64,000 bases of DNA from Selenomonas sp. AB3002 (GTDB taxonomy: Bacteria > Bacillota > Negativicutes > Selenomonadales > Selenomonadaceae), in assembly GCF_000702545.1 (NCBI RefSeq), contig NZ_JNIO01000008.1:1116001-1180000 (forward strand). Reading direction: 5' to 3'. The notes beneath the pieces are model-generated. The model did not search any database and had not been told where the DNA came from. It saw only the letters and a program-made list of their open reading frames with translations. Positions 1 through 64,000 of this stretch are shown here, piece by piece. Position 1 is the stretch's first letter. The number at the start of each line of letters is the position of its first letter. The translations under genes and the position numbers were made by a program.

Positions 1-577
1 TCCCCAGGCAGACCAGTAGCAGCACCAAAAATTTCCAGGCAAAGAGCTTCCCCAGCGCCTGCCTGAATTCCGGGCGGGTGGCAAGGAGGGGCAGTCCTCC
101 TTCCAGGGTGCCAGCCGGGCAGATAAACTCACAGAAGGCCGGCAAGCCTGCGCCGGAATAATCCGTCCAAAGCAGCGGCAGCAGCATGACAAACACCGCC
201 AGGATAACGTATTTCACATAAACCAGAGGCGGCCATAATTTTTTCTTCGGCAGGGGAACACGATGAAGCAGCTCCTGAAAAAGCCCGAAGGGGCAGAGAT
301 AGCCACAGACTGCCCGTCCCCATAACACCCCTACAGCCATAAGAAATCCTGTAACATAATAGCTGAACCTGAACCCAGCCGAAGCTGTCACTGCCTGCAG
401 TGCTCCAATAGGGCAGGAAAAAACCGCCGCCGGGCAGGAATAGCAGTTCAGCCCCGGCACACAAAGGCTCTTCCACTCTCCCTTGTAGAGCCTGCCCGAA
501 AGGAAATTGCCCAGCTTTGGATCAGCCAGGAAAAGGGCCAGCGTCTGGATGAGTTTGCGCCTGATAGATTGTCGCAA
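1..577 (-). CDS. 4Fe-4S binding polyferredoxin-like membrane protein (partial)
   Basis: The 3' end runs off the left edge. The reading frame shows cysteine clusters typical of NapH/NosR-like membrane ferredoxins: CYSCPAAVFSCPIGA, then CGYLCPFGLF and CEFICPAGTLEGG, separated by hydrophobic stretches that look like membrane segments. Members of this family pass electrons across or along the membrane through iron-sulfur clusters. The start is a TTG at 575-577, chosen because AGGAGG sits 9 nt upstream at 587-592; no better ATG is in frame. It follows a 49-aa CXXC protein and a TlpA-like lipoprotein on the same strand, so these three probably form one thiol/electron-transfer operon. The partner redox enzyme is unknown. 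Confidence 0.8.
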   Translation of the reverse strand, partial: MRQSIRRKLIQTLALFLADPKLGNFLSGRLYKGEWKSLCVPGLNCYSCPAAVFSCPIGALQAVTASAGFRFSYYVTGFLMAVGVLWGRAVCGYLCPFGLFQELLHRVPLPKKKLWPPLVYVKYVILAVFVMLLPLLWTDYSGAGLPAFCEFICPAGTLEGGLPLLATRPEFRQALGKLFAWKFLVLLLVCLG

Positions 578-590
578 GCTGCCTCCCCTC

Positions 591-740
591 CTAGCCTAAG
601 CCAATGCATTCCATGCAGACCCGCACAGCTTTCCGCAAAACGATGGCTGCCTCCCCCCGATTGACTCCCCAGGCTACGCTGAGGAGGGAAAGCAGCAGGA
701 GGCCTCCCTGCAGGAGCAGCCTTCTTTTGCCCTCACTCAT
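591..740 (-). CDS. CD1871A-like small CXXC-motif protein (49 aa)
   Basis: A 49-residue protein with a basic N-terminus, one hydrophobic segment (about residues 8-26), and the C-terminal motif RVCMECIGLG. This is the pattern of the tiny CD1871A family (one membrane helix, then CxxC near the C-terminus), whose genes commonly lie beside redoxins and 4Fe-4S membrane proteins; the same arrangement is seen here. Its ATG overlaps the end of the TlpA-like gene by 8 nt and its stop lies 13 nt before the polyferredoxin start, which argues for translational coupling. A role in thiol electron transfer is inferred from the CxxC and the neighbours only. Confidence 0.75.
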   Translation of the reverse strand: MSEGKRRLLLQGGLLLLSLLSVAWGVNRGEAAIVLRKAVRVCMECIGLG

Positions 741-1284
741 GCAGATATTTCCTCACAAACGCCTTATAGGCCTCCACATCAGCCCCCACCACAGGGCTGC
801 CTACCACTTTCCCCTCTGAGTTCACGAAGATAGTGGTGGGCACGGCCTCCACGCCCTCAAGATATTCCATGATAGCCTCATCCGGCACCAGGTTCACAAA
901 CTCTGCTCCGGCTTCGCCCAGGATCTTCTTCGCCGTCCCAATGGATCCGGCATCCTGCCTGTCCATGACATCACAGACAATGCCTATGAGCTGGGCATCC
1001 GCCGGCATATTCCTGGCCCAGTCCCCCAGCTCCGGCATCTCGCCGATGCAGGGCGGGCAGAAGGTGCCCCAGATGTTTACCACTGTGATTTTCTTTTGAG
1101 CAAAGATTTCTTTTGTCACTTCATTGCCCTGCAAATCCACGGCCCTGAAGCTTGGGAAATCCTCCTGCCCCTGCTGGGCAGCAACTTTAGCCATAGGCTG
1201 CTCTGCCACCCCGGAACCACAACCTACCAGGAAAAAACCTGCCGCAAGCGCCAGGATTCCCCCAGCCTGCCAAAAAGCCTTCAT
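733..1284 (-). CDS. TlpA/ResA-like thioredoxin-fold lipoprotein
   Basis: 183 aa. A lipoprotein signal peptide ends in LVGC (residues 19-22), so the protein should be anchored outside the cytoplasmic membrane. The thioredoxin-like active site is WGTFCPPCIGEMPEL (about residues 73-87), with a cis-proline region AVPTTIF near residue 150. Proteins of this family reduce or exchange disulfides of exported proteins. Start ATG 1284 is preceded by AAAGGAG. It is the first gene of the operon with the CXXC small protein and the polyferredoxin; a reasonable inference is that the membrane proteins supply it with electrons. Substrate unknown. Confidence 0.88.
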   Translation of the reverse strand: MKAFWQAGGILALAAGFFLVGCGSGVAEQPMAKVAAQQGQEDFPSFRAVDLQGNEVTKEIFAQKKITVVNIWGTFCPPCIGEMPELGDWARNMPADAQLIGIVCDVMDRQDAGSIGTAKKILGEAGAEFVNLVPDEAIMEYLEGVEAVPTTIFVNSEGKVVGSPVVGADVEAYKAFVRKYLHE

Positions 1285-1659
1285 AGCTATTCGCTCCTTT
1301 CAAAATTCATTCATTTCTGCACTACCCTTTCCACATTGGTAGCGCCAAGCATATCAAAGCTAGACATTCTCCGGCTTGATATTGATATGCCTGAAGAAAT
1401 TTTCCAATGACTTTTGAAGCATTGCCGTCACTACCTGCGTATAAAACATATCTATTTTCCAACAGCATCTTGCTGTCTATTTCTATCTGTTTATGTTTTT
1501 TCCTGCCATAATTCTCAACGTGCTTTCATACATTTTCCTGGCAGGATTATGGCCTGTGATAAAGAAGTTTTCTTAAAAAGATATTCTGCGAAACTACAGG
1601 AAGGTGACGCTTATGAAACGATTCGACCAGAGATATGCCAAGTATCTAAAAAGTAACTA
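1285..1659. other. Intergenic region with no convincing gene
   Basis: About 375 bases between the redox operon (leftward) and an RNA element (rightward). It contains an imperfect inverted repeat built from CCTGCCATAAT near 1503 and its complement near 1538-1557. A 28-codon frame (1613-1699, starting MKRFDQRYAKYLK) has a ribosome-binding-like AGGAAGGTGA before its ATG but overlaps the promoter of the next RNA; I do not regard it as a demonstrated gene. Confidence 0.4.
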
Positions 1660-1688
1660 TTGCTGCCATAAGGCGTTTATGATATATT
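1660..1688 (+). promoter_or_regulatory. Sigma-A type promoter for the 1.7-kb RNA element
   Basis: TTGCTG at 1660-1665 and TATATT at 1683-1688 are separated by 17 bp. The start of transcription would fall near 1695, just before a set of strong hairpins. Confidence 0.5.
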
Positions 1689-1694
1689 ATTGGC

Positions 1695-1797
1695 AATAGC
1701 ATAAGCGGCTGTGTAGGAGCCGTGCCGCTCTAGCGGCAGAAAATCGACGTGGAAAGTCCCTGTGGCTTTCTGCCCTTTTAGGGAGCGTCGATTTTTT
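1695..1797 (+). ncRNA. Structured RNA leader or small RNA, class not recognised
   Basis: About 100 nt. A perfect hairpin TGCCGC-TCTA-GCGGCA (1723-1738) is followed by a 9-bp stem AAATCGACG (1741-1749) / CGTCGATTT (1786-1794). This stem encloses two small hairpins (GAAAG 1752-1756 with CTTTC 1766-1770, and CCCT 1773-1776 with AGGG 1780-1783), so it is a three-way junction rather than a simple terminator loop. The T-run that follows makes it terminator-like. It ends 43 nt before a DUF4405 gene, so it may be an attenuator/riboswitch for that gene or an independent small RNA. I could not match it to a known riboswitch class. Confidence 0.5.
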
Positions 1798-1840
1798 TTA
1801 TTGCTGTGCATCATGTTAATGAGTTGATAGGAGGCTTACC

Positions 1841-2116
1841 ATGAAAAAGAATTACTGCCTTGACTGGCTATTGTTTCTCAGCGGGCTTGCTTGCATAGCC
1901 ACTGGGCTTTTACTGGACTTTCATTTGATTCCCGGTGGCAGAGAGGCAAAAGGCCCCTTTGTTACGGTGCATACATATAGCGGCTATCTTATGTCCGTGG
2001 GGATACTTCTCCACCTTGTCTGGCACAAGAGTTGGATTTCTGTAGTGACCAAGAAAGTTTGCAGAAAAAAGGCATCTATGAATGCAAATATCGAAAATGG
2101 AAAGGAATGTGTTTGA
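1841..2116 (+). CDS. Small DUF4405-like membrane protein (91 aa)
   Basis: Two hydrophobic segments (about residues 10-28 and 44-62) carry histidines (DFHLIP, VTVHTYSGYL, LLHLVWHKSW) in the pattern of DUF4405 proteins, which resemble half of a cytochrome b561 haem-binding bundle. Haem or quinone binding is family inference. The start ATG has AGGAGG 6 nt upstream. The gene follows a terminator-like RNA element and is followed immediately by a broken nitroreductase gene. A larger DUF4405 protein is encoded at 5128-5814 in a flavodoxin operon, which supports a redox setting. Confidence 0.7.
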   Translation: MKKNYCLDWLLFLSGLACIATGLLLDFHLIPGGREAKGPFVTVHTYSGYLMSVGILLHLVWHKSWISVVTKKVCRKKASMNANIENGKECV

Positions 2117-2117
2117 T

Positions 2118-2294
2118 ATGAATGCTATTTTTACCCGCACCAGTGTGCGCAGTTACGAAGAACGCCCTGTAGAGGCTGAAAAAATCGACATCCACAAGAG
2201 TGCCCACGTCAACGCCCCTATTATCGAAGAGTTCCCGGTAACCCTTGATGTACCCAGACCCGCTCATCATGCCAAAAGGGATAACGCAAGTTAA
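2118..2294 (+). pseudogene. Nitroreductase N-terminal remnant
   Basis: The first 23 codons (MNAIFTRTSVRSYEE... to about 2186) match the start of nitroreductase-family flavoproteins, where an RxSxRxY motif binds FMN. After that the frame continues into unrelated sequence and stops at 2294, so some 150 residues of the usual fold are missing. It starts 2 nt after the DUF4405 stop and probably was its operon partner. Confidence 0.6.
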
Positions 2295-2324
2295 AGAAAC
2301 AACAGTCCCCGCGTTTCTGCGGCA

Positions 2325-2702
2325 TTACAGACTGCCCCCGAAGAAGTCCTTGTCGTACCAGATACCCGGGGTATTCTTTATATCATCTCTAAGGAGATAA
2401 AGGTCTTCCTTGAGGATGTGGCGGAAATCGTACCAAGTCTTGTCGCCGTCTATCTGCATTAAAGGAACATTCTTTAGTTCTGCGATAATTTTCTTCTTTT
2501 TGCAGGACCAAGCGACGATGCATGGGGCTCGCAGGCTCCATGTGTACCAGATGGCATCGCTAAGGTCTGGCAGGTAGTTCATTTCCAGCAGTTTTTCCAA
2601 AAGGTCCCGGCCAGTGGCCCTGTCTTCCATTTCGATGTCCCTGCGGTGGTCCATGGCGTCGTCCCCCATGCAGACACCGTCACGGTTGATGGATACTATC
2701 AT
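2325..2702 (-). CDS. Hypothetical protein, 125 aa
   Basis: I do not recognise this protein. It is soluble, acidic and rich in Asp/Lys/Trp, with a Cys-containing centre (RAPCIVAWSCKKKKI) and no signal peptide or membrane segment. The start ATG at 2702 is preceded by GGGAGGAAT, which supports expression. It lies between the nitroreductase remnant and a truncated LysR gene, alone on its strand with no operon partner. No function is proposed. Confidence 0.6.
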   Translation of the reverse strand: MIVSINRDGVCMGDDAMDHRRDIEMEDRATGRDLLEKLLEMNYLPDLSDAIWYTWSLRAPCIVAWSCKKKKIIAELKNVPLMQIDGDKTWYDFRHILKEDLYLLRDDIKNTPGIWYDKDFFGGSL

Positions 2703-2830
2703 CTTTATTCCTCCCCGAGGCTATATTTTTCATTATGGACTTATCATATCATTTCATAATTATAGGAGAATTAGGGAAGGGCAGAAACTGAAAGCGTTTG
2801 CGGAATTACACTCATGTAACAGCCCCTATA

Positions 2831-3484
2831 TTATTTGGCTACAAACTTTTGCTTAAAAAAATCTATTAACGAGCGTTCATCAGCATAAATTTGTCTTCCT
2901 TTTTTGGTGACTATAAAGCCCTTCTGCTCAAATCCCGCAATAGGTACAGCTGCCAGGCTGCTATCCGGCAGGATGCCGTTGCCGGTCAGGACGGAAAATG
3001 CTATGCCTTTTTGAACGATATTCCATACACTGGAAAGATTCGGAGAATAATGCAGAACCTGCGGTGTAAGTCCCCGCTTGTCAAATTCTGCCAGAATCCG
3101 CTTGGTCAAGATGAAGTTGCGGCTAAGCAGCACCAATGGATAGGTGCTGACTTCGGCCAGAGAGATACATTCCCGCTGTGCCAGTGGATGCTGCCGGGGA
3201 ACACACATACATACAGGCCAAGTAGATAATTTCCTCAAGGACAGATTTGGCCGCCCCTCAGCATCGTGGACAAAGGCGATGTCCACCTCTTCCCTCTCCA
3301 CCATATCAAGTGCCGCCCCGCCTGCAGGCTCCGTAATTTCCAGCTGAATTTCGGGATGCAGTTGGTGAAACTCACCTAACAGCAACGGCAGTATCACTGT
3401 CGCAATCTGGGAAGGAATTGCCAGTTGCAGATAGCTATTCCGGAGGCCTAGGCAGAAAGATGCAGAGCCAATGCATTTTCTCAC
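2831..3484 (-). pseudogene. LysR-type effector-binding domain lacking its DNA-binding domain
   Basis: 217 codons cover only the LysR substrate-binding half: LQLAIPSQIATVILPLLLG, then VDIAFVHD and the periplasmic-binding-protein-like fold to the C-terminus. The roughly 65-90 residue winged-helix region and linker that start a normal LysR protein (about 295 aa) are absent. Its possible GTG start overlaps the stop of the Rrf2 gene (GTGA), so it could be translated as a second cistron. It is most likely a deletion remnant joined to the Rrf2 gene, although an expressed sensor-only protein cannot be excluded. Confidence 0.65.
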
Positions 3485-3912
3485 TCAACCGCTTCTTTGG
3501 CCTCTATAGACGCCAGTAAATCTGCAATGGTGACTTTCTTGAAATCAGCCAGCATGTGCTGCCTGACCTCTTCCAGCCTGTCACCAAGCACCCCATGGAT
3601 ATTCCTGCCCACGGGGCACTTTGGATTTGGGTTCTCCTGAAAATGAAATAGATCTTCATCCTCTTCCACAGCCTGGAAGACATCCCATAAGGTGATGTCT
3701 TCCGGGCTTTTGGTTAGTTTTGCCCCACCGACGCCTGCTGCCACATCCACCAGACCAGCGGCTTTGAGCTGCCCCAATGTTTTCCGAATGATGACCGGGT
3801 TTACATTGACACTGCTTGCCAAAAAGGTGGAAGTTGTCTTGTACTCATCCTTGAACCGCTCTATACAAAGCAATATGTGCGTTGCTACCGGCAGACGAAA
3901 AGAAAATTGCAT
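3481..3912 (-). CDS. Rrf2-family transcriptional regulator
   Basis: 143 aa from the ATG at 3910-3912, chosen because AGGAGGGG lies just upstream. The N-terminus (MQFSFRLPVATHILLCIERF, residues 1-20) and the helix-turn-helix that follows (about residues 25-65, VNPVIIRKTLGQLKAAGLV) are typical of Rrf2 proteins. Only one cysteine (KCPVGRNI) is present in the region where IscR/NsrR carry three, so an iron-sulfur cluster is unlikely; it is closer to YwnA/CymR-type members. It is divergent from a cupin gene whose promoter carries a matching dyad, so it probably represses that promoter and perhaps its own. The tail is fused in operon with a LysR remnant. Confidence 0.85.
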   Translation of the reverse strand: MQFSFRLPVATHILLCIERFKDEYKTTSTFLASSVNVNPVIIRKTLGQLKAAGLVDVAAGVGGAKLTKSPEDITLWDVFQAVEEDEDLFHFQENPNPKCPVGRNIHGVLGDRLEEVRQHMLADFKKVTIADLLASIEAKEAVE

Positions 3913-4036
3913 GGAACCCCTCCTGAATAATCGTTGTACCATACAATATTACATCATCCCTAAAATGTCAACAAGAATCCCCGCCCAACCTATGACAATG
4001 AGGAAACCGTGCGCATCAGAATTTTTGTTGTAACTA

Positions 4037-4090
4037 TTGACATTACATCAAGGCAATGTTATTATTCTATTGTAATCGATGTCATTACAA
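4037..4090 (+). promoter_or_regulatory. Promoter and operator of the cupin gene
   Basis: TTGACA (4037-4042) and TATTAT (4060-4065) are 17 bp apart. A perfect 7-bp inverted repeat, TTGTAAT-N7-ATTACAA (4070-4090), starts just after the -10 box, where a bound repressor would block transcription. A related looser dyad (TGTAA...TTACA) lies over the -35 region. The divergent Rrf2 regulator is the obvious candidate to bind here. Confidence 0.7.
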
Positions 4091-4114
4091 CTAAAAACAT
4101 TGGAGGAAATCAAA

Positions 4115-4471
4115 ATGGCAAATTTCAACAAACTTAGTGTGGCAAGCGATGCAAGAACTGAACTGCATGACAAATTGAATCTTACGGGGGCAGAGATCAG
4201 CGTCAACAACCTGCCCGCTGGAGCCGGTGTTCCCTTTGTGCACTACCACAAGAAAAATGAGGAAATCTACTTCGTTATCTCAGGCAAAGGTCAGGCCGTC
4301 ATTGACGACGAGACTGTAGAGCTGGCTGCTGGTGACTGGCTGCGTGTCGCTCCCATAGCCCGTCGTAAGTTCTCCGCCGCCAAGGACGAAGGCATCAGCT
4401 TCATCTGCATCCAGGTGCGGGAAAACTCCCTGGAGGAATACACCGCAGACGATGCTGTAGTAGAACAGTAA
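4115..4471 (+). CDS. Cupin-domain protein
   Basis: 118 aa from the ATG at 4115, which has TGGAGGAAAT upstream. It is a single cupin barrel: PFVHYHKKNEEIYFVISGKG carries the His-x-His...Glu metal ligands of motif 1, and GDWLRVAPIARRKFSA corresponds to motif 2. Such small cupins bind a metal and act as isomerases, dioxygenases or sensors; no substrate can be read from the sequence. It is controlled by its own promoter/operator next to an Rrf2 regulator. The 110 bases after it hold a short coding-like scrap (ending PDIWKGWQ) that looks like the tail of a lost gene. Confidence 0.85.
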   Translation: MANFNKLSVASDARTELHDKLNLTGAEISVNNLPAGAGVPFVHYHKKNEEIYFVISGKGQAVIDDETVELAAGDWLRVAPIARRKFSAAKDEGISFICIQVRENSLEEYTADDAVVEQ

Positions 4472-4583
4472 AACCCCCTGTCGTGCGAAACGGCAAAGAC
4501 TCCACCTTGGGCTATGAGCCGGATATTTGGAAGGGCTGGCAATAATGGCCCTGGGCCAAGGTTGCAAAGTTTATCGCGCTATT

Positions 4584-4635
4584 AAAAAAATCCGTCCCTC
4601 AAGAATAAATGCAATTCTTAAGGAACGGATTTTTT
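4584..4635. terminator. Bidirectional terminator
   Basis: A long imperfect inverted repeat (AAAATCCGT...AAGAAT...ATTCTT...ACGGATTTT) is flanked by A- and T-runs. It sits between the converging cupin gene and flavodoxin operon and can stop both. Confidence 0.85.
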
Positions 4636-4654
4636 GTTTATGCGGCTTGATAGA

Positions 4655-5131
4655 TTAAAAACTTTCCACCCAGTTTTTAAGTTCAGCAACCGAAGGAGTC
4701 CCGTTCAGCAGCTTGCCTTCCTTGATGACCGCGGTCTCTGACACGCTGCCCTTCAGCCCTTCCACGGCCTTGCCAAAGCCGCTGCCGCCGGAGGTGGCAA
4801 AGAGGATAATCGTCTTGCCTGAGAAATCGTAGCTCTCCAGGAAGGTGTTGATGATGGTGGGCGCCACGTACCACCAGATGGGGAACCCCAGGAATATCAC
4901 GTCATAATCCGCAATCTTGGCATCACCTGCCGCAAGCTTGGGGCGGGAGCTCCTGTCATTCATTTCCACCGAACTGCGGGAGGCTTTGTCATTCCAGTTG
5001 AGGTCCGCCTTGGAGTAGGGCACCTCCGGCCTGATTTCAAAAAGGTCAGCCCCGGCTGCTTCCGCAAGGGTCTTGGCTGCCTTGGCCGTCACGCCGCTGG
5101 CGGAAAAATACGCTACTAATTTCTTGCTCAT
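4655..5131 (-). CDS. Flavodoxin
   Basis: 158 aa, the usual flavodoxin length. The FMN phosphate loop is AYFSASGVTAKAAK (residues 7-20) and the second flavin loop is FLGFPIWWYVAP (about residues 80-91), followed by ATSGGSGFG. These proteins are cytoplasmic one-electron carriers or short-chain flavoprotein reductases. Its start overlaps the DUF4405 gene by 4 nt (ATGA), and the operon upstream encodes a second, membrane-anchored flavodoxin with the same loops, suggesting a cytoplasmic/extracytoplasmic pair. The operon ends at the terminator at 4584-4635. Confidence 0.92.
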   Translation of the reverse strand: MSKKLVAYFSASGVTAKAAKTLAEAAGADLFEIRPEVPYSKADLNWNDKASRSSVEMNDRSSRPKLAAGDAKIADYDVIFLGFPIWWYVAPTIINTFLESYDFSGKTIILFATSGGSGFGKAVEGLKGSVSETAVIKEGKLLNGTPSVAELKNWVESF

Positions 5132-5814
5132 TGAGTTTTCCTCCCTCTATAAACATAGTCAAATAAAACTCCTATCACCACATAAAGCCCCAGAAGCCCC
5201 ATCAGCAACAGCACATAGATTTCTCCTGGCTGGTTGGTGGCTTCCGTGGCGAAGATGTGCTTCATCAGCAGCCTGTCGCCCACCCTGTTCAGGAATGAGC
5301 CGTAAATGCCCAGGGCTGCCACCGAAAGCCCCAGCACTGCCACTGTTATCCGGCTGGTATTGGGAGACATTGACAACGGCACAAGCTTCTTCCACTGTGC
5401 CAGCCACCCCCGCCAGTGCATGCCCCAGTGGAGGCCGCATAGGATCAGCAGGGCATAGGGCAGGGACACATGATACTGGTGAATAGCAATGCTGCGCTGG
5501 ATTTCCAGCGGCATGATGTCCTTCAGCAGATAGTTGGAAATGCCAAGTCCCGCTATGACCGATGCCAGCATCAGGGCTATCAGCAGTAGGCTGATAGCGG
5601 TGCCCAAGGCCCGCAGGAAACCCCATCTGCCCCTGCCCAGGCTCTTGAACCACTGCCTGTTCTGATAGACATGCACCACGGCCAGTACCAGACAGGCCAT
5701 GCCCAGGACTTCATGCAAAAGCTTCGGAATATAGTGGAAGCTCATAACCAGCAAAAGCAGCAACGGCAAAAGCGCCGTCACTGCCATGCGAAAAGTAATC
5801 CGCCCTTTCATCAT
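5128..5814 (-). CDS. DUF4405 membrane protein, cytochrome b561-like
   Basis: 228 aa with about six hydrophobic segments and histidines inside or beside several of them (LLHEVLG, AVVHVYQNRQW, IAIHQYHVSLPY, GLHWGMHWRGW). This is the DUF4405 pattern, thought to resemble di-haem cytochrome b561 bundles. It starts within TGATG, overlapping the stop of the flavodoxin lipoprotein by one base, and ends overlapping the cytoplasmic flavodoxin start. The tight coupling suggests it carries electrons across the membrane between the two flavodoxins; that is inference. Confidence 0.8.
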   Translation of the reverse strand: MMKGRITFRMAVTALLPLLLLLVMSFHYIPKLLHEVLGMACLVLAVVHVYQNRQWFKSLGRGRWGFLRALGTAISLLLIALMLASVIAGLGISNYLLKDIMPLEIQRSIAIHQYHVSLPYALLILCGLHWGMHWRGWLAQWKKLVPLSMSPNTSRITVAVLGLSVAALGIYGSFLNRVGDRLLMKHIFATEATNQPGEIYVLLLMGLLGLYVVIGVLFDYVYRGRKTQ

Positions 5815-6443
5815 CAGAAGCCCAGGCCGTCAAACCAGCCCTTGATTTCCCCTGCACCTGCAGAGGGGCTGAACAGCCTGCCCGGCTTCCAGTTGGCCTG
5901 CCCCTTGGTGATCTTCTGCAGATAGTCGGCGCTGGAGCCTATATCGCTGCCGCCGGAGGTGCATACAGCGGTCAGGTTCTTGCCCGTGAAATCATAGCTT
6001 TCCACGAAGGTGTCCATGATGCGGGGAGCCTGGGCCCACCAGATGGGATAGGCCAGCACGATGGTGTCGTAGTCTGCCACCGGGGCATGCAAATCTGCCA
6101 GCTTGGGGCGGGCACTGTCGTTTTTCTGCTCCACAGTGGCCCGGGTTGTTTCATCATTGTAGTTCAGGTCCTGGCTGGTATAGGGCTGTTCCGGGCGAAT
6201 CTCATAGAGGTCAGCCCCCAGCGCCTGGGCCGCATTTTCCGCCAGGGCCTTGGTATTGCCCGTGGCTGAGAAATATGCCACCAGAATCTTCCCCTTGCCG
6301 GCAGCCGCGGGTTTAGCCGGGGTTTCCGCTTTCTGCACCGGCGCAGGCGCAGCCTTTTCCTCCGCCTTGCCCGTATCAGAGCCGCAGCCCAGCAGCCCCA
6401 GGACCATCAAAAGGCTCAGACACAAAAGCCATACTTTTTTCAT
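5814..6443 (-). CDS. Flavodoxin-domain lipoprotein
   Basis: 209 aa from the ATG at 6441-6443 (AAGGAGTACGACA upstream). A lipoprotein signal ends in LLGC (about residues 17-20), followed by an Ala/Pro/Lys-rich linker to about residue 47 and then a complete flavodoxin domain: AYFSATGNTKALAE for the FMN phosphate and LAYPIWWAQAP for the isoalloxazine ring. An exported flavodoxin is unusual because FMN must be loaded outside or before export. Its start codon overlaps the stop of a 41-aa twin-arginine leader ORF (ATGA). Confidence 0.88.
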   Translation of the reverse strand: MKKVWLLCLSLLMVLGLLGCGSDTGKAEEKAAPAPVQKAETPAKPAAAGKGKILVAYFSATGNTKALAENAAQALGADLYEIRPEQPYTSQDLNYNDETTRATVEQKNDSARPKLADLHAPVADYDTIVLAYPIWWAQAPRIMDTFVESYDFTGKNLTAVCTSGGSDIGSSADYLQKITKGQANWKPGRLFSPSAGAGEIKGWFDGLGF

Positions 6444-6565
6444 TGTCGTACTCCTTCCGCATTTGCTTTCGTTCCCTCTCCTCCCAGGCCGCTGAGGCCG
6501 CACCCTGCCAAAAACAGAGTCATGGCCCCCATGCCCGTGACCTTCAGGAATTCCCGCCTGTTCAT
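6440..6565 (-). CDS. 41-aa twin-arginine lipoprotein leader peptide ORF
   Basis: Begins MNRREFLKVTGMGAMTLFLA, a good twin-arginine (RREFLK) export signal, followed by a lipobox LAGC and only about 20 further residues before TGA. The stop overlaps the ATG of the flavodoxin lipoprotein. Either it is what remains of a longer Tat lipoprotein or it is a genuine short lipoprotein coupled to the flavodoxin. It is the first ORF after the MerR-type promoter at 6612-6642. Its ribosome-binding site is weak. Confidence 0.55.
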   Translation of the reverse strand: MNRREFLKVTGMGAMTLFLAGCGLSGLGGEGTKANAEGVRQ

Positions 6566-6611
6566 ACACATCACACTCGCTAAGTTTGTATCTTTCTGCC
6601 TGTCTATGTAC

Positions 6612-6642
6612 ACTCTAGCACTTGAAGTGAACTCTAAGTCAA
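6612..6642 (-). promoter_or_regulatory. MerR-type promoter/operator for the flavodoxin operon
   Basis: On the minus strand the -35 TTGACT (6637-6642) and -10 TAGAGT (6612-6617) are 19 bp apart, the over-long spacing that MerR-family activators correct. The spacer carries the dyad ACTT-N2-AGT-N2-ACT-N2-AAGT. Four other promoters in this window have the same layout. Confidence 0.8.
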
Positions 6643-6650
6643 GAAAAAAA

Positions 6651-7694
6651 TCACTGCATGCCCTTGGGAGCGTTCTTCATCCAAACCTGCTCCTTTTGGC
6701 TGCCGCCCTTGGTGTTCTGGGCCATGACTCCCACCAGCTTGTGGGGTACATAGAGTTCTTCCAGATAGGCTATATCTTCTTCTGACAACTCGAATTCCGC
6801 TGCCTTTACGGCACCGTCAATGTGATGAAGCTTGGTAGCTCCGGCCACGGGAGCCGTCACTTTGGTCAGCAGCCAGGCCAGGGAAATCTCCGTCATGGTC
6901 ACGCCGTACCGGTCTGCCAGTTCCGCCACCCGCAGGATAATTTTCTCGTCACTTTCCGCCGTGCCGTCATATTTCAATTTGGCATAGCTGTCCTCCTGCA
7001 ACCGCTTGGAAGTCTCCCCCGGCCTTCTGGAGAGCCGGCCGCTGGCCAGGGCGCTGTAAGGAGTCATGGCGATATTGTCCTCAGCGCAGAGCTTTGCCAT
7101 CTCCCTTTCTTCCTCCCGGAACAGCAGGTTGTAATGGTTCTGCACCGATACAAATTTAGCAAAGCCTTCTTTTTCCGCCATAGCATTAGCCTTGGCAAGT
7201 TGATAGGCATAGCAATTGGCAATGCCTATGTAGCGCACCTTGCCCTCCTTCACCATCTGATTCATGCCGTCCAGGACATCATAGAGGGGCGTATTGTAGT
7301 CCCACATGTGGTAAATGTAGAGATCAACATAGTCCATGCCCAGATGCTGCAGGCTCAGCTCCAGCTGCCGCCTGATATGCTCCTGCCCGCTTATTCCTGC
7401 CTCTCTTTCCTGTTGACTGCGTGGCAGGAACTTGGTGGCCACCACCACCTCGTCTCTTTTGGCATAGTCCTTTAGCGCCCTGCCCAGGAACTCCTCGCTG
7501 GTGCCGTTCTGGTAGGCAATGGCAGTGTCAAAGAAATTCACCCCCAGTTCCAGGGCGTGCTTCACAATCTCACGGGTAGCCCCCTCAGCCACTGTCCAGC
7601 TATGCTGCCCCGTGGCTGCATTGCCAAAGCCCATGCAGCCCAGGCAGATGCGGGAAACATTCAGGTCGGAGTTGCCTAATTTCGCATATTTCAT
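6651..7694 (-). CDS. Aldo/keto reductase
   Basis: 347 aa, normal for the family, with the start at the ATG 7692-7694 preceded by TAGGAGCAAAATC. The TIM-barrel hallmarks are present: LELGVNFFDTAIAYQNGTSE gives the catalytic Asp and Tyr, VVVATKF the Lys, and YVDLYIYHMWD the His. It resembles YghZ/IolS-like soluble NADPH-dependent reductases that act on carbonyl compounds such as methylglyoxal. It follows a YciI-like gene by 13 nt and shares its promoter. The operon's regulated promoter and the redox neighbours suggest electrophile or quinone detoxification. Confidence 0.93.
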   Translation of the reverse strand: MKYAKLGNSDLNVSRICLGCMGFGNAATGQHSWTVAEGATREIVKHALELGVNFFDTAIAYQNGTSEEFLGRALKDYAKRDEVVVATKFLPRSQQEREAGISGQEHIRRQLELSLQHLGMDYVDLYIYHMWDYNTPLYDVLDGMNQMVKEGKVRYIGIANCYAYQLAKANAMAEKEGFAKFVSVQNHYNLLFREEEREMAKLCAEDNIAMTPYSALASGRLSRRPGETSKRLQEDSYAKLKYDGTAESDEKIILRVAELADRYGVTMTEISLAWLLTKVTAPVAGATKLHHIDGAVKAAEFELSEEDIAYLEELYVPHKLVGVMAQNTKGGSQKEQVWMKNAPKGMQ

Positions 7695-7707
7695 GATTTT
7701 GCTCCTA

Positions 7708-8010
7708 TCACTTGCCCACAAATTCAGCAAAGTTCTCTGCTATTTTCCCTGCAGTAAAGGAACGCACCTCATAGTCAGCAAAGCCATCTGCATAGTACAC
7801 ATCTTCCTGCAGGATCTTCTCCACTGCCTCTTTTGACTCGGCTGGGGATATCATGATGCCTGCCATCTTCTGGTCAGTATAGGGCCCGACCAAAATGAAA
7901 TTCCCTGCCTCAAAGTGCCTGGTGAACCATTCCACATGCTTTTTGAACAGTTCGTCCCCCTGTCCTGCAGGAATCTTTTCTGCCTTGAGTGTCTGATTGA
8001 TGATAAACAT
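7708..8010 (-). CDS. YciI-family protein
   Basis: 100 aa, one YCII domain. It has the characteristic H and D pair (HVEWFTRHFEAGNF, then VGPYTDQ) and an ISPAESKEAVEKILQEDVYY stretch. The fold is ferredoxin-like and dimeric; some members are hydrolases or dehalogenase-like, most are uncharacterised. It is the first gene of the operon with the aldo/keto reductase and is driven by a consensus promoter flanked by two dyads. Confidence 0.85.
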   Translation of the reverse strand: MFIINQTLKAEKIPAGQGDELFKKHVEWFTRHFEAGNFILVGPYTDQKMAGIMISPAESKEAVEKILQEDVYYADGFADYEVRSFTAGKIAENFAEFVGK

Positions 8011-8034
8011 AGCCTTCTCCTACCTTATATAAAA

Positions 8035-8093
8035 TGACACCATGTAACTTTTATTGCTGCATGTAGTATAAATCTAAAATGACACGATGTCAA
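8035..8093 (-). promoter_or_regulatory. Promoter with two spaced operators for the YciI/AKR operon
   Basis: Minus-strand TTGACA (8088-8093) and TATACT (8065-8070) are 17 bp apart. A perfect dyad TGACA-CGA-TGTCA (8080-8092) overlaps the -35 box, and a near copy TGACA-CCA-TGTAA (8035-8047) lies in the 5' untranslated region, centres 45 bp apart. This suggests a repressor binding two sites; its identity is not visible. Confidence 0.65.
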
Positions 8094-8113
8094 TATATCT
8101 TTATAAAAAAATT

Positions 8114-8139
8114 CACCCTGCCAACCTGAAGGCAGGGTG
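8114..8139 (-). terminator. Terminator-like hairpin
   Basis: Perfect 9-bp stem CACCCTGCC / GGCAGGGTG with an 8-nt loop, with A/T-rich sequence on both sides. It lies between the cyclophilin-like gene and the YciI promoter. Confidence 0.6.
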
Positions 8140-8173
8140 CTTATTTTCTTAGGGCAGGATATCGCAGCCTCAT

Positions 8174-8671
8174 TCACTCTGCCATAAGTGTGACCGATAC
8201 TTCATCATGGCTTAATAAAGCTGTTATTTCCTGTTGAGACAGTTCAATATGCCCCAGCCGCGTATAGGACCAGGAATTGGAACCATAAAAAATGACCAGC
8301 TTGTTCCCCGCATAAAGGACAATATCACCGTAGTGAGTGGTCATCTGCTCATCTGCGCTGCCAATACTTTGGCCGATAGAACCAACCTGCTCAAAGCCTC
8401 CATAGGGCGACAACTTTATGGTCAAAGGCAGGAGTTTATGTAACGCCGCAGTGGAGGAATTATGTTCCCAGGTGACGGGAACGACGGTATTATCAATTGT
8501 CAGTTTCATCGCTTGCTCCTTCCCGGAGGCTGACGAGGGGGCATTTTCCTGTTGGGCAGTGACCTGTGCCTTGCTGCCTGTATCTGCAACAGCATCCTGT
8601 ACGCCTGTGCAGCCTGACAGCAATAACAGCACCGACAGGATAACCCAGCCCATTATCTTCCTTTTTGGCAT
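8174..8671 (-). CDS. Cyclophilin-like-fold lipoprotein
   Basis: 165 aa. The signal peptide has a lipobox LLSGC (about residues 17-21), followed by a polar linker and then a cyclophilin-like domain from about residue 55: MKLTIDNTVVPVTWEHNSST, the central GDIVLYAGNKLVIFYGSNSW, and SYTRLGHIE. Such domains resemble TM1367-type cyclophilin-like proteins; isomerase activity is not established for them. The lipid-anchored form places it outside the membrane. It lies downstream of the flavoprotein gene at 8724-9263 on the same strand, 52 nt away, and may share its transcript. Confidence 0.8.
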   Translation of the reverse strand: MPKRKIMGWVILSVLLLLSGCTGVQDAVADTGSKAQVTAQQENAPSSASGKEQAMKLTIDNTVVPVTWEHNSSTAALHKLLPLTIKLSPYGGFEQVGSIGQSIGSADEQMTTHYGDIVLYAGNKLVIFYGSNSWSYTRLGHIELSQQEITALLSHDEVSVTLMAE

Positions 8672-8723
8672 ACACCGTCACTTCCTTCTAAAAATACAGA
8701 TGCAGGACAATATTTTACAGGCT

Positions 8724-9263
8724 TCAGATATTCTTGCCAGCCTGCCGGGCTTTTTCCAGGGCAGCATTTCCGGCAATATCGCCAATATTTGTCACGCCGC
8801 CACAGAAAATCGTCTCTTTGAGTTCGGCCTTATCAAAGCAATCCACCCAGCCCTGCACACCGACACGGGTTCCTGCCACCGTACTTTCCTCATCCTCTGC
8901 CGCCACAGCCAGCAGATAAACCTCGCGGAAGCGGTAGTCCGAAGGGAACAGCGGATTTGCCCTGTCCAACAGTGTCTTTAACTGGCCACACATACCATAG
9001 TAATAGACTGGCGTGGCCAAAGCCACCACATCTGCCTGTCCGATTTTGGCCGTTATTTCGTTGGCATCGTCCTTGATCACACACTGCATGGTCTTCTGGC
9101 AGGCAAGGCATCCTTTGCAGAAGTTTATGGTCTTATCCCGCAGGGAAATCTGCTCCACCTCATGGCCTGCTTCTCTGGCACCTTCGGCAAAGGCTGTGGC
9201 CAATGCCTCGGAATTGCTGTTCTTTCTTAAGCTCGTAGATATGATGATTACTTTCTTGCTCAT
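8724..9263 (-). CDS. NADPH-dependent FMN reductase / iron-sulfur-flavoprotein-like
   Basis: 179 aa from ATG 9261-9263 (GGAGGAGAGAAC upstream). The N-terminus IISTSLRKNSNSEALATAF is the FMN phosphate-binding loop of the flavodoxin-like FMN reductases. INFCKGCLACQKTMQCVIKD carries four closely spaced cysteines, as in archaeal/clostridial iron-sulfur flavoproteins, so a 4Fe-4S cluster is plausible. LATPVYYYGMCGQLKTLLDR is the flavin-ring loop. It is transcribed from a MerR-type promoter at 9295-9325, placing it in the same presumed regulon as the flavodoxin operon. Confidence 0.9.
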   Translation of the reverse strand: MSKKVIIISTSLRKNSNSEALATAFAEGAREAGHEVEQISLRDKTINFCKGCLACQKTMQCVIKDDANEITAKIGQADVVALATPVYYYGMCGQLKTLLDRANPLFPSDYRFREVYLLAVAAEDEESTVAGTRVGVQGWVDCFDKAELKETIFCGGVTNIGDIAGNAALEKARQAGKNI

Positions 9264-9294
9264 GTTCTCTCCTCCATACACATTATCCTGCTTT

Positions 9295-9325
9295 ACTCTA
9301 TCACTTGGAGTATACTCAAAGTCAA
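9295..9325 (-). promoter_or_regulatory. MerR-type promoter/operator for the flavoprotein gene
   Basis: -35 TTGACT at 9320-9325 and -10 TAGAGT at 9295-9300 on the minus strand, spacing 19 bp, with the shared dyad GAGTATACTC at its centre. Confidence 0.8.
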
Positions 9326-9337
9326 GCCATATAATAC

Positions 9338-9383
9338 AAATGCCGCCCAGCAAATTCTTGCACGATTTCGCAGGGCGGCATTT
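9338..9383 (-). terminator. Terminator after the alpha/beta hydrolase
   Basis: Stem AAATGCCGCCC (9338-9348) / GGGCGGCATTT (9373-9383). In the minus direction it follows the hydrolase stop at 9392 and is trailed by a T-rich run. Confidence 0.7.
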
Positions 9384-9391
9384 CTTGCTTT

Positions 9392-10558
9392 TTACTTCAG
9401 GTTCTTATCAAAGAAGGCAAACAGCTTGTCAAAGGGAATCTTGTCCATCTGGTCATAAAGGTCTACATGGGTAGCACCAGGAACGACAATCTCCTCTTTT
9501 TCCCCTTTGATGGCGGCATAAACATTATCGGAGAAATACTTGGAATGCGCCTTGTCCCCGGTAATCAGCATGACCGGCGTCTTGCCCAACTCATCAATAT
9601 TGCTCATAAGCTTGAAGTCAAAGAAGCCATACGGGGTTACCGAATCCCAGGCCAGCTTATTGGAGTTGATGGCGCGCGGATGGAAGGCGCGGCCTACATA
9701 GTAGCCGAAGAAATCCTTGATGACAGGACTGGCATCCGCAGGCAGTTTATCCGGGAACATAGTATCGAAGGTCTCCACATTACCATTAGCATCCACCCCC
9801 AGCTCATGGGCTCCGCGGATGGCTTTGCCGGTCTTGGCTTCTTCATCACGCATCTTGGCCAGATGCTGTTTCACGAGTTCCCGCTGCTCCGGCGTGTAAT
9901 AAGCACCATTATAATGGTCGCTGATGCTTTCACTCATATCATACATTGCCGAAGTTGCCACCGCCTTGATGCGGCTGTCACTGCCAGCGGCAGTGATGGC
10001 CATGCCAGACAAACCGCAGATGCCCATGGCCCCCACCTGATCCGGGTTCACGAATTTCAAGTTGGAAACGAAATCCACGGCGGCATGATAGTCTTCCGTG
10101 AAGATTTCCGGGGAGCCCATATTGCGGCGGCTGCCACTGCTCTCACCGGTGGTGGAGGGATCAAAGGCTACGGCCACATAACCATGCTTGGCAAATTCCT
10201 GTGCATAAAGACCGGAGGACTGTTCCTTTACTGCGCCGAAGGGTCCCGTAATTACAACTGCTTTATACTTCTTGTTGGCATCAAAATCCCTGGGCAGATA
10301 CATGTGACCGGCAACTTCGAAGCCAAAGCGGTTTTCAAATTTAACATTCTTGGCTTCAATGGACTTGTCAATCTCGAATACACGGGTATCATTGTCCAGT
10401 TCGCTGATGGATGAGCGCTGCATCTGGGAAGCTGCCGCCAGAGCTTTAGCCGGAGTTGCCGCCATCGTCACATTGCTGCCCATGATGCCAAAAGACATTA
10501 CGCCTGCCATCAGGGCTGCCAAAACCATCTTTTTGTTCTTGCCAATTTTCTTCATCAT
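9392..10558 (-). CDS. Secreted alpha/beta hydrolase
   Basis: 388 aa from the ATG at 10556-10558, selected because AAGGAG lies 7 nt upstream. A signal peptide (KKMVLAALMAGVMSFGIMG, then a cut near TMAATPAKA) is followed by a dienelactone-hydrolase-like fold: GHMYLPRDFD, VVITGPFG, the nucleophile elbow GAMGICGLSGMAI (about residue 190) and the C-terminal histidine in VPGATHVDLYDQ. The elbow has Cys and Ser two residues apart, so the nucleophile is uncertain. It lies 40 nt after an MFS transporter gene in one operon next to a divergent LysR regulator. A remnant of a close paralogue is at 12879-13070. Confidence 0.88.
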   Translation of the reverse strand: MMKKIGKNKKMVLAALMAGVMSFGIMGSNVTMAATPAKALAAASQMQRSSISELDNDTRVFEIDKSIEAKNVKFENRFGFEVAGHMYLPRDFDANKKYKAVVITGPFGAVKEQSSGLYAQEFAKHGYVAVAFDPSTTGESSGSRRNMGSPEIFTEDYHAAVDFVSNLKFVNPDQVGAMGICGLSGMAITAAGSDSRIKAVATSAMYDMSESISDHYNGAYYTPEQRELVKQHLAKMRDEEAKTGKAIRGAHELGVDANGNVETFDTMFPDKLPADASPVIKDFFGYYVGRAFHPRAINSNKLAWDSVTPYGFFDFKLMSNIDELGKTPVMLITGDKAHSKYFSDNVYAAIKGEKEEIVVPGATHVDLYDQMDKIPFDKLFAFFDKNLK

Positions 10559-10598
10559 TTTCATTCTCCTTACTTTGTACACAATTTATATCTTAAAA

Positions 10599-11783
10599 TC
10601 AAACCGGCTCGTTTGCAGGGATCAGCGCCGGATTCATGCTGCCCTTATGGCACTGACTCCAGAATATAATCCCGGCGGCAACAATGAATACCAATCCGCC
10701 ACAGACAACATACTCTGTTCCCCAGGCTTCAATGAACATGCCGCTTATCGCTGTTCCCGCCATACAGCCCAGATTAGCCGCCGTGAGAAAGAGGCCATTG
10801 GCAAAATCCGGTGCCTCCGGTGCGGCATGGGATAGCCAATATTGGTTTATATTGGCATTGATGCCTGCCAGCAGTCCCCAGAAAACTGTAAGGACCGCCA
10901 CCAGGGGGAAGGCATTTCCTCCCAAGAGAAACAGCAGATACACAGCCCCAAGGAAAAAGGGGAAGATTTTCACTGTGCCTATGGGGCGGCTAGAGAGAAG
11001 ATTTCCTGCGATCATACTGCCAAAGATGTTGCAAAGGCCGTAAACAAAGAGCAGCAAACTTACCAAGGTTGGAGACAGACCCGAAACGCTGGCCAGATAC
11101 TCCGCCAGGTAGTTGAACACACCGAAGACTGAGCCATTGAGGAAGATGACGGCGAAAATAGAGGCCCAAACCATGGGCTTTTTCAGCACCGCCAGCTGCT
11201 CTCCATAAGTAAGCCGCCCCTCTGCCGGCATGGAAGGAACTAGGAACGCCGTTGCCAGCATAACGAGGAATGTCGTTATGGCAAAGAAGGACATTGAGGC
11301 CGTCAGCGAAATATTTTCCGCCAGGAAGTTGCTGATAGGGACCCCCACCACCATCCCTGCCGATACGCCAATGTTGATCTTTGCCACTGCCTTGGGCGCA
11401 TCTTTTGCTCCCGCCAGAGCCGCTGCTACTGTAAAAGCCATGGAGCAGTAAACTGGATGTAAAAATGCCGGCAGCACCCGCACTACCAGAAGAAGGTTAA
11501 AATCTTCGGCAAAAACGGAAATCGTATTGCACACCGTGAAGACTCCCAACACCAGCAACATGATATATTTGCGGTTGAAGCGGGAAAATACCAGCGGCAT
11601 GGTCGGCCCGGCAACTGCTACCCCTAAGGCAAACAAACTGATAAGCAGCCCCGCATGGACTATGGTCACGTCATAGCGCTCGGCGATGTAGGGCAAGATT
11701 CCGATAAAGCCCATCTCTGTATTAAGGATGCCGAAGACCCCTGTGGCCAAGATAAAAATCAGGAGATTTTTGTTATTCAACAT
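10599..11783 (-). CDS. MFS transporter, drug/metabolite exporter type (DHA1-like)
   Basis: 394 aa with twelve hydrophobic segments, as expected. The N-terminal GFIGILPYIAERYDVT and the loop 2-3 region FSRFNRKYIMLL follow the AraJ/YdeA-like DHA1 subfamily, which exports sugars, arabinose-like compounds or drugs by proton antiport. It is the first gene of an operon with the secreted hydrolase and is divergent from a LysR gene whose protein likely controls it. The transported compound is unknown. Confidence 0.9.
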   Translation of the reverse strand: MLNNKNLLIFILATGVFGILNTEMGFIGILPYIAERYDVTIVHAGLLISLFALGVAVAGPTMPLVFSRFNRKYIMLLVLGVFTVCNTISVFAEDFNLLLVVRVLPAFLHPVYCSMAFTVAAALAGAKDAPKAVAKINIGVSAGMVVGVPISNFLAENISLTASMSFFAITTFLVMLATAFLVPSMPAEGRLTYGEQLAVLKKPMVWASIFAVIFLNGSVFGVFNYLAEYLASVSGLSPTLVSLLLFVYGLCNIFGSMIAGNLLSSRPIGTVKIFPFFLGAVYLLFLLGGNAFPLVAVLTVFWGLLAGINANINQYWLSHAAPEAPDFANGLFLTAANLGCMAGTAISGMFIEAWGTEYVVCGGLVFIVAAGIIFWSQCHKGSMNPALIPANEPV

Positions 11784-11927
11784 GACTTCTTTCCTGCCTT
11801 TCCTGTTGATGGTTTAATGATAACATGGTAGTATATTGATTACAAATACCTATAACAAATACATACTTATGCTTAAAAGTAATTCATTTAACCAGCAGCC
11901 AACACAGACCAAAGGAGTTGTTTTGCC

Positions 11928-12818
11928 ATGGAACTGCGCGTGCTCAGATACTTCCTTACCGTGGCTCAGGAAGAAAGCTTTTCCCGGGCAGCGGAAAAAC
12001 TGCATCTTTCCCAGCCAACTTTGTCCCGTCAGCTAAAGGAACTGGAAGATGAATTCGGCAAGCAGCTGCTTATCCGTGAACCCCGGCGCATCCTGCTCAC
12101 CGATGACGGCCAGCTCTTGCGGCGCAGGGCAGAGGAAATCCTGTCCCTGGTAAAAAAGACCACCGGGGAACTTCTGCACAGTGAGGAAATCAGCGGCGAT
12201 ATACGCATCGGCGCCGGTGAATCCATCCACTTCGCCCTGCTCATGAAAACTGCCCAGAAGCTGCGGCAGCAACATCCCGGCCTGCGCTTTCACATCATCA
12301 GCGGTGACGGCGCTGCCACCATGACCCGCCTGGACCGGGGGCTGATTGATTTCGCCTTTGTCTACGGCAGGCTGGACCCGGCCAAATACCATGAGATGCC
12401 CCTGCCTGTCCGCGACCGCTGGGTGCTGCTCCTGCGCCGTGACGATGAACTTGCCCAAAGGGAAGTCATCCGGTCCGAAGATCTCTGGCAGAAGCCCCTG
12501 CTCTTTTCCCGCCAGTCCCTCTCCACCGGCACCCATGGCGACGAGCTGCAAAGCTGGCTGCAGAAGCCTTTGGCAGAGCTGGCAGTAGCTGGTTCTTATA
12601 CGCTGGCCTACAACGCTTCCCTGATGGTAAAGGAAGGACTGGGCTATGCCATCACCCTTGATGAACTGATAAACACCCAGGGCAGCAGCCTCTGCACCCG
12701 TCCCCTTGATCCTCCCATTTTCGCCGTGCCAACCATAGCCTGGAAAAGAAACCAGATTTTTTCCAAGGCCTCCCAGGCATTCCTGCAGGCCCTGCAGGAA
12801 AAATTCAGCCCTGCATAA
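11928..12818 (+). CDS. LysR-family transcriptional regulator
   Basis: 296 aa, full length. The winged helix-turn-helix is MELRVLRYFLTVAQEESFSR to about residue 65 (AAEKLHLSQPTLSRQLKELE), followed by the linker helix and an effector-binding domain from about residue 90. The start ATG has GGAG at a good distance. It faces the MFS/hydrolase operon across a 144-bp AT-rich spacer, the usual LysR arrangement, so it probably activates that operon in response to a small ligand and represses itself. It ends at a strong terminator. Confidence 0.94.
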   Translation: MELRVLRYFLTVAQEESFSRAAEKLHLSQPTLSRQLKELEDEFGKQLLIREPRRILLTDDGQLLRRRAEEILSLVKKTTGELLHSEEISGDIRIGAGESIHFALLMKTAQKLRQQHPGLRFHIISGDGAATMTRLDRGLIDFAFVYGRLDPAKYHEMPLPVRDRWVLLLRRDDELAQREVIRSEDLWQKPLLFSRQSLSTGTHGDELQSWLQKPLAELAVAGSYTLAYNASLMVKEGLGYAITLDELINTQGSSLCTRPLDPPIFAVPTIAWKRNQIFSKASQAFLQALQEKFSPA

Positions 12819-12822
12819 AAGT

Positions 12823-12855
12823 ACCGCCCTGCACAGCTTTGGCAGGGCGGTTTTT
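12823..12855 (+). terminator. Terminator of the LysR gene
   Basis: ACCGCCCTGC / GGCAGGGCGGT stem with an 8-nt loop and a following run of five T. Confidence 0.88.
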
Positions 12856-12878
12856 GGTATTCCACAGGGGATTGGGGA

Positions 12879-13070
12879 TTATTTCAAGTTGGCCTTGAAG
12901 AAGTCTGCCAGCTTGGCAAAGGGGATTGCATCTTTGTTGTCATAGAGGTCGATATGGCTGGCGCCCGGCACGATTACCAGTTCCTTGTTTTCGCCTTTCA
13001 GCTTCTTGAAAGCATCTTCACCGAAGTAACGGGAATGGGCTTTCTCGCCATGAAGCACCAGCACGGCACC
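12879..13070 (-). pseudogene. C-terminal remnant of an alpha/beta hydrolase
   Basis: The last 60 or so codons (VLHGEKAHSRYFGEDAF, then VPGASHIDLYDNKD to the stop at 12879) closely match the end of the secreted hydrolase at 9392-10558. Upstream of about 13070 the similarity ends and sequence of another origin, coding on the opposite strand, takes over. It is therefore a deletion product of a duplicated gene. Confidence 0.75.
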
Positions 13071-13103
13071 CTGAAGGTGAAGCCTCTGCGGCTGTGCACA
13101 TAC

Positions 13104-13452
13104 AATACCCTGCAGTTCAAGGATTACTCCAGGTATGAAGCCGACATGTTCTCCGAAGAAGATAAGCGGGCCTACCGCGAAGCCAATTTGGACGGCCTTT
13201 GCGATAGGGCAAAACAAATTGGACGCAAGCTTATAGAGAATAACCTTATGTAAAAGGAAAGAATTGATGCCTTATGTCAGCGAAGATTTAGGAGATGTAG
13301 ACTGTCTTCCTATAATCAAACGTCCACTTGGGGAACAAAAGAAGATATCATCATTTCTTAGTGAGAAATTAATTAATATCGACGGATTGATTTCTGAAAA
13401 GCAATCACTTATCTACGAAGTAGTTACCGGCAAGCGCAAGGTTGTGGCGTAA
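13104..13452 (+). pseudogene. Type I restriction-modification remnants (HsdS C-terminus and upstream scrap)
   Basis: The frame at 13267-13452 reads as an HsdS specificity-subunit C-terminus: PLGEQKKISSFLSEKLINID, then SEKQSLIYEVVTGKRKVV, the coiled-coil helix that ends each target-recognition half. Just before it (about 13104-13253) is a fragment ending KLIENNLM of unknown family, and after it (about 13480-13558) a scrap reading DDDKHYVNDFDRLIQEAGEK. No methylase or complete specificity gene remains. This is the debris of a type I system. Confidence 0.6.
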
Positions 13453-13561
13453 TGGGCATAGCTAAATTCAGTTTGTGCAAAATTTGCACAAACTGCCGAT
13501 GATGACAAGCACTATGTCAACGACTTTGACAGGTTGATACAGGAAGCTGGGGAGAAATAAA

Positions 13562-13609
13562 TTGATTTCCTCCAATAAGTATTATATAATGATACTTATT
13601 GGAGGAAAT
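13562..13609 (+). promoter_or_regulatory. AbiE promoter inside a perfect 18-bp inverted repeat
   Basis: Arms at 13565-13582 and 13592-13609 are perfect reverse complements (ATTTCCTCCAATAAGTAT and its complement) with a 9-bp spacer. The -10 TATAAT (13585-13590) begins in the spacer, and TTGATT (13562-13567) is 17 bp upstream. Transcription would start inside the right arm, so this is a DNA operator and not an RNA hairpin. AbiEi antitoxins are known to repress their own operon by binding such inverted repeats. Confidence 0.82.
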
Positions 13610-13612
13610 ACT

Positions 13613-14206
13613 ATGATAAGGACAACACAAGACCTGCTTCTGGAATTGTCAGACTATGGGACACCGCAAACCAGAATTCAACGCATGGTGAAAAATGGTT
13701 CTTTGATAAAAATACGCAGGGGATTATACGAGACTGACCCCAATGTACCTGCATATCTTTTAGCGGGGGTTATCTACGGCCCGTCCTACATCTCCTTTTC
13801 CTATGCCCTTTCCCGCTATGGCCTTATCCCGGAGCGGGTAGAGACATGCACCTCTGCCACCTTTTGCAAAAATAGAAGCAAGCTGTTTCAAACGTCCCTG
13901 GGCAATTTCTCATACCGGGACGTTCCAAAAGAGGCATACCCTCACAAGGTGCACTGGAAGCAAGAAGGTGCATATAGCTATCTTATAGCCTCCCCTGAAA
14001 AGGCTCTTTGCGATATGCTTTACATAAAGCCTCCTGCCAGAAGCCTTGGGGCACTAAAAGAAATGTTGTTTGCGGATTTACGCCTTGATGAGGAGACATT
14101 TGCCAGCTTGCAGCAAGAGAAACTGCTGAGCCTGACGAAGCTATATCATTCGCAAAATGTAAAGCTGCTGGCCCGACTGGTGGAGAAGGGAGTGGCCATA
14201 AGATGA
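13613..14206 (+). CDS. abiEi: AbiEi-family antitoxin (type IV toxin-antitoxin)
   Basis: 197 aa from ATG 13613, with GGAGGAAATACT just upstream; the in-frame codons before it lie in the operator. The N-terminal winged helix (TTQDLLLELSDYGTPQTRI to about residue 45, ending IRRGLYETDP) and the middle region AYLLAGVIYGPSYISFSYAL are typical of AbiEi-like transcriptional regulator/antitoxins. It represses the operon and neutralises the AbiEii nucleotidyltransferase toxin without direct binding in known systems. Here it is intact and overlaps the toxin gene start by 4 nt, while the toxin is broken. Confidence 0.88.
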   Translation: MIRTTQDLLLELSDYGTPQTRIQRMVKNGSLIKIRRGLYETDPNVPAYLLAGVIYGPSYISFSYALSRYGLIPERVETCTSATFCKNRSKLFQTSLGNFSYRDVPKEAYPHKVHWKQEGAYSYLIASPEKALCDMLYIKPPARSLGALKEMLFADLRLDEETFASLQQEKLLSLTKLYHSQNVKLLARLVEKGVAIR

Positions 14207-14762
14207 CCATTATTCAGGATATGCTGGAGAAGTACGATTGCCGGAATGCCACGGATTACCGCAATGCACTGAAAGAAATCATACAAGAAGTGGCTCTGTG
14301 CGGCATGAGCCATAGCGGTTTTTTCAAATCGGTGCTTTCTATGGAGGTACGGCACTGCGTATTTTCCATGGCTTGCAACGTTTTTCGGAGGATATGGACT
14401 TTTCCCTATTGTCGCCCAACCCGGAATTTGATTTGGAAAATTACCTTTCCGGCATGAGGCAGGAATTGGCCTCTGTGGGGTTACAAATGACAGTGGAACG
14501 CAAGCCAAAAACAAAGATCAGCCCCATTCAGTCAGCCTTCATCAAAGGGGGCACCTGCATACAAATCATTAAGATTACCGGCAATGCAGCCGATACCAAG
14601 GGCCTGCCCAAGGATGAAGTTTTGAAAATCAAGGTGGAGGTAGATACTGAGCCGCCAGCAGGGGCTGTTTACGAAACGAAATATGCCCTGCACCCCGTTC
14701 CCTTTGTCGTCCGTCTTTACGACAAGCCGTCCTTGTTCGCAGGCAAAACTCATGCGGTATAG
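14203..14762 (+). pseudogene. abiEii: AbiEii-family nucleotidyltransferase toxin, frameshifted and truncated
   Basis: The gene begins MTIIQDMLEKYDCRN at 14203. Near 14320 the frame is lost, and the conserved nucleotidyltransferase motif continues in another frame as GAFYGGTALRIFHGLQRFSE, DMDFSLL. Restoring one A in the AAA run at about 14318-14320 would join the two frames (F-K-I-G-A-F-Y-G-G-T). The second frame then stops after LYDKPSLFAGKTHAV, where normal AbiEii proteins continue for roughly 100 more residues. Two independent lesions make an active toxin very unlikely. Confidence 0.85.
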
Positions 14763-14783
14763 TAAACAATTATAATCAAACTA

Positions 14784-14812
14784 TTCAAAAATATTAAAAA
14801 CAATGCTATAAT
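14784..14812 (+). promoter_or_regulatory. Promoter of the 14.8-kb structured RNA
   Basis: TTCAAA (14784-14789) and a perfect TATAAT (14807-14812) with 17 bp between them, directly after the truncated abiEii. Confidence 0.5.
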
Positions 14813-14818
14813 AGATGT

Positions 14819-15130
14819 GACGAACCTACGAGGACTGAACTTTAGAAAGGTTGAGCCGAGAAAAGAGCCTCGTTCTCTAGCGGAATGACGGAGACATCAT
14901 CTTTCGGCTCGTAAAAATGTCCAAAGTTGGCGCAGGGTATCTCGTCCAGCGGCAGAGCCGCCTATTTGAAATAAGCTAACGACCTCAAAAAGTATTCCCA
15001 AATAGCGAATAGCCTATGGGATAGAGGGCGTAGTGCTACGTCCATCTGTAGTAGCTATTGTGATGACCGCTTGCTTGGTTAGGGCTTGCCCTTACTCGGC
15101 TTGTTGAGAACAATCAGTGAGCAGTAAAGT
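14819..15130 (+). ncRNA. Unclassified structured RNA, about 310 nt
   Basis: No convincing reading frame exists here on either strand, while stems are frequent: AACCT (14823-14827) with AGGTT (14848-14852); GAGCCGA (14853-14859) with TCGGCTC (14904-14910), enclosing further pairing; GCGGC-AGA-GCCGC (14949-14961); and a 7-8 bp hairpin GGGCGTAG / CTACGTCC (15026-15043). A TATAAT promoter lies just before it. I compared it from memory with tmRNA, RNase P, 6S, group I and II introns, IscB/TnpB guide RNAs and T-boxes and recognised none. The 3' end is not marked by a clear terminator, so the end is approximate. Confidence 0.5.
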
Positions 15131-15394
15131 TTATTAAAAATTTTAACATTATTTGTTAGGTTTGGTTATAAACATAGCATAGCCCAAAGCATGGGACTGG
15201 GAACCCTTTGGTGCGACATTGCCCTCTATGTTGCCACCGTTGCGATTTCCTGGAATCTTTTTTTGAATGCCAAGCGGCTGCTCTGGACAAATATCAAAAA
15301 ACTTGTAAGCTGCTTTGTAATACTTTCTCCACCGGTGCGTATGTATAGACAGAAAACAACAAACAAAGTCAACCACCGAAGGGAGTAGATGAAA

Positions 15395-15757
15395 ATGAAG
15401 AACGCAATGAACAACAAGAAGCTGAATGATTTTGAACTGGACTTTGTATCCGGTGGGACTCTTACCGAAGTCAATCAGCTGGCAGATGCTTTCGCCAAGA
15501 AGGGCGGCATCTTCGGAGAAGTCGTAGCCGAGATCCACAGCGCTTTGAGCGACAAGAGCGGCGTGGCCGGACCGGTCAACATCCTGCTGCGGGAAGCTGT
15601 AGGCAAAGGCTTGAGCCAGCTTGGCATCTCCCATGACCTGAGCGTCGGCGTACTTGGAACCGGCTTCATGTCTAAGGACAACAAGTATTCTTACAATGGC
15701 AAGAGCATCTCACATGCAGATGTCCTCAAGATGATTGACGCTGCAAAAGTTGCCTAA
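15395..15757 (+). CDS. Double-glycine-leader peptide (bacteriocin-like precursor)
   Basis: 120 aa from ATG 15395 (GGGAG 9 nt upstream; an ATG at 15389 is too close to it). The leader KKLNDFELDFVSGG is a classical double-glycine signal cut by peptidase-containing ABC exporters (C39). The following 100 or so residues are alanine/glycine-rich and amphipathic, and the length is large for a class II bacteriocin, so a RiPP-like or secreted effector peptide is possible. No C39 transporter, immunity protein or modification enzyme is nearby; export would rely on a distant locus. It ends before a strong terminator. A preceding 230 bp without genes may hold its promoter. Confidence 0.7.
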   Translation: MKNAMNNKKLNDFELDFVSGGTLTEVNQLADAFAKKGGIFGEVVAEIHSALSDKSGVAGPVNILLREAVGKGLSQLGISHDLSVGVLGTGFMSKDNKYSYNGKSISHADVLKMIDAAKVA

Positions 15758-15814
15758 GAAGAAGGCTACAAGGTAAACTCCCAGCGCGCTATCCGCAAAA
15801 GACTTTCACACACC

Positions 15815-15849
15815 AAAAAGCGGCCGCATGAGCAGTACGGCCGCTTTTT
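15815..15849. terminator. Strong bidirectional terminator
   Basis: Perfect 12-bp stem AAAAAGCGGCCG / CGGCCGCTTTTT with an 11-nt loop. It ends the double-glycine peptide gene on the plus strand and the putative Fur-controlled small RNA on the minus strand. Confidence 0.9.
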
Positions 15850-15888
15850 GGCTGTGTATTGTATTTAGGAGAGCTTAACGAAAGCCTG
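15815..15888 (-). ncRNA. Putative Fur-regulated small RNA, about 75 nt
   Basis: A minus-strand promoter (TTGAAA-N17-TATATT, 15894-15922) fires towards the strong terminator at 15815-15849 with no reading frame between. The transcript would start near 15888, carry a single-stranded stretch containing AGCTCTCCTAAAT, able to pair with Shine-Dalgarno sequences, and end in the GC-rich hairpin and U-run. The Fur-like boxes over the promoter would make it iron-repressed, as for RyhB or FsrA. Inference from layout; no homologue recognised. Confidence 0.5.
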
Positions 15889-15893
15889 TACAT

Positions 15894-15945
15894 AATATAG
15901 CACAGATGATAATTATTTTCAATACATAAATGAAAAATATTTTCA
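15894..15945 (-). promoter_or_regulatory. Promoter with two Fur-like boxes
   Basis: -10 TATATT (complement of 15894-15899) and -35 TTGAAA (15917-15922). TGATAATTATTTTCA (15907-15921) overlaps the -35 and spacer, and TGAAAAATATTTTCA (15931-15945) lies just upstream; both fit the 7-1-7 Fur box TGAWAAT-N-ATTWTCA with one or two mismatches. Confidence 0.6.
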
Positions 15946-16100
15946 ATTACAGCAAGACCCCCCAAGGCCAATACACCTAGCCCTGGGGGTTCCTTCACGT
16001 ATCTAACGCTCTCCTGCGATTATTCTACCACGTCCAAGCGTATTTGTCCAAATATTTCTCCGAATGCGTCCACCCAGAAAAGATTCTCTTAGGCTACAAA

Positions 16101-16376
16101 TCACTCTGCCTTGACCCAGTAATTCACCCGGACCGTATCCCCGGCCTGCACATCTCTGTCCATCAGCCATTCATTGAGCTGGACGATGCCGGACTTGAAC
16201 TCCCTGAATTCCCTGGGGCCGTAGGTGTTCCTGGCCATATATTCAACAGCGATAGAATCCAGGCTGTCCCCCTCCCGGACACTATATTCAGCCTCCACCA
16301 GCTTGTAAGAAGACGCCATGCAGGTGGAAGAAATCATGATCATCATCGCAGTCAGCAGTAAAAATACCCTTTTCAT
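16101..16376 (-). CDS. Small secreted LysM-domain protein (91 aa)
   Basis: Start ATG 16374-16376, with GGAGGG 8 nt before it. The signal peptide is MKRVFLLLTAMMIMISSTCM, followed by a LysM-like domain: EYSVREGDSLDSIAVEYMAR, then IVQLNEWLMDRDVQAGDTVRV. LysM domains bind peptidoglycan. The size and layout (signal plus one LysM) recall YneA-type small division inhibitors or cell-wall-attached factors, but no SOS box was identified upstream. It is transcribed alone. It may equally be a general cell-surface protein. Confidence 0.78.
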   Translation of the reverse strand: MKRVFLLLTAMMIMISSTCMASSYKLVEAEYSVREGDSLDSIAVEYMARNTYGPREFREFKSGIVQLNEWLMDRDVQAGDTVRVNYWVKAE

Positions 16377-16495
16377 CGTCATCAGCCCTCCGTTCTCTCT
16401 ATGCCTATATATACGTTTGAGGACTGGATCTATTACGACTATCACCCAAAATTATTCTTACGTGCAACAGCCCCATTTTAATCTTGCAAAATTCA

Positions 16496-16600
16496 TTAGA
16501 GAATTATCCCACAGCAACGCCCCCTGCCGTTTTCATATTGAGTCCCAGCCGCTGCCACACCGGCCATTTTCACGAACTTGCGTCTGGTGATCTTTTCCAT
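16496..16600 (-). pseudogene. Stub of a twin-arginine exported protein
   Basis: 34 codons begin MEKITRRKFVKMAGVAAAG, an obvious Tat signal, then run into unrelated sequence and stop. The ATG has AAAGGAGCC upstream and the gene still carries its MerR-type promoter at 16644-16674, so a formerly regulated exported redox protein has lost its body. Confidence 0.7.
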
Positions 16601-16643
16601 GACAGGCTCCTTTCCTATGCTGGATATCGCATACTCTGCTTTA

Positions 16644-16674
16644 ACTCTATCACTTTGAGTCGGCTCCAAGTCAA
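16644..16674 (-). promoter_or_regulatory. MerR-type promoter/operator before the Tat stub
   Basis: -35 TTGACT (16669-16674), -10 TAGAGT (16644-16649), 19-bp spacing, dyad ACTT-N-GAG-N4-CTC-N-AAGT on the minus strand. Confidence 0.78.
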
Positions 16675-16721
16675 GCTTTTTGCCGAAATTTTATATTGCT
16701 ATTATTGCCCAAAACATTTGC

Positions 16722-16749
16722 TTGACAGTACAAGGGCTAATCGTATATC
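16722..16749 (+). promoter_or_regulatory. Promoter of the PBECR4 transcript
   Basis: Consensus TTGACA (16722-16727), 16-bp spacer, TATATC (16744-16749). It directs a leader of about 190 nt before the ATG at 16944. Confidence 0.6.
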
Positions 16750-16755
16750 CTTAAA

Positions 16756-16939
16756 GCAAGAGAATATATGGCTGTTACGAGTGGCTGCAGCCATCCCTTC
16801 CGTTTGGGGACAATAAAGATACAGCGGAGTTGACCGTCGGCGAGGGTAGGGAAACTCGCCGCTGCTCGCAAGCAGGGAAGAATTGTCCTGTGCCCGCAAG
16901 GTGCTCGGCATTCCTCCCTGCTTTTATTTAGGGGACAAC
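16756..16939 (+). promoter_or_regulatory. Switch-like RNA leader with intrinsic terminator before a toxin-like gene
   Basis: The leader has stems GGCGAG/CTCGCC (16839-16860), CTGCT/AGCAG (16862-16875), and a terminator GCAGGGA (16872-16878) / TCCCTGC (16915-16921) followed by TTTTATTTA. The middle hairpin and the terminator share AGCAG, so they exclude each other. ATTGTCC (16882-16888) can pair with GGACAAT at 16808-16814, or through its TTGTCC part with GGACAA in the ribosome-binding segment (16933-16938). Because GGGGACAA occurs at both places, the two pairings also exclude each other. No known riboswitch or T-box core was recognised. Confidence 0.6.
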
Positions 16940-16943
16940 TTGC

Positions 16944-17384
16944 ATGACAGATTTACAAGATTTACAGCAATATTACGAAAAGACCTTGTGTGACAGGGTA
17001 TTTCGGTATAGCCTGACCAATGGCACAGTACTAGATGTCATCTTCTACCGTGAAGCCTTTTGCCACCTGCTCGGCATACAACACATAACTAAGAACCGCC
17101 GATTCATTGGCAAAAGCGGCTATGACCGCATCCAGTCCGGCAAAATGACTGTGAGCACGTTAAAAAGCATAAACCGTGCTGGTTTTGGCAAAGTCAAGCA
17201 TCGCATGGAGTATTTCTCACTGATAGGACATCTGATGGAGCATGGCGATTTGTTCCGCTTCTACCCTGAAAGGACTGGAAGGACACGCATTCAGGCCACC
17301 TTCCTTATCCATCATGAACAACAAAAGCTATACCTGCACCTGTTCCTGGAATGTCGCTGTGATAGAAAACGGAGTCTGCCATAA
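16944..17384 (+). CDS. PBECR4-like nuclease-toxin domain protein
   Basis: 146 aa. The pattern FRYSLTNGTVLDVIFYREAF, CHLLGIQHIT, a basic segment (KNRRFIGKSGYDRIQSGKMT), then RIQATFLIHHEQQKLYLHLF matches my recollection of PBECR4 proteins (phage-Barnase-EndoU-colicin/RelE-like nucleases), thought to cut RNA and found in mobile elements. Ribosome binding AGGGGA is 8 nt before ATG. The end (LECRCDRKRSLP) looks atypical and a frameshift near 17355 is possible. The gene is single, convergent with the helicase/PC4 pair, and controlled by an unusual terminator-bearing leader. No protein antitoxin gene adjoins it. Confidence 0.65.
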   Translation: MTDLQDLQQYYEKTLCDRVFRYSLTNGTVLDVIFYREAFCHLLGIQHITKNRRFIGKSGYDRIQSGKMTVSTLKSINRAGFGKVKHRMEYFSLIGHLMEHGDLFRFYPERTGRTRIQATFLIHHEQQKLYLHLFLECRCDRKRSLP

Positions 17385-17464
17385 TTTAAGAGGACTGTTG
17401 CTAACCACCGCAACAATCCTTTTAATTATATTCCGTCATTAATTATAGTCAGTGGCGGCTCTTT

Positions 17465-17713
17465 TTATTCTTCATCCAACAAATGAATTTCTCTATCGAT
17501 AAGCTCTTTTAATTTCCTTAATTCTTCTTCTGATAAAGTTATCCCCTTGCCCATTTTCTCATGATTAGGCCCCCAAGTACGAATATCGTACTTAGGATCT
17601 CTTCCATTCCATATCACTCGATTAAATTCAAAGCGCCAACCTTTTGTTCCTTCCGAAATGATCCCTAATTCATTTGCTATTTCAAATTTCAATTCACTTT
17701 TCTCTTTTGGCAT
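17465..17713 (-). CDS. YdbC/PC4-like ssDNA-binding protein
   Basis: 82 aa. KFEIANELGIIS, GWRFEFNRVIWNGRDPKYDI, RTWGPNHEKMGKGITLSEEE and the final Leu-rich helix are the YdbC family, whose fold is that of the eukaryotic coactivator PC4 and binds single-stranded DNA as a dimer. Its start lies 2 nt after the stop of the giant helicase-nuclease gene, so the two are certainly co-transcribed. The pairing suggests it loads on DNA unwound by the helicase. Length is normal. Confidence 0.85.
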   Translation of the reverse strand: MPKEKSELKFEIANELGIISEGTKGWRFEFNRVIWNGRDPKYDIRTWGPNHEKMGKGITLSEEELRKLKELIDREIHLLDEE

Positions 17714-17715
17714 AA

Positions 17716-20700
17716 TTATTTGCTCCTTATACTAAAAAATGATTTATTATCCGTCTGTATCATGCCACGTTTGTTCCATGTCATAGTGTAATTTTCGCCT
17801 AAAATATTTGCTAAATCAGTAGCAGCATCTTTTGTTGCTATGACCCACAGCACATTCATATCTTGGCTCTTATCAATTACTTGATACTGGTACTTTATCA
17901 GTAACTCAACTGCTTCTTGCAAGCATACAGGATACTGTTCCATTACATCTGAAAACAAACTGGTCTGCACAGATAATTCACTATTTTTTTCTGCAACACT
18001 TCTGACAGGAACCATACTTTGATTATCATAGGTTATTTGGGGCGTTGATTCATCAAATTTATCTATTGATACATCATTTAGACCAACCTCCTCTACAATC
18101 GATTTATCTTCTTTACATACAGCATCATCTTCTACAGTAGAGGATTCTTTATCCATACTAGTAGCAATATTATCTTCTTCCTCTTCTAATTCCAGATGTA
18201 AGAAAAGCTCAGCTCTATGCTTTACACGTTCAAGTAGCTCTGCCCCATTTTCCGTATAAGCGGATAATTCTTCAGTTGATTCAGGCTGTATGCCTAAAGA
18301 ATCCAGTTCTCCCACAACACGTTCTATCGTCTTATCCGGCTGTCTGAAGTATTCACTTCCACGGATGCGGATAAATGTCCAGCCAATACGTTCCAAGATA
18401 GTCTGACGTTCCATATCATTGCGAACTTGAGCCGGAGAGCTATGATATCTGTCTCCATCACATTCAATGGCAACCTTTTTATCTCCATAGACAGCAACCA
18501 TATCGATCCGATAGGCACCGACTTCCCATTGCTGTACAATATGATATCCGCGAGTCTTCAAAGCCATTACAACCTGGATTTCAAACTCAGAATCCGCTAG
18601 CGAAGTTACGGTGTCCTTCCGAACCACAAAATTATGGGGATCCAGTGCGTACTCAATCAACCCCTTACGAATATCTCCAGCTTGAAGATCCACATTATGG
18701 TCTAGCGAATTGATCACCCAAAGCTGATCTCTGGCACGACTTGCAGCTACATTATAGCGTTTACGGATGGAATCTTGAACGCCAAAATTCCGGAGAGATA
18801 ATGGTTCCGCAGGAACCTCCGGACTATCTACCATGCTTAAGAAGATAACATCGCGTTCATCGCCCTGGAAATTAGAAGAGTCCCCACATAGAATACGTCT
18901 TTCTTCTCTTTTCCTGGCATCAATATCTTCATCCTGATTGATGAGTTTTTCGATTAACCTAGCTTGATCTGTACCTAAAAGGGAAATGACACCAAAGCTC
19001 TTTCCCTCATACTCCGGCTGCTCCATACAAGCCTTCATCAATGCAACGATAGCATTAGCCTCTGCTTCATTGATTTTGCCTTTTCCACTACGCATACCAT
19101 CTGCCACACGATAGTTCACTACAGCAGGCAATAACTTGCTGCTGCTGGCTGATCTCAATGGTAGTATTTTCCCATTATACGAAAGCCAGTTACTGTAACC
19201 AATGATTTCCGGTACACAGCGGAAGTGTTCCTTCAGCATCAGTGGATGATACGTTGTCATGGCAATATCATAAATTGAAGTCTGAGCATCATACATCATA
19301 GCGTTTGGAATATCCTGAGAAAGATACATCTGTCGCAGATTTACCATCTTGTCAACATCAATACCTACTGCCATCGGACTAACCTGTTTATCATCGCCAA
19401 CAATGATAAGTTTCTTGCCCATATAGAGTATTGCCAACGATGAGATATCTGACTGGCTAGCCTCATCTACGATAACGACATCAAAAATATTCTTGGCTGG
19501 ATTCAGGTTCTCCATAGCCTTGTGGATAGGCATAATCCAAGCAGGAACGGCATTTTGGCATTTACTCATCAACTGCCTTGCCTTAGCTTTCAGTGCAGGA
19601 GCTCTTTTACCAGTTCCTTTACCGATTTTCTTAACCAAAACACGCCATCCTTGCAATGCCTGCTTCAAGTCTAAATCCTTTTCTGTCTTCAAAAGCAGTC
19701 GATACCATCCAGACTTCTCAGCATATTCGGCTGTAATCTTCCGATAAGCCTTACTCATTCTCCTACTCTCCGCCTGATATTCACTGAGCGGAGTCGAAGT
19801 AAGCTCTTCAATGAGCATAGATAACTGACGCCATTTCCAAGCGTCCATGATATCACTACGCACCAAAGATTCACCATGAATACCTTCACGTTTATTGATA
19901 GCCTCAGCCCAGTCCGGAGCATAAGGACGCAACCTTTTCAGATAATCGTTGCGTTTAAACAATACATTATACTTATCATAGACTGTAACCAATTGTCCTA
20001 AAGAAGATCCGTAGCGTTCAATATCCCTAGTAGTTATGGCATGGTATATATTCTGTAGGATATCGCTATTCACACGGTTTTCCTTCGTCACAATCTGCGA
20101 CATCTGTTCCAATTTATTTTTATATACCGACAAGGAACAAACATCCATACACACATCACAGCATAATGGAATGGATTCATAGATAGCTGTCAATCGTTTA
20201 GTTAATGCAGTCTGTTCTGAATCGAATTCTGAGATTCCGCACACATCATCTTCAGGGAAACCGACTTCTTTCAGTAATTTACTGAAAACAGTATAATCCG
20301 TAATAGTCCAATTCAGATATCTTCTGATTAAATTCGTATACTGAATGGCAACTCGTTCCGGCTGTGGCCCCAACATTTGAAACTCCGAAACCCCATACGG
20401 TACCAGAAGTTCTTTCCAAAAATTGTTACACGTATTTCGTGCAGCACGAAGTTCGATTGTCAGGATTGCCAGTTCGCAGTCTTCACTAGATGACGGAACC
20501 TTACCAGACACTCTTACTGACTTCAATGCCTTATCACAAGTCTTATGAAAAATAGAAAACATAAATGGCAGCTTGCCATTCTCGACAAAAAATCCTTTAG
20601 CTTCCTTTAGTGGTTCTAATAAGTCATCTGCAAATATGCCTTCAGCAAAAACAACCTCCTTACCTAAACCTTTACCTGCTAATCTGGCACTTAAGTCATT

Positions 20701-22794
20701 GGTCACATCAATTTGCTGGATAAGACTTTCCCAACGAGTCTTAAAACCTCCACCTGCTTTGCCATCAACAACGACCGCCTGCTGCCAAGGCATTATTTCT
20801 CCATACTGCTTGCAGTAATCTTTCAGTGCCTTAAGAGCGCCCTTAATTGGATAAGCAATAGAAAAGTTCCGGCCAAACATCTGAAACTGAATGTATTGTT
20901 GTTCTACTGATGCTTTAGCATACAGCTTTCCACTTTTATTGATAGATTCCAGATGAGCTTCCACACTTGCTAAGTTATGACATAGCTCTTCAAACTCTGT
21001 TATCGTCAATAATTCACTCGGCGAAGGCAAATCATAGCTCAACTCTGCAGCATCCGTATCTGTTATAATCTCGTTACTGCGATATAAATCAACCAGCTCA
21101 TCAAAAGTCAACGGAAGGGCAGAATCTGCCTTAACGACGCCAGGAATATAATCCAGCTTCTCTTGATTCATGGCCACATATTTCGCAGCTTCAGTTGGAG
21201 TAAGACTTTCTCCTTGATATGTAATGGCCGCGCATTCTTTTTGAATGCTCATGAAAATGTTTTTTCTGACTTTTGCCAGTCCAGAGATGATACTTTTACG
21301 TTCCTCACCAATGGTCTCCATTTCTTTTTTGAGACTGTTTGAGGAATGCTGAGACATGAAGCTTGTAATACCTTCAACAGATGTCTCCATGTCTTTATTT
21401 GAATCATCTAGTAAAGAGACACAAAGATTCTGCAGACCTGACGCTATTTTATCTTTAAGCACATCCAGTGCCTTTGTTGTATGGCTGGTAACAAGCACAC
21501 TCTTCCCCTGAGCTATGAAATGTCCCAGCAGATTGGCGATAGTATGTGTCTTGCCTGTGCCAGGAGGTCCTTGAACTAAGACTGCATTATAGTTCTCTAT
21601 ACGTTGAGCAATTTCCATCTGCTCGCGATTAGCTTCTTTGCTAAGCAGTACATCGACACTTTCGCCTCCTACCATTGCCAGTTGATCTTCGATGGAGTAT
21701 TCCTTTTCTTCAGAAGGTGCATCCGCCTTGCCACCGCTAACAAGATCAATCAAAGTTTTCGGAATCTCTCCCCCTGATTCAATAGCCTCGATAATTTTCT
21801 CAATTGCCCTGACAGTTCCATCCTGCCTTTTTCGGATAATAAAGCAGGGTGCATTGTAGAGGAGAAAACGATTTTGCTGTTTCCAGTTATCCGGAACACC
21901 ATTATCCGAATAAAGACTGTTCGATGACAGCTGACGAATCAAAACCTTCAAAAATCCTGGCATATCATTACGATCCAATGGATGATAATCATTTTCTGCC
22001 AGTGTTTCCTGTAAAGAATTGAGTTCCTGCAGATTTACATCATTCAGTGCCTTCAGCACGTCTGTATAAAGCTCAGGCTCAATATCCGTATCCTTTATAA
22101 ATACGGTATTACTGTCTGCATCAAAACCGAATTTGACACGACGTGTCAAGATAGGATGACACACAGCTGGATTAAGTGCATCGCAAAAAATGCCATTTGC
22201 CAAAATCACTTCCTCAGATTCACCATCACGTTTCAAGGCATAGTATTCGCTATAAATCTTGTCAAAGATAGTACGATTTCCAGCAATACGTTCTTGATCT
22301 GCTACCCATGGATTACGAATTCCATCCCATTTTTTAGCATCTTGAGTCCTTTTGAAATCCTCATCAAAGGTAATAGTCTTTTCAATCTCTTCCCCAGTAT
22401 CAGGATCTATTTCCTTCACAACTTTTTCGTCAAAATATTCTATATTATTACGATAATCCTTCCAGCCATCATTCTTCAACCATTCCGTTAAGCTTTCAGG
22501 CGGCATTGGGCAAGATTTAAAATCTTCTTTATGAACTGCAAGCAGTATATTATCCTGCTCATCATCCATAACAACACTTTCTTCATCCATTCGATCTTGA
22601 TAAATCAGTTTGATATTATCCGGATCATCTGGCAAATCAGAGCACCATAGCTGCCAACGATAATCTTTGACATTCAAAATTGTTTTCTGCTTTAATTTAT
22701 TCAGTTCTTGGATATATTTGAATAACGATGTCACACGAGCAGAAATTTCCGTTTGTGTTACATCGTTTCTTTTTCCATTTTTACTATTCTGCAT
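17716..22794 (-). CDS. SF1 helicase with C-terminal Vsr-like nuclease domain (putative defence protein)
   Basis: 1692 aa. Residues 1-370 are a unique N-terminal region. The Walker A motif VQGPPGTGKTHTIANLLG is near residue 408 and VTSHTTKALDVLKDKI follows; a long helical insertion fills about 470-1080. VVDEASQSDISS (Walker B, near 1108), VGDDKQVSP and the helicase C-terminal motifs FQGDERDVIFLSMV and NVAASRARDQLWVI complete an SF1 AAA_11/AAA_12 helicase. At 1400-1490 a restriction-endonuclease-fold domain (YRIDMVAVYGDKKVAIECDG) of the MTES_1575/Vsr type appears, then an acidic linker and a small C-terminal domain. Such helicase-nuclease proteins are typical of phage-defence loci. Codon use is AT-richer than neighbours. 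The PC4-like gene follows 2 nt later. Confidence 0.85.
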   Translation of the reverse strand: MQNSKNGKRNDVTQTEISARVTSLFKYIQELNKLKQKTILNVKDYRWQLWCSDLPDDPDNIKLIYQDRMDEESVVMDDEQDNILLAVHKEDFKSCPMPPESLTEWLKNDGWKDYRNNIEYFDEKVVKEIDPDTGEEIEKTITFDEDFKRTQDAKKWDGIRNPWVADQERIAGNRTIFDKIYSEYYALKRDGESEEVILANGIFCDALNPAVCHPILTRRVKFGFDADSNTVFIKDTDIEPELYTDVLKALNDVNLQELNSLQETLAENDYHPLDRNDMPGFLKVLIRQLSSNSLYSDNGVPDNWKQQNRFLLYNAPCFIIRKRQDGTVRAIEKIIEAIESGGEIPKTLIDLVSGGKADAPSEEKEYSIEDQLAMVGGESVDVLLSKEANREQMEIAQRIENYNAVLVQGPPGTGKTHTIANLLGHFIAQGKSVLVTSHTTKALDVLKDKIASGLQNLCVSLLDDSNKDMETSVEGITSFMSQHSSNSLKKEMETIGEERKSIISGLAKVRKNIFMSIQKECAAITYQGESLTPTEAAKYVAMNQEKLDYIPGVVKADSALPLTFDELVDLYRSNEIITDTDAAELSYDLPSPSELLTITEFEELCHNLASVEAHLESINKSGKLYAKASVEQQYIQFQMFGRNFSIAYPIKGALKALKDYCKQYGEIMPWQQAVVVDGKAGGGFKTRWESLIQQIDVTNDLSARLAGKGLGKEVVFAEGIFADDLLEPLKEAKGFFVENGKLPFMFSIFHKTCDKALKSVRVSGKVPSSSEDCELAILTIELRAARNTCNNFWKELLVPYGVSEFQMLGPQPERVAIQYTNLIRRYLNWTITDYTVFSKLLKEVGFPEDDVCGISEFDSEQTALTKRLTAIYESIPLCCDVCMDVCSLSVYKNKLEQMSQIVTKENRVNSDILQNIYHAITTRDIERYGSSLGQLVTVYDKYNVLFKRNDYLKRLRPYAPDWAEAINKREGIHGESLVRSDIMDAWKWRQLSMLIEELTSTPLSEYQAESRRMSKAYRKITAEYAEKSGWYRLLLKTEKDLDLKQALQGWRVLVKKIGKGTGKRAPALKAKARQLMSKCQNAVPAWIMPIHKAMENLNPAKNIFDVVIVDEASQSDISSLAILYMGKKLIIVGDDKQVSPMAVGIDVDKMVNLRQMYLSQDIPNAMMYDAQTSIYDIAMTTYHPLMLKEHFRCVPEIIGYSNWLSYNGKILPLRSASSSKLLPAVVNYRVADGMRSGKGKINEAEANAIVALMKACMEQPEYEGKSFGVISLLGTDQARLIEKLINQDEDIDARKREERRILCGDSSNFQGDERDVIFLSMVDSPEVPAEPLSLRNFGVQDSIRKRYNVAASRARDQLWVINSLDHNVDLQAGDIRKGLIEYALDPHNFVVRKDTVTSLADSEFEIQVVMALKTRGYHIVQQWEVGAYRIDMVAVYGDKKVAIECDGDRYHSSPAQVRNDMERQTILERIGWTFIRIRGSEYFRQPDKTIERVVGELDSLGIQPESTEELSAYTENGAELLERVKHRAELFLHLELEEEEDNIATSMDKESSTVEDDAVCKEDKSIVEEVGLNDVSIDKFDESTPQITYDNQSMVPVRSVAEKNSELSVQTSLFSDVMEQYPVCLQEAVELLIKYQYQVIDKSQDMNVLWVIATKDAATDLANILGENYTMTWNKRGMIQTDNKSFFSIRSK

Positions 22795-23282
22795 ATTCCA
22801 CCATCTCTAAACTCTTATCTCTCGATTTATTCGACACCTAAGGCCTTATACACAGCATCTTCTGCGCTTTGCCAGAAAATAATCTGAAAGTTTCCTAGGT
22901 AAAACTAGTAATGTAGACATAGAGCAAAGAATCGACTGCATTCTCCATTGCAGCTAGCTATTCAAATTCATACTTCTTCTACAGCATGATGGTCTCTCCC
23001 GTTAATCAATTTATTGCACTTATAGGATTACTATTCGCCCCACATGCTGAATATCCTTCTGTAGATTGTTGTATACTACCTCCGGGCAACAGAAAACATT
23101 AGCAATATCAAGTATTATCTTTATCTATTCGTTTGTTTTATGCTTTTTAGCTCATATATAATTTGCCAACTCAGTCGATAATGTCGGTCTACGGATACGG
23201 TGACCGATTTCCTTTTCGTAATCCCCCAGAATGATGCCCTGCTCTGTACCCATTCGCAGGGGACTTTGCTGATTCATTTTAC
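22795..23282. other. Intergenic region with gene scraps
   Basis: 488 bases without a convincing gene. On the minus strand 22834-22893 reads QIIFWQSAEDAVYKALGVE then stop, which looks like the tail of a lost protein, and 23152-23277 is a 41-codon frame beginning MNQQSPLRMGTEQGIILGDY, possibly the start of a truncated transporter gene, 5 nt after the cupin-fusion stop. The rest is AT-rich and featureless; it should include the helicase promoter. Confidence 0.4.
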
Positions 23283-23861
23283 TTATGGCAGGTCCATGTA
23301 TTCCTTCTCATCCACCGGCTCGCACCATTCGTTCCTGGTATTCTCCCCCGGCACTTCGATGGCGATGTGCTGGAAGGCGGAATCCTTGGCGGCTCCATGC
23401 CAGTGCCTGATGCCTGCAGGGATATGCACCACATCGCCGGGCATCAGTTCCCGCGTGGGCTGGCCCCATTCCTGATACCAGCCCCGGCCTGCGGTGACAA
23501 GGAGCATCTGTCCGCCGCCCTTGTCGGCGTGATGGATATGCCAGTGAGTGCGGCAGCCAGGCTCGAAAGTCACATTGCCTATGATGACCTGGTCAAGGGA
23601 AAGCATATTCAGATAGCTCTTGCCGTCAAAATACTGGGCATAGTTGACATTTTCGCCTCCCACGGGGAATAGGCTGGTCTGCCTGATAGTTTCCAAATCA
23701 AATTTATCGCCTGCAAGCGTGTCCTTCACTGACTCGTTATACACTTCCTTGGCCAGATTGAAGGCCACCCAGGCCTTGGGCCAGCCAGCGTAGAAACCAA
23801 GCTGGGTGATGACCTCGGCCATTTCCTCACGGGTGACACCGTTCTTCTTGGCCGACTGCAA
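23283..23861 (-). pseudogene. Carboxymuconolactone decarboxylase-cupin fusion, N-terminally truncated
   Basis: The first 45 residues (KHHLQSAKKNGVTREEMAEV, ITQLGFYAGWPKAW) are only the second half of a carboxymuconolactone-decarboxylase-like domain; from about residue 75 a complete cupin follows (THWHIHHADKGGGQML and GDVVHIPAGIRHWHGA with metal-binding His residues). Complete fusion proteins have a further 100 or so residues in front. The in-frame codons upstream run directly into the end of the hydrolase gene at 23884. The cupin could still be made from the TTG at 23861 or a later start. Confidence 0.65.
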
Positions 23862-23883
23862 GTGATGTTTGATTGAGGTCCAA

Positions 23884-24489
23884 TTATTCTCTATGTTCCA
23901 TGATCCACTTATCCAGAAAGGCCATCTGCTCCTCCGTGTGGAACCAATGCTCGCCGCCTTCCATCACGGTAAGCGTACCGCCAATCTTCTCCACGAAACC
24001 GGCGATGACTTCCCTTGGCATCAGATGGTCGTTCGCGCCGTACAGCACATGGGTGGGCACAGTCCACTTGATTGGATTCTGGCGCACATAATTTAGGTAC
24101 TCCCAGGACAGTTTTTCGCCAAAATCTGTCGCAATCTCCTTCTTCTCCCGCAGCTCTGCCTCTGTCACCTTCGCCCAGGACATCATATTCAAAATGAGTT
24201 TTTCCATATCTGCTATGGGAGATATGAAGAACGCCTGGTGGATTTTCTTCCCGCTCAGAGCGCACATGGCAAAGAAAGCCCCTATGCTGTTGGCGATAAC
24301 ATGAACAGGCCCATGGCCTGCCGCCACTTTATCATAATAGGCCTGAAATTCCGCCTCTGCCTCCCATGGTGTCCGGGACTGATAATCAAAGCCCAGCACC
24401 TCCGCCTCAGGAAACAGTGCCCTGTAATGCTCCGCTTCCTCAGCAGTTCCACCCTTGCCATGAATGTATATGACCAACTCCGTCAGCAT
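23884..24489 (-). CDS. Alpha/beta hydrolase (small, cytoplasmic)
   Basis: 201 aa. The oxyanion strand is LVIYIHGKGGTAEE (residues 5-18), the nucleophile elbow is HVIANSIGAFFA (Ser near residue 68), the acid is in HVLYGANDHLMP and the histidine in EGGEHWFHTEEQ, so the triad is complete. It resembles short serine esterases such as YdeN/RBBP9-like proteins. Its start overlaps the hicB stop by 7 nt, so it is expressed with the toxin-antitoxin pair. Substrate unknown. Confidence 0.85.
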   Translation of the reverse strand: MLTELVIYIHGKGGTAEEAEHYRALFPEAEVLGFDYQSRTPWEAEAEFQAYYDKVAAGHGPVHVIANSIGAFFAMCALSGKKIHQAFFISPIADMEKLILNMMSWAKVTEAELREKKEIATDFGEKLSWEYLNYVRQNPIKWTVPTHVLYGANDHLMPREVIAGFVEKIGGTLTVMEGGEHWFHTEEQMAFLDKWIMEHRE

Positions 24490-24833
24490 ACTCCACCCTC
24501 CAAGGGTTTATACGCCTGCAAAGCTGCTTCAACCAGCCTGTTCAGGCTTATGCCCTGATCCTGTGCATAAATTGCCAGCTTCTCATGGAGCTGAGGCGTT
24601 ATGCGCACATTGAAGCTGCCCTTGTAGGCTGTTTCCGGGGCCACGCCATCCTCCTGGCACATAGCCAGGTATTCGTCCACAGCTCCATGAAAATCAGCCA
24701 CCAAGTCTGCCGCATTTTCCCCCTCATAGGATATAAGGGAATGTATGCCCAGCACTTTGCCATAGAATACGCCGTCACTTTCCGAAAACTCCACTGAGCC
24801 AATATAGCCCTTATAGCGCATAGTACTACTCAT
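24483..24833 (-). CDS. hicB: HicB-family antitoxin
   Basis: 116 aa. The N-terminal partially degraded RNase H-like HicB fold (YIGSVEFSESDGVFYGKVLG, then GAVDEYLAMCQ) is followed by a ribbon-helix-helix DNA-binding tail (FNVRITPQLHEKLAIYAQDQ, GISLNRLVEAAL). HicB neutralises HicA and represses the operon. It overlaps hicA by 4 nt and the next hydrolase gene by 7 nt, giving a three-gene transcript. Confidence 0.93.
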   Translation of the reverse strand: MSSTMRYKGYIGSVEFSESDGVFYGKVLGIHSLISYEGENAADLVADFHGAVDEYLAMCQEDGVAPETAYKGSFNVRITPQLHEKLAIYAQDQGISLNRLVEAALQAYKPLEGGVC

Positions 24834-25084
24834 AGCAGCCCCTCCTCGTCTAATGTCCTAATGAGTTCCTTGACCTGATATTCCAGCAATTCCTTGCGTG
24901 GATGCGGCTTGTGCAGCATGATTGTCTTATGCTGCGGATTCTTGAAAGCTATTCTGGAGCCGCTCGTCCTCCCCTTGTCATTTCGCACATAACCAAGGCA
25001 TTCAAGCAATGACTCTGTTTCCGCAAAGGTAAAATCCTTCGGCTTTGATTTAAGCCGCTCAATCAGCTTATCTTTCTTGCCCAT
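24830..25084 (-). CDS. hicA: HicA-family mRNA interferase toxin
   Basis: 84 aa, normal length. The dsRNA-binding-like HicA fold is recognisable: KSKPKDFTFAETESLLECLG, then RTSGSRIAF and KTIMLHKPHPRKELLEYQVK. The histidine normally catalytic lies in the GSH-type motif; here the corresponding position is GSR, with histidines later at QHKTIMLHKPH, so activity is not certain. It is first in the operon, ahead of hicB, the usual order for this family. Confidence 0.9.
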   Translation of the reverse strand: MGKKDKLIERLKSKPKDFTFAETESLLECLGYVRNDKGRTSGSRIAFKNPQHKTIMLHKPHPRKELLEYQVKELIRTLDEEGLL

Positions 25085-25272
25085 AGTATCCCTTCTTTGC
25101 GAAGATTATAACATTTTTTTCGTCCATCAGCAACTAAATATAGTTACTAATGGACGCAATTACTCTTAATACTCTTTTCGTGCCAATCCTCCTACAAAGG
25201 CACTCATAGCAGCACGTTGCAAAGCCAACTGCAAAAGCCCATGAACTGCAATTTCCTGCCTGACTTAGAAAA

Positions 25273-25539
25273 TCACCCCAGAACCTTCATAACATCCTCC
25301 GCCACCTGCTCTGCCGTGAGGTGGTGTTCCCTGGCCAGCGCCTCATAGTCATAGCGGTCGTAGAATTTCTTGGGCAGGCCGAAATTCAGCACCTTCATCT
25401 CCCGCAGTTCACGGAAGCCTTTATACATGCCGCCGTGGACCTCAGCAATACTCATGTCATTGTCATTGAAGATGATGATGAGAAAACACACTGTCATTTG
25501 GCTGATATCGTGTAGTCTACGCCTTGGAGTGAACTTCAA
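25273..25539 (-). pseudogene. C-terminal remnant of an unidentified enzyme
   Basis: The frame ends MYKGFRELREMKVLNFGLPK, KFYDRYDYEALAREHHLTAE, then QVAEDVMKVLG; this distantly recalls the last helices of transketolase/DXS-like enzymes, but I am not sure. The frame opens only inside the MerR-type promoter at 25514-25544, so the body of the gene has been deleted between promoter and 3' end. Confidence 0.45.
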
Positions 25540-25544
25540 GTCAA
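25514..25544 (-). promoter_or_regulatory. MerR-type promoter/operator before the gene remnant
   Basis: -35 TTGACT (25539-25544), -10 TAGACT (25514-25519), 19-bp spacing, dyad ACTTGAAGTTCACTCCAAG on the minus strand. Confidence 0.75.
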
Positions 25545-25623
25545 GGCCCTATCACCAATTTATTTTCTAAAGGTTTTACAAAGCTAAGCTGCCTCCCCTA
25601 TGCCAGCCACACATATACAAGAA

Positions 25624-25645
25624 AAGCCCCGGTCTCCCGGAGCTT
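25624..25645 (-). terminator. Terminator of the Rpn-family gene
   Basis: Compact stem with one mismatch (AAGCTCCGG / CCGGGGCTT, loop GAGA in the minus direction) followed by TTTC, 9 nt after the stop at 25654. Confidence 0.7.
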
Positions 25646-25653
25646 TACATCTT

Positions 25654-26511
25654 TTACCAGTTGGCTTCTACATACCCTTGGGCCACCTTGGGCTGGAGGC
25701 CGAAGCGGGCCATAAGTTTGTCTGCGGTTGTGGCCTTGTCCACATTGAGTTCCTTCAAGGTAATTATCATGGCCTTTATGCCTTTTTCCTCGCCCTTCTT
25801 TTCAGCATATTCCAGCTGTGCCGCCTGATCGCGGCGGAATTTCTCGGCCTTCTCATAAGACCTCTTTGCCACTTCGTCTATGGTGAACACGTCTTCCACC
25901 TCCATCGCTTCCCGTATTGCTTCTTCGCTTGCGGCAATCTCCGCCAGTTCTTCATCGGTGGTGGCAGGAGAGAAGTAGGCCGCCCATTTTTCCATGCGAG
26001 TCATGTCTTTCACGCTTTTGCTCTTGAATTTCAAAAGCTCAAGGAAATGTATTTCCAGCTTGTCCGTCAGCTGGCACTTGGTCTTGATGTCATAGATGCC
26101 AAAGCAGCTGTGCATATCCGGGTACTTTGCTTCATCGAAAAGGTTGAAGCCCAGGATATTGATGGCTATGGTGCGGTTTAGCTGATCATATTTCTCCCCA
26201 CGCTTGAGGTCAGCGTAATTCCGCGCCCAGTAGAACAGGGAACGCTCCCCCATGGCCAGGACAGCGTTGACCTGCATTTCGATATTGACTTTCGTGCCGG
26301 AGGCGGTGCGCCCCAATATGTCAAGGCGGGATTCCTTGCCCTCGTACTCGTCAGGATCAAGTTCCCGGTCAATGAACTCAATGTCCGTCAATTGTTCCGT
26401 ACCCTGAAACTCAAGGAAAGCATTGATAAGGGCCAGGGTTATCTTGGGGTATTTTGCAAAGATTGCTTTGAATACTGCATCATTGGTGCGGTTGATGCGA
26501 AAATCTGCCAT
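25654..26511 (-). CDS. Rpn family PD-(D/E)XK nuclease (putative transposase)
   Basis: 285 aa. The N-terminal segment (INRTNDAVFKAIFAKYPKIT, LALINAFLEF) and the nuclease core (SRLDILGRTASGTKVNIEMQ, with Asp and Glu-x-Gln catalytic positions) identify the PDDEXK_2/Rpn family. Rpn proteins are DNA endonucleases that stimulate RecA-independent recombination and some act in phage defence. The C-terminal 60 residues are coiled-coil-like and end in a helical tail. No terminal inverted repeats were seen, so it does not look like a current transposon. It stands alone. Confidence 0.85.
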   Translation of the reverse strand: MADFRINRTNDAVFKAIFAKYPKITLALINAFLEFQGTEQLTDIEFIDRELDPDEYEGKESRLDILGRTASGTKVNIEMQVNAVLAMGERSLFYWARNYADLKRGEKYDQLNRTIAINILGFNLFDEAKYPDMHSCFGIYDIKTKCQLTDKLEIHFLELLKFKSKSVKDMTRMEKWAAYFSPATTDEELAEIAASEEAIREAMEVEDVFTIDEVAKRSYEKAEKFRRDQAAQLEYAEKKGEEKGIKAMIITLKELNVDKATTADKLMARFGLQPKVAQGYVEANW

Positions 26512-26911
26512 GGTCAGTCCTCCTGTTTCATTATCTTTATTTTATGACTTCGGCACCTAAAAGGCAAGATTTCCCTATGAAAAAAGGCCGGTCGGCAGGC
26601 CGGGAGCCACCCCAAAAAGCACCCCTACATAGCTCCCAGCCAGGAAAACTGGCAGAAACTCTTGGGAGCCAGGGCCAGCTACTCCTGCTGGAAGAAGAAC
26701 CTGCCCCCGCAAACGAAAAACGCTCCGTGACCGACCACTGACCGACTGCCCCCAAAAAATCCCATAGCCCCTACACAGAAAAAGTCCCACAACCCAAGCA
26801 ATGCCAAGGGCAGAAAGGATACGTCCTGCGGTAAGATGAAAAGTAGTGTGCTTGACTTCAAGTCAAGGGATTTTGGTAGGAAATTTTTTCAAAAATTTTT
26901 TCAGCAAACTA
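26512..26911. other. Gene-free region of unusual composition
   Basis: About 400 bases with no supportable gene. The part 26570-26770 is rich in C/A-runs on the plus strand (repeated CCCAAAAA, CCCCTACA units; GACCGACCACTGACCGACTG). At 26851-26867 a perfect palindrome CTTGACTTCAAGTCAAG resembles half of the MerR operators and precedes the MerR promoter by 45 bp. Confidence 0.5.
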
Positions 26912-26942
26912 TTGACCTGGAGCGTACTCCAAGTGCTAAACT
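26912..26942 (+). promoter_or_regulatory. MerR autoregulatory promoter/operator
   Basis: TTGACC (26912-26917) and TAAACT (26937-26942) are 19 bp apart, with the dyad CTGGAGCGTACTCCAAG between. It matches the four other sites in this window. Confidence 0.8.
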
Positions 26943-26983
26943 TATGCCATCAGCAAGAATTTACGGTTAGCGAGGTGCTTTTC

Positions 26984-27355
26984 ATGACCATCAAGGAAGT
27001 CAGCGAGAAATACGACGTCTCCCCCGATACCATCCGCTATTATGAGCGCATCGGCCTTATCCCCCATGTGCCCCGCAAGGAGAACGGCATCCGGGATTTT
27101 GATGAGCAGGCCTGCGGCTGGGTGGAGTTTTCCAAATGCATGCGCAGCGCCGGCGTGCAGGTGGAAGCCCTCATCGAATATGTGGAGCTGTTCTTCCAGG
27201 AAGGCACGGAAGCAGCCCGCAAGGAAATCCTGGTGGAGCAGCGCGCCCGCCTGCAGGAGCAGTACGACCAGCTCAAAGCCACCATGGAAAGGCTGGACTA
27301 CAAGATTGCCCACTATGAGGAACTCCTGGCCAAGAATTGCCCCTCTCTCAAATGA
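26984..27355 (+). CDS. MerR-family transcriptional regulator
   Basis: 123 aa from ATG 26984 (GAGGTG upstream). The winged helix is TIKEVSEKYDVSPDTIRYYE, RIGLIPHVPRKENGIRDF (residues 2-40), followed by the second helix pair (WVEFSKCMRSAGVQVEALIE) and a long dimerisation helix to NCPSL. It belongs to the YhdM/AdhR-like group lacking the metal-binding cysteine pair at the C-terminus; the only cysteines are Cys at about 43, 53 and 119. Aldehydes or other electrophiles, rather than metals, are therefore the likelier signals. It is probably the activator of the five MerR-type promoters, its own included. Confidence 0.93.
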   Translation: MTIKEVSEKYDVSPDTIRYYERIGLIPHVPRKENGIRDFDEQACGWVEFSKCMRSAGVQVEALIEYVELFFQEGTEAARKEILVEQRARLQEQYDQLKATMERLDYKIAHYEELLAKNCPSLK

Positions 27356-27375
27356 ATTCCCCATATCCCCATAAT

Positions 27376-27413
27376 CCAAAGCCCCCTGCCATTTATCCGG
27401 CAGGGGGCTTTGG
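27376..27413. terminator. Bidirectional terminator
   Basis: 15-bp perfect stem CCAAAGCCCCCTGCC / GGCAGGGGGCTTTGG. It ends the MerR gene and interrupts the opposing nitroreductase remnant. Confidence 0.88.
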
Positions 27414-27610
27414 ATATAGTTCACCTTGGACAGCCTGTCGCGCAGCGCCTTGTCAGTCACCGCAATGACAATGGGCTTCTGCTGCCCCCTGCCACTGGCG
27501 GCATAGAGGCCTGTTTCCATGATGGCTTCAATCTTTTCCCTTGGTACCATGTCCGGCTTGAACTTGCGAATGCTCCGGCGTTCTCTCAATGACCTTATGA
27601 CTTCGTTCAT
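27414..27610 (-). pseudogene. Nitroreductase N-terminal remnant
   Basis: MNEVIRSLRERRSIRKFKPD, then EKIEAIMETGLYAASGRGQQ and KPIVIAVTDKALRDRLSKVN: the first 66 residues of a nitroreductase with its FMN-binding RRSIRKF. The family needs about 170-200 residues; the coding region stops being homologous at the terminator at 27376-27413. It is the second nitroreductase stub in this window and also adjoins the MerR regulator. Confidence 0.75.
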
Positions 27611-27717
27611 GTGACACCTCTCCGTTTCTGTCAACTATTTTGATGATTTCACACCCAGATATCAATTTCCCAAACTCCTATAGCACGAATAAAATGCTTT
27701 CTCCTCCCCTCATAAAA

Positions 27718-27749
27718 GCGCCCCTGCCAGTTGAATCCGACAGGGGCGC
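27718..27749 (-). terminator. Terminator of the acyltransferase operon
   Basis: GCGCCCCTG / CAGGGGCGC stem, then TTTTAT in the minus direction, 60 nt past the gene stop. Confidence 0.75.
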
Positions 27750-27813
27750 AGGTATCTGTCAAACCTTAGCAAAAGAACTGATGGTAAGCTGCGTGCAGGT
27801 GAGCCGCCTATCC

Positions 27814-28950
27814 TCAGAAGCTGGGCAGCCGCTTCAGCACGTATTTCCCCAGCAGGAAGCACAGCCCCAGCGTCAGCACGCAGACGCTTAGATACTTCAT
27901 GCCCACTCCCATGCCTATCCCCACAAAAGCCCAGGCTACGGGGAAAAGCACGGGCATGTGCAGGTAGTAGACGGCGTAGGAGGTGGAGGAGAGCTCTGAC
28001 AGTATCCCATTGGTGCTGTCAAAGCACTGCCTGAACAGCCCCAGCAGGAAGAACAGGGCCGTGCAGGTAAAGGCAGCCTGCATGACTGCTCCCACCCAGA
28101 CCAATTGCCAGGCTTCCAGTCCATAGGCTGCCAGGAAAAGCTTCTGCCACAGGTAGATGCCTCCTGTCAGCAGGAAGGGGAGACCCCACCGCCCTGCAGA
28201 CGGGCAGTACCCGCCTGCTTCAAACCAGCGCTTCTTCCAGGCCCAGGCCCCGGCAAAGAACACGGCAATGTAGCTCACGATGCGCACGGGCTGCAGTACC
28301 AAGATATAGGCGAAATACTTCCAGGTATCCGGGTGCATATAGGAGCTGACCAGGCCGATGCTTATGGCACATACAGCAAACAGCCCCAGAAAGAAAGCTA
28401 TTCCCGGCACGCCGGCTTCCCTGCGCTCTTTCAGGGAAGGCATGGCCTGGCAGGCCGCCATCAGGAGCACATACAAGGCTGTGAGGGCCCCAAGGTACCA
28501 ATACTGGGCCTGCTGGTAGAACACGCCCCAAAAGAGGGTGGTGTAGAACTCATAGAACCCCATGGGGGAATTGCGGCTGGCCAGAGTGATATAAGTCACC
28601 AGGGGCGCTATGCACACAGCCCCGAAAAGCCAGGGCCCGATGATCCGCCTCAGCTTCCCCCGCCAGAAGCTCCCCAGGTCATAGCGGGCCAGTGACCTCA
28701 GGCCAAAGTACCCCGACACGAAAAACATGGTGGGCATGATGAAGACATCAGCCCAGCACACAAAGGCCGTCGCCCCGAAGGACGGGTCAGCCTTGTCCAC
28801 CACATACCACCATTCCGGTGCATAGGCCATGTAGCACATAGCTGCATGGAACACCACCATGAGCCAGATGATGAACCATTTCAGATTATCCAGGAAATAT
28901 AGTCGTCTGCCCTTATCTGCTTGCAAAATCCTCAATCCCTCTTCGACCAT
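27814..28950 (-). CDS. Acyltransferase family 3 membrane protein
   Basis: 378 aa with about ten hydrophobic segments. RRLYFLDNLKWFIIWLMVVF, HAAMCYM (active-site His near residue 35) and MPTMFFVSGYFGLRSLARYD identify the OafA/NodX-like acyltransferase family, which O-acylates cell-surface sugars or lipids. The start is uncertain: the ATG at 28950 overlaps the preceding gene by 19 nt and lacks a clear ribosome-binding site, and a TTG about 27 nt downstream has GAGG before it. It forms a pair with the membrane protein gene upstream. Confidence 0.82.
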   Translation of the reverse strand: MVEEGLRILQADKGRRLYFLDNLKWFIIWLMVVFHAAMCYMAYAPEWWYVVDKADPSFGATAFVCWADVFIMPTMFFVSGYFGLRSLARYDLGSFWRGKLRRIIGPWLFGAVCIAPLVTYITLASRNSPMGFYEFYTTLFWGVFYQQAQYWYLGALTALYVLLMAACQAMPSLKERREAGVPGIAFFLGLFAVCAISIGLVSSYMHPDTWKYFAYILVLQPVRIVSYIAVFFAGAWAWKKRWFEAGGYCPSAGRWGLPFLLTGGIYLWQKLFLAAYGLEAWQLVWVGAVMQAAFTCTALFFLLGLFRQCFDSTNGILSELSSTSYAVYYLHMPVLFPVAWAFVGIGMGVGMKYLSVCVLTLGLCFLLGKYVLKRLPSF

Positions 28951-29678
28951 TTATCATTGATGTTTAGAATCTCTTTTTTCAAATCAGTGACCATCTTCTT
29001 CATCTCCTGGTACTCCTGGCGCTCATTATTGATGACAAAGGTATGCAGCAGGCAGGTGCCCATCATGTAGGCGCAGGAATAAAGGGGAAGATAAGCGTTC
29101 CAGAACTGGATAGTCAGGAACAGCGCCATGATGAAGCCAAAGAGTGCTATGGTCCTGTATCTTGCCTTTTTCTCCTTCGGCTGCCTGCCAATGGCCGAAA
29201 AGGCATACAGCGAAATCATGATGAGCAGCATGATCTGCACCACCAGCATGACATCCCGCAGCATCAGGCCCTCATACACGCTGTTCTCATCGATGGTGAA
29301 GTAAATGGGCACAAAGATGTTTATGAGATTGGCCAGGAGGATCATTCCTGCCACGGCGCGCCCAAGGAAGACCAGGATCTTTCCGAAAGCTGTCTCGTCA
29401 TTCAAGTAAGCCACCGTGTATTGGGCCCAAAAATACACCCCTGAGGCCATGGCAAAAAAGTAGAGGATTGTATCCACATACAATAGATCTGCCATTTTCA
29501 GATGTTCAAAAAGCCCCCAGGTAATATCTGTCAGATAATAAAACAGCACCGCGAACAGGAAATTCCGGTAAACCTTCCAGGAAGGCATCTGGGTAGTGGA
29601 GTCGCTGTTAAACAGTATGTCATGATTCTCAATGAGCAATATCATAGCTGCCAGAATGCCAATGACAGAATAGTACAT
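28932..29678 (-). CDS. Multi-pass membrane protein, sensor-like, unidentified
   Basis: 248 aa with seven likely membrane segments (for example IGILAAMILLIE, NFLFAVLFYYLTDITWGLF, LLIMISLYAFSAI) followed by a short helical tail (NERQEYQEMKKMVTDLKKEI). The layout resembles the membrane sensor half of GGDEF or histidine-kinase proteins of this bacterial group, but no output domain follows, so it may be a free-standing sensor or a partner of the acyltransferase whose gene it overlaps. I do not assign a function. Confidence 0.6.
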   Translation of the reverse strand: MYYSVIGILAAMILLIENHDILFNSDSTTQMPSWKVYRNFLFAVLFYYLTDITWGLFEHLKMADLLYVDTILYFFAMASGVYFWAQYTVAYLNDETAFGKILVFLGRAVAGMILLANLINIFVPIYFTIDENSVYEGLMLRDVMLVVQIMLLIMISLYAFSAIGRQPKEKKARYRTIALFGFIMALFLTIQFWNAYLPLYSCAYMMGTCLLHTFVINNERQEYQEMKKMVTDLKKEILNINDKWSKRD

Positions 29679-29723
29679 CCCCTAATCTCTCCCCTCACTT
29701 TATCTCCAGCCGGCCTGTATTTC

Positions 29724-30992
29724 TCAGAAGAAAAATTCAAGGCGGCCCATGAACTGACGGACTTTGTCCTCATCTTTGCCGATCAGCTTGCCATCGCCGT
29801 ACCTCAGCGTGCCGACCATATTCTTCATCAGAGTGTAATTCACCCCTATATCCCAGCCCTTGGTCCAGTCATATATGACGTCCCAGGTGCCGTAGGGGGT
29901 AGCAGTGAGTCCGGCGTGGCGGTATGCCACCCAGGCACCCCAGGTGCCTTTGTTCTCCTGCTGGGCACCCTTGTAGTCAAATTCGATATTGTAAGACCGG
30001 GAATTTCCTTCCCAGCCCGCTATATCACGATCGCTCTTGGCATAATAACCCTGCAGCGTGCTGTTTTCGTCAAACTTGTAGCCAGCCATCAGCTGCCAGA
30101 TATTATTCCTTTTTGCCTCCGCGTCACCATCAATCAGCCTGGTGTCGTTGTTATAGCGAAAATAGCGGGCAGCGCCGAACACGCCCTTATTCTTCGCCTT
30201 GTTGTAGTCAACGCCGGCATAGAACACGTCATTGGGCTCATCGCCGTCAAGGAATTCAAAAGCCCAGGCACTGCGGCCGCCGCCGATGACGCCGGAAAGC
30301 TTGTCGGCACTGCCTACCGTCACATCAGCGCCGGACATGGTGGTGTCGTTGATGCTGTCATCACCGTACATATTGAACCTGCCAAAGCGAAGGGAGATAT
30401 GCTTGTAATCACCCTGTGCCCAGGCCCGCCTCAGGCGGAAGTCGTAGCCGTCAATATTCTTATCTTCCGACATATCAAGGTAGGTATCAATACGGCCATG
30501 CACCTGCCAGTGCTCATTTATCTCAGCGGAAGGCTCCAGGCGCAAAAGGAGCTCGTCGTACTTCTCTTTCTCTCTGGTTCCGTCTCCGTTCTTCTCCTCA
30601 AGGCGGGTGTACTTATACTCCAGCTTGCCTTTCCACCTGACCAGGTCAGCGTTGCGCTCCAAACCTGCCACACGGACCCCCAGGCTGCCAAGCTCATCAG
30701 CGAACTCAGCGGCCAGCTTGTCAATCACCGCCTTGTCTGCAGCAGAAACATCATTCCTGGCCATGGCCCTGGCCACCATCTGGGCCATCTCATAGCGGGT
30801 AATACTGCGGCCGCCGCGGAAGGTGCTGTCCCCATAGCCCTCGATGACTCCCTCAGCAGCCAACTGGGTTACAGCCTCATAAGCCCAGTGATCAGCAGGG
30901 ACATCAGAGAAAGGATTGGCGGCAGCGAAAGCAGTGCCGGTCCACCAGGCTGCCAAAGCAAAAAACATGCCATAAACAAGCATCATATTCAT
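29724..30992 (-). CDS. SLH-domain outer-membrane porin (OmpM-like)
   Basis: 422 aa. Signal peptide to about residue 24 (GTAFAA), one S-layer homology domain (NPFSDVPADHWAYEAVTQLA to about residue 80, ending YEMAQMVARAMAR), a helical spacer (AADKAVIDKLAAEFADELGS), and then a beta-barrel rich in alternating aromatic residues, ending in the aromatic signature RLEFFF. In Negativicutes the SLH domain binds polyaminated peptidoglycan and the barrel sits in the outer membrane, tethering it. This is the best taxonomic marker of the window. It is a single gene. Confidence 0.93.
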   Translation of the reverse strand: MNMMLVYGMFFALAAWWTGTAFAAANPFSDVPADHWAYEAVTQLAAEGVIEGYGDSTFRGGRSITRYEMAQMVARAMARNDVSAADKAVIDKLAAEFADELGSLGVRVAGLERNADLVRWKGKLEYKYTRLEEKNGDGTREKEKYDELLLRLEPSAEINEHWQVHGRIDTYLDMSEDKNIDGYDFRLRRAWAQGDYKHISLRFGRFNMYGDDSINDTTMSGADVTVGSADKLSGVIGGGRSAWAFEFLDGDEPNDVFYAGVDYNKAKNKGVFGAARYFRYNNDTRLIDGDAEAKRNNIWQLMAGYKFDENSTLQGYYAKSDRDIAGWEGNSRSYNIEFDYKGAQQENKGTWGAWVAYRHAGLTATPYGTWDVIYDWTKGWDIGVNYTLMKNMVGTLRYGDGKLIGKDEDKVRQFMGRLEFFF

Positions 30993-31121
30993 GGGGATTC
31001 CCCCTTAGTAAGTCATTTAAGCATGTTGTTAAGTCATTTCAGCTATGTTTTATAGTTTACAGAATTTCGCTAAAAAGGGCATAACTCCTGCTTCTGCACC
31101 AAAAAGGATTTTAGGTTTTCC

Positions 31122-32273
31122 TCAAACTCTGAGAAAGATATGCTTCCTGGCAAGATATCCTGCCGCCAGCAGCCATAAGGCCAGCCAGAGGAAAGCAAAC
31201 AAAAAAATGCTGAAGGGCACGCTCACTACCCCCTTCAGGGAGTTCTCCCAGAGCCAGGCATATAAGAGCTGCCCGGAAGAAGTCTTTATGGTCCAAAGCA
31301 GCATGAGTGATATTTCCGTGAAAATATACAGCAGCAGGGGATTGCTCCCCATGATGCGGCAGGGAGCAAATAAGACAGCCAGGTCAGGCCCCCAGCCCAG
31401 CAGCTGCTGCAGCAAGAACAAGAGCAGCATGAACCCGCCGCTGGTCAGGAGCACATAGGGTGCTGTCCACAGAGCTTTGCAGACAATATCCTGGCAGCTC
31501 CACAGGCCCCCTGCCAGCAAAAGTGCCACCCCCGCCAAGGCAAGAACGCCAGCCCCGCCCCTGGTCAGCCACCGGCCGGCCAGCATCCCCCACAGGAAAG
31601 AAGCGGTGGCTGCCAGAGTGCCATACAGCCCTTCCGGGTCAGAATCTCCCTGCATATAGCAGTGCTCCTTGCCGGGAAAGATGCTGTCCACGGCCATGCT
31701 GATATTGCCTTCCTGGCTGAAGGGAGCAGCAGGGGAGTAGAGATGGAAGCCCAGGGAGGACACCGCCAGAAGCAGCAGGGCAAAGGACCCCAGAGAGACG
31801 TCTCCTTTCAGCCGCCAGGCGGCAAACATGCCGCAGGCATATACCAGTCCCAGCCTCTGCAGGACTCCCAATATGCGCCCGTGACTTGCCATCTCCTCCC
31901 AAAGGGAAGCACCTGCTTCCGGATAGAATACATGCTGCAAAAGCAAAGGAACCTGATTCAGGACATAGCCAAGCAAAAACAAGATCATGCCCCGCCGCAA
32001 GATGACAGCAGCCTTCTTCAGGGCAGCTTCCCTGCCATGTTTCGGGAACCACAGGGAAGCGGACAGGCCCATGGCAAAGACAAAGCCCGGGAACGCCAGG
32101 TCAGCCAGAGTGATTCCTTCCCAGCTGGAATGCAGCAGCAGGGGATAAGCCTCCGAAAAATCAGGCAGGGCATTGACTATCAGCATGCAGGATATAGCCA
32201 GCCCGCGGAAGATATCGATTTCCGCCCAGCGGCGTTTTTTGCTGAAAACCGCAACATTTCCTTTGCCTGCCAT
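31122..32273 (-). CDS. HGSNAT/DUF5009-like acyltransferase membrane protein
   Basis: 383 aa with about ten membrane segments. RRWAEIDIFRGLAISCMLIV (residues 14-33), SWEGITLADLAFPGFVFAMG and LSASLWF are the hallmarks of the heparan-alpha-glucosaminide N-acetyltransferase-like family (DUF5009/DUF1624), which transfers acyl groups from coenzyme A to sugars across a membrane. Its gene is 33 nt downstream of the sensor kinase stop on the same strand. The bacterial substrate is probably an envelope or peptidoglycan amino sugar; not proven. Confidence 0.82.
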   Translation of the reverse strand: MAGKGNVAVFSKKRRWAEIDIFRGLAISCMLIVNALPDFSEAYPLLLHSSWEGITLADLAFPGFVFAMGLSASLWFPKHGREAALKKAAVILRRGMILFLLGYVLNQVPLLLQHVFYPEAGASLWEEMASHGRILGVLQRLGLVYACGMFAAWRLKGDVSLGSFALLLLAVSSLGFHLYSPAAPFSQEGNISMAVDSIFPGKEHCYMQGDSDPEGLYGTLAATASFLWGMLAGRWLTRGGAGVLALAGVALLLAGGLWSCQDIVCKALWTAPYVLLTSGGFMLLLFLLQQLLGWGPDLAVLFAPCRIMGSNPLLLYIFTEISLMLLWTIKTSSGQLLYAWLWENSLKGVVSVPFSIFLFAFLWLALWLLAAGYLARKHIFLRV

Positions 32274-32306
32274 GCTCCTGCCTCCCGGAATTTGCTGCAG
32301 CCAGTG

Positions 32307-33476
32307 CTAACTGGCTGCAGCAGTCTGTTTTTTCTGCACCACGATGCGGATTTTGACGCCCTCGCCCAGCTTGGGGGTGATCTGTATCTGGGCACCTATA
32401 TGCCTGGCCCGCTCGATGATCCCCACCAGGCCATAGTGCTTCATCTCACCTGTGGCCTCTGCATTGACGTCTATATCCTGGTTGAATCCCTTGCCCTTAT
32501 CCTTGACCAGGATATTCAGCGCAGAGGGAGTATAGTGGATCCTGACAGAAGCCCTGTTCTGCCCTGAATGCTTGACAATATTATTGAAGCACTCCTGAAT
32601 GATGCGGTAAAGGCCTGCTTCAATGTGCTTGGCAAAAGCATAAGCTTCCCCCATGACCTCGTAATTGGCATAGAGAAAGCCCCGCCTTTCCATGCTCTGG
32701 CAGAGTTGATGCACCGCAGGCGCAAAGCCCTGATCATCCAGAGCCATGGGGTGCATGTCAAAGATGACCTGCCTGACATTGGTGATGCAGTCCCCAATGA
32801 ACTCCTTGGACCTTGACACAATCTTCCTGCCTTCATCAATCCTGCCTTTTTCGAACATCAGCTCTCCAAAGCCCAGGTCCATCTTGATGGTGGCCAGGTC
32901 CTGAGCCACACTATCGTGCAGGTCCCGGGAAATGCGCTTGCGTTCTTCCTCCTGGGCCTGGATAATCTGCATGCCTATCTCGGCTCCGTGCTGGGCAGAT
33001 TCCAGTTCCTCTGCCACCCCGCTCAGCTTGGCATTCAGGAAGCCCGCCACAGAGCCTATGGTTACGACCAGGTTCTCGCTTTCCTTCCTCATGTCCACCA
33101 GGCGATGCAGCCGTATTTCCATTTCATCACGTTCCTTGCGCAGGGCATCTTCCCGGTCTTTCAGCTCCTGCCATTCCTCCTGAAGATGTGCCACATCTGC
33201 CACCAGGTCCTGCATATCCCGTTCGGAAAAATTCTTGCTTGCTCCCACCAAGCCCTGGCGCCCTCGCTGCAATTCTTTTTCGGCCCTGTCTACTTTCTGG
33301 ATCAGCACAGACAGTTCCTGCCTGATGGCTTTGATGCGCTCCTTCTGTTCATCTACTTCCTTGCAGCTGGCCTCATAGAGATTGTACGCCTGGGCCTTGT
33401 TGGCTTCTACCGTTTCCAGCGTCTGGTCGAGAAGTGCTTTTATTTGATTATGCTTAGTAAGCTTCCTGCATGCCAT
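32307..33476 (-). CDS. Cytoplasmic DegS-like sensor histidine kinase
   Basis: 389 aa from ATG 33474-33476 (GGTGAT upstream; an ATG 7 codons earlier has no ribosome-binding site). There is no membrane segment; residues 1-170 are long coiled coil (EEWQELKDREDALRKERDEM). The HisKA_3 box is ISRDLHDSVAQDLATIK with the phospho-accepting His near residue 210, then the N box RIIQECFNNIVKHSG and the G box KDKGKGF of the ATPase domain. It is like the B. subtilis kinase DegS. The expected response regulator is not adjacent, so the kinase is an orphan here. A 32-codon frame with a strong ribosome-binding site precedes it by 4 nt. Confidence 0.9.
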   Translation of the reverse strand: MACRKLTKHNQIKALLDQTLETVEANKAQAYNLYEASCKEVDEQKERIKAIRQELSVLIQKVDRAEKELQRGRQGLVGASKNFSERDMQDLVADVAHLQEEWQELKDREDALRKERDEMEIRLHRLVDMRKESENLVVTIGSVAGFLNAKLSGVAEELESAQHGAEIGMQIIQAQEEERKRISRDLHDSVAQDLATIKMDLGFGELMFEKGRIDEGRKIVSRSKEFIGDCITNVRQVIFDMHPMALDDQGFAPAVHQLCQSMERRGFLYANYEVMGEAYAFAKHIEAGLYRIIQECFNNIVKHSGQNRASVRIHYTPSALNILVKDKGKGFNQDIDVNAEATGEMKHYGLVGIIERARHIGAQIQITPKLGEGVKIRIVVQKKQTAAAS

Positions 33477-33480
33477 GAAA

Positions 33481-33579
33481 TCACCCCGCTTCTTCATTGT
33501 GAAATTTCGCTGTGAGGGGCATAATTCCTGCCGTTTCCCGGACCAGCCGGCAAATATTCTTGCATGGAAACGGCCTCAT
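33481..33579 (-). CDS. Possible 32-aa protein upstream of the kinase
   Basis: Starts MRPFPCKNICRLVRETAGIM, and stops 4 nt before the kinase ATG. AGGAGGGCGCA before its ATG is the strongest ribosome-binding site in this neighbourhood and lies directly after the T-run of the hairpin at 33597-33644. It could be a real small protein (two cysteines, CKNIC) or a leader peptide that couples translation to the kinase. No homologue known to me. Confidence 0.45.
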   Translation of the reverse strand: MRPFPCKNICRLVRETAGIMPLTAKFHNEEAG

Positions 33580-33596
33580 TGCGCCCTCCTAAAAAA

Positions 33597-33644
33597 ATTC
33601 GGTGACCGAATACTTTCATCAACTAAAGTATTCGGTCACCGAAT
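33597..33644 (-). terminator. Tandem-palindrome terminator/attenuator
   Basis: Two 20-bp arms (33597-33616 and 33625-33644) are perfect reverse complements with an 8-nt loop, and each arm is itself the palindrome ATTCGGT-G-ACCGAAT. In the minus direction seven T follow. It lies between the pyrR end and the kinase transcript, so it may simply end the pyrR operon or control read-through into the kinase genes. Confidence 0.8.
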
Positions 33645-33735
33645 ATATTATATTTCTTAACCTTTTAGGGTATCTTTACCATATATCCAAGACATATACT
33701 ATTATATGGCAATCAGACGAAATCTCCGGAAATCC

Positions 33736-35236
<1,501 letters not shown>

Positions 35237-35237
<1 letters not shown>

Positions 35238-35686
35238 CAGCTCTCATCCTCGTCCCGCATCTTGAAAAGTATGGCATAAACCATGCTGATTACCCCCAGC
35301 ACAATGGCAATATCTGCCAGATTGAACACCGGCCAGATGCGGAAATCAAGGAAATCCACCACCAGCCCCGTCTTCATGCGGTCAATGAGATTGCCCATGG
35401 CTCCCGCCACCAATGCCACACAGCCATAATGCAGGAAGCCGCATTCTTTCTTCAGGCGGGGATAATACCAGATAAAGCCCAGACTGATGGCAGCCGCAGC
35501 CAGGATGAAAAACCAGGTCTGGTTCTCCAGCAGGCCAAAGGCCGCCCCGGGATTAAGCACATAAGTGATGTGAAAGATGCCCTTTATTATCGGCGTGGAT
35601 TCTCCCGGCAGATAGCTTACCTGGATAAGTCCCTTCACCAGCTGATCCAGCGCCAATACCCCGAAAAACAGAAATGCCGCTGCCAA
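35237..35686 (-). CDS. lspA: Lipoprotein signal peptidase (SPase II)
   Basis: 149 aa, four membrane segments. The aspartic protease motifs are present: NPGAAFGLLENQT, GNLIDRMKTGLVVDFLDF and PVFNLADIAIVLG, with catalytic Asp in the last two. It removes signal peptides from diacylglyceryl-modified prolipoproteins, such as those seen at 733, 5814 and 8174. The apparent start is a TTG at 35686, with GGAGG 13 nt upstream at the end of divIVA; the spacing is long. Confidence 0.94.
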
Positions 35687-35692
35687 CTAAGC

Positions 35693-36313
35693 TCAGGCCT
35701 CCTGGGGCTGTGCCTGCTCGTCAGGCACTTCTTCCTGAGCGACGGCCTGTCCCAGGGACTCCCTCTCCTGGGGAGTGACTTCCACAGAAACCTCAGCCCG
35801 TGCCTTTTCTTCTGCCTCGGGGTTGGGCAGTTCATTGATGGTCTGGTTCAGCACAGCCAGCTCAGATTCCATGGTAAGTTTCACCTTGCGCAGGAACTGG
35901 TTCTTTTCCCGCACCAGACGGTCGTACTCGGAAACGATGGCACGGACTCTGCTTGTAGCCTCGTCCAGTTTCTTCTGGGCCTCCATCTCCGCTTCCTGGC
36001 GCATATTCTCACATTCTTTGGCAGCATTTTCCTTCATGTCCGCAGCGGACTGGCGGGCATTGTCCGTCACTTCCTGGGCAGTCTTCTGGGCCAGCAGCAG
36101 GGTGTCATTGATGCTCTTTTCCCTTTCCTGATAGCTTTCTGACTCCTTCCGCAGGCGGGCTGTCTCTTCCTTCAGTTTGTCATTTTCCCGGAAAAGCTTC
36201 TCGTAGTCATTGACCACCTGGTCCAGGAACTCGTCAATCTCGTCTTCGTTATAGCCACGGAAGCTACGCTTGAATTCTTTGTTGTGTATGTCCATTGGTG
36301 TAAGCAAGATCAT
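35693..36313 (-). CDS. divIVA: DivIVA domain protein
   Basis: 206 aa from ATG 36311-36313 (AGGGGAT upstream). MDIHNKEFKRSFRGYNEDEI, DEFLDQVVNDYEKL is the DivIVA N-terminal membrane-curvature-sensing domain; long coiled coils follow, and the tail is Glu/Ala-rich. DivIVA marks poles and division sites. Gene order sepF-proC-ylmH-divIVA-lspA is the familiar Gram-positive division cluster. Confidence 0.94.
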   Translation of the reverse strand: MILLTPMDIHNKEFKRSFRGYNEDEIDEFLDQVVNDYEKLFRENDKLKEETARLRKESESYQEREKSINDTLLLAQKTAQEVTDNARQSAADMKENAAKECENMRQEAEMEAQKKLDEATSRVRAIVSEYDRLVREKNQFLRKVKLTMESELAVLNQTINELPNPEAEEKARAEVSVEVTPQERESLGQAVAQEEVPDEQAQPQEA

Positions 36314-36339
36314 ATCCCCTATCGTAATTAGATTCAGAA

Positions 36340-37140
36340 TCAAAAATAACGTCTTAAAGTCAGCGCCGTGCGTCCTTTCTTGGTAGTGCCGCGGATCTCT
36401 GCCACTTCCAGCCGGCCCCGGCCGCGCATTGAGAGCATATCCCCTTCCTTCACAGTCTGGGAAGCATTCTTCACCGGCTGCCAGTTGATCTTCAGCTTGT
36501 CAGCGGCAATGTCAGAAGCTGCCCGGCTGCGGGAGAAGCCAAAGCCTGCGGCGGCAATGGCGTCAACCCGCAGGGAAGCCACGGTAGCACTTATCTCCTT
36601 GCACCGTTCCTCCCTGGGAGCAATGGTGTCAAGGGCAGCGCGCTGGCACTCCACCCCCACGGGGCCAATCTGCTTCAGTTCCTGCAGCAGATACTCTGCC
36701 ATCTTGCTGTCGCAGATAATCTTTACAGAGTCGCTGGCCACCAGCAAATCACCGAACCTGTCCCGCTCAAGGCCCAGGCTCATGAGGGCCCCCAGCACAT
36801 CCCGGTGGGAAAGGCGGGCAAACTGCCCGTTCCACCTGGCTTCCACACAGTCAAGGTCAAAGCCCCCCGGAGTCCCTGGGAAGTCCCCATGGACAAAGAT
36901 TGCGCGGCAGCGCTCTGCCCCCTGGTAACCTCCCTCAAAGTCCACTCTGAGCTCAGGATAGTTGGCCGCCACCGTCTCAGCAATTTCCTGGCCAAAGGGG
37001 TCAAGGAAACCGCTGAGGCGGAATTTCTGGCTGCGCAGCACTTGCTCGGCCATATCAACCAGCTTGACAGCTGTTTCCTCTCCCTCTGTGCCCCTGTAAA
37101 AGCGTATGAGTTTTTCTTTCTGTTCTGTATTCTTTGCCAT
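36340..37140 (-). CDS. ylmH: YlmH family RNA-binding protein (S4 domain)
   Basis: 266 aa. The N-terminal and middle region (LSGFLDPFGQEIAETVAANY; LSHRDVLGALMSLGLERDRF, GDLLV) and the C-terminal S4 domain (SLRVDAIAAAGFGFSRSRAA to the end) match YlmH. Recent work links YlmH to rescue of stalled ribosomes and to division genes. It is co-transcribed with divIVA, 26 nt apart. Confidence 0.9.
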   Translation of the reverse strand: MAKNTEQKEKLIRFYRGTEGEETAVKLVDMAEQVLRSQKFRLSGFLDPFGQEIAETVAANYPELRVDFEGGYQGAERCRAIFVHGDFPGTPGGFDLDCVEARWNGQFARLSHRDVLGALMSLGLERDRFGDLLVASDSVKIICDSKMAEYLLQELKQIGPVGVECQRAALDTIAPREERCKEISATVASLRVDAIAAAGFGFSRSRAASDIAADKLKINWQPVKNASQTVKEGDMLSMRGRGRLEVAEIRGTTKKGRTALTLRRYF

Positions 37141-37158
37141 ATCTGTAACCTGTTCTTC

Positions 37159-37968
37159 TTACTTCCTGCCCAGGGCTCTTGATTTTTCCGTGGCGGCAAT
37201 GACCGCTTCAATCAGGGCGCTCCTGAGGCCTGCCCGCTCCAGGGTGCGCACGCCTTCAATGGTGGTGCCGGCAGGGCTGGTGACCTGATCCCGCAGTACA
37301 TCCGGATGACTGCCGGTCTTGAGCACCATCTGGGCAGCCCCCAGCATGGTCTGGGCCGCCAGCTTGATGGCATCAGCCCTTTTGAGGCCAGCGGCTACGC
37401 CGCCGTCTGCCAGGGCATCAATCACCAGGAAGCCATAGGCAGGACCGCTGCCTGAAAGGCCCGTCACGGCATCAAGCTGTTCTTCCTTCACCTGGATGGC
37501 CTCGCCGCTGGAGGCAAAAATCTCCCGCACCACAGCGCAGGGCTCCTCCTCCACCAGCGGATTGACGGCAAAGGCAGTCATGCCTGCCCCTACAGCCAGG
37601 GGGGTATTGGGCATCACCCGCACCAAGGGACGCTGTCCCAGAGCTTCTTCCAGGGAAGCCAGCGTCAGGCCGGCTACGATGGAAACCAGCACCGTTTCAT
37701 TGGCCAGCCCTGTCTTGATTTCCTCAAGAGCCTTGGCCGCAACCTGGGGCTTCACTGCCAGGATCAGGAAATCCATCTTGGGCAGGAAATCTGCCCCTAC
37801 GCTGGCGTGGACGCCGTAGCGGTCTGCCAGCTCCTCACAGCGGGCAGCCTTGTGGTCGGAAATGAAAATATTACCGGCAGGAACCACCTTGTTCCCCACC
37901 AGGCCTGCGGTGATGGCCTCAGCCATGGCACCGCCGCCGATAAAGCCAATCTTCACATCAGCCAGCAT
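37159..37968 (-). CDS. proC: Pyrroline-5-carboxylate reductase
   Basis: 269 aa from the ATG at 37968; an ATG two codons earlier is too close to the GGGGAGA box. The nucleotide-binding loop is KIGFIGGGAMAEAITAGLV, then LILAVKPQVAAKALEEI, VRVMPNTPLAVGAGMTAF, and GLSGSGPAYGFLVIDALADG of the active site. It makes proline from P5C with NAD(P)H. In this division cluster proC often takes the place between sepF and ylmH. Confidence 0.95.
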   Translation of the reverse strand: MLADVKIGFIGGGAMAEAITAGLVGNKVVPAGNIFISDHKAARCEELADRYGVHASVGADFLPKMDFLILAVKPQVAAKALEEIKTGLANETVLVSIVAGLTLASLEEALGQRPLVRVMPNTPLAVGAGMTAFAVNPLVEEEPCAVVREIFASSGEAIQVKEEQLDAVTGLSGSGPAYGFLVIDALADGGVAAGLKRADAIKLAAQTMLGAAQMVLKTGSHPDVLRDQVTSPAGTTIEGVRTLERAGLRSALIEAVIAATEKSRALGRK

Positions 37969-37980
37969 CGCCATCTCCCC

Positions 37981-38481
37981 TTACTTCTGCAGCCAGGGCA
38001 TCTCTGCAGATACCTTCTTCTCTTCTTCCGTATAGCTCACGTTCACATTGCTGGGAGCGCAGAGGAACACATTGTGCCCCACCTTCTTGATTTCCCCGTT
38101 CAGGGCGTAGGTAGTGCCACTGATGAAGTCGATGATGCGCTTGGCAGCCTCGCCATCGGTGTGCTCGAAGTTGATGACCACGGGCTTTTTCTCCCTCAGG
38201 TTGTTGGCCACCTGCTGGGCATCGTCAAAGGACTTGGGCTCAATGACTACCACCTTCACCTTGACAGCGGCTGCTGCACTCTCTCTGGCAGAAGCGGCGC
38301 TGTGGAAATCCACTACGTTGCTGCTGCTTCCTTCATTATGCTGATCCATCCTGCTTCCCTCGTCCTGCTTCATGAAACTGGGCTTCTTCTCGTCTTCGTC
38401 GAAGTATTCCTCCAGCTCTTCCTTTTCGTCCTCCGGGTCCATCAGGCCCATTTTCCCGCAAACTTTATCGAAGATATTCAT
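37981..38481 (-). CDS. sepF: SepF cell division protein
   Basis: 166 aa from the ATG at 38481 (GGAG upstream). The N-terminal amphipathic helix MNIFDKVCGKMGL binds membrane; a charged linker follows, then the SepF core VVVIEPKSFDDAQQVANNLR, KPVVINFEHTDGEAAKRIID, FISGTTYALNGEIKKVG. SepF anchors FtsZ to the membrane. It lies between yggS and proC. Confidence 0.94.
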   Translation of the reverse strand: MNIFDKVCGKMGLMDPEDEKEELEEYFDEDEKKPSFMKQDEGSRMDQHNEGSSSNVVDFHSAASARESAAAAVKVKVVVIEPKSFDDAQQVANNLREKKPVVINFEHTDGEAAKRIIDFISGTTYALNGEIKKVGHNVFLCAPSNVNVSYTEEEKKVSAEMPWLQK

Positions 38482-38494
38482 ATCCTTCACTCCC

Positions 38495-39190
38495 CTAGTA
38501 CTGGCGCGGCCCGAAGATGGCTGTGCCGACCCGCACGATATTGGCCCCTTCTTCCACGGCTATTTCATAATCATGGGACATACCCATGGACAGGCAGTCC
38601 ACCTTTGCTCTCTGCCAATCCATTCCCTTTACCTTTTGGTAAATGCCGTACATCTCCCTGAAAAGAGGACGGCACATTTCCACATCCTCATAGTTGGGAG
38701 CCATGCACATGAGCCCCCTTATGCGCAGGTGTTCAAAGCCGTCTGCCTGCCGGAAGACCTCCAGGAGCTCTTCCTTTTCCAGGCCGGACTTGCTTTCCTC
38801 CCGGGCAAGATTCACCTGCAGGAGCACGTCCTGCACCTTGCCCTGCTTTTCAGCTTCCTTTTCCAGCGCCTCAGCCAGATGGAGGCTGTCCACGGAATGG
38901 ATCAGGTCAAAGTACCTGACCGCCTGTCTGGCCTTATTGGTCTGAAGATGGCCGATAAGATGCCAGGTGACCTGCCGGTCAAGCTCCTCGATCTTGCCCC
39001 TGGCTTCCTGGATGCGGTTTTCCCCCACCTCTGACGCCCCTGCGTCAATGGCTTCACGCATGGCGGCTGCATCATGGTTCTTGGTGACAGCTATCAGGCG
39101 CACAGGTTCTTCCTGGGGCACCGATGTCCTTCTGGCCCTGGCAGCCTCAATGGAGTCCAGGACTTTTTGATAGTTCTCCCTTATCATCAA
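38495..39190 (-). CDS. yggS: YggS-family PLP homeostasis protein
   Basis: 231 aa. The PLP lysine is in RLIAVTKNHDAAAMREAIDA, followed by GENRIQEARGKIEEL, WHLIGHLQTNKARQA and SMGMSHDYEIAVEEGANIVR, with GTAIFGPR at the end. The protein binds pyridoxal phosphate without catalysis and maintains B6 and amino-acid balance. It is the ylmE position of the division cluster, 13 nt before sepF. Confidence 0.95.
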   Translation of the reverse strand: MMIRENYQKVLDSIEAARARRTSVPQEEPVRLIAVTKNHDAAAMREAIDAGASEVGENRIQEARGKIEELDRQVTWHLIGHLQTNKARQAVRYFDLIHSVDSLHLAEALEKEAEKQGKVQDVLLQVNLAREESKSGLEKEELLEVFRQADGFEHLRIRGLMCMAPNYEDVEMCRPLFREMYGIYQKVKGMDWQRAKVDCLSMGMSHDYEIAVEEGANIVRVGTAIFGPRQY

Positions 39191-39200
39191 AGCCCCCCTC

Positions 39201-40022
39201 TCAGTATTTCTTCAAAGCCATGACCGCTGCCAGCCGTCCGGTGTCTCCCCCATCAGCCCGATAGGAGAAATACCACTTGTGCTCACAGCTGGTGCAGACC
39301 TCAGCACACTCGATGTTTTCTGCAGCTACCCCTGCCTCTTCCAGCTGCAGGCGGTTGGCGGCCCAGAGGTCGGCGTGAAGGCCGTCCTCCCGCTGGGAAA
39401 GGAGCTTTTCATGATAGTCCGGGAAGGCCTCCCGGAACTTCTCTGCCACTTCCTCCCCCACAGTGAAGCATTCGGGACCAATGGAGGGACCAATGCCCAC
39501 CAGGAGCTTGGCTGGCTCCGTGCCGAAATCTGCGGCCATGGCCTGCACGGTCTTTTCCCCGATGCGGCCGACCGTGCCCTTCCAGCCTGCATGAGCCACG
39601 CCGATGGCACCGTTTTCCGGATCAAAGAACAGCAGGGGCACGCAGTCAGCAAAGCAGAGCATTAGGGGCACCCCCAATGCGTTGGTAATCAGGGCATCAG
39701 TATCTTCTATGGCCGCAGCATAATCCAGGGCGCCTCTGCCCCTGTCTTCCCAGTTCACCCGCAGGACCTTCGTGCCATGCACCTGCTGGGGGCTGCAGAC
39801 CTCCTCAGCCTTGAGCTCCAGGGCGTGGAGAAAGCGCTTGCGGTTCTCTATGACCTTGGCCGGGTCGTCTCCCACATGCAGCCCCATGTTGAGGGCGCTG
39901 TAAGGAGCTGCACTCACGCCACCCAGGCGGGCAGAGATTCCATGCTCCAGAACGTCCCCGGGAAAGTGAGTGAACTTTCCCCGCCAAAGATTGCTATGCA
40001 AATGTTCCAGGACAAAGCTCAT
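39201..40022 (-). CDS. pgeF: PgeF peptidoglycan editing factor (laccase domain)
   Basis: 273 aa from ATG 40020-40022 (AAAGGAT upstream). CSPQQVHGTKVLRV, ADCVPLLFFDPENGAIGVAH and AGWKGTVGRIGEKTVQAM carry the Zn-binding His and Cys residues of the YfiH family. PgeF removes wrongly incorporated L-Ser at the second position of muropeptide precursors. It heads the division cluster with yggS 10 nt behind. Confidence 0.93.
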   Translation of the reverse strand: MSFVLEHLHSNLWRGKFTHFPGDVLEHGISARLGGVSAAPYSALNMGLHVGDDPAKVIENRKRFLHALELKAEEVCSPQQVHGTKVLRVNWEDRGRGALDYAAAIEDTDALITNALGVPLMLCFADCVPLLFFDPENGAIGVAHAGWKGTVGRIGEKTVQAMAADFGTEPAKLLVGIGPSIGPECFTVGEEVAEKFREAFPDYHEKLLSQREDGLHADLWAANRLQLEEAGVAAENIECAEVCTSCEHKWYFSYRADGGDTGRLAAVMALKKY

Positions 40023-40063
40023 AACAGCACATCCTTTATTCACTAAGATATATCAAGCTATAT

Positions 40064-41788
40064 TCAGCATACACCGCAACGGTGGCAGTTGTCAAAGCAG
40101 GGCAGGGTCGGTTTCAGCTCCTCTGCCCGCTTCAGCTCCTGATAGAGGTAATTTCTGGTAAAACCCATGTCAAGTCTGTCCCAGGGGAAGCACTCATCTT
40201 CTCCGCGCTGGCGGTAAAGTTCGTCTTCTGCCCTGAGACCGCTTTCCTTCAAGGCTTTTTTGAAAGCCTTGCTGCCGCCTGCAGCGCAGGCCTTCAGGAG
40301 CACCTCTCCCACGGGCCTGCCGCCCCGGGCCAGCACCCCCTGCACATAGGCTTCCTTGGGTGATTCCACGTTGACCACGATGTGCCTGCGCCCCCGCAGG
40401 GATTTTTCCAGATGTTTCAGCTTCTGCTCCACAGCCTTCCTGTCTGCCATGGACGTCCACTGGAAAGGGGTGAAAGGCTTGGGGATAAAGGGATTGACGC
40501 TCAGAGTGAGCGTGCCCTTGCTGCCCTGCTCCTCCATGTAGTCCTTGACCCGGTTCGCCAGATCAATGATGGCCTCAATATCTGCTTCTTCCTCAAAGGG
40601 CAGCCCAACCATGATATAGAGCTTGAAATTCCTGATGCCGGCTTTCAGCCCCAGCTTCACAGTGTTGAAGACGTGCTTTTCCTCAATGCCCTTGTTGATG
40701 ACAGCCCTCATGCGGACGCTGCCAGCCTCCGGGGCAATGGTCAGGGTCTTGAGTCCGCTGCTGGCCAGGGATTCCACCAGTTCCTCCGTGACAGAATCCG
40801 CCCGGAAGGAAGCCACGGACATGGACAGCCCCTCCCCCAGAATATCCCGGCAAAGCTCGTCTATCTCCGGGTAATCGGAGATGGCCGCTCCCATGAGGCC
40901 AATGCGCTTCCTGTACTTCAGCGCCTCCTGCACTTCCCTGTTGATGACTTCCAGAGAGCGGTTGCGGGGCCTTCTGAAGCAGTAGCCAGCCATGCAGAAG
41001 CGGCAGTGGCGCCCGCAGCCCCGGGCTGTCTCGATGAGGTAGAAGTTGAATTCCGTATTGTCCGTCACCACCACTGTATGAGCAGGATATGCATCAAGCT
41101 CCTTCACCCACTGGCGGGAGACTTTTTCCGGGGCACCGGGCAGAACCTTGATAGAAATCAGCCTGCCCTCGCTGTCGTATTCATGCTCATAAAGGAAGGG
41201 CACATATACTCCGGGCACCTTTGAAAGCTTGAGCAGAGTTTCCCTGCGGCTGAGGCCCTCAGCCTTTGCCCCATGATAAGCGTCCATAAGCCCTGGCATG
41301 ACGGCCTCTCCTTCGCCAATGACAAAGGCATCCACCACCTGGGAAAGGGGCTCCGGGTTAAAGGTGGCACAGGGCCCTCCCGCAATCACCAGCGGGTCCT
41401 TCTCTCCCCGTTCCTCCGCGCGCAGCCTGACCTTGCCCAGCTCCAGGATCTTCACCAGATTGAAATAGTCCATCTCAAAGGAGAGCACAAAGCCTATGAT
41501 CTCAAAGTCAAGCAGAGGCAGCTGAGACTCCACGCTCATGAGAGGCGTGCGGGTATTCTCATACTGCTGGATTTTCTTGCGCTCCGGCAGGAAGACACGC
41601 TCGCAGGCAGTATCTCCCCTTTTATTCAGCAGCTCATAGATGATGTGCAGCCCCAGATTGGACATGCCCACAAAATAGGAATTGGGATAGACCAGGGCAA
41701 ACTTCGTCCTGGTGCCAGGGGGATAGCGGTAGTATCCCTGTTCCTCTGCCAGCAGCTGCTGCAATTCCTTTTTCAATGCCCAATCCAA
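40064..41788 (-). CDS. B12-binding-domain radical SAM protein (TIGR03960-like)
   Basis: 574 aa. A cobalamin-binding-like N-terminal region (LVYPNSYFVGMSNLGLHIIY; VIAGGPCATFNPEPLSQVVD) precedes the radical SAM cluster motif ETARGCGRHCRFCMAGY (CxxxCxxC, near residue 270), and the protein ends in cysteines CFDNCHRCGVC. Members of this family often lie beside, or fused to, a TIGR03936 protein near ribosomal genes rplU/rpmA; that partner is not here. The reaction is unknown, perhaps RNA or thiolation chemistry. Confidence 0.88.
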   Translation of the reverse strand: MDWALKKELQQLLAEEQGYYRYPPGTRTKFALVYPNSYFVGMSNLGLHIIYELLNKRGDTACERVFLPERKKIQQYENTRTPLMSVESQLPLLDFEIIGFVLSFEMDYFNLVKILELGKVRLRAEERGEKDPLVIAGGPCATFNPEPLSQVVDAFVIGEGEAVMPGLMDAYHGAKAEGLSRRETLLKLSKVPGVYVPFLYEHEYDSEGRLISIKVLPGAPEKVSRQWVKELDAYPAHTVVVTDNTEFNFYLIETARGCGRHCRFCMAGYCFRRPRNRSLEVINREVQEALKYRKRIGLMGAAISDYPEIDELCRDILGEGLSMSVASFRADSVTEELVESLASSGLKTLTIAPEAGSVRMRAVINKGIEEKHVFNTVKLGLKAGIRNFKLYIMVGLPFEEEADIEAIIDLANRVKDYMEEQGSKGTLTLSVNPFIPKPFTPFQWTSMADRKAVEQKLKHLEKSLRGRRHIVVNVESPKEAYVQGVLARGGRPVGEVLLKACAAGGSKAFKKALKESGLRAEDELYRQRGEDECFPWDRLDMGFTRNYLYQELKRAEELKPTLPCFDNCHRCGVC

Positions 41789-41809
41789 ACTTTTTACCTC
41801 ACTTGCTCT

Positions 41810-42301
41810 TTAGTCCTGCTTGTTGTACCTGATGTCCAGGGGGCGGTTCCTGCGCTCCTGGAGTTCTTTGAGTTCCTCAATGAAGTTGGTGATGTCCGCA
41901 AAGCGGCGATAGACAGAGGCAAAGCGGATATAGGCCACCTCGTCAAAATCTTTCAGCCGCTCCATGATCATCTCACCGATTTTCTTGGAAGGAACTTCCT
42001 GCACCATGGTATTGCGGATATCCCGCTCCACATCGCTTACGAAATTGAGGATGCGCTCCATGGAGATATCCCGCTTGTCGCAGGAACGGATAATGCCGTT
42101 CAGTATCTTGTCCCTGTCAAAGGGCTCGCGACGCCCGTCATGCTTGACTACCATCAAGGGCACCTTCTCCACCACCTCATAAGTGGTGAAGCGCTTGTGG
42201 CAGCCGTTGCATTCACGGCGGCGGCGGATAGTGGCTCCGTCATCGGCAGCCCGGCTGTCTATGACCCGGCTGTCTGCCTGCTTGCAATATGGACATTTCA
42301 T
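41810..42301 (-). CDS. nrdR: NrdR transcriptional repressor
   Basis: 163 aa, with the zinc ribbon CPYCKQADSRVIDSR and CNGCHKRFTTYE, then an ATP-cone domain (VKHDGRREPFDRDKILNGII). NrdR senses dATP/ATP and represses ribonucleotide reductase genes through NrdR boxes; none are visible here. Its start overlaps the end of the ygiQ gene by 4 nt. Confidence 0.96.
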   Translation of the reverse strand: MKCPYCKQADSRVIDSRAADDGATIRRRRECNGCHKRFTTYEVVEKVPLMVVKHDGRREPFDRDKILNGIIRSCDKRDISMERILNFVSDVERDIRNTMVQEVPSKKIGEMIMERLKDFDEVAYIRFASVYRRFADITNFIEELKELQERRNRPLDIRYNKQD

Positions 42302-44193
42302 CTATGCACCTTCTTTTTCCTTGTATGCTTGTTGCGGTTGTCATGCCTACCAGGCCTTGCCTGCCCGTTTGACTTCACCTCTGGCTTGCTCCCCTGGCCC
42401 TTCCGGGGACGCACCAGGCAATGCCTGTCATAGCCTATCAGATCTTCCCGGTGAGCGGCCTTCAGTGCCTTGCAGACAATCTCATAGTTTCCTGGCAGCC
42501 AGTACTGCATGAGGGCCCGCTGCATCTGCTTTTCCTCATAGCTCTTAGCCGTGTAGATCTTCTCCCCGGTAAGAGGGTGAAGCCCCGTGTAGTACATGCA
42601 GGTGGAAAGCGTCCCCGGCGTGGGGATGAAGTCCTGCACCTGCTGGGGATGATAGCCCATTTCGTGCAGGAACTCCGCCAGCTCCACTGCATCTTTGAGG
42701 GTGGCTCCCGGATGGCTGGACATGAAGTAGGGCACCAGATATTGCTTCTTGCCCAGCTTCTTGTTGACAGCCTCGAATTTTCTCACAAAGTCCACATAGA
42801 CCTGCTTATTTGACTTGCCCATGACCCAGGTGACCCGGTCCGTGATATGCTCCGGCGCAATCTTCAACTGGCCGCTTACATGATACTGGCAAAGCTCTTC
42901 CAGGAACTTCATGCCATCCTTGGCCCGCATGATATAGTCAAAACGCAGGCCGGAACGCACAAAGACCTTCTTGACACCGGGCAGGGCCCGCAGCTTCCTC
43001 AGAAGCTCCAGATAGTCACCATGGTCCGCTTCAAGATTCTTGCAAGGCACGGGAGAAAGGCAGTCCTTGCCCCGGCAGGTGCCAAGCTCCAGCTGCTTCT
43101 GGCAGGAGGGCTGGCGGAAATTTGCCGTAGGCCCCCCCACATCGTGGATATAGCCCTTGAAGCCCGGCAGCTGCGTGAGGATTTCCGCTTCCCTCAGGAT
43201 AGACGCCTGGCTGCGCCGCTGGATCACTCTGCCCTCATGGGAAATGATGGCGCAGAAGTTGCAGCCGCCAAAGCAGCCACGCTGGCTCACCAGGCTGAAC
43301 TGCACTTCCTTGATGGCAGGCACCCCTCCAGCCTTGTCGTAGCGGGGGTGCCAGGTGCGGCAGTAAGGCAGGTCGTAGATTTCATCCATCTCTGCCTCAG
43401 TCAGCGGCGGGGAAGGCGGGTTCTGCACCACGCAGATTTCCCCGTTCTGCTGGGCCAGCTTCCGGCCCCGCAGGGCATCCTGCTCCAGGTACTCCAGCTT
43501 GTAAGCTTCGGCAAACTTCTTCTTGTCCTCCGCCACTTCCTCGAAAGAGGCCAGGGGCAGGTAGTCCCAGATATAGTCAAAGCCCGGCACCTTGTAGCAG
43601 GTTCCCGGCACATCCTGGATATTGCCTATCTCCACTCCCTGCTGGAGATCTGCCGCGATGGCCAGCAGGGCCTTTTCCCCCATGCCGTAAACCAGGAGGT
43701 CTGCCCCGGACTCTGCCAGCAGGGAAGGCCGCACCTCGTCCGACCAGTAGTCATAGTGGGCAAACCGGCGCAGGCTGGCCTCGATGCCCCCGATGACAAG
43801 GGGCACATCAGGATAAATTTCCCGCAGCTTGCGGCAGTACACCGCCGTGGCCCTGAGGGGCCTGTGTCCAGCTTCCCCCCCGGGAGAGTAGGCATCCTGA
43901 CGGCGCTTTTTCTTGGCAGCAGTGAACTGGTTCAGCAGGGAATCCATGTTACCTGCAGAAACAAGAAAAGCCAGCCGTGGTTTTCCCAGGGACATGAAGT
44001 CTCTGGAAGAATGCCAGTCCGGCTGGGGAATGATACCGACCTTATAGCCGTGCTTTTCCAGCAGGCGGCAGAGTATGGCAGGGCCAAAGCTGGGATGATC
44101 AACATAAGCATCCCCGGACACAAACACGAAGTCCAGCTGCTCCCAGCCCCGTCTTTCCATATCCTCTTTACTGATCGGCAAAAAATCCTGCAT
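42298..44193 (-). CDS. ygiQ: YgiQ family radical SAM protein
   Basis: 631 aa, the usual length. DAYVDHPSFGPAILCRLLEK of the N-terminal B12-like domain, the radical SAM motif SQRGCFGGCNFCAIISHEGR (near residue 305), and the C-terminal VQDFIPTPGTLSTCMYYTGL match YgiQ. Function in bacteria remains unknown. A basic, Lys/Arg-rich tail is present. It overlaps nrdR by 4 nt. Confidence 0.92.
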   Translation of the reverse strand: MQDFLPISKEDMERRGWEQLDFVFVSGDAYVDHPSFGPAILCRLLEKHGYKVGIIPQPDWHSSRDFMSLGKPRLAFLVSAGNMDSLLNQFTAAKKKRRQDAYSPGGEAGHRPLRATAVYCRKLREIYPDVPLVIGGIEASLRRFAHYDYWSDEVRPSLLAESGADLLVYGMGEKALLAIAADLQQGVEIGNIQDVPGTCYKVPGFDYIWDYLPLASFEEVAEDKKKFAEAYKLEYLEQDALRGRKLAQQNGEICVVQNPPSPPLTEAEMDEIYDLPYCRTWHPRYDKAGGVPAIKEVQFSLVSQRGCFGGCNFCAIISHEGRVIQRRSQASILREAEILTQLPGFKGYIHDVGGPTANFRQPSCQKQLELGTCRGKDCLSPVPCKNLEADHGDYLELLRKLRALPGVKKVFVRSGLRFDYIMRAKDGMKFLEELCQYHVSGQLKIAPEHITDRVTWVMGKSNKQVYVDFVRKFEAVNKKLGKKQYLVPYFMSSHPGATLKDAVELAEFLHEMGYHPQQVQDFIPTPGTLSTCMYYTGLHPLTGEKIYTAKSYEEKQMQRALMQYWLPGNYEIVCKALKAAHREDLIGYDRHCLVRPRKGQGSKPEVKSNGQARPGRHDNRNKHTRKKKVHR

Positions 44194-44208
44194 TATTTAT
44201 CCTTGTCC

Positions 44209-45000
44209 TTACTTAGTCTTCTTATCGGCTTCCTTCTTCTCACCTGACGGGGTGAAGACCTTCTCCACTACCTGGCCGGTCTCCCCCACCTTGCCCATAT
44301 CCTGTCCATTGACGGAAAGGGCCACGGCACCGGCATTGCCAGCCGTGATGCTGACGGTTTCCTTGGCCTTCCAGCTCATGGTCTTGCCCTTTTCCATGGT
44401 GCCTTCATAGAGGGTCTTGCCATCAGCAATTACCTGGGTCCAGCAACGGTCATCAAACTTGGCTACGACTTCCACATCGTCGCGCTTGGCCGGTGCCGCT
44501 GCGGCCTTGCTTTCCTCTGCCTTGGGGGCTTCCTTCACAGCGGCAGTTTCCTGCTTCACCTGCTGGGGCGCCCTGGCTACCTGGCCATCATCACCTGTGG
44601 CCAGAAGGAAGTAAGCTCCCCCCAGCACCAGCAGGCATATCACCGCTGCCAGGATCTTGTTCTGCCGGTGGGCATTATCCTCAAAACTTGCCTTGACACT
44701 GCCCATATCAATGGAATCATCTTTTTCCTCGGCAGCATCAGTGGCCGTCTCCTCGGGCTGCTGCAACACCTCAGGATGCACTTCCTCGTTGAACTCCTGC
44801 ACGAAAGCGTTGGCATCCAACTTCAGGAAAGCAGCATAGTTGCGAATAAAGCCCTTGGTGTAGACCTCACCTGGCAGGCTGCCGTACTCGCCCTTCTCTA
44901 TGCACTCGATGTAAAGGGCACGAATGCTTGTGCCTTTTTCTATATCTTTGATAGTAAGATTTTGCCTTTCACGCTCAGCCCGCAGCTTATCCCCTAACAT
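44209..45000 (-). CDS. rodZ: RodZ-like helix-turn-helix membrane protein
   Basis: 263 aa. Residues 1-70 are a HTH_25 domain (GDKLRAERERQNLTIKDIEK, TSIRALYIECIEKGEY), one membrane segment lies at about 135-155 (AAVICLLVLGGAYFLLA), and the outside part ends in a DUF4115 domain (VEVVAKFDDRCWTQVIADGK). RodZ links MreB filaments to the elongation machinery. mreB is not in this window. It is 15 nt before ygiQ on the same strand. Confidence 0.88.
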   Translation of the reverse strand: MLGDKLRAERERQNLTIKDIEKGTSIRALYIECIEKGEYGSLPGEVYTKGFIRNYAAFLKLDANAFVQEFNEEVHPEVLQQPEETATDAAEEKDDSIDMGSVKASFEDNAHRQNKILAAVICLLVLGGAYFLLATGDDGQVARAPQQVKQETAAVKEAPKAEESKAAAAPAKRDDVEVVAKFDDRCWTQVIADGKTLYEGTMEKGKTMSWKAKETVSITAGNAGAVALSVNGQDMGKVGETGQVVEKVFTPSGEKKEADKKTK

Positions 45001-45152
45001 TTACTAACAAACCTCCCAAAATCTATGCCTGGCAGTCATTTCCCATCTGCCATTTTCATCTTCATAAAATTATACATGATTAAGCCTGTTATGACAAATC
45101 ATATAGGTTTTCCTTCAAAAATATATCAAAAAAGCCCCGCCTTGTCAAAATA

Positions 45153-45181
45153 TTGATAGCCCTCCCAATTCCTGTTATACT
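45153..45181 (+). promoter_or_regulatory. Promoter of the U32 peptidase operon
   Basis: TTGATA (45153-45158), 17 bp, TATACT (45176-45181). The start codon follows 50 nt later with an AAAGGAG ribosome-binding site. Confidence 0.65.
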
Positions 45182-45231
45182 GATATAGGTTTTTTGATAC
45201 GATAAATCTTATTTATAAAGGAGTTTTATAA

Positions 45232-47187
45232 ATGCTTCTTAACCGCAAATCCGTAGAGCTCTTGGCTCCCGCCGGCACCTGGGATGCCCTGGAAGCCGCC
45301 GTGGAGGCTGGTGCCGATGCCGTTTACCTGGGTGGCAAGCACTTCAATATGCGCATGCACGAAGGGGACTTCAACTTTGACGATGAAGCCCTGAAGCGGG
45401 CAGTGGAGTACACCCATGCCCATGACGTGCGCCTCTACATCACTCTGAACAACCTCATCAGCGATGAGGAAATCCCCGCCCTGCGTGAGTACCTGGCCTA
45501 TCTGGAGAAAATCCGCCCGGATGCCATCCTGGTGCAGGACTTTGCGGTGCTGGAACTGGTGCATGAGATGGGTCTCACCATCCCCCTGCACACCTCAGTC
45601 ATGATGAACACCCACAACGAGAACGCCATCGAAAGGCTCAAGGAATACGGCATCACCCGCATCGTGGTGGGCCGGGAGATGACTCTTTCCGAGCTCAGCC
45701 TCTTATGCGAGCGCACGGGCATCGAAGTGGAATACTTCATGCACGGGGATATGTGCATGTCCGAAAGCGGCCAGTGCATCCATTCCGGGGTGCTCTTCGG
45801 CCAGAGCGGCAACCGGGGCCGCTGCCTGAAACCATGCCGCTGGCCCTATCAGCTGATTGATGATGAAACTGGCGAAGTGCTGGACAAGGAGAGCGAGGGT
45901 CCCTACAAACTTGCTTTGAAGGATATGTGCATGTACCGCTCCATCCCCCAGCTCATCCAGGCTGGGGTATTCTCCTTCAAGATTGAAGGCCGCATGCGTC
46001 CTGCCCCCTTCATACGCCGCATTGTCTCCACCTATCGCAAGGCTATCGATGACTACATCGCCGACCCTCAGGGCTACACGGTTGACGAAGAAGGCTGGCG
46101 TTCCCTCTACGAGAACCGCGCCCGGGACTTCACCACCACCTTTGCTTTCGGCGGCACCTCCAAACAGGATATTGGCTTCACAGGGGAGCGTGAGCCCCGC
46201 TTCTTCAGCAACGCCGTGAAGGAAGCAGGCCTGCAGGATGAAGTGCTGCAGCAGGAGCAGCCCATTGAGGCAGATAATGCCCCGCACCGCTGCCTTGCCC
46301 TGCGGGTTGGTTCCCCGGATGCAGCCAGGGCAGCCATTGACAATGGCGCTGACTGCGTCTACATCGGCGGCGAGGCCTTCCGTCCCCATCGCCCCTGGAA
46401 ACTCAGGGACTATGAGGACGTCATTGCCTATGCCCATAAGGCCGGCGCCAAAGCAGTGATCATGACTCCCCGCACCACCCGCCGCAGGGAATGCGGTGAG
46501 CTGGAGCAGTTCTTCAAGGCCCTGCAGGGCTTCGCTGCCCAGCCTGACGGCATCATGGTCAGCAACCTGGGCTCCCTGCAGCTGGCCCAGAAACTCACGG
46601 ACTATCCCCTCTACGCCGACCATTCCTTCAACCTCTTCAACCATCTGGCTGCCAAGTTTATGAAGGAAAACGGCCTTGCTCAGGGCTGCGCTTCCCTTGA
46701 GCTCTCCTTCGCCCAGCTCAAGGAAATCGTAGAAGCTTCTCCCCTGCCCATTGAGGTCATCGTCCACGGCTCTTATGAGTCCATGATCTGCGACCATGAC
46801 CTTGCGGGCATGAGCCTGCCTCACGCCCAGGAACTTGACAATCCCGAGGTTTACGACCGCCGCTATGCCCTTTTGGACAAGGCAGGCGAAAAGCACAGCC
46901 TGCGCCTTGACCAGTATGGCCGCAACCACATCCTCTTTGCCAAGGACCTCTGCCTCTATCCCTATCTGGAGAAATTCAACGGTCTGGCCTCCTGCCGCAT
47001 TGAAGCTCAGGACTACAGCCCGGAGCTCACTGCCCAGGTAACCAAGGCCTACCGTGAGCGCCTGGACAAACTCTCTGCCGGTGACAAAGCCTTTGACAGA
47101 GAGACTTTTGAAAAGCTCCAGCAGGCCAGCCCCCGTGAATTTGGCATCGGCACCTACCGCTTCCGCCAGAGCCGCAATTCTATCTAA
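45232..47187 (+). CDS. U32 family peptidase with DUF3656 domain
   Basis: 651 aa. The N-terminal barrel LLAPAGTWDALEAAVEAGAD, AVYLGG and the U32 signature EYFMHGDMCMSESGQC (near residue 165-180), with cysteines also in NRGRCLKPCRWPYQL, put it with peptidase U32 proteins; a second half (about 340-600) carries the DUF3656-type extension. Several relatives (TrhP, RlhA) are prephenate-dependent tRNA/rRNA hydroxylases, so RNA modification is the better guess than proteolysis. An aminotransferase gene follows by 18 nt. Confidence 0.9.
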   Translation: MLLNRKSVELLAPAGTWDALEAAVEAGADAVYLGGKHFNMRMHEGDFNFDDEALKRAVEYTHAHDVRLYITLNNLISDEEIPALREYLAYLEKIRPDAILVQDFAVLELVHEMGLTIPLHTSVMMNTHNENAIERLKEYGITRIVVGREMTLSELSLLCERTGIEVEYFMHGDMCMSESGQCIHSGVLFGQSGNRGRCLKPCRWPYQLIDDETGEVLDKESEGPYKLALKDMCMYRSIPQLIQAGVFSFKIEGRMRPAPFIRRIVSTYRKAIDDYIADPQGYTVDEEGWRSLYENRARDFTTTFAFGGTSKQDIGFTGEREPRFFSNAVKEAGLQDEVLQQEQPIEADNAPHRCLALRVGSPDAARAAIDNGADCVYIGGEAFRPHRPWKLRDYEDVIAYAHKAGAKAVIMTPRTTRRRECGELEQFFKALQGFAAQPDGIMVSNLGSLQLAQKLTDYPLYADHSFNLFNHLAAKFMKENGLAQGCASLELSFAQLKEIVEASPLPIEVIVHGSYESMICDHDLAGMSLPHAQELDNPEVYDRRYALLDKAGEKHSLRLDQYGRNHILFAKDLCLYPYLEKFNGLASCRIEAQDYSPELTAQVTKAYRERLDKLSAGDKAFDRETFEKLQQASPREFGIGTYRFRQSRNSI

Positions 47188-47205
47188 GAGAAAGCAGGTA
47201 AACTT

Positions 47206-48504
47206 ATGGCTGAAAAGACTTATCTTGGCCCCCAGGGCATCATTGAGAAAAAGAAAAAGTACATCATGCCCTGCCTGGCCCATTTCTACCGGGAGCCCAG
47301 ACAGTTCGTCCGCGGCTCCATGCAGTACCTCTATGACAGCGAGGGCAAACAGTATCTGGACTGCTTCGCAGGTGTCTCCGTCATCAACTGCGGCCACTGC
47401 AATCCCGAAATCAATGCCAAAGTCACAGAGCAGGTCAACACCCTGCAGCATGTCTGCAACATCTATCTGACGGAAAACTTCGTGAACCTGGCTGAGAAGC
47501 TGGCAGAAGTCACCCCCGGCGACTTGCAGAAGTCCTTCTTCTGCTCCACTGGCACAGAGGCCAACGAGGGTGCTGCCCTGCTGGCCCAGATCTACACGGG
47601 CAGGAGCGAATTCATCGCCCTCCGCAACGGCCTCCATGGCCGCACCAAACTCACCATGAGCCTCACGGGCATCGGCATGTGGCGCACGGACCCCAATCCC
47701 GTAGGGGGCATCAGCTTCGCCCCCAATCCCTACTGCTATCGCTGCCCCTTGGGCAAGAAGTATCCGGAATGTGACCTGGCCTGCGCCAATGCCGTAGAGG
47801 ACATAATCAAGACCGCCACCTCCGGCCAGCCTGCCGCTTTCATTGCCGAAAGCATCCAGGGCAATGCCGGCATCGTAGTGCCTCCCGAGGGCTACTTCCA
47901 ACGAGTGAAAGAGATTCTTTCACACTACGGAGCCCTATTCATTGTAGATGAAGTTCAGACAGGTTTCGCCCGCACCGGCAAGATGTTTGCCATCGAGAAT
48001 TTCGACGTGGTGCCAGACATCATGAGCATGGCCAAGGCCCTGGGCAACGGAGCTCCCATCTCCGCCTTCATCTCCACCGCAGAGATTGCCGACAAGTACA
48101 CCCGCCCCGGCGCCTCCACCCTGGGTGGCAATCCCGTCTCTTCCACGGCCGGGCTGGCTGTGCTGGAATATATCGAAGAGCACAAGCTGATGGAAAATGC
48201 CAACGCCCGCGGCCAGCAGCTCAGGGCAGGCCTCAGGGAACTGCAAAAGAAACACCCCATTATTGGGGACATCCGTGGCCTGGGCCTTATGGACGGAGCA
48301 GAGTTCGTGAAACCAGACGGCAGCCCCGCTCCGGAGGAACTGGATAGTGTCCTGGAAGCCATGAAGGACCGCGGCTTCATCATCGGCAAAAACGGCATCG
48401 GCCGCAACGTCATGGCCTTCCAGCCCCCCCTGGTGATTACGGAAGAAAACATCAACGAGGTGCTGAATGCCCTTGACATGGTGCTGACAGAGCAAAACCT
48501 CTAA
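47206..48504 (+). CDS. Class III PLP aminotransferase (AGXT2-like)
   Basis: 432 aa. The class III motifs are present: GKQYLDCFAGVSVINCGHCN, FCSTGTEANEGAALLAQIY, LFIVDEVQTGFARTGKMFAI, and the PLP lysine in MSMAKALGNGAPISAF (near residue 270). The Cys-rich insert NPYCYRCPLGKKYPECDLAC is typical of the alanine-glyoxylate/aspartate aminotransferase family subgroup. Substrate probably an amino acid with glyoxylate or pyruvate as acceptor. Second gene of the operon with the U32 protein. Confidence 0.9.
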   Translation: MAEKTYLGPQGIIEKKKKYIMPCLAHFYREPRQFVRGSMQYLYDSEGKQYLDCFAGVSVINCGHCNPEINAKVTEQVNTLQHVCNIYLTENFVNLAEKLAEVTPGDLQKSFFCSTGTEANEGAALLAQIYTGRSEFIALRNGLHGRTKLTMSLTGIGMWRTDPNPVGGISFAPNPYCYRCPLGKKYPECDLACANAVEDIIKTATSGQPAAFIAESIQGNAGIVVPPEGYFQRVKEILSHYGALFIVDEVQTGFARTGKMFAIENFDVVPDIMSMAKALGNGAPISAFISTAEIADKYTRPGASTLGGNPVSSTAGLAVLEYIEEHKLMENANARGQQLRAGLRELQKKHPIIGDIRGLGLMDGAEFVKPDGSPAPEELDSVLEAMKDRGFIIGKNGIGRNVMAFQPPLVITEENINEVLNALDMVLTEQNL

Positions 48505-48524
48505 GCTGAAAACAACATAAACGC

Positions 48525-48569
48525 AAAAAATCCCGCTGGAACAACCACAGTTGCTCCAGCGGGATTTTT
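48525..48569. terminator. Bidirectional terminator
   Basis: Stem AAAAATCCCGCTGGA / TCCAGCGGGATTTTT with a 14-nt loop, between the aminotransferase and the converging oxidoreductase gene. Confidence 0.9.
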
Positions 48570-48589
48570 CAGCTTCAAAAAGCAAGGAT

Positions 48590-50596
48590 TCACCCTGATA
48601 TAAGATCTACCCGCACGTCGTAAAAGGTGCTGCCTTCTCCCACATCTGTAGTGCGGGCAGAGGTCAGGCGGTTGGTGTTGCCCTTTTGGGTGTACTCCTG
48701 CCACCAGACGCCTTCACTTACAACCGTGCCCTCCTGGACCGATGGGCTGATCTTAAGGGTAAAGCCGGCCTCTCCCAGCCGATTTTTCGCCGTTACCCTG
48801 TCACCCTCCCTGAAGCCGTGACGGCTGGCATCAGCTGGATTCAGCAACAGAGTCATGACATTGCCCCTGACAAGTTCTTCACGCTCGTTGAAGGAACTGT
48901 CAAGTATCCTGGGGTCAGGGGAATTGATCAGAATGAACTCTCCCTCATCTTCCGAAAGATGCGGCGGGAAGAAATCCGGCAAAGCAGGTGACAGCTTAGG
49001 ATTCAAAATCTCAATTTTTCCGGAGGGAGTCTTGAAATCAAGCTTGTAGCTTTCCGGCAAGTCCAGCGCCACCGGCTCTGCCGTAGCCAGCCGCTCCTTG
49101 TCAACAGGCAGGGGCCAGGCAGTTTCCGTGCTGGCTATGAGCCTTTCTACCAGCTCTTCCTCACTCTGACGGAAGAAGTCTTCCTTCAGCCCCATAGCCT
49201 CAGCCAGCAGCTGCATGACCTGCCAGTTGGATTTGCTCTCTCCCACTGGCGGTATGAGCTTCGGCCCCCGCTGGATCACGTACTGCCCGTAGGAATAGTA
49301 GATATCCTCATGCTCCAGCGAGGTTGTGGCAGGCAGGACAATGTCTGCGTAGCGGGCAGTATCTGTCAGGAAGCGCTCATGCACCACGGTAAACAAGTCT
49401 TCCCGGGCCAGCCCTTCCAGCACCTTGTTCTGGTCAGGAGCTGTGCAAGCAGGATTGGAAGAATAGACGTAAAGGGCCTTCACCCGGGGCTGCAAGGACT
49501 TGTCAGTCAGCACTTCCCCCAGCTTGATCATATTGATATGACGCACGCCCTTCTTCTCCATATCAGGACGGCGTATGATATCCTTGTCAAAGGCATGGCT
49601 GCCGGAAGCGGAGGTCAGAAGGCCTCCACCCTTTTTCTTGTAAGCTCCCACAACTGCAGGCAGACAGGTGATAAGCCTTGAGGTCATGGCCCCGTTGCCA
49701 TAGCGTGACTGGCCGCTGCCCAGGCGGATAAAGGGTGCCCTGGCATTAGCAAAAGCATGAGCCAAACCTTCCAGCTTCCCAGCCTCAACTCCCGTAATCT
49801 CAGCCACCCTGGTGGGAGCATAGCGAGGCAGGATTTCCTGCTTCAGCTCCTGCCAGCCCTGCACATACCGGTCAATAAAAGCTTCATCAGCCAGTCCGTC
49901 CCTGGCAATGATGTGCAGCATGCCCAGAGCCAGGGCCCCATCTGTGCCAGGCCTTACGCAGATAAATTCATCAGCCCACTGAGCGGTTTTTGTGGCGTAG
50001 GTATCTATGCAAATAATCCTGGCCCCCTTCTTCCGGGCTATATCCACATCATGCTTGAAATGGATATCCGTGGCCAGCATGCTGATACTCCAGAGCATGA
50101 TGAAATCGCTGTGCTGAGCCTCCTGAGGAGCAGTAGGCATGGTCTTCCCCATCAAGGCCCGGTATCCCGCCCCCTTGGCGGGGGCGCAGATGGTTCGGTC
50201 CAGGCTGGATGCCCCCAGGGCAAAGAACAGGGCATGCCCCGCACTGTACTGGATAGTGCCCATGGTGCCGGCATAGGAATAGGGCAGGATTGCTTCCGCC
50301 CCTTCCCTTTTGATAATCTCCTGCCAGCGCTCGGCAATCATTGCAATTGCCTCAGCCCAGCTGACAGGCACGAATTTCCCCTCCCCCTTGCCTCCCACCC
50401 GCTTCAGTGGCGTAGTCAGGCGCCTGGAAGAATGTACTGTCCGTTCGTAATGAGCCATTTTAGGGCAAAGGGTACCGCGGGTAAAGGGATGTTCCGGGTC
50501 GCCTGCCACCTTTACCGCCCTGCCATTCTCCACCGTCACCAGCACCCCGCAGCAATCCGGGCAATCGTACGGGCACGCCGTCTTCCTTATCTCCAT
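48590..50596 (-). CDS. Molybdopterin-dependent oxidoreductase
   Basis: 668 aa from the ATG at 50594-50596 (GGGGAGCAGAAC upstream). The N-terminal 4Fe-4S motif is KTACPYDCPDCCGVL with GTLCPKM; the molybdopterin domains follow (DRTICAPAKGAGYRALMG near the metal ligand region, FIRLGSGQSRYGNGAMTSRL), and the C-terminal molydopterin-dinucleotide domain ends the protein (DASRHGFREGDRV). No Tat signal is present, so it is cytoplasmic. No FeS or membrane subunit is adjacent, so the electron partner and substrate are unknown. Confidence 0.92.
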   Translation of the reverse strand: MEIRKTACPYDCPDCCGVLVTVENGRAVKVAGDPEHPFTRGTLCPKMAHYERTVHSSRRLTTPLKRVGGKGEGKFVPVSWAEAIAMIAERWQEIIKREGAEAILPYSYAGTMGTIQYSAGHALFFALGASSLDRTICAPAKGAGYRALMGKTMPTAPQEAQHSDFIMLWSISMLATDIHFKHDVDIARKKGARIICIDTYATKTAQWADEFICVRPGTDGALALGMLHIIARDGLADEAFIDRYVQGWQELKQEILPRYAPTRVAEITGVEAGKLEGLAHAFANARAPFIRLGSGQSRYGNGAMTSRLITCLPAVVGAYKKKGGGLLTSASGSHAFDKDIIRRPDMEKKGVRHINMIKLGEVLTDKSLQPRVKALYVYSSNPACTAPDQNKVLEGLAREDLFTVVHERFLTDTARYADIVLPATTSLEHEDIYYSYGQYVIQRGPKLIPPVGESKSNWQVMQLLAEAMGLKEDFFRQSEEELVERLIASTETAWPLPVDKERLATAEPVALDLPESYKLDFKTPSGKIEILNPKLSPALPDFFPPHLSEDEGEFILINSPDPRILDSSFNEREELVRGNVMTLLLNPADASRHGFREGDRVTAKNRLGEAGFTLKISPSVQEGTVVSEGVWWQEYTQKGNTNRLTSARTTDVGEGSTFYDVRVDLISG

Positions 50597-50639
50597 GTTC
50601 TGCTCCCCCTGTCCATGCCAAAGTGATTTGCACGTCAAG

Positions 50640-51434
50640 TCAAAGTATCATGACTCCATAGTGCACCTTGCTGTACTTGCCACCCATGATGGTCTTGAAG
50701 CCCAGCCTCTCAAACTCAAGGCTGCGGGCATTTTCCTTCATGACCACTCGCCTTTTGGCCACTCGGCAGGCCTCTGCCACTGTTTCCTCCGTGAGAGCCC
50801 TGTCATCTGCCAGCGCGCGCAAAGGGCTGAGATTCTCGCTGTCCATAAGCGGATAGCGGAACATGGGGTCAAAGTAGATGGCATCAAAGGAATTGTCCGG
50901 CTGCTCTTTCAGATAAGCCAATGCATCGGTGCAGACCGTCTGCACCCGCCGCATGGCCTCGGTGATTTTCTCCCCGTCCCCGTCAAAATGACGCAGGCCG
51001 TAGCTCACCACTGCTTCTATCAAAGGCCGGGATTCCAAGCCTGTCACAGAGCCCTCCGGCCCTGCTGCAAAGCTCTCCACAATGGCGTCTGCCCCCAGCC
51101 CCAGTGTACAGTCCAGGATTCTGTCGCCTGGCTGTATGTCAAGGGCCTTTACCAGATGATCCCCCCGCCCGAAGCGCAAATTCTTCACCCTGATATGCGC
51201 CATATTGGGGTGGAATTGCAAAGTTTCCTCTATTCCCTCCAAAAACAGCAAGCCTTTCTTCACTACCAGGATATTGTCTACGCCGTACTTCTCCCGCAGT
51301 TCAGGCAGCGAAAAGCTGCTACGGGGCACATAGGGCAGCCCCAGCTGCTCTGCTGTCTCTTTGGCAATCCTCACCGCCTTGGTGGAGAATTTCTCCTTGG
51401 TAGTCACCAGAGCTAAGGGTCGCATTTCTTCCAT
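50640..51434 (-). CDS. RsmJ-like SAM-dependent methyltransferase
   Basis: 264 aa from the ATG at 51434 (AGGCAGGAACTT upstream). The SAM-binding loop is GDRILDCTLGLGADAIV and the catalytic segment is DAIYFDPMFRYP, as in RsmJ-type methyltransferases that modify 16S rRNA G1516; the N-terminal KEKFSTKAVRIAKETAEQLG is also shared. Assignment to RsmJ is tentative because the family also includes uncharacterised members. It is separate from the oxidoreductase gene by 43 nt on the same strand. Confidence 0.8.
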   Translation of the reverse strand: MEEMRPLALVTTKEKFSTKAVRIAKETAEQLGLPYVPRSSFSLPELREKYGVDNILVVKKGLLFLEGIEETLQFHPNMAHIRVKNLRFGRGDHLVKALDIQPGDRILDCTLGLGADAIVESFAAGPEGSVTGLESRPLIEAVVSYGLRHFDGDGEKITEAMRRVQTVCTDALAYLKEQPDNSFDAIYFDPMFRYPLMDSENLSPLRALADDRALTEETVAEACRVAKRRVVMKENARSLEFERLGFKTIMGGKYSKVHYGVMIL

Positions 51435-51461
51435 AAGTTCCTGCCTTTCAAACAAAAGAAA

Positions 51462-51488
51462 AGGCACAGCTCAACAGAAGCCGTGCCT
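51462..51488 (-). terminator. Terminator of the 3D-domain gene
   Basis: AGGCACGGC / GCTGTGCCT stem (one mismatch) followed by TTTCTTTT in the minus direction. Confidence 0.7.
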
Positions 51489-51495
51489 GTTTGAT

Positions 51496-52200
51496 TCAAT
51501 CGATTATATAGATTTCCAGATGCTGCCGCCCAAAGGCCAAAGCTTCCTCATGGGAATCAAAAGCCACATCAATGATATTGCCCTTGATGCCCCAGCCGAT
51601 ATCCTCTGCCACAGCCTCACCGTAACCGGGAATAAAAACCCGCGTTCCAATGGGAATAAAAGCAGGATCCACCGCAATCACCCCATGGCGGACCAAGGTA
51701 CCGCTGGCAGTAGTAGGCTTGTTGCCTGGGTCAAAGGCACTATAGGCCGTAGCCTCCACATAGACACAATGCCCACGCGCATAGACTGAGGGGCTTGTCT
51801 CATGGGCTTCATGAGTCTCCTCTTTCACTTCTGCAACCATCTTGGGCTTGAAGTGATCCCCATGAGTCTCACAGTAATCATCATCATGTCCATCAGGAGC
51901 CTCGTATTCCTCGCCACCTGAGAGTATCTCAAAAGTAGCAGCACCACAGATGCCATCAGCCTCCAGGCCTTTGTCCTTCTGGAATTTCTTGATGGCTGCC
52001 GCGGTCATAGGCCCCGCAATACCATCAGCCTCTCCCTCCAGATACCCCTGCTCAATCAGCAGAGTCTGCACAATGCGCACCGCATGACCACGGCAGCCTT
52101 CCTTCACGATGATCCGCGAGGCAAAGGCTGTGACGCTGAAAAATATCATAACCAGAGTCAGGACTGTAATGATTCGAAAAGCTCTCCCCAATACAACCAC
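51496..52200 (-). CDS. Secreted peptidoglycan-binding 3D-domain protein
   Basis: 234 aa. Signal peptide (residues 1-28), a PG_binding_1 domain (HAVRIVQTLLIEQGYLEGEA, DGIAGPMTAAAIKKFQKDKG), a polar linker, then a 3D domain with three conserved aspartates (VEATAYSAFDPG, HGVIAVDPAFIPIGTRVFIP, AEDIGWGIKGNIIDVAFDS). This is the MltA-like fold of lytic transglycosylases and resuscitation-type proteins, here probably cutting peptidoglycan. It is a monocistronic gene, with the next gene divergent. Confidence 0.9.
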   Translation of the reverse strand: MVVLGRAFRIITVLTLVMIFFSVTAFASRIIVKEGCRGHAVRIVQTLLIEQGYLEGEADGIAGPMTAAAIKKFQKDKGLEADGICGAATFEILSGGEEYEAPDGHDDDYCETHGDHFKPKMVAEVKEETHEAHETSPSVYARGHCVYVEATAYSAFDPGNKPTTASGTLVRHGVIAVDPAFIPIGTRVFIPGYGEAVAEDIGWGIKGNIIDVAFDSHEEALAFGRQHLEIYIID

Positions 52201-52248
52201 CTCTTACAGACAAGCATCATTGAAAATTATTGTACAGTCATCCTGTAA

Positions 52249-52265
52249 AGTATACCATGTATACT
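52249..52265. promoter_or_regulatory. Palindromic operator-like site
   Basis: AGTATAC-CAT-GTATACT, a perfect 7-bp inverted repeat between the divergent 3D-domain and symporter genes. The region 52201-52495 otherwise contains only AT-rich promoter-like sequence. Confidence 0.5.
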
Positions 52266-52495
52266 GAATAATTGTCAATTTCAGGCTCCATTCTTATTAT
52301 TGTATCGCAAACAATATTATTATACTTGCTTATACTTAAAAGAGACCTCCCTTCCCTGCTTTCAACAATTTCCTGCCTGGAATTTATCAAACACGGCAAA
52401 ATAAAAAAGGTTATTATCGCCAGGACGATGAATAAATACAAACGTGATAAGCAAAGCCATGAACTGCTAATAATTTAGTACAGGGAGGGAAAAAA

Positions 52496-54118
52496 ATGTT
52501 CGAAAGATGGCGTTCTTTTGAGCTTGCAGGAGAAAGTTACCGAGAGACCATCGCATCAATCGGCGAGGCCCTGAAAAAGCTGGGCGTATCAGAAAAGGAG
52601 GCGGAGACAGCCAGACAGCTGACGGAACATATCTTTTCGCTACAGCTTGCATTGCGCCCAGAAGTCCGTGTCAAGGTCAATCTGAGAAAACGCTTCGGCG
52701 ACATTTCGCTGCGGATGGAAACCATAGGCAACGCCTACAATCCCCTGCAGGTCTTGACGGAATGGGACGAAAACGACCCGGACTATGAGCGGACCATTGT
52801 CCTTAAATCAAAAAAGGAGATGCTTTCCTATTCCCATAGCAACGGAAAGAACATCGTAACCATCAAGGTACATGAAGCTGGCAACAAACAGATACGCTAC
52901 ACGCTGTTAGCCATGGTCATGGGCATACTGGTGGGGGCCCTCATCAAGGAAGTTGCTCCGCAGGATCTCATCACGATGTTGAACAAGAACATCATAGACA
53001 GCATACGGACCATGTTCCTGAATTCCCTGAATATGATGATTGCCCCAGTGGTTTTCTTTTCCATCATTGCAGGACTCACCAGCATATCAAGCGCCTCCGA
53101 TATCGGACGCATTGGCGGCAAGCTGGTGGGAACATATATGTGTACCACAATCATCGCCACAGCGTTCAGCATTATCATCGGCCTGTGCATGTTCCACAGC
53201 GGCGTGCCACAGGTAGGGACAGTCAGCGGCAGTGGAGAAGGCGTAAGCGTTTCCCTGCTGGACATGATAGTGAACGTAGTGCCGAAGGATCTGGTAGAAC
53301 CCATCGTAAACCGCGATATGCTGCAGATCATTTTCGTCTCTGTGTTGTTCGGCATAACCATAAATATGCTGGGTGAAAAAGCACAGCTTCTGAAAAATAT
53401 CACTGAAACCATGAATACCTTCTGTCTGCGCGTCATTACCCTGTTGGCGCAATTCATCCCGCTGATTGCCTTTCTTTCCATGATGGCTCTGATGTTCACG
53501 GTAGGCACCGACTCGCTGCTGCTTCTAGGGCGGGTGCTGGTGGGACAGTTCATCGGCTCCATGGCCATGATTGGGGTTTATGCAACAGTCATACTCCTGA
53601 TGGGGAAAATTTCTCCCCGCCCCTTCCTGAAAAAAATCGGCAGCTTCGTGCCAATAGCAATTTCCATGGGCAGCAGCAACGCCGCTATGCCCTTCACCAT
53701 GAAATTCTGCACGGAAAAAATGGGAGTTTCGCCGCGTCTGTCCTCCTTTTCCATCCCCTTGGGCGCAACAGTCAATATGGACGGCGGCTGCTTCTATTTT
53801 TCCATCCAGGCAATCCTGCTGGCGAAAATGTACGGCCTGGAAATGACACCGGCTTTTATCGGGGCGCTTTTCGTCACCGTTGTGGCGCTCTCCATCGGAG
53901 CACCAGGGGTGCCTGGCGGTTCCTTCGTCTGCCTGACCTCAATCATCGTTTCTTTCGGCCTGCCTACGGAAGCGTCAGCAATAGTGCTGGGGATAGACCC
54001 GCTGACGTCTATGTTCCGCACCTCCATCAACACCATAGGTGATATTGCCGCGACAACAGCCTTGTCGAAGCACGAAAACATGATGGATGAGGCTGTGTAT
54101 ATGAACACGGAAGCATAA
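52496..54118 (+). CDS. Dicarboxylate/cation symporter with soluble N-terminal domain
   Basis: 540 aa. Residues 140-530 are a DAACS (GltP/DctA-like) transporter with the binding-site motifs SMGSSNAAMPFTMKFC, PLGATVNMDGGCFYF and GIDPLTSMFRTSINTIGDIA. Residues 1-135 are hydrophilic (LRPEVRVKVNLRKRFGDISL and a strand-rich region NGKNIVTIKVHE) and resemble a small GHKL/HATPase-like fold, although catalytic motifs are not complete. Ordinary symporters are about 400-430 aa. The start ATG has AGGGAGGG. The extension may sense a ligand or couple the transporter to a partner. Confidence 0.85.
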   Translation: MFERWRSFELAGESYRETIASIGEALKKLGVSEKEAETARQLTEHIFSLQLALRPEVRVKVNLRKRFGDISLRMETIGNAYNPLQVLTEWDENDPDYERTIVLKSKKEMLSYSHSNGKNIVTIKVHEAGNKQIRYTLLAMVMGILVGALIKEVAPQDLITMLNKNIIDSIRTMFLNSLNMMIAPVVFFSIIAGLTSISSASDIGRIGGKLVGTYMCTTIIATAFSIIIGLCMFHSGVPQVGTVSGSGEGVSVSLLDMIVNVVPKDLVEPIVNRDMLQIIFVSVLFGITINMLGEKAQLLKNITETMNTFCLRVITLLAQFIPLIAFLSMMALMFTVGTDSLLLLGRVLVGQFIGSMAMIGVYATVILLMGKISPRPFLKKIGSFVPIAISMGSSNAAMPFTMKFCTEKMGVSPRLSSFSIPLGATVNMDGGCFYFSIQAILLAKMYGLEMTPAFIGALFVTVVALSIGAPGVPGGSFVCLTSIIVSFGLPTEASAIVLGIDPLTSMFRTSINTIGDIAATTALSKHENMMDEAVYMNTEA

Positions 54119-54146
54119 GACATGATGTTTCTGCACAAGCAGAGCG

Positions 54147-54185
54147 AAAAACGCCTGACGGGATTTTTCCTGCCAGGCGTTTTTT
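54147..54185 (+). terminator. Terminator of the symporter gene
   Basis: AAAAACGCCTG / CAGGCGTTTTTT stem, with a few unpaired bases near the loop, and a T-run of six. Confidence 0.88.
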
Positions 54186-54222
54186 ACGACAACTCAAATT
54201 ATCCGTATTGCTATGCCATCAC

Positions 54223-56181
54223 TTAAAGATTGAACCCGGTGCGCTTGAACATCTTGGCCAGGTCTTCACTGGAAAACTTCAGGATGGTGGGACGGCCATG
54301 GGGGCAGGTATAGGGAAAGGCCGTATTCATCAATTCTTCCAGAAGGATCTGCATCTGCTTCAGGTTCAGCACCTCTCCTGCCTTGATGGCAGCCCGGCAG
54401 GCGGTAGTAGCCAGCACGTGCTGGCGAATTTCCGCTGCTGAGACAGAATGCAGGTCATGGAGGCCTTCCAGGATTTCCCTGATCAGGTCCTCTGCCTCTG
54501 CCACCGGCACGTCAGCGGGAATCTCGCTAAGGCGCATTTCCCTATCCCCGGCAGGCGAAAGGGCAAAGCCCAGTTCCCCGAAGAGTTCCTGATGTTCCTC
54601 AATCATCGCATATTCCTTGCTGTCAAAGGTGAGCACCTGATGGAGCAGCAGCTGCTGAGAGGGAATCTTGTCTGCCGATGCGCAGAGATGATCAAAGAGA
54701 ATGCGTTCATGGGCAGCGTGCTGGTCGACGATATATAGTCCCTCGCCGTCCTGTGCCACAATATAGGTCAGGGCCACCTGGCCGATGGGCATGAGTCCCC
54801 CTGCAAAAGCAAAGACCGTCTCCTCATTGACGCCGGCATTTTCCACGGAAGCATGGGAAACCACCCTGCCTATTTCAACCGAAGGCTCTATGCTTTCCTC
54901 TGCAACCTTTTCAGTTTTCGATTCCAGCTCGACATAGTTTTGAACCTTCAACTGTTCCCTGGCCTCACTGAGGGTCATAGCCGGCTTATCCTGCCAGGGC
55001 ATTTCTACCGGGTTAGGAGCAGACCTCCAGCCCCTGTCCTGATAATAGGAACTTGAGCTTCCTCTGCCTCCCCCTGCAGTCAAAGGCTCTGTCGCAGGCA
55101 CAAATTCCATAGGTTCCTGCTGTGGTGTGAAATGGGCCTTGGGCCGCTCCACCACCGCTGCCACCTGGGTGAGGTCCTGGGGTTCTGCCGGACGTATAGC
55201 ATCCCGCACAGACTTATACACAGCCTTGAAGATGCGGCTTTCGTCCTCGAACTTCAGCTCGCTTTTCTGGGGATGCACATTCACGTCTATGGTGCGCTGG
55301 GGCACCTCTATCTTCAGTACCGCCAAAGGGTAGCCGCTCTTGGGTATCAGGGACTTGTAAGCATTGTCTATGGCCTTGGCAATGGCCCTGTTCTGCACGA
55401 TGCGCCCGTTTACGATATAGGTCTGCCAGCCGCGGCTGCTCTTGAGAAAGGTGGGCTTGGTAATGAAGCCCGTGATTTTCACTTCCTCATCCTCAAAGGA
55501 TACTGCCAGCAAAGAATCTGCCGCCTGCGGGCCATAAATGGCGCCGATGGTGTCAAAGAGGTTGCCCTTGCCCGGGGTCACCACTGCTTTCTTGTTGTTG
55601 TTGATGAAGTGGAACTCGATATCCGGCCGGGACAGGGCCAACTTCACAATGAAGTCGTTGATATGAGCCCCTTCCGTATGGTTGGTCTTCAAAAACTTCT
55701 TGCGGGCAGGGGTGTTGAAGAACAGGTCCTCCACTTTGATGGTAGTGCCCAAACTGCAGCCCGCCTCGGAAAAGTCAGGGTCCTTTCCCCCAGTGATATC
55801 AACCCGGGTGCCCAGATCTTCTCCCTGAGGGCGGGTCAGCATGGAAAAGCGGGACACAGAAGCAATAGTGGGCAGGGCCTCCCCTCGAAACCCCAAAGTG
55901 CCGATAGTATTAAGGTCTGACACTTCACGAATCTTGCTGGTGGCGTGACGCTGGATAGCCATGCGGGCATCAGCCTCGCTCATACCCTTGCCGTTGTCCG
56001 TCACCCGCATGAAACTGGTGCCCCCGGCCATGACCTCCACCTCAATGCGGGTAGCCCCGGCATCCATGGCATTTTCCACCAGTTCCTTCACCACGGAGGC
56101 GGGACGCTCCACCACTTCGCCTGCGGCTATCTTATTAATGGTATTGTCATCCAGCACATGGATAATGCTCTCGCTCTTCAT
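54223..56181 (-). CDS. mutL: MutL DNA mismatch repair protein
   Basis: 652 aa. The GHKL ATPase shows NKIAAGEVVERPASVVKELV, ENAMDAGATRI, RVTDNGKGMSEADARMAI and GTLGFRGEALPTI. The C-terminal endonuclease motif reads DQHAAHERILFD, where the last acidic residue is Asp and not the usual Glu, with the partner motif CPHGRPTILKF present. It overlaps mutS by 4 nt. Like other Gram-positive MutL, it should nick the new strand. Confidence 0.96.
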   Translation of the reverse strand: MKSESIIHVLDDNTINKIAAGEVVERPASVVKELVENAMDAGATRIEVEVMAGGTSFMRVTDNGKGMSEADARMAIQRHATSKIREVSDLNTIGTLGFRGEALPTIASVSRFSMLTRPQGEDLGTRVDITGGKDPDFSEAGCSLGTTIKVEDLFFNTPARKKFLKTNHTEGAHINDFIVKLALSRPDIEFHFINNNKKAVVTPGKGNLFDTIGAIYGPQAADSLLAVSFEDEEVKITGFITKPTFLKSSRGWQTYIVNGRIVQNRAIAKAIDNAYKSLIPKSGYPLAVLKIEVPQRTIDVNVHPQKSELKFEDESRIFKAVYKSVRDAIRPAEPQDLTQVAAVVERPKAHFTPQQEPMEFVPATEPLTAGGGRGSSSSYYQDRGWRSAPNPVEMPWQDKPAMTLSEAREQLKVQNYVELESKTEKVAEESIEPSVEIGRVVSHASVENAGVNEETVFAFAGGLMPIGQVALTYIVAQDGEGLYIVDQHAAHERILFDHLCASADKIPSQQLLLHQVLTFDSKEYAMIEEHQELFGELGFALSPAGDREMRLSEIPADVPVAEAEDLIREILEGLHDLHSVSAAEIRQHVLATTACRAAIKAGEVLNLKQMQILLEELMNTAFPYTCPHGRPTILKFSSEDLAKMFKRTGFNL

Positions 56182-58772
56182 GCTCTCCCCGCCTCCTTTT
56201 TGGCCTGTTTCTGCAGCTTGTAAAGCTCATTCATGGCTTCCAGTGGTGTCATGGTCATGACATCCAGGGAGAGCAGGCTGTCGCTGAGACTGGAGGCAAA
56301 AAGGGAGGCCATCATAGGTTCTGCTTCGGCCTTTGCCTCTGCCTGGGGTGCCGAAACCTGGGGCACCGCTTCCCCATGCTGTGATTCCAGCTCCGTAAGG
56401 ATGTCCTGGGCCCGCTGGGTCACCACCTTGGGCAGCCCTGCCAGTCTCGCCACATGTATGCCGTATGACTTGTCAGCCGCCCCCGGCACAATGCGCCTTA
56501 GGAAGGCCACCTGGGTCCCCCGCTCCTTCACCGCCACGCAGAAATTCTTGATCTTGTCGTCTTCCAGATCCGTCAATTCATGGTAGTGGGTGGCAAAGAG
56601 GGTCTTGGCATGGACTTTCTTCTCGATATGCTCAATCACCGCCCGGGCAATGCTCATGCCATCAAAGGTGCTGGTGCCGCGGCCAATCTCATCCAGGATC
56701 ACCAGGCTGTCCTTGGTGGCGTATTTCAGGATCTGGGCTACCTCGTTCATCTCCACCATGAAGGTACTCTGGCCGCTGACCAGGTCGTCACTGGCGCCGA
56801 TGCGGGTGAAAATCCTGTCCACAGGGGAAATGGAAGCCTCCCGGGCAGGGATAAAGCTGCCAATCTGGGCCATGAGGGTCAGCAGGGCCACCTGCCTCAT
56901 ATAGGTGGACTTACCCGCCATATTGGGCCCGGTAATCAGCATGATTTCGCTGTCACCGTGGCTTAGATGAGTATCATTAGGCACAAACAGGTCACGAGTA
57001 AGAATGCGTTCCACCAAGGGGTGACGTCCGTCCTTGATGTCTATGACCCCATCCGTGCGCAATCTTGGCCGCACATAGTTATAGCCGGAAGCGGCCTCTG
57101 CCAGGCTGCCCAGCACATCCACAATGGCAATCTCATGAGCTGTCTGCTGGATGGAAGAGAGCTGCCCCTTGATGACCTCCCTGATTTCCGTAAAGAGGTT
57201 GTACTCAATGGCCTCAATCTTTTCCTGCGCCCCCAGGATCTTGGTCTCGAAGGTCTTGAGCTCATCGGTGATGTACCTCTCCGCATTGGCCAGGGTCTGC
57301 TTGCGCACATAGTGGGCCGGCACCATATCCGTGCCGCTTTTCCGCACCTCGATATAGTAGCCGAAAACCTTGTTGTAGCCGATTTTCAGGGTCTTGATGC
57401 CCGTCTCTTCCTTCTCCCGCTCCTCGATTTCCTGCAGCATGGACTTGCTGTCCCGGGACAAACGGCGATACTCATCAAGTTCCTCATTGTAGCCGTCTTT
57501 GATGATGCCGCCTTCCCGAACGGAAAAGCCCGGCTCATCCACAATAGCCCGCTCAATCAGCTCCACCAAAGGCTGGAACTCCTGGATGCCCTCATAGCCC
57601 TGCTGCAGCAGCTTTGCCTGGGCCTCTGACAATGACCTGCGGATAGCGGGCAGGCAGGCCAGAGAAACCTTCAGAGAAATCAGATCGCGGGCATTAGCCG
57701 TCCCCACCTCGATGCGGGTCAGCAGGCGCTCGAAATCATAGACTTCCTTGCAGGCGTCACGCAGGCTCCTGCGGCGGGTCATATCATTTACAAGTTCCTC
57801 CACCGCATCCAGCCTGGCCTCGATGCTCATGATGCTGAGCAGGGGATACTCCAGCCACTTCTTCAGCAGGCGGGTGCCCATGGCAGTCTGGGTCATATCC
57901 ATCACGTCCAGCAGGGTATCCTTCTTGCCCCCATCCCTGAGATTGCGGGTGATTTCCAGATTCCTCAAAGTATAGGTATCTATCACCAGATTTTCCGAGG
58001 CATCCAGCACCGTCAGCTTGCTGATCTGGGAAAGGTCTGTCTTCACCGTGCGGTGCAGGTAGGAAAGCAGGGTTGCCACCCCTTCCTTCACCAACTGCTG
58101 GGAGGGACGCTGGGAAGCATCGAAATGCTGCACCAGGATATCCTCCATCTCCTCAGTAACCTCTGTCAGACGGGTAAAGAGGCAGTTTGGCATGCGCAGT
58201 TCCACAAACTCCTGCAGAGTCTCCATAAAGCTCAGAGCCCCTACCAATACCAGCTCAGGCATCATGAGCCGGTAGAGCTCGTCCAGCATCATCTGCAGGC
58301 GGTTTGCCCCCTGATAGAGGCCATAGAAACACTCACCAGTGGAGATATCCGCCCCAGCCAGCACAATATCACCGCTGACGGCGTCCTCATGGAGCAGGGC
58401 AATGTAATTGTTATTGGCATTTACCAGGGCATTATCCGACAGCACCGTGCCGGGAGTCACTACCTTGATGATTTCCCTTTTGGTGAGTCCTTTGGCCTTG
58501 GGATCGCCAATCTGCTCGGCAATGGCCACCTTGTAGCCCTTGGCAATGAGCTTGCCCACATACTGCTCTGCTGCATGGTAGGGCACCCCGCACATGGGGC
58601 AGTTTTCCTTGTCCCCGCTGCGGCTGGTGAGGGTCAGGCCCAGCTCCCTGGACACGGTCTTGGCATCCTCGAAGAACATCTCATAAAAGTCCCCTAACCG
58701 GAAAAAGAGCAGGGCATCAGGCTCCTGCTCTTTCGTGGCCAGGTATTGCTGCATCATTGGCGTAAGTTCCAT
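56178..58772 (-). CDS. mutS: MutS DNA mismatch recognition protein
   Basis: 864 aa from ATG 58770-58772 (AAGGAGGCAGCA upstream). The mismatch-reading Phe-x-Glu is in FFRLGDFYEMFFEDA; the ATPase carries GPNMAGKSTYMRQVALLT (Walker A), LVILDEIGRGTSTFDG (Walker B) and TLFATHYHEL. Length is normal. The operon order is miaB-mutS-mutL, frequent in Firmicutes. Confidence 0.97.
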   Translation of the reverse strand: MELTPMMQQYLATKEQEPDALLFFRLGDFYEMFFEDAKTVSRELGLTLTSRSGDKENCPMCGVPYHAAEQYVGKLIAKGYKVAIAEQIGDPKAKGLTKREIIKVVTPGTVLSDNALVNANNNYIALLHEDAVSGDIVLAGADISTGECFYGLYQGANRLQMMLDELYRLMMPELVLVGALSFMETLQEFVELRMPNCLFTRLTEVTEEMEDILVQHFDASQRPSQQLVKEGVATLLSYLHRTVKTDLSQISKLTVLDASENLVIDTYTLRNLEITRNLRDGGKKDTLLDVMDMTQTAMGTRLLKKWLEYPLLSIMSIEARLDAVEELVNDMTRRRSLRDACKEVYDFERLLTRIEVGTANARDLISLKVSLACLPAIRRSLSEAQAKLLQQGYEGIQEFQPLVELIERAIVDEPGFSVREGGIIKDGYNEELDEYRRLSRDSKSMLQEIEEREKEETGIKTLKIGYNKVFGYYIEVRKSGTDMVPAHYVRKQTLANAERYITDELKTFETKILGAQEKIEAIEYNLFTEIREVIKGQLSSIQQTAHEIAIVDVLGSLAEAASGYNYVRPRLRTDGVIDIKDGRHPLVERILTRDLFVPNDTHLSHGDSEIMLITGPNMAGKSTYMRQVALLTLMAQIGSFIPAREASISPVDRIFTRIGASDDLVSGQSTFMVEMNEVAQILKYATKDSLVILDEIGRGTSTFDGMSIARAVIEHIEKKVHAKTLFATHYHELTDLEDDKIKNFCVAVKERGTQVAFLRRIVPGAADKSYGIHVARLAGLPKVVTQRAQDILTELESQHGEAVPQVSAPQAEAKAEAEPMMASLFASSLSDSLLSLDVMTMTPLEAMNELYKLQKQAKKEAGRA

Positions 58773-58782
58773 TGCTGCCTCC

Positions 58783-60114
58783 TTAGCAAACCTCACCTTT
58801 CAGCACCCAGGTCTGGGGGCTGGTTATCTTCACTTGGACAAAGTCCCCTGCTTTTTCCTGCCCATGGGGGAAAAGCACAATCTTGTTGCTGCGGGTATGG
58901 CCCATCCAGACACTTTCGTCATTCTTGCTGGGCCCCTCTACCATGACTTCCAGAGTCTTGCCCAGGAGGGCCTGATTGATCTCCAGGCTGATTTCGTTCT
59001 GCACCTCCATCAGTCTCTGGAGCCTTGCCTTCTTCACATCCTCAGGCACCTGATCCTCCATCTCCGCGGCAGGGGTACCGGAACGCTTGGAGTAGATGAA
59101 GGTATAAGCCGCATCATAGCGTATTTCCTTGAGAAAAGCGAGCAACCCCTCAAAGTCCTCCTCTGTCTCCCCGGGGAAGCCCACAATCAGGTCAGTAGTC
59201 AGGCTCACCTCAGGCAGAGCCACGCGGATGCGCTTCACCAAATCCTTGTAGGCCTCAGCCGTATAGACACGGTTCATAGCCTTCAGTATCTTGCTGCTGC
59301 CATGCTGCACCGGCAGGTGGATATGCTCGCAAAGGTGCCTGCCCTGAGCCATGGCCTCAATCACCTTGTCGCTGAGGTCTTTGGGGTGGGAAGTCATGAA
59401 GCGCACCCGCTCAATGCCATCCACTTTATCCACCATGGCCAGGAGTTCCGCAAAGTCAGCTTGCTTGTGATCCTTGCCATAGGAGTTCACATTCTGCCCC
59501 AGGAGGGTAACTTCCTTATAACCTGCCCTGGCAGCCTGCTCCACCTCTTTTACGATATCCTCCGGCAGACGGCTGCGCTCCCGGCCTCGCACATAGGGCA
59601 CGATGCAGTAGGTGCAGAAATTATTGCAGCCGTACATGATGGGCACCCAGGCAGACAGCTTGCCATCCCGAAGCACAGGGGCCTCAGACTCATCCGGCAG
59701 CTCGGTTTCCGTGAGATTCACGTCCACCACATGCTGGCGTTCCGCCTCAATGCGGCGCACTGTCTGGGACAGGGAATGCACCTTGCTGGTGCCCAGCACG
59801 AAGTCAATATGGGGAGCCCTTTTGATAAGAGCCTCCCCCTCCTTCTGTGCCATGCAGCCCGCAATGCCGAAGATCAGCTCCGGCTTCTTGCGCTTCAGGG
59901 CCTTGATTTCCCCGATCTTGCCGTAAACCTTGTCCTCAGCCGTCTCCCTCACGCAGCAGGTGTTGATGAGGATGAGATCCGCCTGCTCCATCTCCTCCGT
60001 CCGCTCATAGCCAATAGCCTTCAGCTGCCCGGCCATGCGCTCCCCGTCGGAGACATTCCCCTGACAGCCGTAGACTATCAGCTTGCAATATTTTCTTCCA
60101 TTTATATCTGCCAT
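58783..60114 (-). CDS. miaB: MiaB tRNA-2-methylthio-N6-isopentenyladenosine methylthiotransferase
   Basis: 443 aa from the ATG at 60112-60114 (AATGGAGCAAGC upstream). The N-terminal UPF0004 cysteines lie in IVYGCQGNVSDGE, INTCCVRETAEDK and IAGCMAQKEG; the radical SAM motif is MYGCNNFCTYCIVPYVRGRE; TRAM is at the C-terminus. It adds a methylthio group to A37 of certain tRNAs. The second residue after the first Cys is Gly where Met is common (GCQMN), a small deviation. Confidence 0.95.
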   Translation of the reverse strand: MADINGRKYCKLIVYGCQGNVSDGERMAGQLKAIGYERTEEMEQADLILINTCCVRETAEDKVYGKIGEIKALKRKKPELIFGIAGCMAQKEGEALIKRAPHIDFVLGTSKVHSLSQTVRRIEAERQHVVDVNLTETELPDESEAPVLRDGKLSAWVPIMYGCNNFCTYCIVPYVRGRERSRLPEDIVKEVEQAARAGYKEVTLLGQNVNSYGKDHKQADFAELLAMVDKVDGIERVRFMTSHPKDLSDKVIEAMAQGRHLCEHIHLPVQHGSSKILKAMNRVYTAEAYKDLVKRIRVALPEVSLTTDLIVGFPGETEEDFEGLLAFLKEIRYDAAYTFIYSKRSGTPAAEMEDQVPEDVKKARLQRLMEVQNEISLEINQALLGKTLEVMVEGPSKNDESVWMGHTRSNKIVLFPHGQEKAGDFVQVKITSPQTWVLKGEVC

Positions 60115-60305
60115 GCTTGCTCCATTGCCTTTCATTACTAGTAACTCGTAATGATGTATTGTACCAAAAATATGCCCTTCTGTCCAATCATTCTTATAGG
60201 GATTTTACACATCCTGCCACTTATCCTCAAAATATCTTTACTGGGTAAACAATTCCGACAACCTGCAGAATGAGTATCAGTAGAGAATTATATACTTAAT
60301 CTAAC

Positions 60306-60347
60306 AAAGGAGCCGCCTTTTGACTTCCATCAACAGGCGGCTCCTTT
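60306..60347. terminator. Terminator
   Basis: 12-bp stem AAAGGAGCCGCC / GGCGGCTCCTTT with an 18-nt loop, immediately after the 72-aa gene on the minus strand and before the miaB leader region. Confidence 0.85.
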
Positions 60348-60375
60348 ACATGCGTATTTTAATTTAATCCAAGAC

Positions 60376-60594
60376 TTAGTTCTGACCGAATCTCTCCTGG
60401 AGAACGGCCAAAACCTCTGCCGGGTTCAGACCCTTGCCGGCAATGAAGTTTGCTACTTCCTCATTCTTGCTGGCAGCTGCAGCCTTCTCAACTTTTGCCA
60501 ACTCGTCCTTCAAGGCTTTGAGCTGTGCAGTCTTGGTCTCGATTTTTGCCTTGATTGCCTCGATTTTCTGATCGTAATTAACCTGACGTGCCAT
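60376..60594 (-). CDS. Small coiled-coil protein, 72 aa
   Basis: Residues 1-40 form a heptad-like helix (KIEAIKAKIETKTAQLKALK, DELAKVEKAAA), then GKGLNPAEVLAVLQERFGQ. It has a strong ribosome-binding site (GGAGG) and its own terminator, so it is expressed. I do not recognise a family. The composition suggests a small DNA- or RNA-associated or regulatory protein. Confidence 0.75.
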   Translation of the reverse strand: MARQVNYDQKIEAIKAKIETKTAQLKALKDELAKVEKAAAASKNEEVANFIAGKGLNPAEVLAVLQERFGQN

Positions 60595-60880
60595 TAAAAA
60601 TTCCTCCCTACAACAAATGTTTTTGTGGTATGACTTGCGAAAATACAGCTACTTTCAAATCGTAATTTCCATTTTTAATTTTACACGCATAAGCAAAAAA
60701 AATCAAGACTATTCACCAAATTCTCCAACACATGCAGCATGAACTTAGTGGTTTTCTTTTTCCAGATCATCCACCTTCTCTTACCTCATCTTTTCATGTT
60801 TCATGTATAGAATATTCATCACAGAATCAAACTTCCCTGCTTTATTAGCCCCATGGTATATTCAGAAAGGAGTTTTTCGC

Positions 60881-61207
60881 ATGGCAATCGTATTTCGCCC
60901 TCAAAGAAGCGATCTTGACAGAGCAATGGCTGAAGCAGCCGCATTTGACACTGAGGAAGAATTGCTTGACCATGTAAAGAAGCTATGGCTGTCCACCTAT
61001 CCTGATGCGAAATTCAAAGTCAAGCTGAGGACCTTGAACGATGAACGCACTGGCTGGGAGAACACAAGGTACGTCTGCATGACTGACAACGGCATAGATG
61101 CCCCTTACAGACATCCAAAAGTTGTAGGCATGTGCGATACAGATACCTTCAAAGCCATGTCAAAAGAAGAAGCGCTCGCAAAGGCTCACCAGTTATTGGC
61201 TGAATGA
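60881..61207 (+). CDS. Hypothetical protein, 108 aa
   Basis: Start ATG 60881, which has AAAGGAG upstream; in-frame codons further upstream lack one. IVFRPQRSDLDRAMAEAAAF, DTEEELLDHVKKLW, and CMTDNGIDAPYRHPKVVGMC are its main features. There is no signal peptide or membrane segment; several Cys and His residues occur but no recognised motif. It is a monocistronic gene convergent with an acyltransferase. Function unknown. Confidence 0.7.
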   Translation: MAIVFRPQRSDLDRAMAEAAAFDTEEELLDHVKKLWLSTYPDAKFKVKLRTLNDERTGWENTRYVCMTDNGIDAPYRHPKVVGMCDTDTFKAMSKEEALAKAHQLLAE

Positions 61208-61219
61208 ACTTGTTATACT

Positions 61220-62260
61220 TCATAAATCATTTTCCCATAATAAACTCTTAGAGTCCCAAATAACGCAAAAAGGTTTCTGCGCCCAATGACGGGACACATA
61301 TATGGGAAGCAAGATGCCCAAAATAGCAATTGGCACCCCCGCCTGCCAAACGTAGAAAATAGTCCCATAATCCCCCTCTACAATCGTTGAAAGCAAAATA
61401 TCAGTAATAATAATCTGCACCAGCGGGTGCAAAATATAAATAGCCATAGAACGCCTGCCCATTTCCACCAAGAATGCTTCACTTTCCCTTACCAGCCACT
61501 GCATTATGCGCATCACCATTATGCAGCCGCCAATATTGCTGATATAAGCCAGCAGAGGATTTACTCCATACGTTCTTGAGGCCATATCAAAACTTCCATT
61601 GACGTAAACCTGCAATGCAATCAGAAGGACGGGCAGCAATACACACCAAGCATCAGAAAGCCTCTGCACCCCCACCAGGCGAAGCCATCTTCCCAGCATG
61701 AGGTAGCCCTGCACGAAAAGCGCAATGTCCAGCCCCCAGGGGAGATGCACAAAACAACTGATTCCATAGCCAAGAGCACTCAAGGCCAGAGCGGCCAAGA
61801 TATCCCGCACTATTGGTGTTTTCCCGGGCCTGTCAGGAAACGCCCACAAGAAAATATTTTCTGCCAGGAAAAAACAAGGAAGAAACCATAGTGCGATGAG
61901 AGGCAGGCTTGCACAGTTCCCTTCAAATATGCCAGCTAATGCCTCCAGGGGAGGCAGCCTGGTTCCCACCGGCGGCATATATAACCCCCGTACAGACCAT
62001 AAAGGCCAGAAGCATATTTCCATCAGGAAATATGGAACCAGGATACGGCGGACACGTGACCAAAAGAACTCAAGCTTCCGAGCCTGCCACTTCTGCAAAT
62101 TCAGGGAATACCCTGCCGCCACAAAGAACAGCGGCATCATGAACGTTGAGAACGGGTAAAACCATTCCCCGCCAATGCAGTGGAAGGCCACCACCAAAGC
62201 AATGGCAATACCTTTCACTGCATCCAGCCAGGCAATGCGGCCTTTTTCAAGCACAGCCAT
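61220..62260 (-). CDS. Acyltransferase family membrane protein
   Basis: 346 aa, about ten membrane segments. RIAWLDAVKGIAIALVVAFH (residues 8-27) and TFMMPLFFVAAGYSLNLQ are the signatures of acyltransferase-3/OafA-type or cell-surface-sugar acyltransferases. The start is ambiguous between ATG 62260 and GTG 62254, since GGGGAG lies immediately before. It is distinct from the acyltransferase at 27814 but of the same superfamily. Substrate unknown. Confidence 0.82.
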   Translation of the reverse strand: MAVLEKGRIAWLDAVKGIAIALVVAFHCIGGEWFYPFSTFMMPLFFVAAGYSLNLQKWQARKLEFFWSRVRRILVPYFLMEICFWPLWSVRGLYMPPVGTRLPPLEALAGIFEGNCASLPLIALWFLPCFFLAENIFLWAFPDRPGKTPIVRDILAALALSALGYGISCFVHLPWGLDIALFVQGYLMLGRWLRLVGVQRLSDAWCVLLPVLLIALQVYVNGSFDMASRTYGVNPLLAYISNIGGCIMVMRIMQWLVRESEAFLVEMGRRSMAIYILHPLVQIIITDILLSTIVEGDYGTIFYVWQAGVPIAILGILLPIYVSRHWAQKPFCVIWDSKSLLWENDL

Positions 62261-62297
62261 CTCCCCCCCTTAATCAGACATCTGAGGAAACACTGAT

Positions 62298-64000
62298 CTA
62301 TTCAGCGTTTCCTTGACATTCGGCCATAATGCCATTCTGCAGCAGATAAAGATAGCAGCTGTCCACCTGGCGCCCCAGCAATGCTTCAACAGATTCCCGA
62401 TAGAGACTTATCTGGGTCTTGTAGCGCTCTACAGCCTGCTCTCCTGTGATCCCCCTGTCCGTCTTGTAATCCACCAGCACCAGTTTCCCCTGCTCATCTT
62501 CAAAGAGCAGGTCTATGACGCCTTGCAGGAAAATAGTTGCTTCAGGGTCTTTTGCCTCTGGATAGAAGCGGCTGGCGGGCAGCAGGCGGCAGAAGGGCTG
62601 CTCCCGGTAGATGCTGTGGGCCTTGCGCAACATTCCCCCCAGCGGGGAAGACAGGAGATTGACAATCTTTCCTCCGTCCACAGCCTGCCTTTCCCCGGGC
62701 TGGAAAATACCTGCCAATTCCATATTCTCCAGCTGCCGGCGCACGGCTGTAAAATCGGCGGGAGTGTGGAAGTCTATATGCTGCAAGGCAGTGTGCATGA
62801 GGGTGCCACGCTCGGCGGGGGTGAAGGTCTTTTTCTCCTGCTTCTGCTGGAGGAAGCGGGGACGGGCCCATTCTTCTTCCAAAGCAGGCGCAGCCTGGCT
62901 CTGCTCTCCCAGCGGCAGCAGGGAGTACGGCTCTTCCCTGGCCTGTTCCTGCCAGCTGCGGGATTTCAGCTCCGTGACAGTGGCCTTGGCAGAAACATGT
63001 TCCAGTCCCAGGCTGTCGTACTGCCAGCCTAGACGCTCCCGCACAGCCTCCCTGTTTTCTGTATCCGGCAGGGGCTCCCCTGCCTCCACGGCCTGCATAA
63101 GCTCATCTGCCAGCTCTTCAGTTTGCTCCTCCCTCTGCAGCTCACCGCCCGGGATGAGGTTCAATTTGAATTCCGCCCCCGGCTCCAGGTCCAGCTCCCA
63201 GTCAAGGAGTTCCGGGGCAAGGCCAGCCAGTTCCCGCAATTTCCTGCCTGCCTGATGGCGGGCTACGGCAGGGAGAATCCAGTCAAAGGCGCATTTAGCG
63301 GACTTCAAGGCAGCTTCCGGCAGTGCAGCCTCCTCCCGGCCTACGCTCCGGCAGAAGCCGCACATGACCTTTTCCATGTCCTCTTCCCCGGCTTTCAGTA
63401 CACCTGTGAGAATGAGCTTTTCCTTGGCCCGGGTCAGGGCCACATAGAGCACACGCAGCTCCTCGGCCTTGGATTCAGCTGTCAGGCGCTGCTGTATGAG
63501 CTTCCAGGGCAAGGTCTGATACTGCTGCCGTCCGGCCTTGCTGCGCTCCACCAGCTGGGGACCTATGCCCAGTTCCTGATGGTAGAGGAAGGTGCCCTTG
63601 GCATCGCTGAGGTTGAACTGCTTGCCCAGGTCGGACACAAAGACCACCGGGAACTCCAGCCCCTTGCTCTTGTGGATGCTCATGATGCGCACTACATTCT
63701 CGCTGTCCCCCAGCGTACGGGCCGTGGAAAGGTCCGTCTCCCGTTTTTTCAGCTCCTCGATGAAGCGCAGGAAGCGGAATAATCCCCGATAGTTGGTTTT
63801 TTCATAGTCAGCTGCCCTGTCTGCCAGCATGCGCAGGTTGGCCTGCTTGAGGAGTCCTCCCCTGAGGCCACCCACATAGTCGTAGTAACCAGTTTCCCGA
63901 TAGAGCTTCCAGATGAGCTCCGGCACGCTGTGACTCACCACAAAGCTGCGCCAGGAGGCCAGCTTCTCCTGGAAAGCTGCCACCCTGGCAGACAGTTCAG
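62298..64000 (-). CDS. addA: AddA helicase-nuclease subunit (C-terminal part; partial)
   Basis: The 5' part lies beyond the right edge; 567 codons are present. The SF1 helicase motifs VVRIMSIHKSKGLEFPVVFV and LRVLYVALTRAKEKLIL are in the first third; the C-terminal RecB-type nuclease is AERGTLMHTALQHIDF followed by GVIDLLFEDEQGKLVLVDYK with the catalytic Asp and Lys. AddAB resects double-strand breaks up to Chi and feeds RecA. addB is usually adjacent to the 5' side. The gene ends 38 nt before the acyltransferase start. Confidence 0.92.
   Translation of the reverse strand, partial: ELSARVAAFQEKLASWRSFVVSHSVPELIWKLYRETGYYDYVGGLRGGLLKQANLRMLADRAADYEKTNYRGLFRFLRFIEELKKRETDLSTARTLGDSENVVRIMSIHKSKGLEFPVVFVSDLGKQFNLSDAKGTFLYHQELGIGPQLVERSKAGRQQYQTLPWKLIQQRLTAESKAEELRVLYVALTRAKEKLILTGVLKAGEEDMEKVMCGFCRSVGREEAALPEAALKSAKCAFDWILPAVARHQAGRKLRELAGLAPELLDWELDLEPGAEFKLNLIPGGELQREEQTEELADELMQAVEAGEPLPDTENREAVRERLGWQYDSLGLEHVSAKATVTELKSRSWQEQAREEPYSLLPLGEQSQAAPALEEEWARPRFLQQKQEKKTFTPAERGTLMHTALQHIDFHTPADFTAVRRQLENMELAGIFQPGERQAVDGGKIVNLLSSPLGGMLRKAHSIYREQPFCRLLPASRFYPEAKDPEATIFLQGVIDLLFEDEQGKLVLVDYKTDRGITGEQAVERYKTQISLYRESVEALLGRQVDSCYLYLLQNGIMAECQGNAE

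Follow-up and report, generated by a model that had tools for sequence, protein, structure and literature searches.

A gene-less miniature IS607-type element carrying a structured RNA module in Selenomonas sp. AB3002

Introduction

What lies beside the broken abiEii gene of Selenomonas sp. AB3002? The window analysed here (the whole stretch of DNA, 64,000 nucleotides) contains next to this gene a segment that a preliminary description, made from the sequence alone, placed at 14784-15130 and took to be a structured RNA. The segment is part of a miniature, gene-less IS607-type element that is bounded by AT dinucleotides. It is real, but its limits have been revised: the start at 14784 lies 25 nt inside the element, and the end at 15130 stops 50 nt early. 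The features of the locus are listed below with the evidence for each.

14203-14760, + strand: truncated abiEii, interrupted by the element (corresponding to Pfam AbiEii positions 31-148 of 238; Pfam and comparison with the sister genome)
14759-15180, + strand: whole element including both AT core dinucleotides (422 bp; 420-bp unit), with ends common to the copies and with empty sites aligned for two other copies
14759-14800, + strand: left end, an AT-rich imperfect terminal inverted repeat (ATAGT...) that overlaps the promoter (alignment with the reverse complement of the right end; listing of left ends)
14784-14812, + strand: promoter TTCAAA-N17-TATAAT with TG extension (promoter scan)
14820-14990, + strand: structured RNA module without an Rfam match, helices A-F extending to 14961 and a linker after them (model R1, 21 places in 11 of 380 class genomes; covariation)
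14838-14928, + strand: pseudoknot helix D, 14838-14843 pairing with 14923-14928 (double changes in L025; 58 of 66 cells over 11 rows)
14992-15180, + strand: by alignment, right end of an IS607 tnpB element with the last tnpB codons, guide-RNA (reRNA/omegaRNA) region and terminal repeat (five tnpB-linked right ends; covariation; tnpB overlap)
15181-15227, no strand assigned: 47 nt outside the element, before homology to the sister genome resumes (comparison with the sister genome)

Results

The element has a promoter but no transposase gene. The 422-bp unit at 14759-15180 starts with ATAGTAAAC and ends with AAACATAGCAT. Its longest stop-free stretch on either strand is 46 codons, which leaves no transposase gene and agrees with the earlier observation of about 310 nt without a usable frame on both strands. 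The promoter TTCAAA-N17-TATAAT, also noted earlier, was recovered at 14784-14812 as an extended -10 promoter with a score of 10 out of 12 and the TG extension present. The scan found 4 promoter-like sites in 651 bases, compared to a shuffle mean of 1.0. By eye, other copies, like the left ends of full IS607 copies, have a similar promoter-like site in the corresponding position.

Copies of the element are found within the family and have inserted at different sites, as their flanks differ. The same genome has three matches, since besides the window copy there is one on C7 that matches at 91% and, on C2, a partial match at the end of a full IS607. A search of related genomes for copies and insertion boundaries had been proposed in the preliminary description; it gave some similarity to the element in 20 of the 189 genomes of the family, in many cases limited to the right end, and the left boundary was set at the abiEii break. 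The exact module pattern occurs in 15 stretches of the named genome collection, belonging to Selenomonas ruminantium, a Selenomonas sp., a Selenomonadaceae bin, and a bin titled Veillonellaceae. The plasmid, phage, and viral collections contained no match to the element.

Two of the loci are incomplete. Locus L016 (G165:C71, 1204-1276) is a remnant with the left end, promoter, and module start only, and it lies just upstream of a gene that by eye resembles family 1 glycosidases. At L010 (G153:C68, 1701-1785), 84 nt that show no relationship to the right end come after the module, and the contig stops there. This tail had no match beyond that same locus, and an ORF suspected after the module proved to be only 6 codons long.

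Empty sites have a single AT where filled sites have AT at both ends. This was seen for L005 and L025, each against three genomes, in alignments made from the loci and not from the search queries, which were slightly off (one base short, 1331, or three bases long, 669). The searches covered six of nine first flank pairs (L005, L006, L023, L007, L008, and L025) and three of four second pairs (L002, L004, and L032, with the window copy left out). Matches ran well across the junction for L005, L006, and L025, and only L005 and L025 were aligned further. For L023 and L032 the junction was crossed with only about ten bases of left flank, and the flank-pair searches gave no empty-site match for L007, L008, L002, and L004. 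Of the 21 recognized left ends, which include five full copies, all but one (L034) have a T in front of the AT core; the 21 were counted after removal of three spurious lines (one each for L002, L010, and L016), and the search pattern missed L007 and L012. Deviant left ends are found in L007, which reads GT for AT, and L060, which reads ATAAT for ATAGT.

The left edge of the element coincides with the break in abiEii. In the sister genome (G168, locus L108) the gene is uninterrupted and is 97-98% identical as far as window position 14760. The homology stops there, within the left AT core of the element, which bears out the earlier suggestion of an inserted unit starting at the abiEii truncation. 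Further on, the window has the element plus 47 nt in place of 500 bp of sister-genome sequence, and homology is back at 15228. Judged from this comparison, the left side of the window copy fits a canonical insertion and the right side is rearranged, so that the event as a whole was more than a simple insertion. A nitroreductase source for the 47 nt (15181-15227) was an idea formed by eye and is not claimed; the frame at 15191-15385 has no Pfam match. The secreted-peptide gene that had been described downstream of the RNA is present, but nothing was seen that ties it to the RNA. It belongs to the older neighbourhood, since in the sister genome it is found downstream of the uninterrupted abiEii. 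A small protein gene at window 15389-15757 has by eye a leader of the double-glycine type, is found in the sister genome too, and has no Pfam match.

The 3' half of the element, 14992-15180, corresponds by sequence comparison to an IS607 tnpB element's right end, including the guide-RNA region. It aligns with five tnpB-linked right ends. The matches sit at the ends of tnpA-tnpB elements, and in full copies the region overlaps the 3' end of tnpB, an overlap that is typical of TnpB guide RNAs. Four of the tnpB-linked rows (L032, L034, L038, and L048) have tnpA beside them, and the fifth row is L028. The alignment contained 13 of 20 right ends, five tnpB-linked and eight from miniatures. Its three helices comprise 19 pairs, and 98.4% of 247 cells are paired, compared to 35-48% in slid versions. 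Double changes occur in 4 pairs, a number reached by 5 of 500 shuffles, and the covariation score was reached by none of 500. One of the five measures was adverse, with 8 further pair types compared to 9.5 in shuffles, lower than in all shuffles. RAGATH-18 had no match in the window or in three full-length loci, and because of its absence from those loci the region is assigned as reRNA by position, homology, and covariation only. The preliminary description could identify no class, and a match to a known RNA family would have spoken against its proposal. Such a relationship was found for the 3' half alone, through homology to tnpB ends and not through Rfam; the 3' half can thus be classified as an IS607 tnpB right end, while the 5' part of about 165 nt stays unclassified.

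The right ends of the miniatures differ in their relationship to full copies. The loop of helix 1 is common to all eight miniatures and is unlike the loop of the five tnpB-linked ends. Beyond this loop, five of the eight right ends have a full copy, and not another miniature, as their closest sequence. This is clearest for L012 (94% to L028) and L005 (95% to L003 and L011) and is also clear for L007, while L008 and L025 are nearer to a full copy by one point only. L001, L002, and L004 have right ends that resemble one another more closely than they resemble any full copy. The common helix-1 loop, together with the nearness of five right ends to full copies, suggests that the miniatures had one origin and that the right end has been repeatedly refreshed. 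Exact antisense pairing between the element and full IS607 extends to at most 13 nt, in the end repeat.

The 5' half is a structured RNA module, and the support for its structure comes from comparison. No Rfam family matched the window at gathering scores, and a search of 14700-15300 at E 10 gave nothing credible. The folding energy is no better than that of shuffled sequences (z of -0.12 on the + strand and -1.14 on the - strand), so the case for structure is a comparative one. The segment had been called packed with stems; by energy the stems are no more than expected by chance, and it is comparison that backs the structure. Helices A, B, C, E, and F and a pseudoknot, D, make up the proposed fold, with 35 pairs in total, and 329 of 340 cells are paired over 11 sequences (29-50% with slid partners). 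Double-sided changes are found in 12 of the 35 pairs versus 1-3 with slid partners, and in 5 pairs versus 0-1 when three rows of the L025 group are removed; these counts come from an alignment of 11 rows, near-identical and truncated copies left out, that was fitted to the structure by hand, which biases covariation in its favour. Helix D reads AACTTT/AAAGTT in the window and TGCCTT/TAGGCA in L025, with three of its six pairs double-changed and kept and one broken. Over the 11 rows 58 of its 66 cells are paired and 8 are broken. Helix F has no covariation at all, and RNAalifold alone gives partly different pairing in the B/C region. The description as a structured RNA without an Rfam match holds, and the 5' part of about 165 nt has a pseudoknot supported by covariation.

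The module is restricted in its distribution. Model R1 was built from nine sequences, out of 21 places later found. Under stricter filters that lose weak matches, it found 21 places among 380 class genomes, and the 11 genomes concerned all belong to the same family as the window; among 398 phylum genomes it found only the window's own genome, G146, and a place in G553. The G553 match, the sole one outside the family, is inside a long reading frame and was taken as chance. None of the five full IS607 left ends inspected contains the module. Apart from a HEARO match in L058, the other Rfam matches at the loci of relatives are all below gathering scores and lie off the module.

Helper proteins are encoded in the same genome, which has one IS607 tnpA and one tnpB, neither with internal stops. 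In full-length relatives TnpA has a Resolvase domain, and TnpB has OrfB_IS605 and Cas12f1-like_TNB domains (Pfam). An IS200/IS605 element was the first idea, and it was dropped because TnpA proved to be a serine recombinase. TnpA with at least 70% identity is found in 15 of 189 family genomes, including five of the 11 with the module versus ten of 178 others (one-sided Fisher 0.00055); none was seen in six of the 11 module genomes. This association is only indicative, as the genomes are related and three of the five matches are fragments (G149, 165; G155, 127; and G148, 74 of 200 residues). The TnpB of L032 (4411-5676, - strand) has by eye the motifs GIDIG and DVNGA, IVIGKN where the second catalytic glutamate might stand, and a TEESYTSG stretch. 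It is perhaps an example of the alternative-glutamate arrangement described in PMC10711439.

Discussion

The best explanation, to which we give a probability of roughly 0.6, is that the element is a non-autonomous IS607-type miniature transposon, mobilised in trans by TnpA, whose RNA acts as a stand-alone guide for TnpB. The element retains a promoter-bearing left end, as well as the right end of a tnpA-tnpB element, and the RNA module of about 165 nt occupies the place of tnpA and most of tnpB. The IS607 TnpA serine recombinase of its own genome very probably moves it in trans. According to PMC10711439, recombination of IS607 elements takes place at dinucleotides that match ("short dinucleotide motifs", "typically ... 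matching dinucleotide motifs"), a wording that leaves room for cores other than GG, and the reRNA of IS607 TnpB runs past the right end. By analogy with that extension, there is an even chance that the promoter yields a single RNA in which the module and the reRNA scaffold are followed by a guide of about 20 nt from the right flank; after excision TnpB would use this RNA to cut the empty site, which would bring the element back. The module might be, as a guess, a 5' domain that stabilises, processes, or adapts the RNA. Should TnpB be guided in trans by this RNA, an element that has no genes could spread through another element's homing, and the module would be a new RNA domain joined to an OMEGA guide RNA. 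No miniature IS607 element with its own reRNA was found in the titles and abstract openings among the literature matches listed. A bolder version, which we regard as doubtful, is that there is a guide-only transposon lineage that exploits IS607 TnpA for movement and TnpB for retention, both in trans, with a new pseudoknotted RNA domain that is possibly interchangeable between the guides of TnpB and IscB.

Alternatively, the element could be a plain decaying deletion derivative, an inert MITE with leftover RNA structures that is moved in trans only through its intact ends. We consider this unlikely. Covariation in both the module and the right end argues against it, as does the retention of the promoter-like site across copies, while the ordinary folding energy and the G165 remnant, with its left end and module start only, speak for it. 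In addition, the module is missing from the left ends of the five full IS607 copies, so it is not a leftover of those elements. Far less probable still is an ORF-less IStron, with the module acting as a group I intron and removing the insertion from transcripts by splicing. An IS607-type IStron, SrISt1, has been reported in Selenomonas ruminantium and ORF-less IStrons exist, but the ends here are AT...AGC-AT and those reported for that group are GG/CGG (PMC4227781). The order of the helices is by eye unlike P3/P7, and 14700-15300 has no Intron_gpI match at E 10. The same model does match 8 of 61 family genomes searched at E 0.001, four of them above the cut-off, and gives none in G000 or G146; the other module genomes were outside this set except for G186, which matched at another place. 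Group I intron copies are found in family genomes G038 and G039, with 5 and 12 matches.

HEARO is the omegaRNA of IscB/IsrB. It is improbable, less so than an IStron, that an IS607 element captured the module as an independent OMEGA RNA domain of the HEARO/IscB lineage. The idea comes from L058 (G077:C26, 1501-1757), where the module is followed by a HEARO match of 33.2 bits (E 2.3e-5, 358-base search) and the 5' domain is unlike that of 11 other G077 HEAROs compared, which share the core. However, this score is below the HEARO gathering score of 83, the window has no HEARO match at E 10, and the contig of L058 ends there; a HEARO inserted into a miniature explains the arrangement equally well. 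L058 is thus possibly a chimeric guide RNA or a nested insertion. HEARO RNAs are frequent in G077, which has 11 matches, and in genus g11.

Several known systems can be compared with the element. It has in common with IS607 (TnpA serine recombinase plus TnpB) a right end with the 3' codons of tnpB and a guide-RNA region, insertion bounded by dinucleotides, and an AT-rich left end with a promoter. In contrast to IS607 it has no genes, its core is AT rather than GG, an extra RNA module is present between the ends, and the left end is only loosely similar in sequence. It resembles the TnpB reRNA/omegaRNA of the RAGATH-18 type (PMC11061315) in its position at the right end and its conserved helices, and differs in its own promoter, its 5' module, and the absence of a RAGATH-18 match. 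By subtraction from the 10,258 of 16,029 given in PMC11061315, 5,771 RAGATH-18 RNAs are not adjacent to IS607 TnpB. IStrons, including the ORF-less BcISt1 (PMC4227781), similarly combine an RNA with IS607 ends and have ORF-less forms, but here the ends are different and there is no group I intron match. The likeness to HEARO is that the L058 module is upstream of a HEARO-like RNA, although the window has no HEARO match. MITEs and PATEs are non-autonomous derivatives of IS elements that are short and gene-less, occur in several copies, and depend on a transposase acting in trans. The element described here is likewise short, gene-less, and multicopy and would likewise need a transposase in trans, and it differs from them in containing a covarying RNA.
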